From the NCBI GenBank assembly GCA_036768485.1, contig JAVLUZ010000509.1:496001-560000 (forward strand): a DNA stretch of 64,000 nucleotides. The letters are read 5' to 3'. Of this stretch, positions 1 to 64,000 are shown one piece after another. The notes below the pieces were generated by a model. That model saw only the letters and a list, made by a program, of their open reading frames with translations. It was not told the DNA's origin and did not search any database. This stretch comes from Mermis nigrescens (taxonomy: Eukaryota; Nematoda; Enoplea; Mermithida; Mermithidae). Both the position numbers and the translations under genes were made by a program. Within the stretch, counting starts at the first letter, position 1; every line of letters begins with the position of its first letter.

Positions 1-1254
1 CAACTAAAGTTGATAATACATGTTAATTATGTTTCTGAGCATTAATTGTATTGAAATGAAGAGTTTTGTTAAACTCCTCAGCAGAGAAGAATAGCCTCAG
101 AGACCTAACTAATTATAATAGTGTCAGATGCTTTGTGCTCAGCTCTACAAATAGTACACACTTTGTTAAAGGTGTATGACCTGTATGTTGAATTCTAGAT
201 CAATTTGAGCTATTCTTCCTCATGTATTCACTTTTACAGTATATAAGTTAATGCTGATCTCCTTTGCAAGACACATGCAGACCCTACCATTGAACCTACC
301 ATTGAGCTATTTGAGCCAAAAACAGTAAATTTTGATGTAAAAATAGCTAAAAACAGTAAAATTACTAGATTTTCTCGACCATGACCCACAATCAACAAAT
401 TTTCAGCTAAATTAGTTCACGAACTTACAGCATGTGAGGTGCATCTTTTACAACACGTGCTTGTTTCAATCTAAATCCTAGATTTTTGGCTCACTCGGTC
501 CATCATTTGCAATGGCAGAGGGTACACACAACATGCATAAGCGTGTTGATGTCTTAAGAGCGGACCGCTGTTTCATTTAAGCAAGGACAGGAAGTCAGAA
601 AGATCAGTTTGTGTCGAAGGACCAGGAAGTAAAGGACCGGCAAGTCAAACCTATATACACAGAAAAAACCTATAAAAAAACATATAAACACACTCCTTTT
701 GTGCTTAGGCCCAATTTACTCCTAGCTTAGCTAGGCTTACTCGACTTTGCTTTACAACATTCACCTCTACACTCAAGACTTAATTGCATAATCTGCTATG
801 TAGACATGAAGGGACAGGAAGCCTTTGCAACGATAAATTTCTATAATGCTTAGGCTTGTTTTATACCTTGGCTTACTAAGCTTAGTTTACACTCACATCC
901 AGTCCTTGGCTTAGCTTTGTCTTACTTTGGCACATTTTAGATATATTTAAGACTGAGTGGCAGGGGCTAACAAGTGTAAAGTGTAAAACAGCGTAAAATG
1001 TAAAGGAGCCCTGGTGAAGCTTGTAGACCTTGGTGGTGCTTGCAGACCTTGGGTAGCTTGCTGGGCTCTGACAGGGACTACTACCCCCAACACACAAACG
1101 CACGCATACACACACACTGCCAAATTGTTGTTACCCCTTCCCTGCTTAGGCTTACTGACAGGTTTGGGCATGTTTATTATAATTGATTATTAGTTATGAA
1201 AAATAAAATCTTCATAGGGTACTTTACATCAATCTCTCTGTCATCATCATCTGA
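1..1254. other. Non-coding, no gene seen
   Basis: AT-rich DNA with only short chance open frames. Short runs containing GTAAAG and TTTACAC begin near 970 and become frequent further right. No splice-supported exon, RNA gene or transposon end was recognised. Confidence 0.6.
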
Positions 1255-2470
1255 AAAACCAGTGTAATTGGCATACTGTAGGTTGCGCGCTAAAATTTTG
1301 TACATAGCTCAGCTACAATTTATATATCTTACCCTGAAAATTTAAGCCCAATCTGATCATTGGTTCTTGAGTTATAACTATATCTGAAAGAATGTTAACC
1401 AAAATTGGCCTACTGTACAATACATGCTCATATCCAATAGGATAACACATGCAGCAACATATGCTCACACCCTATCCTGAAAATTTGAGCTAAATGCGCC
1501 CTATAGTTCTTGAAATATAATGCTGCATGAAAGTGTAAAGTAAATTGGTATACTATAGATTCATGTTTATATTAATAACATAACACATGCAACATATGTT
1601 GACCCTATCCTGAAAATTTGAGCTAAATCCACCCTATAGTTCTTGAAATATAGTGCTATATGAGAAAGGGTAAAGTAAATTGGTATACTGTAGATTGCAT
1701 GTTCATATTAATAATATAACACATGCAACATATGTTAACCCTATCCTGAAAATTTGAGCTGAATCCACACTATAGTTTTTGAAATATAGTGCTATATGAG
1801 AAAGTGTAAAGTAAATTGGTATACAGTAGACTGCGTCCTGAAATTCTGTACATAGCATGCCTTGTCTATATACGCCATATCCTGAAAATTTGAGCTAAAT
1901 CCACCATATAGTTCTTGAAATATAGTGTTATATAAGAAAGTGTAAAAAATAAATTGGTATACTGTATAATACATGCTCATATCAATAGAATAACACAATA
2001 CACTGTATATGCTCACCTATTCTGAAAATTGACTAAATCAACCTATAGTTCTGAAATATAGTGTTATATAAGAGAGTGTAAAAGTAAATTGGTATACTGT
2101 ATGTTATGTTCATATCAATAACTTAAACATGTAACATATGCTTACCCTATTCTGAAAATTTGAGCTAAATCCACCTATAGTTCTTGAAATAGTGTTATAT
2201 AAGAAAGTGTAAAGTATATTGGTATACTGTAGACCGCGCGCTGAAATTCTGGACATAGCATGCCTTGCCTATATACATCATATCCTGAAAATTTGAACAA
2301 AATCTGATTGGTCATTATTGAGTTATGCAAAAAGTGTAAACTTATGCTGGTATACTGTAGGTTGAGCATACATATTGTATGCATAACATCTGCACCTAGC
2401 ATACATTCATCCTACCTAAAAATTTGAGTTCAATCAAGCTGTGGGCTCTTGAGTTATAGCTCTTTGAATT
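1255..2470. repeat. Tandem repeat, about 135-bp unit, nine copies
   Basis: The phrase ending in GGTATACTGTA (or a close variant) recurs near 1267, 1405, 1545, 1680, 1816, 1955, 2088, 2219 and 2348, a spacing of 129-140 bp. Each unit also contains a CCTGAAAATTTGAGC block, an ATAGTTCTTGA block and a TGTAAAG block. The first and last units are the most diverged, as expected for a satellite-like array homogenised in its middle. There is no coding potential. Confidence 0.9.
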
Positions 2471-2649
2471 TTCCACCAGGGAAATTTACCCCTCCCATGG
2501 CCCTGGGCCCTAGCCCTGGACTGGACGCGCCCCCTCCCCGGGCAGGCTCTCCAACCTCAACCACATACCCAGCCATTCGCTCCCTAGCACTACCTGTTTG
2601 GTTTAGGGAGCAGATCTGCCTATCTTTCATCATTGTATATGCTGTAACA

Positions 2650-3030
2650 CTGGGGCCAGACTTGTGGCCGGCCTCCTATCCTTAACCCTTGCCTATCCTT
2701 AACTCATTAGGACCACACTATGGCTGGAATCGGCCTCCTATCCTTAACCATTGCCTATCCTTAATCATTGGGACCAGACTATGGCTGGAACCGGCCTCCT
2801 ATCCTTAACCACTGCCTATTCTTTACCATTGCCTATCACTTAACCATTACCTATCATAACCAGCTCAGGACCAGACTATGGCTGGAACCGGCCTCCTATC
2901 CTTAACCATTGCCTATCCTTAACCATAGAGACAGACTATGGCTGGAATCGGCCTCCTATCCTTAACCATTGCCTATTCTCTACCATTACTATCCTTAATC
3001 ATTGCCTATCACTTAACCATTAAGGACCAG
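2650..3030. repeat. Tandem repeat around a GACTATGGCTGGAA core
   Basis: Five imperfect units share the phrases ACTATGGCTGGAA, CGGCCTCCTATCC and repeated CCTTAACCATTGCCTAT sub-repeats. The sub-repeats are themselves a shorter nested tandem repeat, so this is a two-level minisatellite. No gene overlaps it. Confidence 0.85.
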
Positions 3031-3254
3031 GGTGCTACGTATAACTGCTAAAGATAATAAAATTCGCTGCCAAGTGTTTGTTGTTTTCTTGAAATTCCAA
3101 ACTGACTGTGTAAAGAAGGTGTAAGGATTTTGTGTAACGTTATAACATAGGACAAATTTTGGGACCTTTTTACTGCGGCATGTGGACAACTGAGTATTGA
3201 TGACTCAAAGAATTGAAAAGCATAGGATAATAGAGGATGAATTCTACAGATGGC

Positions 3255-3990
3255 ACTTTTTGTTTTTTTGAAATTCACTTTAGTTATCGAATGGCAGTGT
3301 AAAGAGTGCAAAAAATCTGGTGGTGAAAAAGCACTTTTGGTCGAGTTTTCAACCTGCTTATGTCCGATACTAACTCCAGTTATGAATTTTTAAATGTTTT
3401 CTGACAGAAATGTAGAGCGGATCAGGGGCTACATTCTGCATATAAGCAAAGTCTTCTATGCTCGATGGTGAGTTAGATCTGAGGTTTAAGTTTACACTCT
3501 AGTGGATGGTGTAAAAAAACAGTTTTAACTAAGATTTACCTCACTGCCAAATTTTCCCGCTTATGAGTCAGGAAAAATTGAATACAGCAATAATAAAGTG
3601 CCTCTCAGGGGCTACATCGCAGCAAACCGCATTTAAAAAAACGCAATATTGATTATTTATGGGGGTGTAAAGTTCACAAATCAGAGGTGAAAAATGGGCA
3701 AAAAAACACGTTTATTCGAATTTTGATTAATAAATCATACCAAATAATTTTGCAAGACAATTTTTGGCACTAGGAATGTGCTACGATTTAAAGCTACAAA
3801 TTGTACCAAACCGAATTTCTTTAAACTCAATGAGGAGTTCGGTACGGAATTTTAAAGTTCACAGTGTTCTAAATGATGGAAAATACATTTTTGTTGCGTT
3901 TTTGGCATAACCACTTTCTCCGAAATCAGGATAAGTCTAATAGAATAAAAATAAAGTGCTTTATATTGGGTGCATGTCAAAGCAAATTGT
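3255..3990 (+). repeat. Dispersed repeat, copy I
   Basis: This stretch aligns collinearly and in the same orientation with 11745-12435, at roughly 75-80% identity by eye. Shared blocks include TGTAAAGAGTGCAAAAA, AACTCCAGTTAT, CAGACAGAAATGTA-like and GGGTGTAAAGTTC. The two copies flank the hAT element but lie far from its ends, so they are an older repeat or an ancient duplication. No protein is encoded. Confidence 0.75.
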
Positions 3991-4144
3991 CTATACATTA
4001 ATATTTAGCGAGTGTGAAATTAAATTTTAGTGTTTAAAATGCGTTTATGTGTCTTGTTTTTCTGCCTGCTTCACGATTATGAGTCAGGGACACAATTATC
4101 AAGTCTAGAAATGGACCAGGAACCAAAATTTGATATACCAGTCT

Positions 4145-4830
4145 GGCGCATATTTTACACTATACAGTGTTGTAAAGGGGTTTACACCAATTGTTAGTTT
4201 GACCATAAAACATTGAGAGACTTAATTTTTTTCATAAATAATAATCGTAATATCGGAACAATATCAAAATTACAGATCTAGTAAAATTTTCTTTACACCA
4301 GGTGTTTACATGAAGTTTACACTACATATGTATTTATATTCGTTTTGAGCATTCCAGAAACCTAGTTTTTTCTGGAGTCTGAAAATTTTTAAAGGATTAA
4401 ATGCAGAGACATCACGTAGGCGCGTTTCTTTACATCCAACAGTGTTGTAAAGTAGTTTACACTTATTGTTTATTTGTCCTCAGACCATTGTAGGAGCTAT
4501 AATTTTTTTCATGAATGTTGATCATAATATCCAAGTAATTTTTTACACTGCATGTTAGCCTTTGTTCTAGAGCATTGCAAAAACCGAAATTTTTTCCTGA
4601 GATGCAAAATTTACAGGGAATAAAATATATACGTCAGTTGGGCGCGCTTTGCTTACACTCAGCAGTATTGCAAAGTGGTTTAAACTGTTGTTGTCTTTAA
4701 AGCATTATGAAGACTCCTTTTTCCATAAATGTTGAAAGTAATATCGGAGCAATATCAAAATTACGAATCCGACTAAAATATTCTTTGTGCTATGTGTTTG
4801 TGTGAAGTTTGCATTACGTGTTAACCTTAA
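4145..4830. repeat. Degenerate tandem repeat, 225-275-bp units
   Basis: Three units each start near a G(T/C)ATTG(T/C)AAAG..GTTTA(C/A)AC phrase, at about 4165, 4440 and 4665. They continue through TTTTTTCATAAATG.TGA, AATATCGGA.CAATATCAAAATTAC and a TTTACA-rich segment. The units are rich in TTTACAC and GTAAAG. From 4831 to 5340 no further gene or repeat was recognised. Confidence 0.7.
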
Positions 4831-5753
4831 TTCAATAGACTTGCATAGACTTTGTAAATGAAGTCAAGGAATTTTCAAGGATTCATATGTGAAACATCAA
4901 TTAAGTGAGTTTGTTGCCTCAAAAGTAATCCTAGGTGATTTAAAAATTATGTTCAAGTGTCCTTAGATCATTGAAGAGAGATGTAATTTTGTCTTAAATG
5001 GGTTGCATTAAAGTTAAATCCTTCTTAGCCGTGTTTATATTATGTTTCACAAAATCTTGCACATGGAGAGCAATTGTTTAATTGATGAAAATTGCCTGCA
5101 AAAGTGGTTTGAAATGGACCAGCAATCACACTTACTGTGCACAGAAGTTGACAAAGATATGCAGCTTTATTGTAATCATGTACATTAATAGGCATTAAAT
5201 CGGAAATACACCATTTGGAATGGAAAAGACTGAGTTAATGAATACAGTGCAAAATTTGTGTCCCCCTCACAGCAACAACGGCACACACCTGGGAGGGTGC
5301 AGTTTCAATCAATGGATAATTAGAAAATTTGATGCCCGTGTTCAAGTACGTGCGAGCCGATTCGGCCCTGGCCCCGGCTGAGCAGGCCAAAATCCCGACG
5401 GCCGGGCTAGTACAATGGCCGGGGCCGGGAGTTTTTGCTTTCTTGAATTGAATTATAAAAGCAGGCAGACACTCTTTTACTACTCATAAAAAGCTGCAAA
5501 GAATAGTAGTCAATTTTATAATCTAAAGAAAGCACCTGCACATAGACACAAACGTGCACCAACATAAAATCTGTTTCTATGCATGAACATTGTTTCATCT
5601 ACATATATAGTTCAATCAACCAACCAAACTCATATGTTGTGTTAAATCATCATGCATGTATTATAGTGTATGCGATTTTTTTTTACTTGTGAGCCATGAC
5701 CAGGCGAGAAGGCAGAGAAGAGAACAATAACCAGAACAATAGGAAAGGCTTGG

Positions 5754-6361
5754 GCAAAAAGATAAGCAGCATGAAAAAAATTGGACTAAGCTTCACCTCA
5801 AATTTGAAAGTAAATTCCCTATAATCTCAATAAAACTTTTTAATTTTTATATTTTTGGAATCAGCACTAAAATTTGAGCAAAAGGGCATATATAATCATC
5901 AAAGGTTATATTCAATATTGACAAACTTTTTTTTTAAAAGTGGCTATCAAAATAAAGTATTTTTTATTGGATTAATACAACAGGCAAGGCAATATATGTG
6001 TTGCTATGTATAGAACACTGCTAGTGGGTGTGAATGACTATCCCTCCTAGTGTTCCTTACATAGGAAATTTTTCAATAAGGCTTTTAGATACATACCTTC
6101 ACATTACCTTTGCAATCTAGGCCATAAGATATCAAACTGAATTTCAGCATACTAATAATGTATTCTTTTACGCTAAATCGGGTTAATAATGTACAACTAA
6201 GTTGAATATAACCTTTGATGATTATATATATTCTTGCTCGGAATTTAGTGCTGATTCCAAAATAAAAAAAAATTAAAAAGTTTTATTGAGATTTCAGGAA
6301 GTTTTATTTTCAAATTTGAAGAAGCAAGTCCAATTTTTTTCTATGCTGTTTATCTTTTTTG
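5754..6361. repeat. Long inverted repeat (foldback) inside the hAT element
   Basis: The arms 5754-5916 and 6201-6361 are reverse complements at about 85% identity. Each outer end reads CAAAAA(A)GATAA, and the arms share TTGGACT, CAAATTTGAA, CTCAATAAAACTTTTTAAT and GGAATCAGCACTAAA. The spacer is about 285 bp with no open frame. It lies in the 5' leader ahead of the transposase ATG and is probably a separate non-autonomous element that landed there. Confidence 0.8.
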
Positions 6362-7279
6362 GTGAACATTTATTTATTGTTTAACCGATTTATAAAAGAT
6401 ATCTCACAGCCTTAATAACGTATTTTTTTATTTTCAGCTAGTACTTTTATTAGTCTTATTAATTATTATGTCTACTAAGGCAGAATCAGTCGTTTGGGAA
6501 TTTTTTACGGTTGTAACTCAGGATGAAAGTAAAGCTAAGTGCAATCTTTGCAGCAATGTATATGCCCGTGGAAAAAACCCCAAAACGTATTCCACAAAAA
6601 GTTTATTGGACCACTTACGACAAAAGCATCTATTCATTCTGCAAGTGGCCCAAGAGAAAAAAGAGCAGATATTAACGGAGATGAAAGAAGCTGAAAAAGC
6701 CCATGCCATACTAAAAGAAGATGCGCCACCCACAAAACAAATAAAATTATCAGAATCATTTGAAATGAAACAACCATTTAGTGCAACGCATCCCACTCAA
6801 ATACGTATAAAACACAAATTATTCGAATGGATAATGGACGCTAATTTACCATACGCAACCGTTGAAAATTCGTGCTTTGAAAAATTAGTAAAAAGCTTAA
6901 ATCCTCGGTTCAATGTCCCTAGTGAATTTGTTCTCCGGTCAAACATGATGCCTAATATATATTCCGAAGTTAAGGCTGAAGTGACACGCTTGGTCCAGAG
7001 TCAAATGAAAATATGCTCAATAACTACAGACATTCAGAGCTCTCAAAATATGGATTCTTATATTGTCGTTACTTTACATTTTATTCAGCAAGAAGACTGG
7101 AAACGCAAATCTGTTGTTTTAGACTGTTTACCATTTTCGGAAAACCATACTGTTGAAAACATCGCCAAAGCCTTGAAAGGTGTTTTAGAAAACTTTTGAA
7201 CACTACCGGCGGTACATTTGGTAGTTAGAGACAATGTAATCAATATGGTAAACGCCATCAAGATATTAGGCTTTCCGAG

Positions 7280-7555
7280 CATACGTGGGCAGCAAGAAGA
7301 AATTCTGGGGGGTGGTGCAAGATTTTTTTGAAGGTCGAAAAATGGCCTTAAAAATGGTGGTATGGCGATAAAAACACCATTTTTTGACGTTTCTCATCAA
7401 GCACTATCCATTGGCATCAAAAAATTGCGAAAAAAAACAGAAAAAAATTTTCAAAAATTGAATTCTGGGGAGTATTTTGATTTCTGGGGGGGGGGTATTT
7501 TTGGTTTCTGGGGGGTGCATACCCCCCCAAACCCCCCCTCCCACGCCCAGGTGTG
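7280..7555 (+). mobile_element. MITE copy M1 (hAT-type), inside the hAT transposase
   Basis: It starts CATACGTGGGCAGC and ends CGCCCAGGTGTG. A perfect 8-bp duplication TTTCCGAG lies at 7272-7279 and 7556-7563. The interior has the family blocks AAGATTTTTTTGAAGGTC and GATAAAAACACCATTTTT, then runs of six or more G. It splits the transposase just before its conserved C..H motif, so it arrived after the host transposon. Confidence 0.93.
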
Positions 7556-7760
7556 TTTCCGAGTACCGGTTGCTTCCTTCACGGATTGCATTTGCATGGT
7601 AACAAGAAGCCTAAATTGTCAAAGAAGCGTTGTCGATCTGCCATCCAAAGTAATAGCAATGATATGCATTTCTCAAATATTATTTTATGTACACACTGCA
7701 TTCTGACTTCTCGGAATGGGGTTCACTCTAGGATTTTTAGAGCAAAACTTTTCATATATT

Positions 7761-8007
7761 AAGTATATATAAATTATATATCATTTTAAAGAAAATTGAA
7801 TTTCCAATAAATTGTAATGACGAATTTTCGAAAATATTAAATTATACCCAAGTAATATTTGAAAAACCAGGCATATTTTTTTGAAAAGTGAACAAAATAT
7901 TTGAATTTTGCATAAATCTTTACAAACCAAAAAATTTAAAAATCCGTCACTACAATTTATTGGAAATTAAATTTTCTTTAAAATGATATATAATTTGTAT
8001 ATACTTA
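7761..8007. repeat. Short inverted-repeat element, possible TA-target MITE
   Basis: The arms 7761-7828 and 7938-8007 are about 90% reverse complementary. They share AGTATATA ends, ATCATTTTAAAGAAAAT and CCAATAAATTGTA. A TA dinucleotide flanks both outer ends, which suggests a Tc1/mariner-type target, but TA is common here. The spacer has no open frame. Confidence 0.7.
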
Positions 8008-10722
8008 AAATTTAATTATTGATTTTTCTGAGGTTCTGGGGACCATTCCAAAAATTAGGTTTCTGGCCAATTACTCAGCACTGAATAACGATAGGATAAT
8101 GCGATTTTTCCAGATTATATATTTTTTTAAGCTCTATGCCGGTAACATAATTATATCCCCACAAGATCAAAATTTTACAAAATTTTTGGAAAAAACAAAA
8201 AATCTTCATTTTTTGCATTTTAGAATGCAATATGAATTAATCAATAGTTAATTGCATAAAATTGTTTCAGGAGTAAACTAACCATGTATCAAGAAAATCA
8301 AAAACCTATGTTTCAAAATAGAAATGTGTTCTTTTTAGGTTCGGTACATTGTCAACAAAGTTCTACATAGCATGAAGGCGATAGAAATTCTTATAAAAGC
8401 TCAATGACAGGAAAATTTGCCTGAACATGTGCTTGTAATTGATCAAGACACCCAATGGAGTAGCACGTTTGCGATGACAGAACGGTTTATGGAACAAAAA
8501 CAAGCTGTAAAGATCGTTTGTTTTGAGATTGACAAGCTCAATGGCCGAATGTTAACCAAAAACGATTGGGAATTGCTACCATCGGTAATCTTTAAATAAA
8601 CCTAAAGTAGCAAGCAAAGCAAGATTAGATTATTTTTTTGTTTGTTTAGTTTTTCTTTTGTTTGTTTTTGTTTTTGTTAGATTTTTATGTTGAATCATAA
8701 TCTAATGTATTCATTTGCACAGGCAAATAATCATGTTAATGCTTAATGCTTATTTTTCATTAAGGTCGTTGCCCTACTTCAAATTATCTCAGGACCATCA
8801 ACTATTTTCCAGAAAGAATTGTCTTGTATTTCCGAGGAAATACCAGCTGCTAAGTAACTGAATAATTTATTTTTTAGTAGTAATCCTATATTAGATTTAT
8901 TTTTTAACTTACTATACTAGTATAATACTGTTACGGCCATGGTAGGGGGTGCTGAACACATTTTAGGCAACACTAACTTTTCAAAGCTTACAAAATTTGG
9001 ACACTATATTTGAGAAGCACAGCACTTTTTATCACAGCTCAACAATTTACTGCTAGAATAGTTTCAGTAACATTTTTATTTAGATGCTTGCTCAAAAAGT
9101 TGCAAAGCGCAAATGTTCCAGGTTTGGGAACTCTGCAAACTGAATTGATTTCGAAAGTCGAGCAATATTTTTATGGCGACGACAACCGCGACCATTTCAA
9201 ATCAATTGAACAAAATGTCCTATATAGCGTGACTACCTTGTTGGATCCCCGGTTCAAAAAAAGGAGGAAATAAATAAAATTAAACTTTAAAGAATATAGA
9301 TTATGCATTTTTGTATCACTGCATGGGACGTATAACGCATATAGCTGCAGAAACGAAAATTGGAAAAATTTAAATTAAAAACATTCAATGACTCTTTGGT
9401 TATGTACACAAATAAAAAATTATAGTATTTTATCATATTTAGGGATTTTCGACCACAGATAAAGCGGACAAAGCCGAGTTACAGTTGACTAAGCTGGTTC
9501 AAGAAATACTGGCAAAACCGGTTTCCAAAGTCAGCTCACCTAAACCAAAGAAAAACCTGCCAACATCATCCAATTTTTCAAGGCAACCTTTTTCTTCATA
9601 TAGAAACATTAATATACTAGCCTAGAGAAAACGATTGCTAAAGATTTAAAATTTATTGTATATGCTGCTTGCTGTTTCTTCTGATGGTTAAAGGCTTCGG
9701 CAGATGAGCTTAGTTATAAATCTCCCCATATTTATTCCTAATTAAGAGATGTACAAAAGTATTTTAATTGAGGCTGTTCAAATGTATAAATGATAGCAGT
9801 AGCGACGAGCAAGACGGTTTAAGTAATGAAGATGCATAAGGTTTGGATACATACACCCAAGCCAAATCGTTGGTTGATGGCTACCTAAATGAAAACAGAA
9901 TCTCCTATGACAATTGTCCGCTACTTTTTTGGAAAGTCAACCAAACAAGATATCCAGAAATGGCAATTGTAAGTACAAAAAATTTCCATTGTTGTTGTAA
10001 ATGAAAGCTGTATTTAAGATCGACACACCATGAATTTTAAATCATATAAATTTCAGTCAAAAGAAAGTATTTGAAAATTACTCCATAGTTGAAAATTAAA
10101 TTAGAAAAGAGTTTTAACATGTTGATAAAAATCTATAAATTACTGCAACCCAGTAAAAATCAACTTTTTTGGATTCTCGTGATATTACATGAGATGCCAA
10201 ATTATATCACAATGGATATGAACATTTTTAAGCTGGCTCAGAAATATCTTTTGCCGCCAATCGGTTCTGTCGCTAGTGAAAGGGAGTTTAAAACAGCACG
10301 TGACATAGTGAATGGCAAGTGAAACAGGCTGAAAGCAATGAACGTTCAAAGGCTTCTGTTTCTGAAGCACAACTTGAAAGCTGTCGGCTACAAAACGGTG
10401 TCATTACCAGAACCCAATGAAAGTGATAAAAAATGCGAAGATGAAAGTGAAGGCAGCAATAATGATAGCATTTCTGATGAACAACTGTAAATGTTAAATG
10501 TAATGATTGAATAAAATATTGTTGAAGTTGCTTGGTGACTAGTGTAATTATAATAAGTATGTTGCAATATCGTATGTAAATACATCATACTTAGTATGGT
10601 ATTAGCTATATAGTCAAATTTTTACCCCGGCCCCAGCCCCGGCCCCGGCCGGGGCCAGGGACAGATTTGATCCCCGGCCCCGGCCCCTGGCCGGGGCACA
10701 AAAGTCACCCCGGCTCAATCAC

Positions 10723-11744
10723 TGCCCGTGTTTTTTCTTTTGTTTACACTCAATACTGAGTTAGCAATGAGCATGTAAAAGTAAAGCAAAAAATCAAATA
10801 ATTTGCGGAGGGCCAATGTTTTTTTTAAAAATGTTGCCCCCCAGCTGTAGATTACGAATCTGACCTTAAAATTACTTTACACTCAATGGTTGTTGCACAA
10901 AAGTTTAAACTAAACGTGTGTCCTTCAGTTCCTTGCGTGTCCTTCAGCTTATCAAACTCAATTTTGGTTTCTGTGCAGTCCAATCGAATCTATAATGTAG
11001 AGGGTTGCAAAATCTCAAATCGATTATTTTTTCTTTCTTATAACGCAATATTTCTTGATCTGTGATTGTTTTAGTGTAAAGGGTTTGAGACGAAAAATGA
11101 CATCTCTTCAACTACTTCGCTAAGTAGGCGGAACATGCTAATTATGCATAAAAGGTGCCCTGACCTTAGCGTTACAGGTTCCAGTTTATTTTGTTTTATA
11201 CTTTCGATATTGTGGTATTAGCACAAGTGTAAACTTTACATCGAGAAGCATTTTTGCGCCCAGAGCGTCGTGGATGATGATTTTTTTTTAAAATGTTCTC
11301 CGTAAGGTCAGAATAACGAATCTGACCTTTAAACTTTTATACAGCCAGTGTTTGTTGAGGTATAAAGAGGGGAACTTTGAATTATACCTACATCTGTTTT
11401 CTAATGCCAATAGATAACTCCGTATTGCATATTTTTGATCAGATTTTTTGTACTTCAGAGGTTTTTGACTCGTCTTTAATAAATTTTTATCTTTATCATC
11501 ATAAATGCACTATTCTTAAACTTCAGTAGAATGATGAATATCTTTCAAAATAGGATAATCAAGCTGAAATCTGCTAATATGTCGAGTTGGCGCAGTGGTT
11601 GACAACTCCGTTCTCGGGTGCGGTATTAAACAAAGAATGATGGGTTTGAATCTTCTGAATGCTGACTTTTTTCATTTTTTTGATTCTTTTGGCAAAACCA
11701 TGTACTTAATTTGACTCATATATCTATTTAGGTTCTGCAGATAA
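10723..11744. other. Non-coding, repeat-derived
   Basis: No gene was recognised. Two related stretches near 10850 and 11305 share GAATCTGACCTT followed by TTTACACTCA-type sequence. Like 3040-4830, the region is rich in GTAAAG and TTTACAC and probably belongs to the same old repeat field. Confidence 0.5.
11583..11655 (+). other. tRNA-like sequence (A-box and B-box)
   Basis: TTGGCGCAGTGG resembles an internal A-box. GGGTTTGAATC about 55 nt later resembles a B-box. The acceptor and T stems do not pair well, so it is not a convincing tRNA gene. It may be a tRNA pseudogene or the head of a SINE. The anticodon cannot be assigned. Confidence 0.3.
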
Positions 11745-12435
11745 CACTTTTTTGTTTTTTGAATTTCGCCTCAGTTCTCGAATGGAGAGTGTAAAGAGTG
11801 CAAAAATCTGGGGGCGAAAAGACACATTTTGGCCGAGTTTTTGACATGTTTATGTCTGCTAACAACTCCAGTTATAGTTTTAGGAAATTTTTCAGACAGA
11901 AATGTACTTCGGATCAAGGGCTATCTTGTGCTTACCAGCAAACTTTTCTACAATCAATACGCAGTTAAGACCAGTGTTTTAAACTTTACTCTCTAGTGGA
12001 TGAGTAAAAAAAACAGATTTTGTTCAAGATTTCTCTGCCAAAAGTTGGGGTTAATAAAATAAAATAGAAATAAAGTAACTTCTAATGGCTACACGTCAAA
12101 GCAAGCCGCGTTCAAAAAAACGTTATATTGAAGTTGTTTATGGGGTGTAAAGTTCGAAATCTGAGGTGTAAAGTGGGCGAAAAAAACAGGTTTTCTCGTA
12201 TTTTGAATGATAAATCATATCAAATATTTTGCGGAACATAAGTTTGGCACATATAAACCTACTACAATCAAAAGGGCAACAAACTGGCCCGAACCAAATC
12301 TATTGTACATTCAATGGGTGTTAGGTTCAGATTTTTAAAGTTTACAATGTAGTGGACAGTGGAAAATACATGTTTGTACATTTTTGTTCGCAACTTTCTC
12401 TGTTCAGAAGTCGGGCGAGGTTGAATAGGATAAAA
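11745..12435 (+). repeat. Dispersed repeat, copy II
   Basis: This is the collinear partner of 3255-3990. Shared blocks include AGAGTGTAAAGAGTGCAAAAATCTG, AACTCCAGTTATA and a GGGGTGTAAAGTTC...CTGAGGTGTAAAG core. It is diverged and non-coding. Confidence 0.75.
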
Positions 12436-13503
12436 ATAAAGTAAAATTCTAGTCTTTTTTCTACGTAAAATCAGAATTGGGAATCTGACTGTTAGTATTC
12501 TCTACACTTAGTAGTTTTGTAAAGTTTGCACAATTCATTTGTTGTTAATATGCAGTTTATACTACAAATTTATTTTACTACCAAATCTGAGCGTTAGTGT
12601 TCCTTACACTTGATATTTGCGTGAAATTTTGAATTTTCGCCAAAAAACTTTGTTTTTTAATTTACCAACATCCCACCTTTTCAATTTTCTTTAGGTTTAA
12701 AATCTTTTACAGTTCTCTTTATAATTTAATGGTATGTTTAAACTTTAAGTTTATCTTGATTTACAACTCTCGCTTAGCACGCTCATTTTTCAATACTTTT
12801 TTCATAGTGATCAATTGTGTTTAGTTTTGGAATTGGTGGACTACCCTTATTTTATTAATTGGCTTAAATAATCCAAGTGACTGTCTTTTGATTATTTTCT
12901 TTATCGCAAATTCAAACACCCAAATTTCAATTTAAAAATCATAAAAATTATTTCATAATTTTTATGTAAGATGACTGGCTGATTGAGAGCTCTTTTTTGT
13001 TGTTTTCATTGTTCATTGTGCACGTAGGAACCAGAAAAGAAATAGTTTTTCGCCATAGGTATTCTATGGCAAAAGCAAGTTAACAAAGCTTTTTGCGTTA
13101 ATTATTATTTTGGTCCAAAATAGGTCAACTGACATTGGGCGAAATTCCGGGGTTACTTAATTACTACTGCGTTAGGTTTTTAGGGCATAGCTGCCAATAG
13201 CTCCATAGGTACGGACGAATTTAGGTCTGAGGAGTTTGAGACCTTAATTATTGAGGCTTGTGTGGTTGAGTCCGGCGTTTTGCCCTAGCAACCTGACCAG
13301 CGCTAAGTGTAGTCAGGTACTTAAGTAAGTCCCATAGGTACGTTATATGTTGTTTCCAATTCAATTTAAATGTGGAATGACCTCTATAACTTACAGGACT
13401 GTTTAGAATGTAACATATATTTACTATAGCTAATAAAAAATAGTAAACTTTATACTTCGACAATCAAGAGCATATCTAACTCAGTTTTAAATACTATGCA
13501 GTC
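12436..13503. other. Non-coding, no gene seen
   Basis: AT-rich sequence. Short open frames are all under 75 codons and lack recognisable motifs. No transposon end or RNA gene was seen before the MITE at 13504. Confidence 0.5.
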
Positions 13504-13745
13504 CACACCTGGGCGTGGGGGGTTTGGGGGGTATGCACCCCCCAGAAACCAAAATACCCCCCAGAATTCAATTTTTTGAAAATTTTTTTCGTTTTTTCGC
13601 AATTTTTTGATGCCAATGGATAGTGCTTGATGAGAAACGTCGAAAAATGGTGTTTTTATCGCCATACCACCATTTTTAAGGCCATATTTCGACCTTCAAA
13701 AAAATCTTGCACCCCCCCCCTGAATTTTCTTGCTGCCCACGTATA
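13504..13745 (-). mobile_element. MITE copy M2
   Basis: Reverse orientation: it starts CACACCTGGGCGTGG and ends GCTGCCCACGTAT. A perfect 8-bp duplication ATGCAGTC lies at 13496-13503 and 13746-13753. Internal blocks match the other copies. Confidence 0.93.
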
Positions 13746-13753
13746 ATGCAGTC

Positions 13754-14460
13754 TGATTGATTTCAAAAGGTAGACAGTTATAAAATCTAGGGAGTCTTTT
13801 TTTCTCTAAGCAACGCAAAAAATCAAGTATATTCTACGGTCAACACATTAGAATAAATATTTAACTATAAGAATGATTGAAAAAAGCAGCACGTTAGCTA
13901 TGCAGTAGCTATGGGAAATGATATCGAGTAACAGTCTTTCTAAGCCAATTGAATGAACTAGCAAACATTGATGCATCCAAAACAATTGCAAGAATTGTTG
14001 GTTCAAAACAGTAGGAAACGCTGTGAGTTGACTTGAAACAGACTAAATGTAGGTACACTAGCATGCCCGTAACAATTGTGTGCACTAATCAATCGGCCCC
14101 TGCTTTGCTTGCTATAATGCTCATAACAAAATAAAACAACTTTAAATACAATACCACTAAGTTTTCTTTCAATCAGGATACAAAGCTAGTCAGTGTTGCT
14201 ACTTGCCAGCAATTTAAAAAAGGAAACATTATAGATTTAATTTATTATCTGAAATTTTGAAAATTGTTTAAAAAGACACTTTTTAGAGGCCGCAGAATAT
14301 ACTTCAATTTTTTGCATTGCTTAGAGAAAGTGTGATTTTTAGCAGATTTTACGACTTTAGGTAGATTCTTCCTAGTCCCCTCCTTTTACATCCTTAATAA
14401 TCCACAATTCCAAGTATATTCATCTTTTTTGTTCCATCGGAGCATTTTTCTTTGCTAGTT
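13754..14460. other. Non-coding, no gene seen
   Basis: No open frame, repeat or RNA gene was recognised between the MITE and the truncated LTR that opens retroelement RE-A copy 1. Confidence 0.5.
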
Positions 14461-14462
14461 CA

Positions 14463-14556
14463 TGGATAATCAGTTTCTTATTGTGTTGTGTCAAGCGTAG
14501 AATAAAGATTAGAGACAGTCCAGTTAGCCTCAAAACCATTTATTTTGTACTCGTCA
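14463..14556 (+). repeat. Truncated 5' LTR end of RE-A copy 1
   Basis: Matches the last part of the full LTR at 32342-32752 (ATCAGTTTCTTATTGTG through TGTACTCGTCA). Homology to copy 2 begins abruptly at 14463, so the upstream 300 or so LTR bases are lost. It ends in CA as expected. Confidence 0.75.
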
Positions 14557-14707
14557 GAAACCTCCTATTTCATGATTGTAGCATAATAACCTTCAAATTG
14601 CTCAAAAGCTGCAATTCCTTTACAATAAGTGGAGGTTCTACCGAGATTCAAATTTAAAACTTGCAAAGGTGAGAGATCCAATTGTCACCCGTTCTGTTTT
14701 ACGTAGG

Positions 14708-16139
14708 ATGCAAGGAATTCAAGACCAAATCCGGGAGAGTGTCACCACTGCCATTCACAATACCAAACCCATGTTTTTATATCAGACTCATCCTCATCTC
14801 TTTGGGTAAACCACATAAAAATGTTGAAGATTGGTTTCAAACATTTGCATACTTTTCCAAACCATACAAACTTAGTGAGCAACATAGTATTAATCTTCTA
14901 CCTACATTTCTAAGAGGCTTAGCACCACACCTGGGCGTGGGGTTTTGGGGGTATGCAACCCCAGAAACCAAAATACACCCCCCAGAAATCAAAATACTCC
15001 CCCCAGAATTCAATTTTTGAAATTATTTTTTGCTTTTTTTGCAATTTTTTGATTCTAATGGATAGTGCTTGATGAGAAATGTCAAAAAATGGTGTTTTTA
15101 TCACCATACCACTATTTTTAAGGCCATTTTTTGACCTTCAAAAAAATCTTGCACCTCCCCCCAGAAATTTCTTGCTGCCCATGTATGCTTAGCACTCAAT
15201 TTTTTCAAAAGTGAGCAAGGAAGTGCAGCTAACCCACTCACACTACAACAATGGATTGCAGCCTTTAAAGTTTAATTTCCCGTAGGATTGGATTCAGCTC
15301 TTAAAGAATTAGAATTAGCACATTGCATTCAGAGACCTAATGAATCTGTATCCAATTTTGCAGTAGATATAAAAAAATTAGTAAAATCAGCATATCCAAC
15401 CCTAATCATGAACAACATGAAATTGTTGCAAAAGGAGCTTTCTTAAGAGGACTACAGCCAAACATAAAACATTACAGTACCTTAGGTACTGTACCGCTTA
15501 ACTTAGATAAAGCCATCAGACAAGCTATTCATCAAGAACTACAAGAACAGGCTTGCTCAACACCACAAAGTTACTCACACACATCAAATTTTAATACTTT
15601 ATCTAATTCTATGGATATTCTTTTGCGACACATTTCTAACTCCTCGCACTACAGAACAAACTTTCAAATAAGAATTCTCAAACCCAAAACTGCAGTAGGA
15701 ATACTTGGACACAAAGAGGGCAGGAGCAATGGACCCCACAAAGCAAGGACCGGTGTTGGAAGTGTGGACGGCTAGGACATCATGCAATTAAATGTAGATT
15801 TAGCATTTCAGCATCATTTTCAACCAGCTTACAAAGAAAATTGTAATGAATGTGCAAAAAGCTATTACATCTTCTGATTTTTGCAATGTGAGCCTAGGGC
15901 CTGGGCCAGGAATAGGGCAAGGTTGGAGAATTATGACAATCTTTGATCCAGAAAATACTGGATTAAGTAGCAAGTTAACATTTAAAAACAAATGAGAAAT
16001 TTTAAATACTGTGGAGAATCTTATTTTTGAAGAGGAAGAAAAACAACTCAACTCGAATCAGGGACTGGAAACCCAATTTTCCGGAAGAGTAAATGTTGTA
16101 CGAGTGGTTAGGGAGAGAAACAAAAGACCTGAAAACTAA
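14708..16139 (+). pseudogene. gag: RE-A copy 1 Gag with CCHC zinc knuckle
   Basis: Gag would form the particle core and bind the RNA genome. ATG 14708 was chosen because its frame leads into conserved Gag sequence (VEDWFQTFAYFSKPYK at about 14826-14870) and because copy 2 has the equivalent ATG at 32904. The matrix/capsid-like region is cut by MITE M3 and continues with NESVSNFAVDIKKLVKSAYP and LRGLQPNIK. A perfect zinc knuckle (C-X2-C-X4-H-X4-C, CWKCGRLGHHAIKC) lies at 15754-15795. A tail of about 110 codons follows before the envelope region. Several frameshifts are present. Confidence 0.85.
14936..15187 (-). mobile_element. MITE copy M3, in RE-A gag
   Basis: Reverse orientation, CACACCTGGGCGTGG to CCCATGTATG. 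A perfect 8-bp duplication CTTAGCAC lies at 14928-14935 and 15188-15195. Copy 2 of RE-A lacks this insertion at the matching place (about 33120), which confirms the boundaries. Confidence 0.95.
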
Positions 16140-16159
16140 ATCCCTGGGTCGCTGCAAAA

Positions 16160-17298
16160 TTTGAATTGTTCTTTTTTGTTATTGTATGAAGCCATTGACC
16201 TAGGGGAACCAGGGGGACCCGGAAAAGCCAAATTAAAATTATAGAGAAGCTAGCTAAGACATTCAAATTGTGGGCATCTAAGTCACCAGTGTACAATGGG
16301 GGCACTAGCCCTAAGGTGGAAATAAGACCGCATTCCTTGGCAGACCTGCCACTATTGATGGAGGTAGATGTATCTCTTGGTGCTCATGAAATTTGTAAAT
16401 GTGCACATACTTGCAAATTTAAAATGCTAAGAGCCCTTACATGCATTTCATATTTGGTAAGCTTAGGGGCATGCTGGGATGTTGTAGATGTGCGTACTTT
16501 TAACCTATATGGTATATCTAAAAGCGGATATGCATTAGCTATTCCGTAACAAATTGATTGTACTATACCAAAAATTAATACAAGCACTTTTGATATAGAA
16601 GTAGATGTTTGGATTCCAAAAGACACACCACATACAACTGAGGCAATGAAATTCTATACTCATAATCGAACAATCTGCACTAATGCAGGTTTCTTTAACA
16701 GTAAAGGCATTGCATATGATCAGATTATGACACAATATGTTCTGCTTTTACAGGCACAGGAGCATGGAAAGAGAAAAAATAGGATTTCTTCTGAAGTTGT
16801 ACGCCTTCATCAATACCTGTGGTCTACCAACCACATCTTAACATTGAGTTTACATGGTGCTGTCATGATGTGCGTAAATACAATGATTAATCTTTTCATA
16901 GAAGTGGGAGAAGTAGGGACCACGGATGAGAAAGCATTAAGCTCAGACTTGGAGGACATGAGTGGCTGCTGATCCTCAATTGCTAATTAATGTTTTATTT
17001 ATCCTTATAATTATTTTAGCTTTTGCTGGAAGTGCGTATTTTGCGTACTATAGAGTTATGTGCTGCTGTTATGCTAGACAGTGGAGATTTGAGGTTAGTC
17101 GAATTCAGCTGGGGTAGGGTCTCAAATTAGCAAGACTACGCACAGACCCTACGTTAATCAGCCCCATGCACCTGGCATTCTGACTCTTGAAACTGAGGTT
17201 TCAGAAGAAAGACAGATATCAGGGAGTTCTCAACTTAGTCTTCTGAAAAATATTTTAACCTCAATTCCAAGGCAACCTCCCCTCCTTCACCACAGATT
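16160..17298 (+). pseudogene. env: RE-A copy 1 envelope-like glycoprotein, internally deleted
   Basis: This lies between Gag and the protease domains, an unusual place for env. It is recognised by similarity to the RE-B glycoprotein at 39388-41200: a hydrophobic leader near 16420-16480, then NRTICTNAGFFNSKGI at about 16667-16714, shared almost exactly with RE-B. Further matches follow to about 16975, where a deletion of about 1.1 kb joins GTGGCTGCT to the sequence that in copy 2 starts at about 36290. A transmembrane-like stretch (LFILIIILAFAGSAYFAYY) follows at about 16995-17050, then a short Cys- and Arg-rich tail. Many frameshifts and stops. Viral fusion class is not resolved. Confidence 0.75.
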
Positions 17299-17720
17299 TT
17301 GGGGATTCTTCTACCTCATCTAAACAAAACCCCTGCTGCAATACCGCTTGCTAGGATAAAATTAGGTGAATTCAATGTACCCACAGTTATTGATAGTGAA
17401 GCAAGATGCTCAATTATAAGCAAAGGCCTTTTTGACTATTTACAATCAAATACAAAAATAACTTTGATAGTTCTGAGACCAATTTGAGACTACAAACATC
17501 CTCTGGGCACCTCTTAGTGACAGAATCTATGGCTCAAATTCCAGTTGCAATAGGACCGTACCTGATCAAAATTAAATTTTGTATTTACCAAAGTGATGCT
17601 TTTTTTAACATCTAATATTGACTGCATTATAGGTTGCGACCTTTTGAGCCAATTAGACACCATATCAATAAATCTTAACAAAGGCACACTAAAATTAAAA
17701 GATAAATTGCTCTTTTCAAT
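17299..17720 (+). pseudogene. RE-A copy 1 first retropepsin-like domain (catalytic triad altered)
   Basis: The flap-fold signature is visible: a V-I-D-S-E-A-R-C-S-I-I-S segment stands where active retropepsins have D-(S/T)-G-A. A later I-I-G-C-D-L-L-S-Q-L segment matches the second conserved retropepsin motif (about 17630-17660). Copy 2 has the same D-S-E-A, so loss of the Gly predates duplication and is not a late mutation. The domain may be structural or inactive. It directly follows the glycoprotein cytoplasmic tail. Frameshifts occur near 17455 and 17580. Confidence 0.7.
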
Positions 17721-17826
17721 TTAAACAGAAGAATTACTTGAACGACAGTTTCCTTGGCAACCTGATACTAAGCACTACTACACTTCAAAAACTTCTGAGA
17801 CAAGTACTGGAGATGTAGGAATCATT

Positions 17827-18186
17827 ATGGCGCTTGGAAATTTTTGTAATGAATCCCCCTGTGTAAAAATATTTGTAAATGGTATACCTATGGATGATAT
17901 AATAGATACAGGAGCTAGTGTTTTGGTACTATCCTCAAGAAAGCTTAAAACATTGGGAATAGAATGTGCAAATTTACAGCAAATCGACTCAGTAGTAACA
18001 AGTGCAAATGGAAATCAATTACCCATCACAGGTTCTCTCTATATAAATGTGAGGATAACGTCAGTTAATTTATACATAGAGTTAAATGTTCTAGAGCAAA
18101 GCTTTTACAACATAATAATAAGAACTGATATACTTCTCATTTTTGTAATGTTAATTTTGATTTCAAAGCTAACAGCATCAGTCTAG
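17827..18186 (+). CDS. RE-A copy 1 second retropepsin-like protease domain
   Basis: An aspartic protease that would process the Gag and Pol polyproteins. The open frame (119 codons) contains the canonical D-T-G-A active site in the context DDIIDTGASVLVLSS (near residues 22-36). A degenerate distal motif, IIIRTDILL, stands where G-x-D is usual. It is separated from the D-S-E-A domain by about 100 bp, giving two tandem retropepsin-like domains. ATG 17827 may not be the biological start, because such domains are normally made within a polyprotein. Confidence 0.75.
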   Translation: MALGNFCNESPCVKIFVNGIPMDDIIDTGASVLVLSSRKLKTLGIECANLQQIDSVVTSANGNQLPITGSLYINVRITSVNLYIELNVLEQSFYNIIIRTDILLIFVMLILISKLTASV

Positions 18187-19690
18187 ATGAGACTTTCCTA
18201 ACATTAACAAGAAAAGTTTTATCTAATCATGTGAATTGAGGAAAAGTCACACTTGAAAAAGATATTGAAATACCTGTTTGTACTATCACAATCATACATG
18301 AGTCTGTATACCTAATTGGGATTGATCTATAGTTTTGCAAGTTAAAAATTCACTCCCACAAGATCTCCAATTATACAAAAATTCTACCATAGGATATGTA
18401 AGTAGAGCAGAAGTCTCAGACAAGGTACTTGCAAAACCCACATTAACCTTACAGACATTAACTGAGAATTTTAGATTGTAATGATTTCTTAAATAAAAAA
18501 GAAACTGTATTATTGATAAAGTTTTTGAACAAGAATATTGAAATATTTGTGAAAAGTGACCATGATTTAGGAAGAAATACTTTAACTTCACATTAAATTG
18601 ACACAAAAGATAATGCACCTATTTGTAGCTACCCCTACAGGATTCCATTTGCTGATTGTGTAAAAATAGTTTCTCATATTAATAAAATCTTTGAAACAGG
18701 AATAATAAGTCCCTCAACCACCCTGGGCAAATCCCATTGTTTTGGTACTAAAGAAAGATGGTAGTGATTGGTTTTGTGTTGATTACAGAAAATTGAACAA
18801 AATAATTATAAAAGGCACCTATCCAATCCCTCGTATAGATGGCATACTGGACACGGTAGGCAAAGTAAAATATTTTTCCACGCTAGATTAAGCATGGGGA
18901 TACTGACAGATCCCCGTAGAACCCGCTGATAGACAAAAGACTACTTTTGTCACCTTTAATGGTTTATATGAATTCAATGTTTTACCGTTTGCACTTTGTA
19001 ATGCTCCTAGTACTTACCAACAGCTCATGGACATAATTCTTCAAAATTTACAATAGAACTTTTGCTTAGTATACTTAGATGACATCCTCATTTTTCTGAA
19101 ACATTTGGTGAGCACATGAAAAATCTCAACCTAGTATTTGGCAGATTAAAATCCACTGGTCTAAAATTACGATTAGAGAAATGTACATTTTGTAGGCCAA
19201 ATGTAAAATTTTTAGGGCACAAAGTAACGGCTAATGGACTTAAACCAGATGATCTTAAAGTAAAAAGCTGTGCAAGATGTAATAAACTCCTACAAATATA
19301 GATGAATTATGTACATTCTTAGGTTTTATATCCTATTATCGCCGATTTATTCCAAATTGTAGTAAAATCTCATTTCCATTGAATAAGTTCCTATAAAAAA
19401 TAAAGAATTCAAATGGGATGAGGATTGTGAAAAAGCATTTGCAAGCTTAAAAACAGCTCCTACAACAGTATATCTTCTTAAATTACCAGATTTTTCTAAA
19501 GATTTTTATGTTCAGACAGATGCTTCATCATATGGCTTAGTTGCAGTTTTAAGTCAGATTTCTGAAAATGAAGAACATCCTATTGCATACATTAGTCGCA
19601 CTTTAAATAAAGCTGAGAAAACTTATTCTACTACTGAAAGAGAGACATTAGCAGTAGTTCAGGCAATGAAAACCTTCTACCCATAAGAAG
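18187..19690 (+). pseudogene. pol: RE-A copy 1 reverse transcriptase and RNase H
   Basis: Pol linker (18187-18630) is followed by the RT domain (about 18640-19310): an FCVDYRKLN motif near 18775, a degenerate GY.QIP segment near 18900, then FNVLPF and YLDD at 19072-19083, and LKLRLEKCTF near 19155. RNase H follows (about 19400-19690), with QTDASSYGL near 19510 and YSTTERE near 19625. Stops at the LDQ and two Trp codons fit CAA-to-TAA, TGG-to-TGA and TGG-to-TAG changes. From 19690 to the Polinton edge at 20057 is a decayed linker toward integrase. Confidence 0.88.
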
Positions 19691-20057
19691 GTATCTGCTG
19701 CAAAGGAGATTCTCAAACTATCTATGCAATTTAATGGACTATAGAGAGCACCTATGGGGACACCACAAAAAGTCACAGCAAATAATTTGACAGAAACACT
19801 ATTGAAGAGTCAACATGAAAATGTTGATACCCTATCATAAATGGCACTTCAACACACTAGACAAAATATTTACGGAAATACCAGAGATTTGATGAAAATT
19901 GTTACCACCATAAATATCCTAGAAATGGAAAGTTCTTCATATGAATGGAAAGTGAATAACAAATAAGCTCTGGGATGAGGCAACTAGCTCAACATACCTT
20001 TTATAAACAGATTATGGAGACTTTAATACTGTAATATCACATTCAACGAGACATGAG

Positions 20058-20492
20058 AGTAGTATAGCATGCGTTCCCTAGGTGCTACACACAGTATATA
20101 CAGCTATGTTTTGTGTTATAGGCCCCGCCCACTCCATCCCAGAGGAGCAGCCTCTCCTGTGTTATAGCATAGGCGGATACGCTCTGCTTGCGCCCTGGCT
20201 TTTTTCTCAGGGCGCAATGAGGAGGCATGGGGAAGGGGAAGCTGAGCAAGCCAATGAATTAACATACATATTGTAAGGTGCATACCTACACAATTAAAAA
20301 ATTGGCAAAACAGTGTGCGTAATATCGCGCATTGTCAAAGCATTTTTTTGCAGCTGGTAATATCGCCCGTGGAATTTATAATATCGCGCATTGGCAGCGA
20401 ATTTATAATAAGCGCATTGGCAAAGCAACGTAGACTGAAACACGATGAATATAATAAGCGCATTGGCAGCAAATTTATAATAAGCGCATTTT
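20058..20492 (+). repeat. Polinton left terminal inverted repeat
   Basis: Reverse complement of 29595-30010 with scattered indels. The inner third holds five GCGCATT(G) iterations at about 20327, 20385, 20412, 20458 and 20485, often as GCGCATTGGCA followed by ATTTATAATAA. These could be replication or protein-binding sites. Another GCGCATTGGCA lies inside the element at 21567. Confidence 0.92.
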
Positions 20493-20716
20493 GTTGACTG
20501 GCGAAGCAATAGCACTAAATTGATAATTCTCGCGCCAGGATGGATGGATTGTGCCCAATTTTTCGAACGAGGCATACCATTTTGAGTGCATGTGATGAAA
20601 TATTTATTTATAGTCTAGGTCCACGGTCTACTGCATCTTAATCATTCAAGGGGTAGACCGCCGCTCTAGACTAGAAGTTCAACCCCCAATTTCCAAGCCA
20701 TTTTGGACTTGCAAAA

Positions 20717-20728
20717 TCTATAAATACT
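20717..20728 (+). promoter_or_regulatory. Polinton promoter box TCTATAAATACT (gene a)
   Basis: Exact copy of the box seen before four other genes of this element. It begins 43 nt before the ATG at 20760. Between the left terminal repeat (20492) and here there is no gene. A minus-strand TATAAATA at about 20605-20612 has no gene behind it. Confidence 0.65.
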
Positions 20729-20759
20729 AATATTTCTTTCATTAATTTAAAACTTCAAA

Positions 20760-21084
20760 ATGGAGGAAATTATCAAACTGAAAAAAACGTCCTTTCACGG
20801 ATGAGGAAAAGAAACCTTATGGGCGGACAATAAGACCGCCTATTGAGTTATGTGGGAGAAATCTGGAGCGTCCCATATACCCTCTCATGATACATTTATG
20901 TCATTTTTGTCAGAAAAATTTGTCTGAAAAAGACATTTTTGAAACAAATTCAGGAAAATGTTATTTTAACGTTCAGATGTGCCCAAGATGTTTTGAGTAT
21001 AATCAGGCATCCCAGGAGGCTGGGAACATGGTGATTAAGAAATATATCGCTCAACAGGTTGAAGAAGCGAAAAATGGCTTGTAA
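20760..21084 (+). pseudogene. Polinton gene a: small zinc-ribbon-like protein
   Basis: Not a protein I can name. ATG 20760 is placed by the promoter box upstream. A one-base frameshift in the A run near 20785 puts the rest in the frame that is open to 21084. The C-terminal part has paired cysteines: C-H-F-C near 20902-20913 and C-P-R-C near 20980-20991, a typical zinc-ribbon spacing. The N-terminal part is basic and rich in Pro, Arg and Glu. A DNA- or RNA-binding role is a guess. Without the frameshift the product would be about 108 residues. Confidence 0.55.
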
Positions 21085-21085
21085 A

Positions 21086-21097
21086 GTTATAAATATG
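21086..21097 (+). promoter_or_regulatory. Polinton TATAAATA box (gene b)
   Basis: GTTATAAATATG, with the TATAAATA core shared by the element's other promoters. It begins 41 nt before ATG 21127. Confidence 0.5.
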
Positions 21098-21126
21098 AGC
21101 AATATCTGACAAAAATTATCTACAAA

Positions 21127-21453
21127 ATGAGTTCTCAAGGTGAATTGAGTTTTAATCATTTTGTGACCAAGTTGGCTGATAAAGCCTGCACGAGGTACAT
21201 TACTTCTCACAATGTACAAAGCATTGGCTCCTGCTTTTGGAGTTTGCTGTCTGAAGAATACAAAGAAAATTGCAAAAGCATCAATAATCAGAAAGCATTT
21301 TGGAATTTTGCGCTTTATGTGAAACGATGCCTTATAAATCGTGAAATTGAGCCTATTTTGGATTTATGGCAAGATTTTGATCAAAATGGCAAAAATACAT
21401 GGGAAAGCATGTATGAAAATTGCCTAAACAAGCGAGTTAGTCGTGTATTATAA
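21127..21453 (+). CDS. Polinton gene b: unknown 108-residue protein
   Basis: An intact frame with no motif I recognise. It is mixed alpha-helical in composition and carries several Cys and Trp residues (SIGSCFWSLLSEEYK near residues 32-46, KAFWNFALYVKRCL near 58-71). The TATAAATA box 41 nt upstream and the intact frame, in an element where most genes are broken, argue that it is real. It sits between gene a and the truncated end of polB. From 21454 to 21630 there is only a GCGCATTGGCA iteration and no gene. Confidence 0.5.
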   Translation: MSSQGELSFNHFVTKLADKACTRYITSHNVQSIGSCFWSLLSEEYKENCKSINNQKAFWNFALYVKRCLINREIEPILDLWQDFDQNGKNTWESMYENCLNKRVSRVL

Positions 21454-21630
21454 ACAATTTGATTGAATTGAAAAATGAAAAAAAAAACCCAAAAAAATTA
21501 GCACCTCTCAGAGGCATCATGTGTGTATGTAAAAAATGGTGGTTGCCCACCACTAATAACCTGCTAGCGCATTGGCAGCATTGGCAAAGCAATTTGCTTA
21601 CAGCATTGATGATGTCCGGCCAGCTAAGCC

Positions 21631-22403
21631 TCAGGGCTTCTCAGGCATTTTTGTTATTAGATCATAATGATTATTAGCAGCGTGCAAGTGAATTACTTTC
21701 TCAGCCTCAGGCCCTTGAAAGTACAAAATATTGCCATTATAAACTTTTATTTGGTAGTCTGGCACCAGACTCTTTTGGATTTTTTCTACAGCTTTAAGTC
21801 CATATTTCTCGTCATTAATGCTTAGATCAGCTTTGTGCATCAGCTCTAATGAAAGTTGCTTTTGCAGAGTGTGCCGTCCTTTGTCACCTTACCAAACAGA
21901 TTCCCACTTAGGGCAGTTGTCTAGCTTTGCTATACCTGTTACAACAGCTCTGGCTAATGATAAATTATGGTTTGATGTGATTCTAATATATGCCCCACCA
22001 TTTTTGCAAAAGTCACCTACTTCAAATTCATAATTGGTACCCATTTAGGGTTTTTTGTCCACCAGAACTACTTTGAAAGTCAAGTCTTCACTTAAACAAA
22101 AGTCTTTTGGGACTGAGCCACCTTTTCTATAACACTCAAAACCTTGTCAGCATTTATGCATTGACGTTGGGTGAATCGTACTAACACAGGCGTATAAAGG
22201 CTTGGCTGTCTAATTTCAATGCCTACCATACTGTCATAAGGACAGCCATGCAACATCAGGTTAATAGCTTTTTCAAAAATCTGTTCGAAAATCTCAAAGA
22301 GATTAGGGCATCTCGTAAAACGCAACAAAAATGCCTTAGCGGTTGTCCTAAACCTACAAACAGAAATGTGTGGGAGCTCATGTACTTCAAAGTACTGCTC
22401 CAT
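21631..22403 (-). pseudogene. polB: Polinton DNA polymerase B, N-terminal fragment only
   Basis: A protein-primed family B DNA polymerase would replicate the element. Only the N-terminal accessory region of Polinton polymerases is left. Recognised segments are YDSMVGIEIRQPSL near 22215, a CINADKVLSVIEKVAQS stretch near 22130, a SLARAVVTGIAKL segment near 21940 and KYGLKAVEKIQK-VYNGNILYFQGPEAE-NHYDLI at 21650-21800. ATG 22403 fits the promoter box at 22434-22445. Frameshifts and a stop break it near 22090 and 21900. The exonuclease and polymerase motifs that should follow are absent, because gene b occupies the adjoining DNA. A deletion of over 2 kb is inferred. Confidence 0.75.
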
Positions 22404-22433
22404 TTTCAAATTGCAACTACATACTTACTAATC

Positions 22434-22445
22434 TTTATTTATAGA
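22434..22445 (-). promoter_or_regulatory. Polinton promoter box TCTATAAATAAA (polB)
   Basis: Read on the minus strand, the box begins 42 nt before the polB ATG at 22403. It matches TCTATAAATACT at all but one position. It lies in the divergent interval between polB and integrase. Confidence 0.6.
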
Positions 22446-22492
22446 CAGAATGATGTTAATAAATAGATGGACTGTTATAAAATGTTTAAAAA

Positions 22493-23553
22493 ATGGAAAA
22501 AGTGTTAAAGCACATATATTACAACCCTAAAACGGGATATAGTAGCGTGGAACAGCTATATGAGAGGGTTAAAAAAGTAAAGCCAAAAATAGACCGGTCC
22601 TATGTGAAACAATGGTTGGAAAAGCAGCCCACCTACACGTTACACAAACCCGCCCTTAAGAGGTATTCTCGAAATAAAGTGTTAGTAAGTAGCATGGATG
22701 AGCAATGACAATGTGATATTGTAGATCTGCAGTCCTTAAGCAAGTTTAACGATAATTTTAAAAATCTCTTGAATTGCATAGACATATTTTCAAAGTACGC
22801 ATGGTCCATCCCTTTGAAATCAAACAGTTCAAAAGATGTTCTGACCGCTTTTCAAAGCATTTTGCATTCATCAAATCGAAAACCGTACAAGCTGCAAACA
22901 GACGCAGGGACCAAATTTACAAACAAAGAATTCCAAAAATTTCTTAAATCTGAATTTATTGATTTTTTCACAACTAAAAGCAAAATGAAGGCTAGCGTAG
23001 TTGAACGTTTTAATCGCACACTTAAAGAACGTATGTGGCGGTACTTCACCAAGAGCAATTCATATAAATTTATTGATGTATTACCCGACTTGATGAAAAA
23101 CTATAATCACTCCAAGCATCGTACAATTGGTACCTCACCAGCTAATGTTACAGTCAAAAATGAGACGGAAATTTCAAATAAAGCATTTAGGATTGATAAA
23201 CAGAATGTTGTTTTTAAATTTAATATTGGCGATGAAGTCCGACTGAGTAAAGTTAGGCGCGCTTTTGAAAAAGGATTTTGGCCCAACTGGACAGAGGAGT
23301 TTTTCATAATTAAGGAGAGGTTTGCTCGCACACTGCCTGTTTACGTTTTAGAAGACCAAATGGGCAAAAAAAAGTCAAGGGTATTTTCTACAAACCTGAA
23401 CTGCAAAAAATTGATATATCCTCGGATGACTTGTTTATTGTTGAAAAGATTTTGAAACTGCGTAAGAAAGGCAATAAAACTGATTATTTAGTGCACTGGC
23501 GAGGGTACCCAGAAAAGTTTGATTCCAGGGTCTCAAACCTGATAAAGTTATAA
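22493..23553 (+). pseudogene. Polinton integrase with C-terminal chromodomain
   Basis: A retroviral-type DDE integrase that would insert the element and make 6-bp duplications. The N-terminal region (22493-22705) ends at an in-frame TGA at 22706. The catalytic core follows: first Asp in QCDIVDLQ near 22710, second Asp in LQTDAGTKF near 22900, Glu in VVERFNRTLK near 22998. A C-terminal SH3-like part (IGDEVRLSK near 23230) is followed by a frameshift near 23385. A chromodomain (EKILKLRKKGNKTDYLVHWRG) then runs at 23440-23510. The ATG follows a plain TATAAAA rather than the element's standard box. The single stop and single frameshift suggest recent decay. Confidence 0.88.
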
Positions 23554-23589
23554 ACGTCTAAAAAGGGGCACCTAAAGGCCAGATTTTTA

Positions 23590-23880
23590 CACTTTGCAAT
23601 ATTTTTTGTAAAGTTTGGGATATTTTTTGTAAAGTTTGGAATATTTTTTGTAAAGTTTGGAATATTTTTTGTAAAGTTTGGAAATTTTTTTGTAAAATTT
23701 GGAATATTTTTTGTAAAGTTTGGAATTAATTTTACATGCTTAAGCATAAAACTTTTGCAAAGTTTGGAAGATTTTCTGTAAAATTTGGAATATTTTTGTA
23801 AAGTTTGGAATATTTTTTGTAAAGTTTGGAATATTTTTTGTAAAGTTTGGAAATTTTTTTGTAAAATTTGGAATATTACG
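23590..23880. repeat. 21-bp minisatellite between convergent genes
   Basis: About a dozen units of GTTTGGAATATTTTTTGTAAA with small variants, broken by one unrelated stretch near 23725-23755. It fills the space between the 3' end of integrase and the 3' end of the TBP-like gene. It is open on the minus strand but encodes only a low-complexity repeat. It abuts the stop codon of the TBP-like gene. Confidence 0.88.
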
Positions 23881-24394
23881 TATCTAAGTTGCATTTCTCA
23901 AGCATTGTTGAAACTATTTTATATGCTATATGCAACTCATGCTTGTGTTTTGCACCTGTGAGAATCATTTTTCCACTTGTAAAGAGTAAAAAGGTCACTT
24001 TTCTAAATTTGTATACTAATCCGGGAAATAATTCTACTTCATACATGCATTTCCTTTTCACCAGCTCATAAAACTTACAAAGATCAATGCAAAATCCCAA
24101 GTTAGCCGAGCCAACAAACAGCACTGGCTATATTTTCAACATGAAATTCTCCATATTCAGTATATCAATGGATGTCTTTATCGTATTTTCGCCTTCTTGC
24201 ATAGTTTTAGCTCCAACACATACAATTTTACCCGACTTGAAAATCTGCAATGTTGCCTGAGGTAATCAAAATATGATGCCTGGAAATTTTGAGCGATTGT
24301 ATTGTGCAGTATTTGGCAATTTAGGGTAGATATAATCTAGATTCAGCGTATTTGGTAGTGCTGTAGTCAGCACAATGTTCTGTATAGTTACCAT
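23876..24394 (-). pseudogene. TATA-binding-protein-like gene in the Polinton
   Basis: TBP binds the TATA box with a saddle of two repeated lobes. This frame spans 172 sense positions, about the size of the TBP core, with almost no N-terminal extension. Lobe 1 (residues 1-83) begins TIQNIV and has KFPG (Phe37), IFKSGK (Phe52) and VGAKT. Lobe 2 (about 86-172) has FVGSANL, ELFPGLVY (Phe123), LLFTSGK (Phe138) and LTGAK. The four Phe positions correspond to the intercalating Phe residues of cellular TBP. Two in-frame stops interrupt it, TGA at codon 43 (24266-24268) and TAG at codon 89 (24128-24130). Both stand where TBP usually has Arg or Gln, consistent with C-to-T changes. It lies between integrase and ATPase, well inside the terminal repeats. 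A captured host or viral TBP is likely. Confidence 0.85.
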
Positions 24395-24439
24395 TTTCTA
24401 TAAATACTTCATTATAAACTTATATTTATACCTATAACC
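24395..24439. promoter_or_regulatory. 45-bp bidirectional promoter, TBP-like / ATPase
   Basis: Between the two divergent start codons lie a plus-strand TCTATAAATACT (24397-24408), 43 nt before the ATPase ATG, and a minus-strand GGTATAAATATA (24421-24432), 38 nt before the TBP-like ATG. Both genes would have leaders of only a few nucleotides if transcription starts about 30 nt from each box. Confidence 0.65.
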
Positions 24440-25087
24440 ATGATGTTCCAACATCCTTTCACCTGCCTTCTTTCAGGACCAACCAAGTCTGGCAAAACAA
24501 TATTTGTCACGCGATTAATCAAAAAAAGAGCACACTTGATTGATATTAAAAGCAAAAAGATATGGTGGTGCTTTGCAGAAAATCAGCCTCTTTATAAAAA
24601 ATTAAATGTTTTATTCATAGAAGGGCTTCCTGATTTTAATTACTTAAAACAATTTAGTCATATGCCACAACTTTTGATTCTCGATGATCTTATGCAACAG
24701 AGCAAGGGTAATTCCCAGATTGTTCAACTTTTTACGTGAAGTTGTCATCATTGGAACATTAGCATTATACACATTGTTCAAAACGTTTTCTTTGATGGTC
24801 TAAGAACTTCACGCATCAACTCTGATTATATAGTTTTATTCAAACACCCTGCTGATCAGCTACAGGCACAAATGCTTTCCAGACAGGTCTATCCTGCCAA
24901 CGCTAAATATTTTCTAGAAGCTTATTCAGAAGCTACTTCTCAGCCACATGGTTACCTTTTAATTGATCTAACTCAAAATGCTAGAGATGAGCTCAGGCTT
25001 AAAACAAATATTTTTAGCCCTCATCCAACTGTTTATGTGCAGAAATCTATAAATACTAGTAGAGACATTGCAACAAAAAATGGGTAA
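24440..25087 (+). pseudogene. Polinton packaging ATPase (FtsK/HerA-type, A32-like)
   Basis: This would pump DNA into capsids. Walker A is GPTKSGKT at residues 14-21 and Walker B is LLILDDLM (about 24676-24700). The frame breaks at about 24737 and continues through CHHWN, IIHIVQNVF and a QVYPANAKYFLEAY segment to a stop at 25085-25087. The C-terminus overlaps the next gene's ATG (25080) by 8 nt. A diverged second copy sits at 50007-50584. The start is set by the promoter box 43 nt upstream. Confidence 0.88.
25046..25057 (+). promoter_or_regulatory. Polinton promoter box TCTATAAATACT (core-like protein)
   Basis: Exact box, inside the end of the ATPase gene, beginning 34 nt before ATG 25080. 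Its presence inside coding sequence argues for selection on the motif rather than chance intergenic AT content. Confidence 0.65.
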
Positions 25088-25430
25088 AGAACTATTAACA
25101 TGCAATATTGGTTTTTTACATCTCCTAAGTCAAGCTAAAAAACCTCAAAGAACCGCTATTATAAATACTGCCAGCAAAGATCAAATCCTTTGTCTCTGTG
25201 ACTGTGCAAACAACTTTCTGAATGGTAATATTCCTTTTGCTGAGAAGGATATAAATAAACTTCGAAGATATCAGAATCAAATAAGATACCTGGCAAAGAA
25301 TAGGCAGGCAACTACAAAACAAAAGAAAGATATTATAATACAAGAAGGTGGTTTCCTTCCTCTTTTACTTACTCCTATACTTACAATATCTGGTAGTTTG
25401 TTAGCTGATGCAATAGTTGGTAGAAAATGA
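25080..25430 (+). CDS. Polinton conserved small protein, 116 residues
   Basis: An intact frame. The family is common in animal Polintons and adintovirus-like elements: an N-terminal helix, then a C-x-C-D-C-A-N-N-F-L-N-G-N motif (residues 40-52), a basic middle (LRRYQNQIRYLAKNR) and a hydrophobic, Gly-rich end (GGFLPLLLTPIL). The role is not established; a virion core or capsid-associated function is my inference. ATG 25080 is preferred to upstream in-frame codons because of the box 34 nt before it. Its stop TGA overlaps the next ATG in ATGA. The second fragment at 50640 encodes a relative. Confidence 0.75.
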   Translation: MGKELLTCNIGFLHLLSQAKKPQRTAIINTASKDQILCLCDCANNFLNGNIPFAEKDINKLRRYQNQIRYLAKNRQATTKQKKDIIIQEGGFLPLLLTPILTISGSLLADAIVGRK

Positions 25431-25992
25431 AACATACTGAAAAGATGATTCTTATACCCGCTGAAATCAGTGAGCGGACTAAACCTATTGATGTTGTGCT
25501 AGATTCCTTGGATAATAAAATGCAAAAAGTTTTGCATAGCAAAAGTGTAGCTCCTGAAATAAAAGTCATGAAATACAATCAGGCGCTTAACAGATTTAAA
25601 CGACTATATGAACAAAAGCAGCAGCCATATAGAGCTAGTATACTTAAAGATGCAAAAAATGCTTTGAGTGTTGTAGATGTGCTCGTTGGTATGCCAAAAA
25701 ATCAGATTCCAAAGGCCAAACTCCTTCTTCACTACATTCTACAAATCCATTTATTGAAATTGAGCCTAATGGCGAGCTTGTGATAGATGGCAATAAAATT
25801 GAAGGCTCAAACATTACAGATTTAGTTATTGATCTTGCACGTGAGTGTAAGAAAATAAGTAGGCACCCTGGCACAAAAGAATTGCTGAAAGTCTTTAATC
25901 ACACAAATGTTCCACTGGAAAGTATAGCAAATAGACAAGGTAAGGAGATTTTTGCTGCAAGTAGTGAATTCGACTGGGATGAAAGTCTATAA
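25427..25992 (+). pseudogene. Polinton conserved hypothetical gene, one frameshift
   Basis: ATG 25427 overlaps the previous stop (ATGA), so it was probably translated from the same transcript. The N-terminal part (LIPAEISERTKP, then a helical KYNQALNRFKRLYEQ) resembles a widespread Polinton ORF of unknown function. A frameshift near 25720-25780 moves to a second frame with acidic and helical sequence (ITDLVIDLARECKK) ending at 25992. No enzymatic motif. Its end overlaps the next gene's promoter box. A virion-associated role is possible but not shown. Confidence 0.65.
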
Positions 25993-25997
25993 ATACT
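25986..25997 (+). promoter_or_regulatory. Polinton promoter box TCTATAAATACT (Gly-rich virion protein)
   Basis: Exact box overlapping the upstream stop codon. It begins 47 nt before ATG 26033. Confidence 0.65.
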
Positions 25998-26032
25998 TAT
26001 CATATTTAATTCCTTCAAACAAAATTACAAAA

Positions 26033-26410
26033 ATGCACGTTCAATTCAATCCTAACAATTACAACATTTGGTTGGACTATTACACAGGGCAGGCTGCCCA
26101 AACAGGCTATGGGTTGGAGGGGTATAAAGGCATCCCATACCAGCGGGGCATGAGTCTTGGCAGCTTTTTCCGTTCGCTTTTCAGAATGGCAGTCCCAGTT
26201 TTGCAGTCAATTGGTAAGCAAGTTGGAAAACATGCTCTAGCTGCAGGTTCAAACATAGCATCTGACTTGGCATGAGGAAAACCGCTTTTTGAATCTACTA
26301 AAGAACACTCAAAGCAAGAAGCTGCAAAACTTTTTGATGAAGCCTCTCATGCCATTCAGCAGCAGCAAGGAGAGGGTCTTGGTAGTCGCCCAAAGTCTAT
26401 AAATACTAGC
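26033..26410 (+). pseudogene. Polinton Gly-rich small virion-like protein
   Basis: The N-terminal half (YKGIPYQRGMSLGSFFRSLF, about residues 36-55) followed by an amphipathic IGKQVGKHALAAGSNIASDL segment is typical of a short Polinton/adintovirus ORF sometimes compared with adenovirus minor core or pVI-like proteins. That comparison is inference. A TGA at 26273-26275 stops the frame. Beyond it the same frame stays open, still reads like the family (Lys/Glu helix, then Gly-rich) and runs in frame into the capsid gene with no other stop. ATG 26033 fits the box at 25986. Confidence 0.65.
26396..26407 (+). promoter_or_regulatory. Polinton promoter box TCTATAAATACT (major capsid)
   Basis: Exact box lying within the upstream open frame. 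It begins 42 nt before ATG 26438 but only 15 nt before ATG 26411, so the 26438 start is favoured. Confidence 0.65.
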
Positions 26411-27236
26411 ATGATTGATGCTTTTCCAAACAAAAAAATGGCTCTCGTAAACGGAAAATCTATTCTCAGTACTAAAACTGAATTGGACCTTTTCACAGTC
26501 CCTCCTACTCAAGTAGTAATAAAACGCGGCTTTTGGCATGAAATGCAACCTACAAATCCTATTACCAATGAGGGGCCCTATGAATTCAGAGTACCTCCTG
26601 ATCCACATTATATTCAGCTTAATAAAAACTACATTTATATGCTACTGAGAATCAAAAAACCAGTTGTTGCTGCTGGAGCAGCAGTGCCTGACTATGCGCC
26701 TATCAATCTTATTGGTAAGACTTTCTTCAAGCAAGTAAAATGCTTTTTAGGAGGCAAATTAGTTTTTGACAGCTTAAATATGCATATAGATCATATTTTG
26801 AAACTGAATTGAATTATGGGTATGATGCCAAACATTCACACTTTCAATCTGCGCTGTACTTTCATGATGGTGGAGGCAATGTTGACACAAAAGAGAATGA
26901 AGCTTTCAAGAAACGCTCAAAAATGTTCAAAGATGAAAATGTTGTGGAAGTCGCGGCCCCACTGCACATTGACATGTTCTTGCAAGACAGATATTTAGTT
27001 AATTTTACCAATTTCTGCCTAGAATTACACAGAAATAATAATGCATTTGTTTTGCAGTGTTTTGAGGATGTCAGCCTTGACTTGAAAGTCTCCCAAATAA
27101 AATTATTTATTCGAAAAGTTGAGGTTTTGGACATTGTGAATTTAGCTCTTTAGCAAACAATGCTTTCATATACAGCAAAATATCCCATAAGGCGTGTAGC
27201 TTTGACTACACGTCGTTTTCACACAATCTGAGAATT

Positions 27237-28200
27237 TGAGTAGATTTATAAGTATAACTTTTGATCCGCTGGAATTTGTTATGAAAATAAATACAATAAA
27301 TGATCACAATTCATTCAGCTTGCTCAAAAATTAGTCCATGTTTCATGTTATAACATGCCTACAGTTTGACAGTCGGTCAATGCTGATTTACCTGCTCACC
27401 ATTGAATAACTCATTTGAGTGAAGTGAGGTTTTTTGAGATGAACTCAAGAACCACTAAATGGATTTTCACGAAATAAAGTGTTTTAGATAGACAATTTTA
27501 AAATAAAACTATTTTGCTAAAAAAAGTGTAGCTAGCTTATGTCTACAGTATGCTAGGTCCGAAAAAGTGCTCAAACTTTGTTTGGTCACAGCAGTATACA
27601 GGTTAAGTTTCATATTTTGGAAAATAGCAAAATAGTTAGATATTTTTGTGCTCTAAATTTCACCCCTTTTTGTTTTTCGTATTTCTGAATAGTTCGTCCA
27701 GCAATTTCAATTCAATTTTTTTCCAATATGGCTGCCCTCATAAGGTATGCATTTTACTTGCACTATTTTTCATATTTTCAAACGTTTAAGCACATTTTAG
27801 AATGCCCAAAGAAAGCTCAATCAAATGATATCCTATTTGTCTGATTTACTAAAGAATTCCAGTTTTTCAATATGGCCACCAGAAAGGCTGTCATACTGTA
27901 GCTTTTGATGTTTTTAGCTATTATTCTGTGAGTTTCTGACATATTTCTAAATTTTTTTTCAGTAAATAGCTAGAAAATTTAATGTTCTTTTTAACGAGCT
28001 ATGTCTCATGTTCTGAATCTTTCTAGTTCATTCCAGGGAAGTTCAAAAACCTCAGAATTATTCATTGTATAGTGAAAATGACGTGACTAATTTGCACATT
28101 TCAAATCCTGCAAGAGAAACGCCCAATTAAACATTGTTCACTGGTCAGCTGCCTAGAGCGTATAGTGTTTGCCTGTGTTGAAGGCAGTGCTTATTGAGGC
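27237..28200. other. Unidentified 0.96-kb insertion in the capsid gene
   Basis: Capsid-coding sequence stops near ...TCTGAGAATT and resumes near AACTTGGCAAAATCG. The DNA between has stops in all frames and no motif, terminal repeat or target duplication I can define. It may be a non-coding transposon fragment, or it may replace a short piece of the capsid gene. Confidence 0.55.
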
Positions 28201-28461
28201 AACTTGGCAAAATCGTCAATCAACTTCAAAGCGTTCAGCATAAATGATGTAAAAGTAATGTGTGGAGGTATAACATATCCTGCTTACCCACTCAGCATTT
28301 CATTTAAACATGACAGGTACTTGCAAGCTTATACTCAGATGTTTGATGCATTAGATATTGGGCACAAAGGTAATTTTATTAGCAGAGAAGATTTTAAAAC
28401 AAGTCACTGCTTCTTTGTGTTCGATTTGACCCCTGATGCAGATGATGGAGGACACTGGGAC

Positions 28462-28725
28462 CATACATGGGCAGCAAGAAAATTCTGGGGGATGCAAGAT
28501 TTTTTTGAAGGTCGAAAAATGGCCTTAAAAATGGTGGTATGGCGATAAAAACACAATTTTTCGACGTTTCTCATCAAGCACTATCCATTGGCATCAAAAA
28601 ATTGCAAAAAAAAACAAGAAAAATTTTCAAAAATTGAATTCTGGGGGGGTATTTTGATTTGGGGGGGGGGTATTTTGGTTTCTGGGGGGGTGCATACCCC
28701 CCCAAACCCCCCACGCCCAGGTGTG
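28462..28725 (+). mobile_element. MITE copy M4, in the Polinton capsid gene
   Basis: Starts CATACATGGGCAGC and ends CGCCCAGGTGTG. A perfect 8-bp duplication ACTGGGAC lies at 28454-28461 and 28726-28733. The two halves of the capsid frame resume exactly after removing the element and one duplication. Confidence 0.96.
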
Positions 28726-28882
28726 ACTGGGACCTAGTTCGTGAAGGAACAATGAGCATCGCTGTTAGGTTTTCTGAAAATTTGCCCAATTCTGGCATTG
28801 AAATCATTATATATGCTGAATTTGATAACTTAATAATGATTGATAAAAATCGAAACACGTTTCATGACTATGATGCATAAAC

Positions 28883-29300
28883 ATGAACACTATTGAAATA
28901 TTCAAAATTCTCAGACATAATAATATATTTGCAGGCGTTTTCCCCATAGATCTTCTGCCACCTATAAAAAAATTACCCTGCGGCTCTGGTTGTAAATTTG
29001 GACTCCAGTAAGGAACCAGGATTGCACTGGGTCACAATTTATTTCCAAAATAAGAAGCATTGCGACTATTTTGACAGCTATGGGTTAGAACCTAATATTC
29101 AATTACATCAATACATTTCTGATAATGTGCTCTCATTTACATACAATAATATGCAAGTACAAGGGCTTTTTTCAATTAGCTGTGGTCATATGTGTATCTA
29201 CTTTTTGGTCTGCATGAGCCAAGGCATAAGTTTCACAAACATTGTTCTGTCTATGCTCAGTAAAAAAATTAATAAATACTTTAATGAACTAGAATTATAA
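28883..29300 (+). pseudogene. Polinton adenain-like cysteine protease
   Basis: Ulp1/adenain-fold protease that would mature capsid proteins. Visible catalytic set: His in GLHWV (near 29013), Asp in YFDSYG (near 29070), Gln in MQVQG (near 29156), Cys in SCGHMC (near 29180-29197). The N-terminal FAGVFPIDLLP motif is at about 28930. One frameshift near 28985 separates the N-terminal 35 codons from the rest. ATG 28883 follows the capsid stop by 2 nt; no TATAAATA box precedes it. Confidence 0.85.
29269..29280 (+). promoter_or_regulatory. Weak Polinton promoter box (TTAATAAATACT)
   Basis: Matches the box at 10 of 12 positions and begins 34 nt before ATG 29303, inside the end of the protease gene. 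The core is AATAAATA rather than TATAAATA, so it is listed as a weak member. Confidence 0.4.
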
Positions 29301-29302
29301 AC

Positions 29303-29592
29303 ATGGATACAAAACAGTTTTATGTAACGCTTCCGAGCAATTCCCAAGAAAAAAATACTGCAGCCACATTTGTTACCAATCTGCCTAGACAAATCGCATT
29401 AAGTGGTGACTGATATGTTGGGTTATCCAAAATAATTTATGCAAATACATGGCACAATGTTGCCGAGGAGCAGAATATGATACAATTTTATGATTTAAAA
29501 AATAATGTTTGAATAAAAATGCTTATTCCTCGAGCAAGATATCTAAATATACATGATCCTGTTAAAACAATGAGCAAATGCGTCAATCATAA
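29303..29592 (+). pseudogene. Polinton minor-capsid-like gene, truncated at the terminal repeat
   Basis: The N-terminus (QFYVTLPSNSQEKN, then a FVTNLPRQIALSGD segment and GLSKIIYANTW) matches a conserved Polinton ORF that I take to be the single jelly-roll minor capsid (penton-like) protein; that identity is from family knowledge. A stop at about 29411 sits where Trp is expected (TGG to TGA). A second stop follows near 29510. Sequence ends against the right terminal repeat at about 29595, so most of the gene is missing. Confidence 0.65.
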
Positions 29593-29594
29593 AA

Positions 29595-30010
29595 AATGCG
29601 CTTATTATAAATTCGCTATCAATGCCCAATATAACTTGTCTTTGCCAATGCGCTTACTATAAATTTGCTGCCAATGCGCGATATTATAAATTCCACGCGC
29701 GATATTACCAGCTGCAAAAAAATGCTTCAACAATGTGCAATATTATGCACACTTTTTTGCCAATTTTTTAATTGTGTAGGTATGCACCTTACAATATAAA
29801 TGTTAATTCCTTGACCTGCTCAGCTTCCCCTTCCCACATGCCTCATCATTGCGCCCTGAGAGAAAAGCCAGGGCCCAAGCAGGGCGCTTATCCACCTATG
29901 CTATAACACAGGAGAGGCTGCTTCTCTGCAATTGAGTGGGCGGGGCCTATAACACAAAACATAGCTGTATATACTTTGTGTTGCACCCTAGGGACGCATG
30001 CTATACTACT
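29595..30010 (-). repeat. Polinton right terminal inverted repeat
   Basis: Inverted copy of 20058-20492. The outermost bases are CATGCTATACTACT, followed by CATGTG. Divergence from the left repeat (substitutions and small indels, roughly 10-15% by eye) suggests an old insertion. Confidence 0.92.
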
Positions 30011-30016
30011 CATGTG

Positions 30017-31066
30017 ATCATTGAAGCATACCATGATGATGTTCTTTCTGGGCATTTTGGTTTTGAAAAAACTTATGAGAAGATTTGTGAGAAATATTTT
30101 TGGGATGGTATGATGCATGACATCAAAATACACTGCCAAGAATGCTGATGATGTGTAATATAAAAATCTCCAACTCAAAAAAACACCTGCTGCTCTATGT
30201 TCAATACCTGTCAGAGGGCCATTTGATAGAGTAGCTACAGATATATTAGGACCACTACCTTGACTTATTCTGGTAATAAATATGTAATTGTATTCAATGA
30301 TTACCTTATAAAATGGGTTGAATGTTGCGCAATACCCGATTGCATGGCAAGGTCAACTGCACAAAAACTCATAGAAAATATTTTATGCAGGCTATCAGCC
30401 CCTAGGCAGCTTCTTTCAGACAGAGGAACTAACTACATGTCAAAATTTGTTAGTGAAATTTGTGAGCTATGTGATACAAAAAAGATTAACACTATGGCTT
30501 ATCACCATTGACTGATGGATTAGTAGAAATATCCAATCACGCCTTAATGAATATGGTTTCTATGTATGCTAGCCAAAATCAGAAGGATTCAGACAAATTT
30601 TTTACCTTTTGTTTCATTTGGGTATAATTCTACACCACAAACTAGTTCTAAATTCAGTCCTTTTGAGTTAGTATATGGCCGGACACCCAGACTACCCATT
30701 GATATTACACTAAATTATGTACCATCTTGTTACGTAATAGATCTAGATAATTATGCATTATCAGTAAAGCAATACCTTACTTTCGCTTGGACCTCAGCTA
30801 AAAATAATATTAATCAAGCTCAATTTACACAGAAAATGTATTATGATAAAAAGTTTAAAAATGATGAGTATAGAATAGGGGATTTAATATTAATTTTCAA
30901 TCCTGCATGTAAAATTGGTAAAACACCTAAACTCATGCATTTGTGGCATGGTCCATATAAGATCAAGGAAATTAATTACCCAATACTAAAAGTTGAAAAT
31001 AGCACTAAGAAAACTGAACCGGAATTTGTTCACATTAATTGTATTAAGTTGTATAAACACACATAA
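30017..31066 (+). pseudogene. RE-A copy 1 integrase
   Basis: Continues the pol gene interrupted by the Polinton. The zinc-binding region (AYHDDVLSGHFGFEKTYEKI at about 30030-30085, later HCQEC) abuts the insertion. The catalytic core has PVRGPFDR with an Asp near 30238, LLSDRGTNY with the second Asp near 30417, and a damaged region where the Glu should be (30500-30535). A C-terminal GPY/F-like part (LWHGPYKI near 30940, HINCIKL near 31030) ends at 31066. Several stops and frameshifts. Confidence 0.87.
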
Positions 31067-31364
31067 GAGGAAAAAGTTAATGATCTATCTCTTACCCCTA
31101 TGAAACCTTCTGTAAATAAATTAAAAAAAGCTGCATCAATAGCACCTAGACATGCATATAATTTGAGGAGCAGATTAGGAATTAGTAATTCTGAACAATA
31201 AAATGGTAAGTAATGCATCAATCTCAAAGCCAACAACAAATCCAATCACTTTAACCTTTTCTACATTTAAGATATCTACAACCAATTCCACAACCTCATT
31301 TGAAACAAGCCACTCCCATTCCTAGAAGAGGAATGATGGTCAGCCCCAAGACCAAAACCAATTA

Positions 31365-32069
31365 TTGTCCCATCTGTTAGAACAATGGGCCACAAGATTT
31401 GGTCGTTGGCCAGGCGGCTTACAAAATTTTAAAGTACCAGCTGACTTATCCATTGATGTGGCCTGCCGCGTGCTGCTCACCCAAGACAAGACAACAAAAG
31501 GTCTCTTGGCCATTGCTACGGATGTAGATGGTCATGAGCAACAAGGATCATGCACAAGCATGGCCATATACAGACAGGTTGGCCTGTGTTGTACGTTTGA
31601 TTTTAGAGTATTAGGCACATTGCCTAATTACCTCTACAAGCTGCTGCCTGACCCTGAAATCTCTTTTATTGGGTTCAATTTTCCCAGCAATCTTGGCAGT
31701 TTCCATCCCAAATTTTAAGATGCAACTGTCAATATTGACGTTGGGAAAAGCGCTCGAGAGCTTGACCAGCAAGATCTTCTGCTGCCCCAATAAGATAGCA
31801 ATACGGATCTTGCCAACATTGCATCAAAAATTTTGGTGTTGGAGCCTCTGGTTGTAGAAGTTTTACAGAGCTCCAACGCATCAATCACCTGCCTAATTCA
31901 AGCGGGCCTTTGCTTAGATGCATTTGCTCTACTAGATAAAATGCACAAAATTCCACCAATGCCAATGCCCAAAGAACAACAACCAAGCCTGCTAACCATG
32001 CCAGCCCCAACAACTAATTCCCCAAGACCACCAATCCCGAATGATTCATTTCCATGCCAGAACATCTGA
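31365..32069 (+). pseudogene. RE-A copy 1 RNase D-like (DEDDy) exonuclease ORF
   Basis: Downstream of integrase, where many retroviruses carry env, is a frame with the outline of a DnaQ-like 3'-5' exonuclease. A degenerate first motif (IATDVDGHE, near 31520) is followed by FDFRVLGTLPNYLYKLLPD (near 31600-31655) and a second-motif-like IGFNFPSNLGSF (near 31670). The LG.(I/L)P..LY.LL string also occurs in RE-B (46890-46925). A Pro- and Gln-rich tail follows (31950-32069). Acidic residues are partly lost, so activity is unlikely. From 32070 to 32341 is a decayed 3' region. Confidence 0.6.
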
Positions 32070-32341
32070 ACCCAGAACATCAAACACCAATTTAGCTTGC
32101 TAATTCAGGAGATGGAAACCAAATATAATGCATGATTTTTTGCCTATACCAACAATACCTGGCCCCGACCTATGGATTGTTCTTATTTGCATGGGTAGAA
32201 CAATTCAACAAAGCCTTTGTAGTGCCATTTACCAATTGCCCGTATAAGATAAATCAAATGCAAAATGCTTTATGGTTACGTATTTGTGCAAAATCAAACA
32301 CTTCAAAACTCTGGGTATAATGTTTTATTAAGGCGTGAAGG

Positions 32342-32752
32342 TGTGTAAGCTGAAATTTGTAAGCATAACCAACACAATAGATAACAATGCTACAAGATAT
32401 GAAATATGAAATAAAAACATTTGCTACCTGTTTATGTGTTTACTACATACAATTTTCTGTTCTCCTAAACTTTCTTATCTATCTAATGTTAAAGCATAGC
32501 ATTCAACAAATTCAACTAACAAATGTTTTACTTTTTATAGTAAATATCTATAAACAATCATGCTATATAAGTCCGAACCCTAATCTCCCAAAGCAAAATT
32601 CACATTCGCTCGTTAGTCTATCCACTGTCTCTGCTCATATTCAAGTTGTGTTTATTCATTGACAATCAGTTTCTTATTGTGTTGTGTCAAGCGTAGAATA
32701 AAGATTAGAGACAGTTTAGTTAGCCCCAAAACCATTTATTGTGTACTCGTCA
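32342..32752 (+). repeat. RE-A LTR shared by copies 1 and 2
   Basis: 411 bp, TGTG...GTCA. A purine-rich stretch (AAGGCGTGAAGG) lies immediately upstream. Inside are a TATA-like CTATATAAG near 32562 and an AATAAA near 32697. The LTR start TGTG and the upstream purine tract match the RE-B LTR layout. Copy 1 lies to its left and copy 2 to its right with no second LTR, the arrangement produced by LTR-LTR recombination. Confidence 0.75.
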
Positions 32753-32903
32753 CAGACCTCCTATTTCAAGATTGTAGCATAATAACCTTCAAATCGCTCA
32801 GAAGCCCCAATTCCTTTACAATAAGTGGAGGTTCTACCAAGATTCAAATTTATAACTTGAAAAGGTGAAAGATACAATTGTCACCCGTTCTGTTTTACGT
32901 AGG

Positions 32904-34050
32904 ATGCGAGGAATTTAAGACCAAATCCGGGAGAGTGTCACCACCGCCATTCACAATATCAAACCCATGTTTTTATATCAGGCTCAGCCCTCGCTCTCTT
33001 TGGGTAAACCACATAAAAATGCTGAAGATTGGTTTCAAACATTTGCATGCTTTTCCAAACCATACAAACTTAGTGAGCAACATAGTATTAATCTTCTACT
33101 TACATTTTTAAGAGGCTTAGCACTTAATTTTTTCGAAAGTGAGCAATGAAGTGCAGCTAACCCACTCACACTACAACAATGGATTGCAGCCTTTAAAGTA
33201 CAATTTCCCATAGGATTAGATTCAGCTCTTAAAGAATTAGAATTATTACATTGCATTCAGAGACCTAATGAATCTGTATCCAATTTTACAGTGGATATAA
33301 AAAAATTAGTAAAATCAGCATATCCAATGCTTAATCATGAACAACTTGAAATTGTTGCAAAAGGAGCTTTCTTAAGAGGACTACTGCCGAATATAAAACG
33401 TTACAGTACCTTAGGTACTGTACCTCTTAACTTAGATAAAGCCATCGGATAAGCTATTCATCAAGAACTACAAGAACAGGCTTGCTCAACACCGCAAAGT
33501 TAATCACACACATCAGATTTTAATACTTTATCTAATTCTATGGATATTCTTTCGCGACACATTTCTAACCTCACTCTACAGAACAAACTTTCAAATAAGA
33601 ATTCTCAAACCCAAAACTGCAGTAGGAATACTTGGACACAAAGAGGGCAGGAGCAATGGACCCCACAAAGCAAGGACTAGTGTTGGAAGTGTGGACGGCT
33701 AGGACATCATGCAATTAAATGTAGATTAGCATTTCAGCATCATTTTCAACCAGCTTACAAAGAAAATAGTGATGAAAATGTGCAAAAAAGCTATTACATC
33801 TTCTGATTTTTGCAATGTGAGTCTGGGGCCTGGGCCAAGAATGGGGCAAGGTTGGAGAATAATGACAGTCTTTGATCCAGAAAATGCTGGATTAAGTAGC
33901 GAATTAACATTTAAAAACAAATGAGAAATTTTAAATACTCCAGAGAATTTTATTTTTGAAGAGGAAGAAAAACACCTCAACTCAAATCAGGGACCGCAAA
34001 CCCAAATTTCCGGAAGAGTAAATGTTGTATGACTGGTTAGGGAGAGAAAG
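32904..34050 (+). pseudogene. gag: RE-A copy 2 Gag
   Basis: ATG 32904 corresponds to 14708 in copy 1. A TAA five codons in stands where copy 1 has CAA. The capsid-like segment (EDWFQTFACFSKPYK near 33025) and the zinc knuckle (33681-33722) are conserved. The region spanning the MITE site of copy 1 is continuous here (FLRGLALNFFESEQ). Multiple frameshifts. Confidence 0.85.
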
Positions 34051-34089
34051 AAAGAACCTGAAAACAAAATCCCTGCTTCGCTGCAAAAT

Positions 34090-36672
34090 TTGAATTGTTA
34101 TTTTTTGTTATTGTATGAAGCCATTGACCTAGGGGAACCAGGTGTACCCGGGAAGGGCCAAATTAAAGTTATGGAGAAGCTAGCTAAGACATTCAAATTG
34201 AGCGCACCTAAGTCACGAGTGTACAAGGGGGTACTAGCCCTAAGGTGGAAATAAGACCGCATTCCTTGGCAGACCTACCACTATTGATGGTGGTGAATGT
34301 ATCTCTTGGTGCTCATGAAATTTGTAAATGTGCACATACTTGCAAATTTAAAATGCTAAGAGCTCTTACATGCATTTTATATTTGGTAAGTTTAGGGGTA
34401 TGCTGGGATGTTGTAGATGTGCGTATTTTTAACCTATATGGTAAATCTAAAAGCAGATATGCATTAGCTATTCCGTAACAAATTGATTGTACTTTACCAA
34501 AAATTAATACAAGCACTTTTGATATAGAAGTAGATGTTTGGATTCCAAAAGACACACCACATACAACTGAGGCAATGAAATTCTATACTCATAATCGAAC
34601 AACCTGCACTAATGCAGGTTTCTTTAACAGTAAAGGCATTGTATATGATCAGATTATGACACAATTTGTTCTGCTTTTACATGCACAGGGGCATGGAAAG
34701 AGAAAAAATGGGATTCTTCTGAAGTTGTACGCCTTCATCAATACCTATGGTCTACCAACCACATCTTAACATTGAGTTTACATGGTGCTGTCATGATGTG
34801 CGTAAATACAATGATTAATCTTTCCATAGAAGTGGGAGAAGTAGGGACTACTGATGAGAAAGCATTAAGCTCAGACTAGGAGGACATGGGTGGCTGCCAA
34901 CCATACGTGGGCAGCAAGAAAATTCTGAGGGGGGTGCAGGATTTTTTTGAAGGTCAAAAAATGGCCTTAAAAATAGTGGTATGGCAATAAAAACACCATT
35001 TTTTGACGTTTTTCATTAAGCACTATCTATTGGCATCAAAGAATTGCGAAAAAAATGTAAAAAATTTTCAAAAATTGAATTCTGGGGGGGGTGGGTATTT
35101 TGATTTCTGGGGGGGTATTTTGGTTTCTAGGGGTGCATACCCCCCAAACCCCCCACGCCCAGGTTTGCTGCTAATCCCAAGTTGGGCATTGTTAATCATG
35201 TATACAAGATGCTGTAATTATTTGGGATCCATTTCCATTAAGCACTACTTGTATGTATTAAAGGCTAGGATTTTATGTAGCAGAATCAAATTATCCATTT
35301 GTAATGATTAAAGCCATTCAAAGTGGATTTACAATAACCACGCCCACCACTGAGTGTAGTCTTTTTGCCACATATATGACATCTCAAAAAGTTATTTTAA
35401 AGATTATTAAGAGTAGAGATCATAAAATAATTCACATTTATTTTAATAAGCATCAAGTAAATACTACAGTGAGCTTGCCATCAAAATTTACAATCAGGAA
35501 GTTACCTCTAACCTAAAACCAATGCCAACGTGATCCTGAGGATGCTAAATTTCAATATTTAGAAGAAATATTACTCAAAATTTGGCAGGAAAATTTTTGG
35601 AATTTGTGGAAAGAACTTTGTAAATTTATTCAGCAACAGCTAGTTGTAATGAAAAAGATAATGAGAATCGACCTAACTGCTGGAACTAGAATACTGTTAG
35701 TAAGTGATGATATACATGCAGCTTATGCAGGCGATGTTTTAATGGTTTGGCAATGTAGACGCATAAATAGCACACAAATTCTTCAAGATTATAATGTAAA
35801 CAACATTTGTTATGAGGACCTACCTATACACCTGGGTACTGAGCTCTATTTTGCAAAAGCTGGAAGTTATGGCTTAGTTAAATATTCTAATAAGGTGTCG
35901 TGCGAGTTTATGGCAAAAGCCATTTTTCAAAAGGAACTTCTTTCTACTCACAGCAAGGTCTTACACATGATATGCACTTACCCATACACTTAACCTGGGC
36001 TGGAAAGTAGTCAATTTTCACATTTAGCTCTCCGATTCTTTTTCATGATCAAGCTGATCCATTAGGTAGTCATCAAAATCAAGTTCATGAGATAGATGAA
36101 AAAGTTGAACGGATTATGGCTTATACAGCTCAATTATCTGAAAATCCTAATACAGATTACCAAATCCTTGCAGGCACGGGAACCGCAATAAGCAATGTCT
36201 TAGATCGCAATGGAAAAAGGTTCAAACACATCTTAGTAGAGGGCACACAAAAAGCATTGGGAGCACTTGATAGTTTGTTAAAAGGAGCTCCTCAATAGCT
36301 AATTAATGTTTTATTTATCCTTATAATTATTTTAGCTTTTGCTGCAAGTGCGTATCTTGCCTACTATAGAGTTATGCGCTACTGTTATGCTAGACAGTGG
36401 AGATTTGAGGTTAGTTGAATTCAGCTGGGGCAGGGTCTCAAATTAGCAAGACTACGCACAGACCCTACGTTAATCAGCCCCCTGCACCTGGCATTCTGTC
36501 TCTTGAAACTGAGGAATCAGAAGAAAGACAGATATCAGGGAGTTCTCGACTTAGTCTTCTGAAAAATATTTTAACCTCAATTCCAAGGCAACCTCCCCCT
36601 TCCTCCACCACAGATTTTGGGGATTCTTCTACCTCATCTAAACAAAACCCCTGCTGCAATACCGCTTGTTAG
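34090..36672 (+). pseudogene. env: RE-A copy 2 envelope-like glycoprotein
   Basis: The fullest RE-A copy of the glycoprotein, lying between gag and protease. It has a hydrophobic leader (34345-34400) and an NRTTCTNAGFFNSKG segment (34600-34644). MITE M5 interrupts at 34902-35167. The ectodomain resumes at 35176-35990, including VLMVWQCRRINSTQ and NNICYEDLP, which align with VLMVWECDP and NNTCYEYLP in RE-B. A helical membrane-proximal part (36110-36297), a transmembrane stretch (about 36310-36365) and a Pro/Ser-rich cytoplasmic tail (36415-36672) follow. Broken by several stops and frameshifts; attachment and fusion functions are inferred only from layout. Confidence 0.72.
34902..35167 (+). 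mobile_element. MITE copy M5, in RE-A copy 2 env
   Basis: CATACGTGGGCAGC to CGCCCAGGTTTG. The flanks CTGCCAAC (34894-34901) and CTGCTAAT (35168-35175) match at 6 of 8 positions. Copy 1 lacks the MITE near the matching site. Confidence 0.9.
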
Positions 36673-36900
36673 GATAAAATTAGGTGAATTCAATGTACCC
36701 TCAGTTATTGATAGTGAAGCAACATGCTCAATTATAAGCAAAGGCCTTTTTAACTATTTACAATCAAATTTTGATATTTCTGAGACCAATTTGAGACTAC
36801 AAACATCCTCTGGACACCTCTTAGTGATAGAATCTATGGCTCAAATTCCAGTTGCAATAGGACAGTACTTGATTGTAATCAAATTTTGTATTTACCAAAG
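36617..36900 (+). pseudogene. RE-A copy 2 first retropepsin-like domain, truncated by RE-B
   Basis: Carries the same D-S-E-A variant (SVIDSEATCSIIS) as copy 1, in a frame that overlaps the end of the glycoprotein tail. It stops at 36900 where the RE-B LTR begins, so the distal motif and the second domain are missing. Confidence 0.7.
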
Positions 36901-37475
36901 TGTGACAAAAGTCAATGTTACAGTATGATTTAATGACAAAATTCTTGTGCAATTTTAAGTAATTTGATTACAGTAGTATGCTTAGATCATAAGAAATTCT
37001 TGATTTTACGCTCGATTACATAAAAACCATATTTTGGGAATTCTTTTCTATCTGTTAGCTCATGTGCTTGTGCTCTAAATGTTAGTTTTATTTGTTCTCT
37101 GGGCAAAGTCCGGGAAATATTTAGTTGTAATGACGCAAATTACTTCGATAAGATTCGTTTTTATGAAACCTTCTTCCATCTTTACCTTTTACAAAAAAAG
37201 AGTAATTTAGTCATGCTTGTTTTAATGTTAATTAGCCAATCGGAAATCGTGTTACCCTAATCTCATCCAATAGAATTATTCTCCACCTTTTTTGCGAAAG
37301 TATAAAATATATGTGCTTTATCATTTTAGTCACTTCTTCTCTTTCCAGCAAAACCGGGGTTTTAACTTTCTCAAGTGCTCCGTGCTATGTGCATAATTAT
37401 TTGTTTACATTATTATTTGACAAAAGCGTAACTGCAAACCACCGTAATCCTAATTGCTGAAATAGTTCAGTTACA
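36901..37475 (+). repeat. RE-B 5' LTR
   Basis: TGTGACAAAAGTC...GTTACA, aligning end to end with 48121-48694 at about 95% identity by eye. A TATAAAATAT stretch near 37301 is a likely promoter. Confidence 0.92.
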
Positions 37476-37478
37476 TTG

Positions 37479-37496
37479 TGGCGAGACGTTCAAGGA
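37479..37496 (+). other. RE-B primer-binding site
   Basis: TGGCGAGACGTTCAAGGA begins with TGG three bases after the LTR, as expected for pairing to a tRNA 3' CCA end. The tRNA species is not identified. Confidence 0.65.
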
Positions 37497-37506
37497 CCTA
37501 TTGCTG

Positions 37507-38699
37507 ATGATGAGACGACTACAGTCACTACTAGCCATGATGAAAAATCAATCAGTAAGTCCGTTAACTCTTTCTGACCAGTTTGTAGATATAATTAATA
37601 GAGCTAGATCAAGCATTAATTCTCGCAGAACACAAAGTAATAGAATTTATTCTGAGGATAAGTTGAGTGATTCAGAGACTGAGGAAGACATGAATCAGGC
37701 AAACGCATTAGCTGATGTTCAAGCACTTTTACATCAAACTGTAGAAAACGTAAGAGAATTATATGATTCTAGGCCTATTTCACAATCTCCGTCAAATTTA
37801 AAATCATTTAGTGGTGATCCAAACGATAATAATTGGTCTGAATGGGTACGTATTTTTTGCATATGTCTGTGTTAGCTGGAGCAACTGATTTTAAGTGTAA
37901 GTTAGCGTTATTACTGCTGTATTAACAGGATTTGGCTTTGTCATTTTATAACGAGTCAGAAAAACGTGATCCTGCTCTAAATTCATGGCATGAATGGTGT
38001 GATGCTTTCTTGGAGCGTTTTTCTGATAATAGGCAAATGGATGTGAAGTATGAACAGCTAGTGGTGTGAACACAGCAAAATGGTGAAAGTGTTACAGTAT
38101 TTGCCAGTGAATTAAGACAATTAGCAAAAAGAGCTTTTCTGTCATGGCATGGTAACGGTGAATATGATAATATTGTGAAAAATCATTTTATAAATGGGCT
38201 AAATACCAATTTGAGGCAATGGGTGCAAAATGCAGAGCCAGCTAGTTTTGAGGAAGCGGTCACGGAAGCAGAAAAACAAGAGTTGCACGAAAAACATTGT
38301 GCGAGTAACTGGATAGGTAACCTAGCTACGACAGCTCATCAATTAGGTACATTAGTTAGGCAGTTAAACGCGGTCAGTGTTGCCAATTCCGTGCCATTGG
38401 AAGGTACTCAAAACCAGAATCACGATTCAACTGATTATCCTTTTCTTGGTTCATCCAAAAATGGTTTTTCAAACACACGGAATTTTCCATCAAATTTTAA
38501 CAATTTTGGTGCAAATAATCAGTTCAGTCGCGGTGGCAGTTTTAGGTCCCATGGGAATTTTAATGGAGGTGCCTCAAGAGGGCCCTATTTCAACAACAGA
38601 GGAGGACGCCCCTATGGAAGGACACCCAATGGAATGGTTATTTGCAATTACTGTGGTCGTGGGGCACTACCGCGCTTGCAAAATAATACGTAACAACCT
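37507..38699 (+). pseudogene. gag: RE-B Gag
   Basis: Core structural protein. The N-terminal part is acidic. A Gypsy-type capsid region runs from SFSGDPNDNNWSEWV (about 37805) through SWHEWCDAFLERFSDNRQM (about 37985) and HFINGLNTNLRQWV (about 38185). An Asn/Gly/Arg-rich linker (38500-38630) leads to a zinc knuckle start CNYCGR (about 38643). The knuckle is broken by a frameshift, so its His and last Cys read in another frame (GHYRAC). Other breaks lie near 37876 and at a TGA near 38068. ATG 37507 was taken as the first in-frame start. Confidence 0.85.
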
Positions 38700-39311
38700 T
38701 TGAGATTTTCACAAAATGCGCATCATGACGGTCCGTCATGGGCTACAGTGCCTAATGACCATGGCTTTTCAAATACTCGTGCTTTGCGGGATGCCCAGCC
38801 GCAAACTCGAGTAGTTAGCACTCATGTTCAGGAGGTAGGAGACATAGGGCCAAGCGATTATGAAAATTTGTTAGAAAGCTGGGAAAATTTCAATTTAGAT
38901 CCCTTCAATTGCGACAATGTCGAGATTTTGAATTTTCATTCTTACAATCCCCCTACTTCCTCCATCCGAATGGTCCTGGGTAGAAATTATAATAAAATGC
39001 GCCACAAAACCCCGGGAAATATTGATTTTTATGTTTTCAATGGGAGCTCTGAGGGATTGAAGGAAGGCGACCATCCCATTGAAATGATCCAGAATTACGG
39101 CTCAAGTTTCAAAGACGAAAGCTTTCGCGTATTTAATGAACAAGGGAAAAGTAATAATAGAAAGCTGGATCAAAAAGAAAGGACCGCGGATGATTTTATA
39201 GCTGCAGCGTGTAAACAAAAGGCGCATAGGAAGTTAAATGAAAAATTGTTGAGAAATATGAGCCGAAAAAGTATACAAAAGGTCACAAATAAACAAAAAA
39301 AAGTTACGTAA
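38700..39311 (+). CDS. RE-B spacer protein between Gag and glycoprotein
   Basis: 203 open codons with no recognised domain. It is mostly hydrophilic. An acidic front (YENLLESWENFNLDPFNCDN) and a strongly basic C-terminus (NEKLLRNMSRKSIQKVTNKQKK) stand out. RE-A has a shorter equivalent after its zinc knuckle. It may be the tail of Gag, since the frame is open directly downstream of the broken knuckle. No Cys/His cluster or membrane segment. Confidence 0.55.
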   Translation: MRFSQNAHHDGPSWATVPNDHGFSNTRALRDAQPQTRVVSTHVQEVGDIGPSDYENLLESWENFNLDPFNCDNVEILNFHSYNPPTSSIRMVLGRNYNKMRHKTPGNIDFYVFNGSSEGLKEGDHPIEMIQNYGSSFKDESFRVFNEQGKSNNRKLDQKERTADDFIAAACKQKAHRKLNEKLLRNMSRKSIQKVTNKQKKVT

Positions 39312-39387
39312 GCATAATATCATAAAATCAAGCATAAGTAAGGAATCAAAACGGCAACAAGTAATTCAGTGGTTGCATTCTATAAAA

Positions 39388-40452
39388 ATGGACGATTTAT
39401 GTAGAAATCTGAGGCGCTTACCTATAGGCATCAACATCATAGCTTTTCTTACGTTTGCGTTGTTTTACGGAAATATTTTCCAAACTACTAGTGCTGAACC
39501 GCATTATCAATGCGGGATGTCCCAGGGCGGACAAGCCTTTTTCGTTCCGCCACACATAATATGCGCTCCTCCAAAATTGGGAAGTCCTGAAGTAAGCGTC
39601 ACACTGAATATTTGGGAACATAAAAATAAGCTAGATCAAACTAAGACAGTAAGATGCATTATAAGGAATCGTACAATTTGCACAAATACTGGTTTTTTTG
39701 GTTCAAAAGGAATTGTTTTAGATCAGACTAAACAGTTATTAGTCACACCTGCTGAATGTTTACAAATTTGGATAGATAAAACTTATCATAAATTGTCATT
39801 AATCAAAATAAAACCTGGAGTATGGGTGACAAATAAAACTCTAAAATTAAAATATGTATGGTGCTGTCATGATTTGTGTGAGAGAGTAAGTAATGTTTTA
39901 CTCGAGGTAGGCATAATTGCAACTGTTAATAACGAAACAACTATCAGTGATTTAGGGGATACTGGAGGTTGTCCCTCTAGCCGTGGACTTTGCACTAACC
40001 CTTCCGGAACTATAATTTGGAATGCAAGTGATTTTAGCAATTTTTGTCCAATTCAGAAAATAGGAACTTATGCAGGTCGCATTGTTGGTTCTCATGTCAT
40101 TGTTGAATCCATTCAGGGAGCATTTAAAATAAAGCGTTCTGCTTTGCTGTGTAACTTATCTTCAACATATTTCACCGAGCAAGGACTGATACTTCAATTC
40201 CAAAATGAAACAAAATTATTAAAAGATTTATCAGATTTTAAAAATATTTCCAATTCATTTTCTGACTTTGATCCGCAGAACGCTAAATTTCAATATTTAT
40301 ATATGATAAAATTAATGAACAAAATTTTCAAAAATCTTTCGAGCAATTTAGTCAGAGTTGTGCCATTCAGCAAGACGGCAATTAAAAATGATTTGGCAAT
40401 TTTTAAAATTAGACCCAATGCTCGGGGCTCGTGCTCTTTTGCTTCGGAATGA
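39388..40452 (+). pseudogene. env: RE-B envelope-like glycoprotein, N-terminal part
   Basis: ATG 39388 precedes a signal-anchor-like segment (NIIAFLTFALFYGNIF, residues about 16-31 from this start) and a Cys-rich ectodomain. Conserved with RE-A are IICAPP, NRTICTNTGFFGSKGI and WCCHDLCERV. About eight N-glycosylation-type N-x-S/T sites are visible. The frame ends at 40452, but the homologous sequence continues in the overlapping frame at 40358, so a frameshift splits the gene. The fusion class (rhabdo/chuvirus-like or other) cannot be settled by eye. Its position upstream of protease is the unusual feature. Confidence 0.75.
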
Positions 40453-41830
40453 TGTTGTTGCATCTTTTGCAGGACAGGTACTGATGGTTTGGGAATGCGA
40501 TCCTGTAATACCAGACGAAATTTACTGGGACTATAAAATTAATAATACGTGCTATGAATATTTGCCTGCTAAAATAGGAAATTTAACACTTTTTATCGTA
40601 CCTGGAAGTCGCGATATAATATCTATTTCACCAATAGTTGATTGTAACCATCACGTAATAGGTATATATCATGATCACAAGGTAGGGTGGCGGACATCTT
40701 TGGGATCCATCCATGTTAACTCAATACCGTATGAAGTTTCATGGAAAATAAATCAAAAAGTACTAACTTTCAATTCTCCGGCCATTTTTCACGACCGGAA
40801 AGCGGGAATCGTCTCAACATTTGGCTTAATACGAAGTTATTCATCTCGAGTATTTAGATTAGAGCAGCAGTTTCAACGACTTTTAACGTATACATCTAGT
40901 TTAACATTAGATCCGGACATAGTCTACAAAACTTTAGCAGGCACTAACTCAATGTTATCAAATGTTATCAATGGACCCTCCCTGGCTATAGAAAGCGTAA
41001 TCACTCACGGAGGCACATCGATTATTTCTGGACTAATGCAATTAATATCAGGTCCACTACAATTATTACTAAATTTACTTATTATTGCAGTTTTTGTCAT
41101 TCTCATGTTTCTCTTTTTCTGGTACGTTTTGAAATATTTACGTCATCGATGTAAGAAAACTAGAAAACGGAAACGTCATAGTAAATCACCAAGAGAGAGA
41201 AATCAAAAATTTTCAGTCAATTTGCCACAACAAAATGAAATCCCTAAGCAGAATGCAACATCTAATGGAATTATTTCTCCCAATTTTTCAGATTTATTAG
41301 TTCAAACTTTTTCCTCATTATTAACAAAAGAAAATAATGAACATGATACTAATAAAAATGATTCAACAAGTCAAAACGTAAATTCAGAAGTAAATGACCA
41401 TTGTCCTCATCTCGATATCTGGATTAATGATTTTGAAAAACGGGTAACGGGATTACTAGATTGCGGTTCTGATATTACGATAATCAGCGTTGATCTGTGT
41501 AAGCAATATAATCTAAGAATTGAGCGACCGACCGTTAAACAATTTAAGACAGTAACTGAGGATATTGGGACAATTATAGGATCTGTATGGATAAAAATTT
41601 TGCTTATATCGCCTATTAAATTTTTGTCTGCACATGAAGAAATGATGCGCGTTCATGTTATCCAAAATTGTCCTGCTAACTTTGTTTTAGGAACAGATTA
41701 TCAAAGGAGATTTTCGAAAGTCGGTATACAATGGAAAAATCAGAAAATTGATTTTGGTACTTTTAGCGTGCCTATGAAAACTTATTTATATCTGCCTGAG
41801 ACAGACCAGGGGCGCAGTAGTTGTGCATAA
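40358..41830 (+). CDS. RE-B glycoprotein C-terminal part fused in frame to retropepsin
   Basis: One open frame of 490 codons. Residues 1-230 continue the ectodomain (VLMVWECDP, NNTCYEYLP). A transmembrane helix follows at about 234-258 (LLIIAVFVILMFLFFWYVL). A very basic stretch (RHRCKKTRKRKRH, about 262-275) and a Ser/Asn-rich tail come next. Residues 340-475 are a retropepsin-like domain with D-C-G-S (LLDCGSDITIIS, about 365-376) in place of D-(T/S)-G-A, and NFVLGTD near 441. Envelope membrane subunit and protease therefore share a polypeptide. The first codons overlap the N-terminal glycoprotein frame, so the true start is undefined. Confidence 0.8.
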   Translation: MCHSARRQLKMIWQFLKLDPMLGARALLLRNDVVASFAGQVLMVWECDPVIPDEIYWDYKINNTCYEYLPAKIGNLTLFIVPGSRDIISISPIVDCNHHVIGIYHDHKVGWRTSLGSIHVNSIPYEVSWKINQKVLTFNSPAIFHDRKAGIVSTFGLIRSYSSRVFRLEQQFQRLLTYTSSLTLDPDIVYKTLAGTNSMLSNVINGPSLAIESVITHGGTSIISGLMQLISGPLQLLLNLLIIAVFVILMFLFFWYVLKYLRHRCKKTRKRKRHSKSPRERNQKFSVNLPQQNEIPKQNATSNGIISPNFSDLLVQTFSSLLTKENNEHDTNKNDSTSQNVNSEVNDHCPHLDIWINDFEKRVTGLLDCGSDITIISVDLCKQYNLRIERPTVKQFKTVTEDIGTIIGSVWIKILLISPIKFLSAHEEMMRVHVIQNCPANFVLGTDYQRRFSKVGIQWKNQKIDFGTFSVPMKTYLYLPETDQGRSSCA

Positions 41831-43044
41831 AACTGTTCTCGTTCCACCTAGGTCTATAGCTTTTATTTCTGCTTATGTCTCATTACCGTATTCTCGCTTA
41901 TATTCTTTCGTTTTCGAACCATTTCAAAAATTTATCGATAAATATCAAGTTCAAGTCGCATGCTCGATCGTTAGACCAGAAAATGATAATATACCTATTA
42001 ATATTTTGAACGCTTCGTGTAATCCAATCATAATTTATGCTGGTTCTAAAATTGGCAAGGTTAGACTTTATCGAACAATAGAAGATACTGAGACTCTTCT
42101 AAATGCACGCGGCGCGAAAACTGAACAGCCTAAAGCTAACTATTTTCAGGACATTTTTAAAAAATTTAAAAATTTTTCTTTGGACGAAAGAGGAAAATTT
42201 TTGAATTTAATCAAGCGATTTCGACATATTTTTGCGATAAACGAAGAAGATTTAGGACATACAGATCTTACGGAACATCATATCGAAACTCTTAGTGATA
42301 AGCCTATTCGTCAAATACCTTACAGAGTACCGCAAAAACAGCGGGAGACTATAGACGCAGAAATAGACAAAATGCTACAAAAGAAAGTTATTCAACCATC
42401 ACGGAGTCCTTGGTCAAGCCCTGTAGTCTTAGTACCGAAAAAGACGGGTGGTTTTAGATTTTGCGATGGACTATAGAAAATTAAATGCCATCACTAAAAA
42501 GGATTCTTACCCATTGCCCAGAATTGATGATATTTTTGACACGGTCCAGGGGGCTACTTTTTTCTCAACTTTAGATCAAGCTTGGGGGTATTGGCAGATT
42601 CCCGTTGCTAAAGCCGATAAGGAAAAAACGGCATTCATTACATATAAAGGTTTATATGAATTTAATGTTTTACCTTTCGGACTTTGTAATGCGCCGGCGA
42701 CATTCCAGCGGCTTATGGACGTAGTTTTGAGTGGCCTACAATGGTCAACATGTCTAGTATATCTCGATGACATACTGATTTTCAGGAAGACATTCGACGA
42801 ACACCTGAAACGATTAGAAGAAGTATTTTTGAGAATTGAAAGTGCTGGTCTAAAGCTACGCTTGCAAAAATGTAAATTTTTCTTAACGAAAATCGCATAT
42901 TTAGGGCACGAAATTTCTAGTGAAGGTATAAATCCTGATCCTGAAAAAGTCAAAGCTGTTTTAGAATTTCCGGTTCCTATAAATGTTGATAGCTTACGTA
43001 GTTTTCTTGGTTTAGCTGGTTATTATCGACGCTTGCTTTATTAA
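41823..43044 (+). pseudogene. pol: RE-B reverse transcriptase
   Basis: Frame 41823-42476 overlaps the protease frame by 8 nt and carries the pol linker and the start of the RT domain (PYRVPQKQRETIDAEIDKML, SPWSSPVVLVPKK). A frameshift near 42455 moves to 42448-43044 with MDYRKLN, GYWQIPVA, FNVLPFGLCNAPATF, YLDD at 42760-42771, LKLRLQKC and YLGHE. It closes with the connection segment SLRSFLGLAGYYRR. All RT catalytic residues are present. Ty3/Gypsy affiliation is clear. Confidence 0.93.
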
Positions 43045-43654
43045 AGATTTTTCTAAAATAGCTAATCCATTACATACGTTGCTAAAGAAAAATATCTCAT
43101 TTAAATGGAATGAAGAATGTAATAATGCATTACGTAAATTAAAATTTGCTTTAACATCGATACCGGTTTTGGCTCATCCTGATTTTAAGAAGCCTTTCAT
43201 TTTAATTACAGACGCATCGGGAGTAGGATTAGGAGCTGTTCTCTTGCAAGAAACCGAAAACGGGGAAAACCTATTGCTTATGCGAGCAGAAGTTTAAATA
43301 AAGCGGAAAAAAATTATAGCGTAACTGAATTAGAAGCATTAGCGGTAGTGTGGGCTGTGAAACATTTTAGACAATATCTTTATCAACAAAAAGTCACCGT
43401 TGTCACCGATCATTCTGCTTTACAGCAAGTTCTGAAAAAACCAAATCCGTCGGGATGCATTGCTTGATGGGGCTTAGCCCTGCAAGATTTTGAAGAACTT
43501 ATTATTAAGCATAGGGCAGGTAAGAAAAACGGCAACGCAGATGCATTGTCTTGACATTTAGCAGCTGCATCTTCAGCTATTCACGATCAAAATCAAAGCT
43601 CAGAGGAGGAAAGCAAAGAAAAAGGAAGTTTAACAAAATTTTGAGAAGCACAAA
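43045..43654 (+). pseudogene. pol: RE-B RNase H and linker
   Basis: The RNase H domain starts after a frameshift at about 43040 (NISFKWNEECNNALRKLK). It has the TDASG motif near 43210, a further frameshift near 43275, then SRSLNKAEKNYSVTELEALA (43290-43350) and TDHSAL (about 43408-43426). Stops at 43465, 43552 and 43642 stand where related elements usually have Arg, consistent with CGA-to-TGA changes. Confidence 0.88.
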
Positions 43655-43677
43655 GTAAGGACAGATTTTGCACAATT

Positions 43678-44936
43678 TTGTCAAATTTTCTGAAATATCG
43701 GGATCTCCCAATCAATGATAAAGAAGCTAGACATATAATTTTAATAGCCGATAAATATATAATTTTGAATAATTTATTATATTTTATCGGAACACCGGGA
43801 AATAATCCAGAAGGTGATAAAAAGCTAGTTGTTCCAGAATCTTTGCATGAAGAAATTTTGAGAGCACATCACAATGACGTGTTTTCTGGATATTTTGGGT
43901 TTGCACGTACATATGCAAAAATAAAATTGCATTATTTTTGGCGTACTTTATATCTTGACACCAAAAATCATTGCAAAAATTGCGTAAGCTGTGCAATGCG
44001 TGAATCGTTAAAACAAAAGGTTAAGGCTAATTTAGTTCCTATACCGGTTACGGGACCATTTGACAGGGTATCAGTTGACATTTTAGGACCCTTACCACTC
44101 ACCAAAAACGGGAATAAATACATAATAGTCTTTACAGAATATTTAACAAAATACACTATAGCACAAGCAATACCTGATTGTACAGCGAACTTGACGGCAC
44201 AAGCTTTTGTGAACCAAATAATTCTGAATCACGGCGCGCCGCTCATATTGCTCTTGGATAAAGATACAAATTTTTTGTCAGAACTAATATCTAAAATATG
44301 CCACTTGTGCGGAACACGTAAAGTTAATATTACATCTTACCATCCGCAAACTGATGGACTGGTCGAACAATTCAATAAAACATTGGCAACGATATTGTCG
44401 ATGTATGTGAATAAAAAACATTCAAACTGGGATATGTTTTTGCCATATGCACTTTTTGCGTATAACACTTCTCAGCAAGAATCTACGCGATTTTCTCCTT
44501 TTTTCTTACTTTTTGGGCAATTGCCAAACTTACCAACAGATAGCATGCTCAATTTTGTGCCAAGTAGGTATAGAATAGATCTTGATGATTATGCGGAAGA
44601 AATGCAAAACCTATTTTCAGTTGCTTGGACATTAGCAAAGAAAAATATTGCAAAAGCGCAAGAGCATCAAATGAATCAGTATAATAAAAAACATACAAAT
44701 TTTCTGTAAAAGTGGGCAATGAAGTTTATCGGTATATACCGGGAATTAAGCCCAAGCAATCTCCAAAGTTTGCATTCAAATGGCATGGTCTGTATGTAGT
44801 TACTGATGTGAGGTATCCTAATATTAAAATAAAGATGAATAAAAGCAAGAATGAATGTTCAGAAGAATGGGTGCACATAAATGCAATAAAACCTAAAGGC
44901 AAAGGTGTTTTTATGAAACAAAATTATAAAGTTTGA
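43678..44936 (+). pseudogene. RE-B integrase
   Basis: An open frame of 343 codons without a natural ATG start, as in a polyprotein. It has an HHCC zinc region (AHHNDVFSGYFGFARTY through CKNCVSC), then the catalytic core: Asp in SVDILGPL near 44073, Asp in LLDKDTNF near 44260, Glu in DGLVEQFNKTL near 44365. After a stop at about 44707 the C-terminal GPY/F-like domain continues at 44712-44936 (FKWHGLYVV, EEWVHINAI). RE-A and RE-C carry the same domain order. Confidence 0.92.
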
Positions 44937-45112
44937 GTCAGTAATGAAGGTTGAGAAAAGCATGAAGTAGCCGACAAAAGCAAAATTGCGTGCATGTTAA
45001 GCAATGTATAATATAATTTTGATAAATTGTACATATATTAAGGTTCTTTATGCATGCATATAATCTTAAAATTAAGTAGATCAAATGATATTATGTGTAC
45101 AAAACATGTTTT
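44937..45112 (+). other. RE-B 3' region after integrase
   Basis: Non-coding, AT-rich. A possible polyadenylation signal AATAAA lies a little further on at about 45133, within the duplicated segment. Confidence 0.4.
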
Positions 45113-45815
45113 GTTAACTTCTGTATTAAAATCAATAAAGTAAATACTCATTGTTAATAGAAAATAAATTAAATCTAAAATTATGTCATTATAAAGTCTA
45201 ATTTTTAACACTTAATAAATTATTTAGAAAAAAATAATAAATAGTCATGTTACATATGCATGTATAGACAACACAACCATACGTGGGCAGCAAGAAAATT
45301 TTATGGGGGGTCCAAGATTTTTTGAAGGTCAAAAAATGGCCTTAAAAATGGTGATATGGCAATAAAAACACCATTTTTTGACGTCTCTCATCAAGCACTA
45401 TCCATTGGAATCAAAAAATTGCGAAAAAAACAAAAAAAAATTTCAAAAATTGATTTCTGGGGGGGTCTTTTAATTTCTGGGGGGTCTTTTGGTTTCTGGG
45501 GGTCCAGACCCCCCACGCCCATGTGTGGACACAACCGATAATTGGCGGGAATGTTAGAGAAGAAAAATGCTAAATTACGACTTTTAATTTTTCTATATTT
45601 CAATTTAAAAGGAAATAATTCACAATTTGAAAATATGTGTGTATCATAGGTTAGAACGGGACCAGTGATTCTTTCTTGATTTGTTCTCATGCAAAAGATA
45701 GAAATAAAAAGAAAAAAAGGTAGAGAAAATTGGAATGAAAAAGCAGCAAAATAATAAGCTGAACAGATGAATAAAAGAATACAGAGATGAAATTAGAGTT
45801 GAAGCACGGGATCCG
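45113..45815 (+). repeat. Duplicated segment R, copy 1
   Basis: From about 45173 it matches 48770-49160 in direct orientation (for example CATTATAAAGTCTAATTTT..CAACACTTAATAAATTATTTA and GAACGGGACCAGTGATTC). The first 60 bp (45113-45172) instead match 48697-48760 in inverted orientation. MITE M6 is inserted here and absent from copy 2. Confidence 0.85.
45278..45527 (+). mobile_element. MITE copy M6
   Basis: CATACGTGGGCAGC to CGCCCATGTGTG. Flanks AACACAAC (45270-45277) and GACACAAC (45528-45535) match at 7 of 8. The empty site is visible in the duplicated segment at about 48858-48868. Confidence 0.95.
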
Positions 45816-47951
<2,136 letters not shown>

Positions 47952-48110
47952 GTCCGTATATTTTTGTTTTTTTTTCTGCTGATCACGCGGGTTTCTGTTC
48001 TATTTAGTCTTCAATACACTATACAATGTTTATTGCTTTAATCAGCTGTACGCTATGTTATTTGTAAACCCTTGCATACCACTCATTGCGGGACTCAATT
48101 TTCGTTTAAC

Positions 48111-48120
48111 GGGGAGAGAG
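48111..48120 (+). other. RE-B polypurine tract
   Basis: GGGGAGAGAG directly before the 3' LTR, the expected plus-strand primer site. Confidence 0.8.
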
Positions 48121-48694
48121 TGTGTTAAAAGTCAATGTTACAGTATGATTTAATGACAAAATTCTTGTGCAATATTAAGTAATTTGATTACAGTATGCTT
48201 AGATCATAAGAAATTCTTGATTTTACGCTCAATTACATAAAAACCATATTTCAGGAATTCTTTTCTATCTGTTAGCTCACGTGCTTGTGCTCTAAATGTT
48301 AGTTTTATTCGTTCTCTGGGCAAAGTCCGGGAAATATTTAGTTGTAAAGACGCAAATTACTTCAATAAGATTTGTTTTTATGAAACCTTCTTCCGTCTTT
48401 ACCTTTTACTAAAAAAAGAGTATTTAGTCACGCTTTTTAATGTTAATTAGCCAATCAGAAATTGTGTTATTGTAATCTCGTCCAATAGAATTATTCTCCA
48501 CCTTTTTAGCGAAAGTATTAAATATCTGTGCTTTATCATTCTGGTCACTTCATCTCTTTCCAGCAAAACCGGGGTTTAAACTTTCTTGAGTGCTCAGTGC
48601 TATGTGCATAATTATTTGTTTACATTATTATTTGACAAATAAAAGCGTAACTGCAAACCACTGTAATCCTAATTGCTGAAATAGTTTGGTTACA
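48121..48694 (+). repeat. RE-B 3' LTR
   Basis: TGTGTTAAAAGTC...GTTACA, the partner of 36901-37475, with about 20-25 substitutions and small indels by eye. Confidence 0.92.
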
Positions 48695-49160
48695 TTATTT
48701 ATTTTCTATTAACAATGAGTATTTACTTTTCTGATTTTAATACAAAAGTTAACAAAAAATCAATTAAATTTTAAAATTATATAATTATAAAGTCTAATTT
48801 TCAACACTTAATAAATTATTTAAAAAAATAAATAATTATGTTACATACGCATGTATAGACACAACCGATGGTTGGCGAGATTGTTAGAGAAGAAAAATGC
48901 TAAATTACAACTTTTAATTTTTCTTTATTCCAATTTAAAAAAAAAACTACTGGAAATAATTCATAACTTGAAAATATGTGTGTATCATAAGATAGAACGG
49001 GACCAGTGATTCTTTCTTGATTTGTTCGACGCGCAAAAGATGGAAATTAAAAGATATAAAAAAAGGTAGAGAAAATTGGAATGAAAAAGCAGCAAAAGAA
49101 TAAGCTGAACAGATGAATAGAAGAATACAGAGATGAAATAAGAGATGATGCGCGAGGAGC
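48695..49160 (+). repeat. Duplicated segment R, copy 2
   Basis: The first 60-65 bp are the inverted form of 45113-45172. The remainder matches 45173-45815 directly, without the MITE. It begins at the base after the 3' LTR, where RE-A copy 2 would be expected to resume. Confidence 0.85.
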
Positions 49161-49196
49161 TCTTTGTTTTTTTTTAAACGCGGCGTCACTGTACAC

Positions 49197-49470
49197 CACA
49201 CCTGGGCATGGGGGTGAGTTTGGGGGTATGCACCCCCAGAAACCAAAATACCCCCCCCCCCCGCAGAAATCAAAATACCCCCACCCCAGAATTCAATTTT
49301 TGAAAATTTTTTTCGTTTTTCTCACAATTTTTTGATGCCAATGGATAGTACTTGATGAGAAACGTCAAAAAATGGTATTTTTATTGCCCTACCATCATTT
49401 TAAAGCCATTTTTTGACTTTCAAAAATCTTGCACCCATCCTTCCCAGAATTTTTTTGCTGCCCACGTATG
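49197..49470 (-). mobile_element. MITE copy M7
   Basis: Reverse orientation, CACACCTGGGCATGG to GCCCACGTATG. Flanks CTGTACAC (49189-49196) and CTGTATAC (49471-49478) match at 7 of 8. Confidence 0.93.
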
Positions 49471-49479
49471 CTGTATACC

Positions 49480-49808
49480 CATTATATGTACTGCTGCGGC
49501 AACACGGCACATGTTGCCTCGTACTTCCGGAACTGGCTCAACAAACATTGCAAGCAGCAATGGAAAATGACTGCTGCCGACTATTGCCTCAAGCATGGCT
49601 TGACGGGCAAGCGCAAAATTTGAGGCTTCTAGCAATTTGCCTTGGCCCTCGAGCGCATGTGGCTCAACTATGAGATGGCCCTCTACTACAAAATATGGCA
49701 AAACATGCTTTCCAAGCGTAGCACCGTTTGGCTCATTCCCGGTGGCAATATGCTTGACTACAAGATTGACCGCATATTGGGGTCATCAGTCGACAATTTA
49801 TTGTTATA
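49480..49808 (+). pseudogene. Unassigned coding-like remnant
   Basis: Two frames read like protein: NTAHVASYFRNWLNKHCKQQW (about 49500-49562) and, after a break near 49625, LERMWLNYEMALYYKIWQNM (about 49647-49710). They are richer in GC and Trp than the surroundings. I do not recognise the family. It may be an end fragment of a retroelement 3' ORF or of a Polinton gene. Confidence 0.35.
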
Positions 49809-50006
49809 ACCGCCCCCATGTACATATTTGTTTGCTTTGTACATATTGCGTATTTATTGGAAATAAAAAAAACAAAAAAATATAAAATGGCCTGCACTGA
49901 AGGCTTGGGTCCACATCCTGCAGGCTGGACAACTCTTACAAGTTGGCCGAGAGAACTTCATTTATATTAAAAAAAGCAAGACGAGACGAGAATAAGTTTA
50001 AAAAAG

Positions 50007-50584
50007 ATGGATTTACGTTTTAAACACCCTTTTACATGTATTGTTGCTGGTCCAACAAAGACTGGCAAGACAACTTTTGTTAAGAAACTTGTTGAAAAAA
50101 CACACAGTTTCATTTCTCCAGCTCCTAAATTTATTTGGTGATTTTTTGCTAAAGATTACAAAAAAATGGAAAATGTAATTCTTATGAAAGGCCCTCCAGA
50201 TTTGAATTTAGTTAGACAAAATTCGCCGAACCACAACTAATAATTATTGATGACTTGATGCATGGAATGAATAATGAGATATTATTTACATGTGGTTGTC
50301 ATCATTGGAATATTTCTGTTGTACACATTGTTCAAAATTTATTTTTCAAAGGTCTAAGAACATGTCAAGTAAATGCAGAGTATTTAGTATTAATGAAAAA
50401 TCCTTCGGATTGATTGCTAGTACAGACTTTGGCTAAGCAACTCTATCCTCATTATGCAAAATATTTCTTAGAAGCATACAATGATGCGACTGAAAAACCA
50501 TTCTCGTTTATTTTAGTTGATTTGAGGCAAAGTACGCCCAAAACATTTCGGTTGCGCGCCAAAATTTTTCAAATAGTCCAGTAG
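50007..50584 (+). pseudogene. Second Polinton packaging ATPase fragment
   Basis: A diverged paralogue of the ATPase at 24440-25087. It has Walker A GPTKTGKT near 50050, a stop in place of a Trp near 50140, a frameshift near 50225, Walker B LIIIDDLM near 50250, CHHWNISVVHIVQN near 50300 and YPHYAKYFLEAY near 50450. The order with the next frame matches the complete Polinton, so this is a fragment of a related element. No terminal repeat was found nearby. Confidence 0.82.
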
Positions 50585-50639
50585 TCTATAATGAGAAATT
50601 ATAAAAGACTTGCATAATATATTTTCTTCATACAAAATC

Positions 50640-50834
50640 ATGGTTGCTCTAAAACGCTTCCAGAAAAACATCACTTGTCTCAATGTTTTAACTGACGCAA
50701 AGCCAAAATTATGTCATGCTATAATAGAAAAAGCTGATGATGATTTAATTTTATGTGTATGTGAGTGGATACTTAATGTACTGAATGGTAATGTTCCATT
50801 GCAGCCGCATGAGCTTCAAAAACTGAGCAAGTAA
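50640..50834 (+). pseudogene. Second Polinton small conserved protein, truncated
   Basis: Homologous to the 116-residue protein at 25080, sharing the C-x-C-E-x-I-L-N-V-L-N-G-N core (residues 40-52). It stops after about 64 codons; the basic and hydrophobic C-terminal half is missing. A TCTATAATGA box-like sequence lies about 55 nt upstream. Confidence 0.7.
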
Positions 50835-50939
50835 AAAACGCAACTTTGTAAAATTGTAGCTCCTGAGGCAAATGTAGAACGCCTATGCATTGCGTGGTTA
50901 ATTCAGTTAAAATATTATTTTATTATTAGTTAAAAGTAA

Positions 50940-51600
50940 ATAGTTATAAGAATCAGCCCAACCAAATTCAAAAGTGAAATAATACGATGATACACAATAT
51001 TATATATCAAATTTGCAGCATTGCTAAGGTCAGGTGGGCAGTTCTAGTTTTTCAGGATTATTAAAAAGTCATATGGTTAAAGTTCAATTCTTAAATTCTT
51101 TTGTGGATGCAGCATATATTACATGACGCATGATGCATTTTTTACAGTTAAAAGTAACAAGATTTTAGCTTCAAAATTCAGAGATATTTTGCTAAGATAG
51201 GAATATGTAAAATGCCATTCACAATTATAATTTGCATGCACGTGAATTCTCAAATCTGCAGTAACAATCTTTGTTATGTCCTTCCCTCCTTAGAAGGAAG
51301 GTATGACCATACTAAAATGTTCATACATAATCAAATATCAAGGATGCAAATATCTTGTCCGTCACAAGTTTAATTCAAATATTAAAGAGTCATTTTTCAT
51401 CCTGTCCTTAGTTCCTAGCTCGGCATGAGTAAAAGATTATTTGGTTTAGAGTATAAATCTTTTTGATAGTATCTATTATGTAATTAATATGATTTAATGA
51501 TGGAAAATTGGTCTTTTAGTGAAATTAAAAAAACGGTAATGTTAAGCTAAAATGTTAAGTAAGTCAGTGAAAAATTGATGACTTATTGGCTGCAAGTTCG
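50940..51600. other. Non-coding, no gene seen
   Basis: No open frame, repeat or element end was recognised between the Polinton fragment and RE-C. Confidence 0.45.
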
Positions 51601-51699
51601 AGTAATGCATACATAGATAGCGTTCAAGTAAATATAACTACATACTGAATGTAAAATGTTGCAAAACAGTAAATAGCAGAATAAAAAGAGAACAACACG

Positions 51700-53069
51700 T
51701 ATCACTTGTTGTTTTGCCTCCAACACTCGTTGTGCTCCACACACCCCTGAATCTGTTTCTCGATTGCTTTGTGAATATGCATTTCTTTGTGCCAAAATTT
51801 GGGCAATGGCAACATGAATGCCGCACACAACTTCTCACAATGTTTGACGTAAAATGATTTGTGGAACGGCTGCCAGACGCTATTGTCACAATGCAAGAAA
51901 CGCATAGAACATGGTAAACATTTTGCGTATGAACTCATCAAAACAATTTTTGATTTTCTGGGTGTGATGGTCACCCGCTGGTTAACAATAGCTACTATTG
52001 ATTGGTTCCTTTCAGTTCTTCATGATTGCAGGCGGTGCAAACTGCCGGTTCTGCATGATTGCTGGTTGTTGAAAACGGCGCTGCTGTTGCTGGGATGGCC
52101 GCTGCTGCTGGGAGGCCACAATTGGTTGCGGTTGAGGTCCCATAGCTGGAGTAGCAATAGTTGTGAAAAGCTAGTTTTGCTTTCATTGTTAAGTGTATTA
52201 GTGCCACAACTGATAAATTGTGGTTCAGTCCAAGAGAATTGCTTAGCCCTGTAAAATGGTTTCATTCAACCCGTCTTCTTTTTCAAATTTGTTTATGAAT
52301 GAAGAAATTTCCAAGTTGTATTTGGCTATCAGTGCATAGGTGACAAACCACACAGCCGCACACTGAACCGTGGCCCAAGAGTCATTTTCAAGCATTTCAT
52401 CAATAAATTTTCCACTAACTTGAGAAAACTCAGCTGCTAGTGAAGCTAGATCAATGTCAACAGAACTAAAAAGATGCAGTAGTACGCCAAAATTTTGTAT
52501 AGCACTTAACATGTCAAAAAGATCCATGTCAACGCATTTGTTTCAAAAACTTGGATCAATATTCTCCAAAGCTCTTGAAAACTGAAACCCAATTATATAA
52601 ATACTCGGGTCCATAAGCAATTGTCATAGACGTTGAGGAATGCCACACATTTTCACTAAGTCAAATGTAAACAAAGCCCATCAGACCAAAAAAGTGTAAG
52701 ATATTTACAGAATGGACCTTCTCGTTCCTTTTTAACTCTACTTTTGGTTGCTATCTTTGGTTCTACATAAGGTTTAGGTTCTGCATCTGGTTTAAACCCA
52801 GAATCCGGTTTAGGCTCCGCATCTTGTTTAGGTTCATCAGGTTTACAACTAGATTCCTCTTTGGTCGTATTATTAAAAGCTTCAACATAGTACGCAGGAC
52901 AGTAAATAGCTAAGACGCCTGGTGCATGAGGATCCCTGCACAAAGCTTTGCATGTGGACTCAGACGGGTACATCTGCTGGGACCAGATAACCATGTGCAT
53001 CCACCATAGCTTAGTCAAATTTTGACCACCAATCTTCAAGCAATGCTGTTTGCATAAATTTTGGTGCAT
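51700..53069 (-). pseudogene. RE-C RNase D-like exonuclease ORF
   Basis: The first frame (53069-52656) has an N-terminal Cys/Trp segment. A region aligned to motif I follows (CRDPHAPGVLAIYC against [14 protein letters not shown] of RE-B), with the acidic residues lost. A Pro/Glu/Lys repeat (KPDEPKQDAEPKPD) interrupts. The second part contains IIGFQFSRALENI near 52590, matching IGFNFPSNLGSF of RE-A. A C-terminal helix region (52527-52243) carries SWATVQC.AVWFVTYAL where the Y-x-x-x-D motif is expected. A Gln-rich linker lies at about 52030-52150 and a Cys/His-rich end at 51970-51700. Several frameshifts. Confidence 0.6.
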
Positions 53070-53329
53070 TGTTGATATTTTGTTTAATAGTTTAGGTTAA
53101 TTGTTCACTTTTTGTAGACACAGGGTCTACTGACATAGATATCCTGGAGTTAATAGTAATACTAGTTAATTTTATGAATCTTTCAAAGTAAAAGTTTACT
53201 AATATGGGTTTTTGAAACTCTAGGTTGCAGGTTGTATGAGTGAAATAAAGTTTTTTGCAAATTTTCTGCTTTTTTAATCTTATTAACTTTTGTATCACTT
53301 TTTATCACTTTTGTATTGGTAGAATTTAC

Positions 53330-54415
53330 TTTTTTAAGCCAACTAATATGAATAAGCTGTGTTTCATTACCTCCTTTCTTCTGTATCAATATGACAGGAA
53401 AACGTGAAATGTTAATAGCAGTAAATGGTCCTTTCCATGGATGTATAAGTTTAGGAGTTTGACCTCATTTTGTAGTAGGCTCGTACTTAAATACTATATC
53501 ACCTACCAGAAGTTGAATATCCTTCAATTTTTTGTCATATTGAATTTTTTGATTTTTTTGTGCAGTTTCAATGTTCTTAATTGCAATATTCCAAGATTTA
53601 TGTAAAAATCTTTTAAAATCAAAAAAATAGTCAGCAGGTCAATAGTATACTTGTGTATGTGAAGATTAAGTATGGCATCTATCTGAAAATTGGGTTGCCA
53701 ACCATAGATTAAGTGAAAATGGGCTAAATCTAGTAGATTCTTGCTGAGCAGAGCTATACGCAAAAGTCACATATGGTTAAAATAGATCCCAGTCATTATG
53801 CTGAGCAGTAATGTACATTGAAAGCATGCTAGCTAAAGTTCTATTAAATTGTTCTATAAGTCCATCTTCCTAAGGATGATAAACAGTTGTGTTTATTTTA
53901 TGTGTGTTACACAGTTTACAAATTTCAATAACTAAAGTAGAAAAAAAAATTTGATCCTTGGTCTGAAAGTAGCATTTTAATAGCACCATGTCTTAAAATA
54001 CCTTCATGCAATAATTTTTCAGCTGTCTCCTTTGCTGTATATGTAGCGATCAAAGCAGTCATGCAGTACTTTGTTAAATAATCAGTAAAAACTAATATAT
54101 ACCTATTTCCTTGTTTGGTTAAGGGAAGGGAACCTAAGATATCAGCAGCAATTTTTTCAAAAGGTCCTTTGACAGGAATATTAACTTATAAGGTGCTCGA
54201 GTAAATGAATGAGGTGTCTTTCTACCTAGGCACTTAGCACATTCATTACAATATTCTTTAACATCAGTGTAAAGTTGAGGCCAGTAAAAACGTTCTTTTA
54301 TACGAGTATATGTTCTCTGAAAGCCTAAATGTCCAGCAAGTACATCATTGTGAAAAGCATGATCAATTGCCGCCAACCGGGTGCAGTGGCGCACAATTTC
54401 AAACAACATGGTCAA
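53330..54415 (-). pseudogene. RE-C integrase
   Basis: Zinc-binding HHCC region at 54370-54215 (AFHNDVLAGHLGFQRTYTRI, then CNECAKC). The catalytic core continues in shifted frames: an ADILGSLPL Asp near 54130, an LLSDQGSNF Asp near 53960, and LIEQFNRTL with the Glu near 53850. A GPY/F-like end (HPWKGPF, then HISWLKK) lies at 53450-53330. Multiple frameshifts and stops. Confidence 0.87.
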
Positions 54416-54440
54416 TGCCCACTATGGGTGGAATGGCCGT

Positions 54441-57400
54441 TAAGCAATTGAGCAATTTGTTACAGATAAATAAACAAGAAATATACATAAATGTGGGATA
54501 AAAACAATTATGTCACAATGCAATAGCTTGATAAATCAGAGATTACAAATATTCAGAATAAAGCGTGAGTGCAATAATCTGAATCAAAATATTGGTTAAT
54601 ACCATGTATTTGTACATACACAAAGATTTTTGGAGAGAACAATTGTAAAAAGTGTAAAATTCCTAAAATTTCTTTGGCGTTTTGTGCCAAAATGAGTAAT
54701 TGGCTGTCTTATATATCTTCTTAATGGCAGAATTTGTATCTAGAATGAAAGGCATTTCCTGATACTTTCCAATTAAAAAGATAAAAGTTTTTGGACTTTG
54801 CGCCATTTACAATATTTTGGATTGTATATTATTAAGGTTTTTCAATTTTCCTATAAAATGTGCATGTTTTTATATTCTAGACAGAATAATCATCATCATC
54901 AGAAGCGTCAAAAATAGTGTTTTTAGCATATACCAAGGCCCATATACAGAGAAATAGCGGTCACGCATAATACGTGCCCCCTTTGCTTGCCCTCCCGAAA
55001 AAATCTGAGAATGTTTTTCCTCTACTCCCCTATGCATTTTTAGCCAAAAATCACAAAAAAAAAATTTAGCATATCGCACTCTCCTCAACCTGAGATCCAA
55101 TATACCATTAATAAATTATAATCACTATTTAATGCAACATTCTTGATCATCAGTATTTGGCAGATCGCAAATGTTTGTCCATCGGATTCACAAAGTATTG
55201 CAGGTATAAAATGGATGCCTGCAATTGACATACTTAAATTTTTCTAGTCACATGAGAAAGAAGCAAATGGCAGCAACTGCGAAGAGCACAATGGAGGTTG
55301 CAATCGTTATTCTGCAGAATAAAATTTTTATTTTGTAACAAAATGTATTGTAATGTTGAATACTACACAAGCCTGCTGTAGTCATAAGTGAATTCTAAAT
55401 AGGACATTTCTCTACTCTAAGAATTCTGAAATAATATGTATTCCCTACTATTTTTGATTAAAAATATGTTATTTAGAATTTTTTCTTCTGGCCACCACTA
55501 ACGTAAGTATATCTGTGTATGTTTTGTGTTTTCATTCAGTCAAAAATTGTTCCCAATGTGCAAAGACTTTGGAACTGTTTGGTAGATACATTTAAAAAGA
55601 TTTATAAAAGTACAAAACTGCAAAAAAGTTTCCAATGTCTGCAAAAATTTGCAGAACCTTACACCAGAATCAATTACTGTCTGTTTTAAATAAATTCCTT
55701 TGAGATGGTAATAATTATGTTTGGAACAACAGCAAAACCATCAATTTTTTGGCACTTCTCACTGATTATGTATGCATAACATGCAGATTATATAGAAGCT
55801 CGAATAGTTTGTACACTTTAATATTTGCAGTTTTATCATCAATACTGAATGCCTAAGTTGAACTTATCTTATTCACAATAGAATTATTTTGCACAAATTT
55901 GACAGTTTTTTAGCTCACTTATCTTTGAAAGCTTCAAAGTGTGTATCGAAACGTTGAAAATCGTTAAATTTCTGAGTCCATTTAGCATTAGGAAGCCAAT
56001 AATTGCAATTTAGCATGGATTTCTTGATCTATTCCAATATATTTTTAGTGACATTAATGCAGACAAAATATTTATAAGCAAATGATATTGACATTCTCAA
56101 ACAAAAAAAAAGATGTGTATAACTTGTAAAAGTCAGACATGTACAAGTGCACTATAAGGGTTCATCCCAAATCAAAACATTGGGTGATTTCCTCCAAAAA
56201 AATAAGGCAAAATGAAAGATAGACATGGGTGAAAATTCAGAATTTTTTTTACAAATGCCTGTAATGGACCAGTAATTATTGCAGATTAGTAGTTTTTAAC
56301 ACCATTTCATCACTTTTAGTACTTTTTAAATGCAATTTCGGTTCTAAGCTTGTTTTTGACCCCCTCCCTCCAGATGGGCATTCTGTTAGTGCATCCATAT
56401 GTAAATTCATGAACTGCATAGGCAGAAAGCTAGCATGCTACTGTAAGCCATCTCATGCTAATGACAATGATTTTTATTAGTTGGGTTGAACAAAAGTGTT
56501 TTCAGGTCAAATTGACTTTGAATATTCATGATAAGTAAAATTTGACTGGTTCTTCAAGGGTGTGTCAGAAAAAACAGAAAACATGTATGTAATTAACAAA
56601 AAATCCTCACTTTAACACCATTTCCAAAATACTTACCATCAAAATTAGTCAACTACCCTCCCACCCAAGGAGTCTATTTACTTCCCTCCTAGAACTTCTA
56701 TTTGTGTGCATAAACAATAATCTGTATGGACTATGCATGTAAAAAAGAAGGGATAAAAAGCAAACAGACTATAGTTAGATGTACACTGCAGTTGCAGACA
56801 AGACTATTTGGCAGATCCAACTATTAATAGATCCATGACCATAACCCGGCTTAGCCACACCTACAAACCAGAGAGTTTTGTAGTTTGCATTACAGCCTGC
56901 ATAATAAAGAATAATTTTACCCTTTTTCGATTTTGTAATCTGGAAGCTCACAAATGACTTTCATTATATTTTTTAGAAATTATATTTCCAATTGAGCAAC
57001 CTAAAACAAAATGATAGGCAATATGAACTATGATGCAGGCGACTGCCAGTGCCACACATATATGAGGATGTCATCCATCAGAATGCATGTTTTAGGGAGC
57101 TTTCAGGAAGGGGTTGACCGGACCCCCACTGGGAATGGCAAGTGACCTCCAAAAATGACTCGCACCACTGCATTGCATTGTGTTGTGACGCGAGCAACCA
57201 TACATGCACATATGGGTGAGGGGGAGGACCCCCCACTGAGGGGTCAGTCAGTCAGACAGGTATATACTGTCTAGCAATTTTTAGCTAACAAAACTTTTTC
57301 TGCTTCATTTTTGAAGTCAAAAGCTGTAAGAATAACAAAAATTTTCCAGCACTCTGTGCCAGATTTGTACCTTTATGTACTATTTTACACAAAAAAAACG

Positions 57401-58323
57401 CAGAAAATTTATCAATTTCTGCATTATTTAGCCTCAAAAAAGATACAACACAGTCAAAATGGACTAGAAATGATTTGAAATTGAGAAATTACTACAACAA
57501 TACGTTTTATAGGCTATTTTAGACCTTACAACAAAAAATTTGTGAACATTAACTGTTTTGGATGTCCAAGATATCCCCCCAGCTGCCGGCCCTAACCTTG
57601 TGCACCAATGGTTGCATGACAAGCAATGCGAACCCCTACAAGTTTACAATTTCTTTGTAAAAATTGTAAAAAGTGTGCCTTTTTAAGAGCACATTTTTGG
57701 CTGAAAAGTATTAAATTTTTGATGCTTCACGCCATATACACATCTTCTGAGTAAATTTCATTCAATTTTTCAATTTTTTGAAATTTTTTTCATGTTTTTA
57801 TGTTCTAGAAAGTATGAGCATTGTCTGAAACGTCAAAAAATGGTGCTTTTGACCTTAAGCAGTTGTTTTTAATACAAAAAGGCACTTTTAAAAAATTTTC
57901 TGGGCTTGACCCCCTCCCCCAGAATTACTATGCAAAACATGTATGGTCAAGTATCTTAGGCCTGGAACAGCTTTGTGTGATATAGTGAACTTTTTAAAGC
58001 CCTATTTCTTTGACAGATTTATTTATTATGTAGATATATATATATATATATATGGCAGGAGGTTTATAGTATGGAAGAAATACTGTAAACAAACTGCACT
58101 ACACTGATTGTGCAGTCTTTAGATTCATTAGTATATCAGTAAAAATCTCTAGTACTTATCCATCCTACTAGATTAACATTAAACTAAGATTAAAATTTTG
58201 TGCGTTAAAATAGGGATGATTTAGACCCACGTAAATATATAAGCCTGAATAAAATCTACCTGAAGTCATACCATTATGTTTTCTGCATATTTGGAAAGTT
58301 TTGTCAGGACTTTTGGTAGGCAG
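54441..58323. other. Non-coding, no gene seen
   Basis: No protein family recognised on either strand. 54640-55080 and 57650-57950 are loosely related repeats (see separate entry). A short TA run occurs at about 58035-58057. C-rich spots such as GACCCCCTCCCCC occur near 56360 and 57908. Confidence 0.5.
57650..57950 (+). repeat. Old dispersed repeat related to 54640-55080 and to the MITE family
   Basis: Shares CATGTTTTTATGTTCTAGA and a GAAACGTCAAAAAATGGTG.TTTT block. The latter block is also the internal signature of the MITE copies. Probably a degraded relative; ends are not definable. Confidence 0.5.
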
Positions 58324-58583
58324 CATACGTGGGCAGCAAGAAAATTCTGGGGGGGGGTGCAAGATTTTTTTGAAGGTCAAAAAATGGCCCTAAAAATGGT
58401 GGTATGGCGATAAAAACAACATTTTTCGACGTTTCTCATCAAGCACTATCCATTGGCATCAAAAATTGCGAAAAAACGAAAAAATTTTCAAAAATTGAAT
58501 TCTGGGGGGTATTTTGATTTCTGGGGGGGTATTTTGGTTTCTGGGGGGGTGCATACCTCCCAAGCCCCCCACGCCCAGGTGTG
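58324..58583 (+). mobile_element. MITE copy M8
   Basis: CATACGTGGGCAGC to CGCCCAGGTGTG, with a perfect 8-bp duplication GTAGGCAG at 58316-58323 and 58584-58591. Confidence 0.95.
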
Positions 58584-58591
58584 GTAGGCAG

Positions 58592-60077
58592 GTATTTCAA
58601 GCAGGAGAAGAAGACATTTATTGCTGATACAAAAGTGATTGAAACACAAAACCAATAATAATTAATATTGAACAAATCTCATGCAAAAAATGTGATCTGT
58701 TCAACATGGTGTAAATCAGATTCTCATCACATTTAGGGCATTTGCAGGCCCATATCCTATATTTTGTTTTGGAGGGGGCAAGTACAACACAACCGGAATT
58801 TTTTTAAAAGCATAAGGGAGGACCAAGTGATGACATGAAAATGATGTTTCATGACCACTAGAGCTGTATGCATTGTAAATTTTGCCACCCAAATGCCTTA
58901 AATATGATGAGAAGAGAATCCAATGGACACCCTCTTGAAAAAAATTGGATTTTTGGCATTGTCATGAAAAAATTGGTGACTGATCTTTTCCACATGTAAT
59001 AGTGAAGTACTCATAGTGAGCGAGTGACATGCACCATGGATGAGAGCCGCCAAGCAACTAATTCAAAATTCGTTTTTGAGCAGTGTGCAGATTACAATAT
59101 GGAAAAATATGGCCTGGTCAAACAACTTATCCTAAATTTTGAAATGATCGGCTCATTTAAAATTTAGTTTTTGTACAGATTCACTTGGAACTCAGCAGCA
59201 TAGATCAGGCTTATATTGGAATGCACTCACAATATGATACAAACATCAATGATAATTTTAGTTTACCATTGGGCAAAAATTGGCATGTCAAGATGCGAGA
59301 CAGACATACACAAATAAATAAGAAAAAATGAAAAATCTCACTTACTAATTTTTTCTGATTTTATCACCATTGTCCGCATGCTCTGCAGAAAAAACACAAT
59401 CTGAATAAGTCACATGGTCAGCACAAATTTTTTGCCTCATCACTGTGCATAAAATATGTGGCATAAAAACAAATTTTAAATGAGTTGCTTGGTGTGTGTC
59501 ATCCATAGTATGTTGGTCACTCACTATACTTCACTTTTGCTATTACCCACTTGTAGAAAAGACAGGTCTGCACCTGGTTGTATAATTATGCAGACTCTAA
59601 TTTTATTTTTTTTGGAAAATTTTTTTTGTGACTTCAGGCTAAAAAAAGCAAATGGGGAGTACTAATAGGAACAAATCATTCTTACGTTAAATTTTGGATT
59701 GGGCACGTGCTCTCCTATATCACCCTGGTTGTGATCCAGGGCATTTGGTTAGCAAAATTTACAATGTGTATAGCTCTCTTAATTGTAAAATGTCTTTTTT
59801 ATTCATTCTTTTGTCCCCTTTTTAATTTTGGTTGTGCATCCCCTCCCCCCAAACAAAATCCTAGATATGGGTCTGTACTAGCTATGCCTACACTCCTTAG
59901 CTAAGTAGTTCAAATTCTAGAGTATTTTAAGGAATAATTGAAGGATTTGCTTGCATCCTGCACTAAATAGCCCACAGCCAAAGCTGTTCTACATTTTGCA
60001 GCCAAGACCTAACTCGCCTAACAGCTCGGGAATTCAGGTGAAAGGAACAATTGCCATCAATGACACGCCTACACTCA

Positions 60078-60078
<1 letters not shown>
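58592..60078. other. Non-coding, no gene seen
   Basis: No recognisable gene. A stretch near 59610-59660 resembles, in inverse orientation, part of 55000-55080 (a long A/T run beside AAAAAAGCAAATGGGGAG-type sequence). Confidence 0.45.

Positions 60079-60145
<67 letters not shown>
60079..60145. repeat. (CA)n microsatellite
   Basis: About 33 uninterrupted CA dinucleotides. A reading frame through it is an artefact. Confidence 0.97.
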
Positions 60146-60146
<1 letters not shown>

Positions 60147-60837
60147 CAGATTCACATCACATTCAAGTCAAAAGTACCATACAGTAAAGAAGTATGAATG
60201 AAGTATTGAATAAACGCACAAATTGCATATCTAATATGTCCTGTATAATTCTGGAAGAAACTTGGCTTCACACCCCCCCAGAAATTTCAATCTGGTGTTT
60301 TTTTGAATTCTAGGGGGGGTGTAAACCTCTCACACCTATGTGAGGACATGACTGTATAATCAGAAAAAGATGGACAAACTTGACATAATAAGTTTGTTAG
60401 AATTATCTTCGAATCTCAATAGTCATGCTAATAAAATTTGAGTGAGGTATTAAAAAGTAAGAATTCAAGCAGTTAATAACAAACTATCAAATAACAACAA
60501 AAACATATGTAAAAGCCATTTTGATTTCTTGTGAAAGCATGATTAACAAATAGAAATATAGCTAATTCATCATCCAGTTTTCTTTAAGCCTACGTTAACC
60601 AAGCTCCAGATCCATGATCTAGTTGCCTGTTTTTTGCATTTACTGTAAGCCCATAAATTCTTTTGTGGCAAGCTTCTCAGTACCCTCTTTTTTATTGCAA
60701 CACATGTTTTATTGAGCAAAAGAAAAGGTATTGGCCTATATTTTATTAGAAAAGCTTGATTTCATGATTTTATAACATGTGTAACGCATGTCCCTGATCA
60801 AATTTCTTACACATTTTCGAATGTTCAAATATGTTTT

Positions 60838-61047
60838 TGGGGGGAGTGCAAGATGTTTTGAAGGTCAAAAAATGGTGGTATGGCAAAAAAAACACCATTT
60901 TTTGACAGTTCTCATAAAGCACTACCCATTGGCATCAAAAAATTTTGAAAAACGAGAATATTCAAAAATTGAATTCTGAAGGAGTTATTTTGATTTCTCC
61001 AGGGGGTATTTTGGTTTCAGGGGGTACCCCCTCCCATGCCAGGTGTG
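60838..61047 (+). mobile_element. MITE copy M9, 5'-truncated
   Basis: Retains the internal blocks (TTGAAGGTCAAAAAATGG, AACACCATTTTTTGAC, CATTGGCATCAAAAAATT), a reduced G-run region and an end CCAGGTGTG. The left terminal repeat is not recognisable and no target duplication was found. Confidence 0.85.
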
Positions 61048-64000
61048 TATGTGACCCCTTGGTAACAGGAGGGTTAAACTCAGCATTTTAGCATACTTTC
61101 TATGTTTACAACTGAGTGCCTAGCAATGTTTTAATGCAAACAATTTACATACAACACAAAGCTGGACAAACAATAATTTTGAATCAATCTTCTTGATACA
61201 TTTTGCATTCCAATCAATCAGCAGTACAATCTATATGCTAAAACTCAACAGAAAGCAATTTTTGTAACAATGTGACATTTAGCTCAGTCTTGCAAGCCTG
61301 TAATTCAATAATTGTAATAGACTCAGGATCTAATTCATACAATCTCCATTTCTGGCCAATGCACTACATCAAAACTTGAGTACAATTTTTTCTGGTAGAT
61401 GCTATTGAGCTATGGGAGCAGGAGTAGGGACACTAGGGACACTAGGTCACTCTTTGATTTGGTTTTTGATCATCTTGTAATACAAGAATTTTGAATCAAA
61501 ATAATTATACTGACATTTGAAGACATTTTATGTTAGCCCTAATCACAGTCATCAGCAAATCAATTTTTCAATATTAAACAAATAAGAGGACCCAGCCTTC
61601 AAATAGAGTACAGGTTATTAATATAAACAACTTTGAGCTAATTTATTGAGAATGAATATGCTTGCTTAGTAAGGAATAGCTTTAATGCTTAAATAATGCA
61701 GGAAAGATACATACCTCACAAAGGTTGTAATAGTCTTTTTCAAAGAATGATACTTTTTTACATTCCAGACATGTTTCTAATACATAGAAACATTTACAAA
61801 TGTCAAAAAAATTTTAAAAATTTCAGTAAATTAAACCAAGTGTAGCTAAAAATGAGTATATGGCGCAAACCACCAAGAGTGTCAAAAGAAGCACACTTGC
61901 TATGACTTCTTTGGAAAATCGACAAATCTGCGAGATAGCAGCTATGATTGAACAAATATTCCAGATTACTACTTTCATTTACAAACTATTTCACAATTTA
62001 CACAGGATTGGAAGAGAACACAAGACTTACTCAACATTTTTTGGAAACACTGGTTAATTAAGTATTCAGTAAGTTGAGTTTATGTGAATGACTACCTTTA
62101 CATCACAGGCCCTTACAAATACATTAAGCAATAGAAGCAAAACAGGATGACATTGTAATAATTAGGACAAAGATTTACAAAGAGGAAAGTGGATATTATG
62201 TCACATAGTTCAACTGAATTCTAGTGGAGATAATGAAATCAGATCACATAGGTAGAACTGTCTAACAATAGAAAAATAAGAAGACCTATCAATCATTTGT
62301 ATCCTCTTGAGATACCAAACAACAATAATGAACCACAAACTTCTGTCTAACATTATCCTTCCATCAGCATAGGACAGTAGCACATAGACTCAAAAAAACT
62401 ATGTGCAATGTTACTGATTTTAACTAAAGTCTCTTTGCTCAAACTTTCATTAAACAGGGGATAATTATACTAAAAGACATATGAACAGATCATTATAATT
62501 ATGTTGTAAAAGATCTTGTGTCATATGGGCCACTTGATGAGTGATGACAAATGTGGCAAAAGTGTGGATGCCCACCTAGGTCATGATTGTTCATTTTATG
62601 ATGGACCAGAACCAAAAAGAATTAGTAAAAGAGGACAAATAATTAAACTTGCAAAACCACTTATCTGCTCACCAGTACATACAAAACATAATCAAATTCA
62701 GCTTTATAACAAAACAACACATTTTGTGAATAATCTACAAATTACATTATCAACAACTGATACTGCTGATTTGTTCTATCTTGCAGAGGGAGATCTGATT
62801 CTTGGTATGACATAATATTGTGAAGCTTATAAACAAATCTATTCTAGAACTGATTATTATTAAGAGCATAAATACTACATATTTCTAATCAAGATTGTAA
62901 TTGTAATTTAAGGGTTGGATATTTTCCTACTAGAAGCTAAAGAAGATTGAGTGATTTACGAATCTAGATCTATTCAACCAAATTTAATTTATTACATGTG
63001 CTGAAAAGCTGGCAGATAAATCTTAGAAAAACCTGTGTTTTTACACTGTTCACTAAAGTATAAAGTTTATACCCCTGGCAGTAACTCCATATTGAGTGTA
63101 CAAAACTTTGCTGCTAAAGCAGAAATCAGCCCTTGAGCCATTATAAATTCTATAAGAAAAAAATTTTTGGGAAACAGAATCAGACTTGTTGGCAGACATA
63201 AACATATCCAAAACTTGATCAAAATTTTTTTCATTGCTCCTGATTTTTGCATTCTTAACTTTACCATTCATGAACTGATGCCAAATTCGAAAATTAAAAA
63301 ATATTTATCTAGAAAATTCTATCCTCTACAATTCTAGACTATTGAATTGTATAAGGCGTTTACAGAGTTGTGCACATGCTACAAAAAAAGCCACCAAAAT
63401 GAGCTACATGTTATAACATTATACCAAAATTTTACATCACCATTTCAAACTCAGTCTTGAGTGCAAAACAAAAACAAACAAGCTCCATTGACTTTTTTCT
63501 TTATCTATTGTTTGAAAGACTGCATCTTAAGATGTGTCCATTATAGCTGTAAGGGCAGGTGCACAGGTGTTAGGGGTTCCTACTTAAGTATGTTATAAGT
63601 ACACACTAATGCACTACCTCATGGAAATCTAAAGTCTGAAATTACCAAAAAGCAAGAACAGGTAAGCTTGTGAAGTATAAAATCACATTTCTGTAGGTAA
63701 AACAGCAAGCTGATGGCTGTCTCTTGATCGCAAATACCAACTAGGAAAAAGCCCAGCATGTTGGGGGACTATAATGAAATAGGGATTTCATTTAGACCCT
63801 GGCAAAATTGAAAAAAACAGCATTATGAGAACACTTGTTGAATTAATGCTCAATTCTTATTGGTGTAAGGTGAGAAAAATTTTAATAATCATATCTGCAA
63901 AAAGTATATTTGTGTGCTAAGAGTATGCTAAATAACCTTTGGCATTTTTAGGTTTATTTGGAGAAATTATTAAATTTCATATTTCCTTCATTTTTTATGA
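61048..64000. other. Non-coding, one orphan frame
   Basis: No known family. A 99-codon open frame at 62516-62815 has an N-terminal Cys/His-rich segment (CHMGHLMSDDKCGKS) and no match I recognise. It could be a host exon, a transposon remnant or chance. The rest is AT-rich and featureless. Confidence 0.4.

Follow-up and report, generated by a model that had tools for sequence, protein, structure and literature searches.

The stretch of Mermis nigrescens DNA analysed here, hereafter the window (64,000 nucleotides; contig JAVLUZ010000509.1, positions 496,001 to 560,000 of the forward strand), contains a Polinton, and within this element lies a gene for a protein like the TATA-binding protein (TBP). 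The parts of the element, in window positions, are the following.

20052..20057, left target-site duplication, CATGAG
20058..30010, Polinton of 9,953 bp, ends AGTAGT...ACTACT, host site a Ty3/gypsy-type retroelement
20058..20464, plus strand, left terminal inverted repeat
20782..21081, plus strand, zinc-ribbon-like piece with two CxxC, frame in the window copy ending after 14 codons
21634..22403, minus strand, two pieces like the N-terminus of pPolB, relatives in L224 and L229 at 75-79%, no family match
22493..23550, plus strand, integrase (rve and C-terminal part), PF00665 5.1e-10, frame broken by one stop and a frame change
23876..24394, minus strand, TBP-like gene of 172 codons, two in-frame stops in the window copy
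24443..25084, plus strand, packaging ATPase, one in-frame stop, L229 relative 78-90% identical
26438..27150, plus strand, major-capsid-like pieces, L229 relatives 89% and 86% identical, no family match
28968..29297, plus strand, adenain-like cysteine protease piece, PF00770 2.1e-6, 28 bits against a cut-off of 21.3
29595..30010, minus strand, right terminal inverted repeat
30011..30016, right target-site duplication, CATGTG

The terminal inverted repeats measure about 0.4 kb each, and the 6-bp target duplication that flanks the element has one mismatch between its two copies. The AGTAGT/ACTACT ends are the commonest end motif among vertebrate Mavericks in the accessible part of PMC8097293. On the left, the Polinton is flanked by a retroelement RNase H frame (PF17919, 2.9e-31), and on the right by an Integrase_H2C2 piece (PF17921, 1.8e-15) and an rve piece (4.3e-8). 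When the Polinton and one 6-bp copy are removed in silico, the retroelement frame is continuous over the junction into the Integrase_H2C2 domain, which indicates that the Polinton arrived as one unit. Membership in this class is supported by the rve integrase, the protease and an A32-type packaging ATPase, the last recognised through its relative in L229, a related element of the same genome (Pox_A32, PF04665, 7.2e-5; 22.8 bits, exactly the cut-off); the first piece of the window ATPase itself has an RNA_helicase match only, below threshold. The pieces at 26438..27150 are presumably major-capsid-like; a search for the double-jelly-roll major capsid protein returned a DJR-like domain at 0.15 only, and the 439-aa L229 ORF has no Pfam match. 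The third capsid piece of the window overlaps a dispersed repeat, and its matches in L215, L220, L222, L223, L225 and L227 were left uncounted. We likewise take the two pieces at 21634..22403 to resemble the N-terminus of pPolB; the remainder of polymerase B is absent from the window Polinton, which is short at 9.95 kb. The zinc-ribbon-like protein (20782-21081) matches no Pfam family above cut-off. A 21-bp minisatellite of 13.5 copies (23593-23877) lies between integrase and TBP and extends into the TBP stop codon.

The sequence-only reading had described a minus-strand frame at 23876..24394 broken by two stops, and position, strand and stops are all as it claimed; the frame also lies, as proposed there, between the integrase and the packaging ATPase and inside the inverted repeats. 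Profile, fold and residues all uphold its identity as a TBP. With the two stops replaced by X, the translation matches PF00352 at 3.5e-39 (133 bits against a cut-off of 22.9) in two stretches, as expected of a two-lobed protein, and the profile search suggested as a check has ended in a significant match and not in the lack of one. The three pieces searched singly reach 1.7e-7, 2.7e-8 and 4.2e-19, and the saddle fold was recovered. The four Phe residues likened to the intercalating residues of TBP (F37, F52, F123, F138) are indeed invariant in an alignment with 36 other TBPs. In lobe 2, the window protein has Leu at the position that aligns with an Asn which we take to contact the DNA groove. 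Both Glu of the YExELFPG stirrup are present, and these are the contact for TFIIB (PMC7221094, in its available portion). Two other identities were rejected: a single-lobe protein of RNase HIII type (DUF3378 at 0.0042), in view of two full lobes at 3.5e-39, and a processed host pseudogene, in view of only 35% identity to the host TBP.

Many Polintons of the same genome have this TBP gene, and the window copy is a decayed one. In the 524-Mb assembly (860 contigs), the best 150 of 2,553 first-look candidates were scored with PF00352 and all were above cut-off; 142 of these 150 have no internal stop, a share biased to intact copies because the best scores come first, and the window copy scores below this list. 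Two of the 150 belong to the host gene, and another 11 represent the second lobe of a locus already listed, so that 137 places remain; 20 of these, hand-picked along the score list, were fetched at 10 kb each. A TBP frame 129-234 residues long is present at each of the 20, with lobe damage at three (L212, L221, L225). The four Phe are all kept at 13 loci, the fourth is Tyr at four L211-type loci and the three others have damaged lobes; both TFIIB-contact Glu are retained at 17. With the window proteins as queries, core Polinton genes were found at seven of the fetched loci (L218, L224, L225, L226, L228, L229, L230), and with relatives as queries L215 (integrase), L217 (polymerase-like) and L227 (only an unnamed ORF, elsewhere 3' of the protease) were added; at the other ten, the zinc-ribbon-like or the 108-aa gene of the window Polinton lies within the same 10 kb. 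Relatives of the zinc-ribbon-like gene accompany TBP in this way at 15 of the 20 loci, and its product is a possible partner of TBP. L229 and L230, whose TBP proteins are identical, have the gene order of the window; their TBP is unbroken, 171 residues long and placed, on the opposite strand, between integrase and ATPase. The same order and an unbroken TBP are seen in L224, but with a deletion after the ATPase start. All three elements had been located by way of their TBP.

The integrase served as a second anchor. Among the best 150 of 3,503 integrase candidates, which include the window, at least 23 of the 149 non-window rows are followed, 0.8-1.7 kb downstream and on the other strand, by a TBP from the list above, where 0.06 are expected. 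Six integrase loci with no listed TBP were fetched (3.3 kb around the integrase), and three of them (L231, L232, L236) turned out to carry, between integrase and ATPase, a TBP of 172 codons free of stops. The other three (L233, L234, L235) show no TBP in these 3.3 kb or in 3.55 kb on their other side, and may carry one elsewhere; different genes follow their integrase, and zinc-ribbon-like genes are present. TBP is therefore a frequent, patchy and not universal gene among the Polintons of this genome. The proposed search for the gene in other Polintons of the species has found it unbroken at the same place in L224, L229, L230, L231, L232 and L236. The accompanying suggestion, that copies lacking the gene would make it a later host-derived insertion, received a partial answer: the same position in these six elements and 35% identity to the host TBP speak against such an origin, and the parts examined of L233-L235 do lack the gene.

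In L211 and L214, TBP and the zinc-ribbon-like gene occupy a spacer of 1.2-1.4 kb. Long inverted arms flank it, their longest blocks measuring 1,552 and 1,069 nt, with more blocks outward, and the two loci resemble palindromic deletion derivatives of a Polinton; arms of this kind were not seen at L213, L216, L220 or L223. L218 encodes an F-box protein (5677-6543 of that locus; Pfam 1.8e-11), and this protein or a related L216 ORF has tblastn matches at 12 of the 20 TBP loci, L216 and L218 counted.

By their N-terminus, the 20 TBP frames sort into five types, and representatives of different types share 34-47% identity. Identity of the window protein amounts to 74% with the L229 protein, 45-47% with the L218/L219 type and 35% with the host TBP. 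The host TBP is canonical, has no more than 88.6% identity to the 120 TBPs in the comparison, and is encoded on contig C73, where its two lobes match about 2.7 kb apart in an exon-like manner. In a TBP tree, which had been called for, the window groups with L224 and L229 (99/95) and then with L218/L219 (96/90), and the host TBP groups with animals (87/73). A clade with animals was not rejected in AU tests (p 0.162 with the window TBP on its own, 0.106 with all Polinton TBPs), nor was a single Polinton TBP clade (p 0.475) or a union with the metagenomic proteins P0002 and P0006 (p 0.58, 0.348); the branch joining window and archaea has support of 75/0. An archaeal row, L146, was left out of the tree for a stop inside its cut. 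P0002 and P0006 are divergent TBPs, 58% identical to each other, the former having GKIVCVGAKTM in common with the window TBP, and they are possibly other viral TBPs. The best 25 protein-database relatives of the window integrase (P0121-P0145) are 58-72% identical and all metagenomic, on contigs of at most 13 kb. In IMG/VR, no relative was found with the TBP, ATPase or close-integrase queries, and a broad integrase query gave two weak matches; a promoter-word scan of the same resource returned at least 120 loci without TBP or element gene, which were taken as chance.

Purifying selection acts on the Polinton TBPs across elements. We computed dN/dS for ten TBP pairs and obtained 0.16 for window-L229, 0.19 for window-L224, 0.20 for L224-L229, 0.15 for L218-L219, 0.14 for L218-L220 and 0.09 for L226-L228; the pair L229-L218 gave 0.17 with synonymous sites near saturation, and three near-identical pairs, in which synonymous changes number at most 4, yielded values of 0.46 and 0.55 or none. 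For the integrase, L224-L229 gave 0.22 and window-L229 was saturated.

A TATA-like word, TATAAATA, stands before most genes of the window Polinton, at the following places.

20605..20612, minus strand, 37 nt before an ATG opening 93 codons toward the left end
20719..20726, plus strand, 41 nt before the zinc-ribbon-like gene
21088..21095, plus strand, 39 nt before the 108-aa ORF
22436..22443, minus strand, 40 nt before the pPolB-N-terminus-like ORF
24399..24406, plus strand, 41-44 nt before the ATPase start codon
24423..24430, minus strand, 36 nt before the TBP start codon
25048..25055, plus strand, 32 nt before ORF 25080
25988..25995, plus strand, 45 nt before the minor-capsid-like ORF
26398..26405, plus strand, 40 nt before the major-capsid-like ORF

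The word occurs 11 times inside the Polinton and five times in the other 54 kb of the window (TA array masked); shuffled versions average 1.06, and not one of 500 reaches 11. An ATG lies 30-46 nt downstream at 9 of the 11 boxes, against 3.3 at random; at 7 boxes this ATG starts a frame of 60 codons or more (0.36 at random, 0/20,000; background 3-5%), the other two of the nine belonging to the broken TBP and zinc-ribbon-like genes. None of the five boxes outside the Polinton is so placed. Boxes before an ATG of at least 60 codons number 7 of 11 in L229 and 6 of 9 in L224. In the window Polinton, 8 of the 11 recognised genes bear a box, and the integrase, ORF 25430 and the protease have none. 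The longer word TCTATAAATACT is found five times inside the Polinton and never in the rest of the window, before the ATPase, capsid-type and zinc-ribbon-like genes, the pPolB-like and TBP genes having other extensions.

Upstream of the zinc-ribbon-like, 108-aa and polymerase-like genes, where the DNA of window and relatives otherwise differs, the box forms a conserved block. Upstream of the ATPase, the relatives show TATATATA in place of TATAAATA, and the box upstream of TBP does not align. Conservation upstream of ORF 25080 and of the capsid genes is no test, since some or all of that DNA is itself coding; the integrase row, being off its start codon, was left out of the upstream alignments. 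Other lineages differ in their boxes. L228 has no TATAAATA and three TATAAAAG, two of them before long ORFs, and L226 has one TATAAATA and three TATAAAAG, these two near-copies being counted as a single lineage; L225 has six boxes, none before a long ORF. Among the five TBP types, TATAAATA precedes the gene for TBP only in that of the window; the L216 type has TATAAAAG there and the remaining types have neither. In L233-L235, TATAAATA stands 32-46 nt before frames of 109, 352, 251, 143 and 116 codons in the integrase region. Since no TBP was detected in the parts examined of these elements, the boxes are independent of a nearby TBP gene and the host TBP is probably able to use them; the boxes are near-canonical words, which the host protein could serve.

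The interpretation we favour, in which our confidence is about evenly balanced, is that the window TBP would have bound the TATAAATA boxes before most of the element's genes and recruited host TFIIB and RNA polymerase II. DNA binding, the use of host TFIIB and the service of these boxes by this TBP are steps that we infer: binding to TATA DNA and acceptance of host TFIIB are predicted because the fold, the Phe wedges and the two TFIIB-contact Glu are present. Several observations weigh against this reading, namely the boxes in L233-L235, the near-canonical form of the boxes, the lack of well-placed boxes in L225, the restriction of TATAAATA upstream of TBP to the window's type and the Leu in lobe 2. 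The Polinton protein would then be an added supply of TBP, of the element's own type, for its TATA-box genes. Because related elements without a detected TBP carry the same boxes, the host TBP probably serves them too, and the Polinton TBP may raise or prolong element transcription, for example while host TBP is tied up in TFIID. In an extension of this model that we consider speculative and unlikely as a whole, each Polinton lineage would have a TBP subfamily tuned to its own TATA variant (TATAAATA(CT) for the window, TATAAAAGA for L226/L228) and working with host TFIIB and polymerase, and palindromic derivatives, reduced to little more than the genes for TBP and the zinc-ribbon-like protein, would feed the system or exploit it.

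An alternative that is somewhat unlikely yet deserves weight is that the boxes are served by the host TBP and that the Polinton TBP is directed at the host: it would compete for host promoters or general factors and thereby reduce host or antiviral transcription. The boxes are near-canonical and present also in L233-L235, where TBP was not found, the retained TFIIB-contact Glu would permit competition for TFIIB, and accessory genes such as those for F-box proteins surround TBP in some lineages. However, in the window's lineage the TBP gene has the promoter type of the element and shares a divergent promoter of 45 bp with the packaging ATPase, and the L226/L228 lineage has different boxes, observations that argue against an anti-host role. 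We think it improbable that the protein is a late-phase factor that takes the place of TBP on some promoters of the element, acting with another protein encoded there (possibly the zinc-ribbon-like one), as in herpesvirus late transcription. The proximity of the zinc-ribbon-like gene to TBP at 15 of 20 loci is consistent with such a pairing, as is the exact word TCTATAAATACT before the ATPase and capsid-type genes with other extensions at the pPolB-like and TBP genes; but TCTATAAATACT also precedes the zinc-ribbon-like gene, zinc-ribbon-like genes occur in L233-L235 without a detected TBP, and their product has no Pfam family. We give almost no credence to the insertion of a host TBP copy into one Polinton only, unrelated to element biology: the stops in the window copy are its sole support, and the 35% identity to the host TBP, the same place in sister elements and the purifying selection across elements all contradict it.

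Giant and other large DNA viruses have genomes much larger than Polintons, and the viral TBPs alike by fold (BFVD matches) come mostly from them, several rows being nameless. Like the Polinton protein, their TBPs are two-lobed, belong to eukaryotic dsDNA viruses and mostly keep the Phe (accessible part of PMC7221094; BFVD). According to the same part of that source, the TFIIB-contact Glu is variable in large DNA viruses and almost all of them encode a TFIIB-like protein, whereas Polinton TBPs keep both Glu at 17 of 20 loci; the diverged Glu by which an orthogonal viral TBP-TFIIB system is recognised there is thus not seen in the window or at these 17 loci. Mirusviruses also carry TBP, in 59% of genomes, but have a herpesvirus-related virion module, and the contiguous genome described measures 431.5 kb (PMC10132985, partial text). 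KSHV ORF24 shares the viral TBP-like fold and the four Phe and targets viral promoters; in contrast, it has 752 residues, lacks the TFIIB-contact acidic residues and acts on TATTWAA late promoters (PMC12529657, partial text), the Polinton protein being a bare TBP core of 172 residues with TATAAATA boxes. The host TBP has the same fold and domain as the window TBP, but only 35% identity to it. Vertebrate Mavericks resemble the window element in terminal repeats of about 0.4 kb, (AGT)2//(ACT)2 ends, integrase, ATPase, protease and accessory regions beside the core modules; in the available text of PMC8097293, their gene list comprises pPolB, ATPase, PZ, PM, integrase, two capsid proteins, PW and protease, and TBP is not named.

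A viral TBP is thus of a known kind, and a selected, multi-copy TBP gene of Polintons is undescribed within the literature searched. The nearest report is of sporadic TBPs in mirus-like elements of an alga (PMC10675990), and TBPs of giant algal or amoebal viruses are described in the accessible parts of PMC11464507 and PMC12085832. No report of a TBP in a Polinton or adintovirus was found in that literature, which excludes most subscription papers, and a Polinton TBP does not appear in the accessible parts of PMC11071308, PMC10120064, PMC12220804, PMC4642659, PMC7805220, PMC11464507 and PMC12085832.

An element of about 10 kb with a TBP, present in many unbroken, selected copies beside the host TBP, allows a direct test of whether mobile DNA adds to, or takes the place of, the most central promoter factor of its host. 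Polintons are small virus-like elements that probably stand near the origin of many eukaryotic DNA viruses. The five divergent TBP types, the candidate binding sites and the sister elements with and without TBP offer a natural comparison, and TATAAATACT and TATAAAAGA are candidate sites for comparing the TBPs of two lineages. Elsewhere in the window, a frame at 40352-41830, upstream of a retroelement integrase frame, matches the fusion glycoprotein of Monjiviricetes (chuvirus type) at 1.1e-9 and aspartyl proteases weakly, and a perfect (TA)n array of 359 bp occupies 46125-46483.
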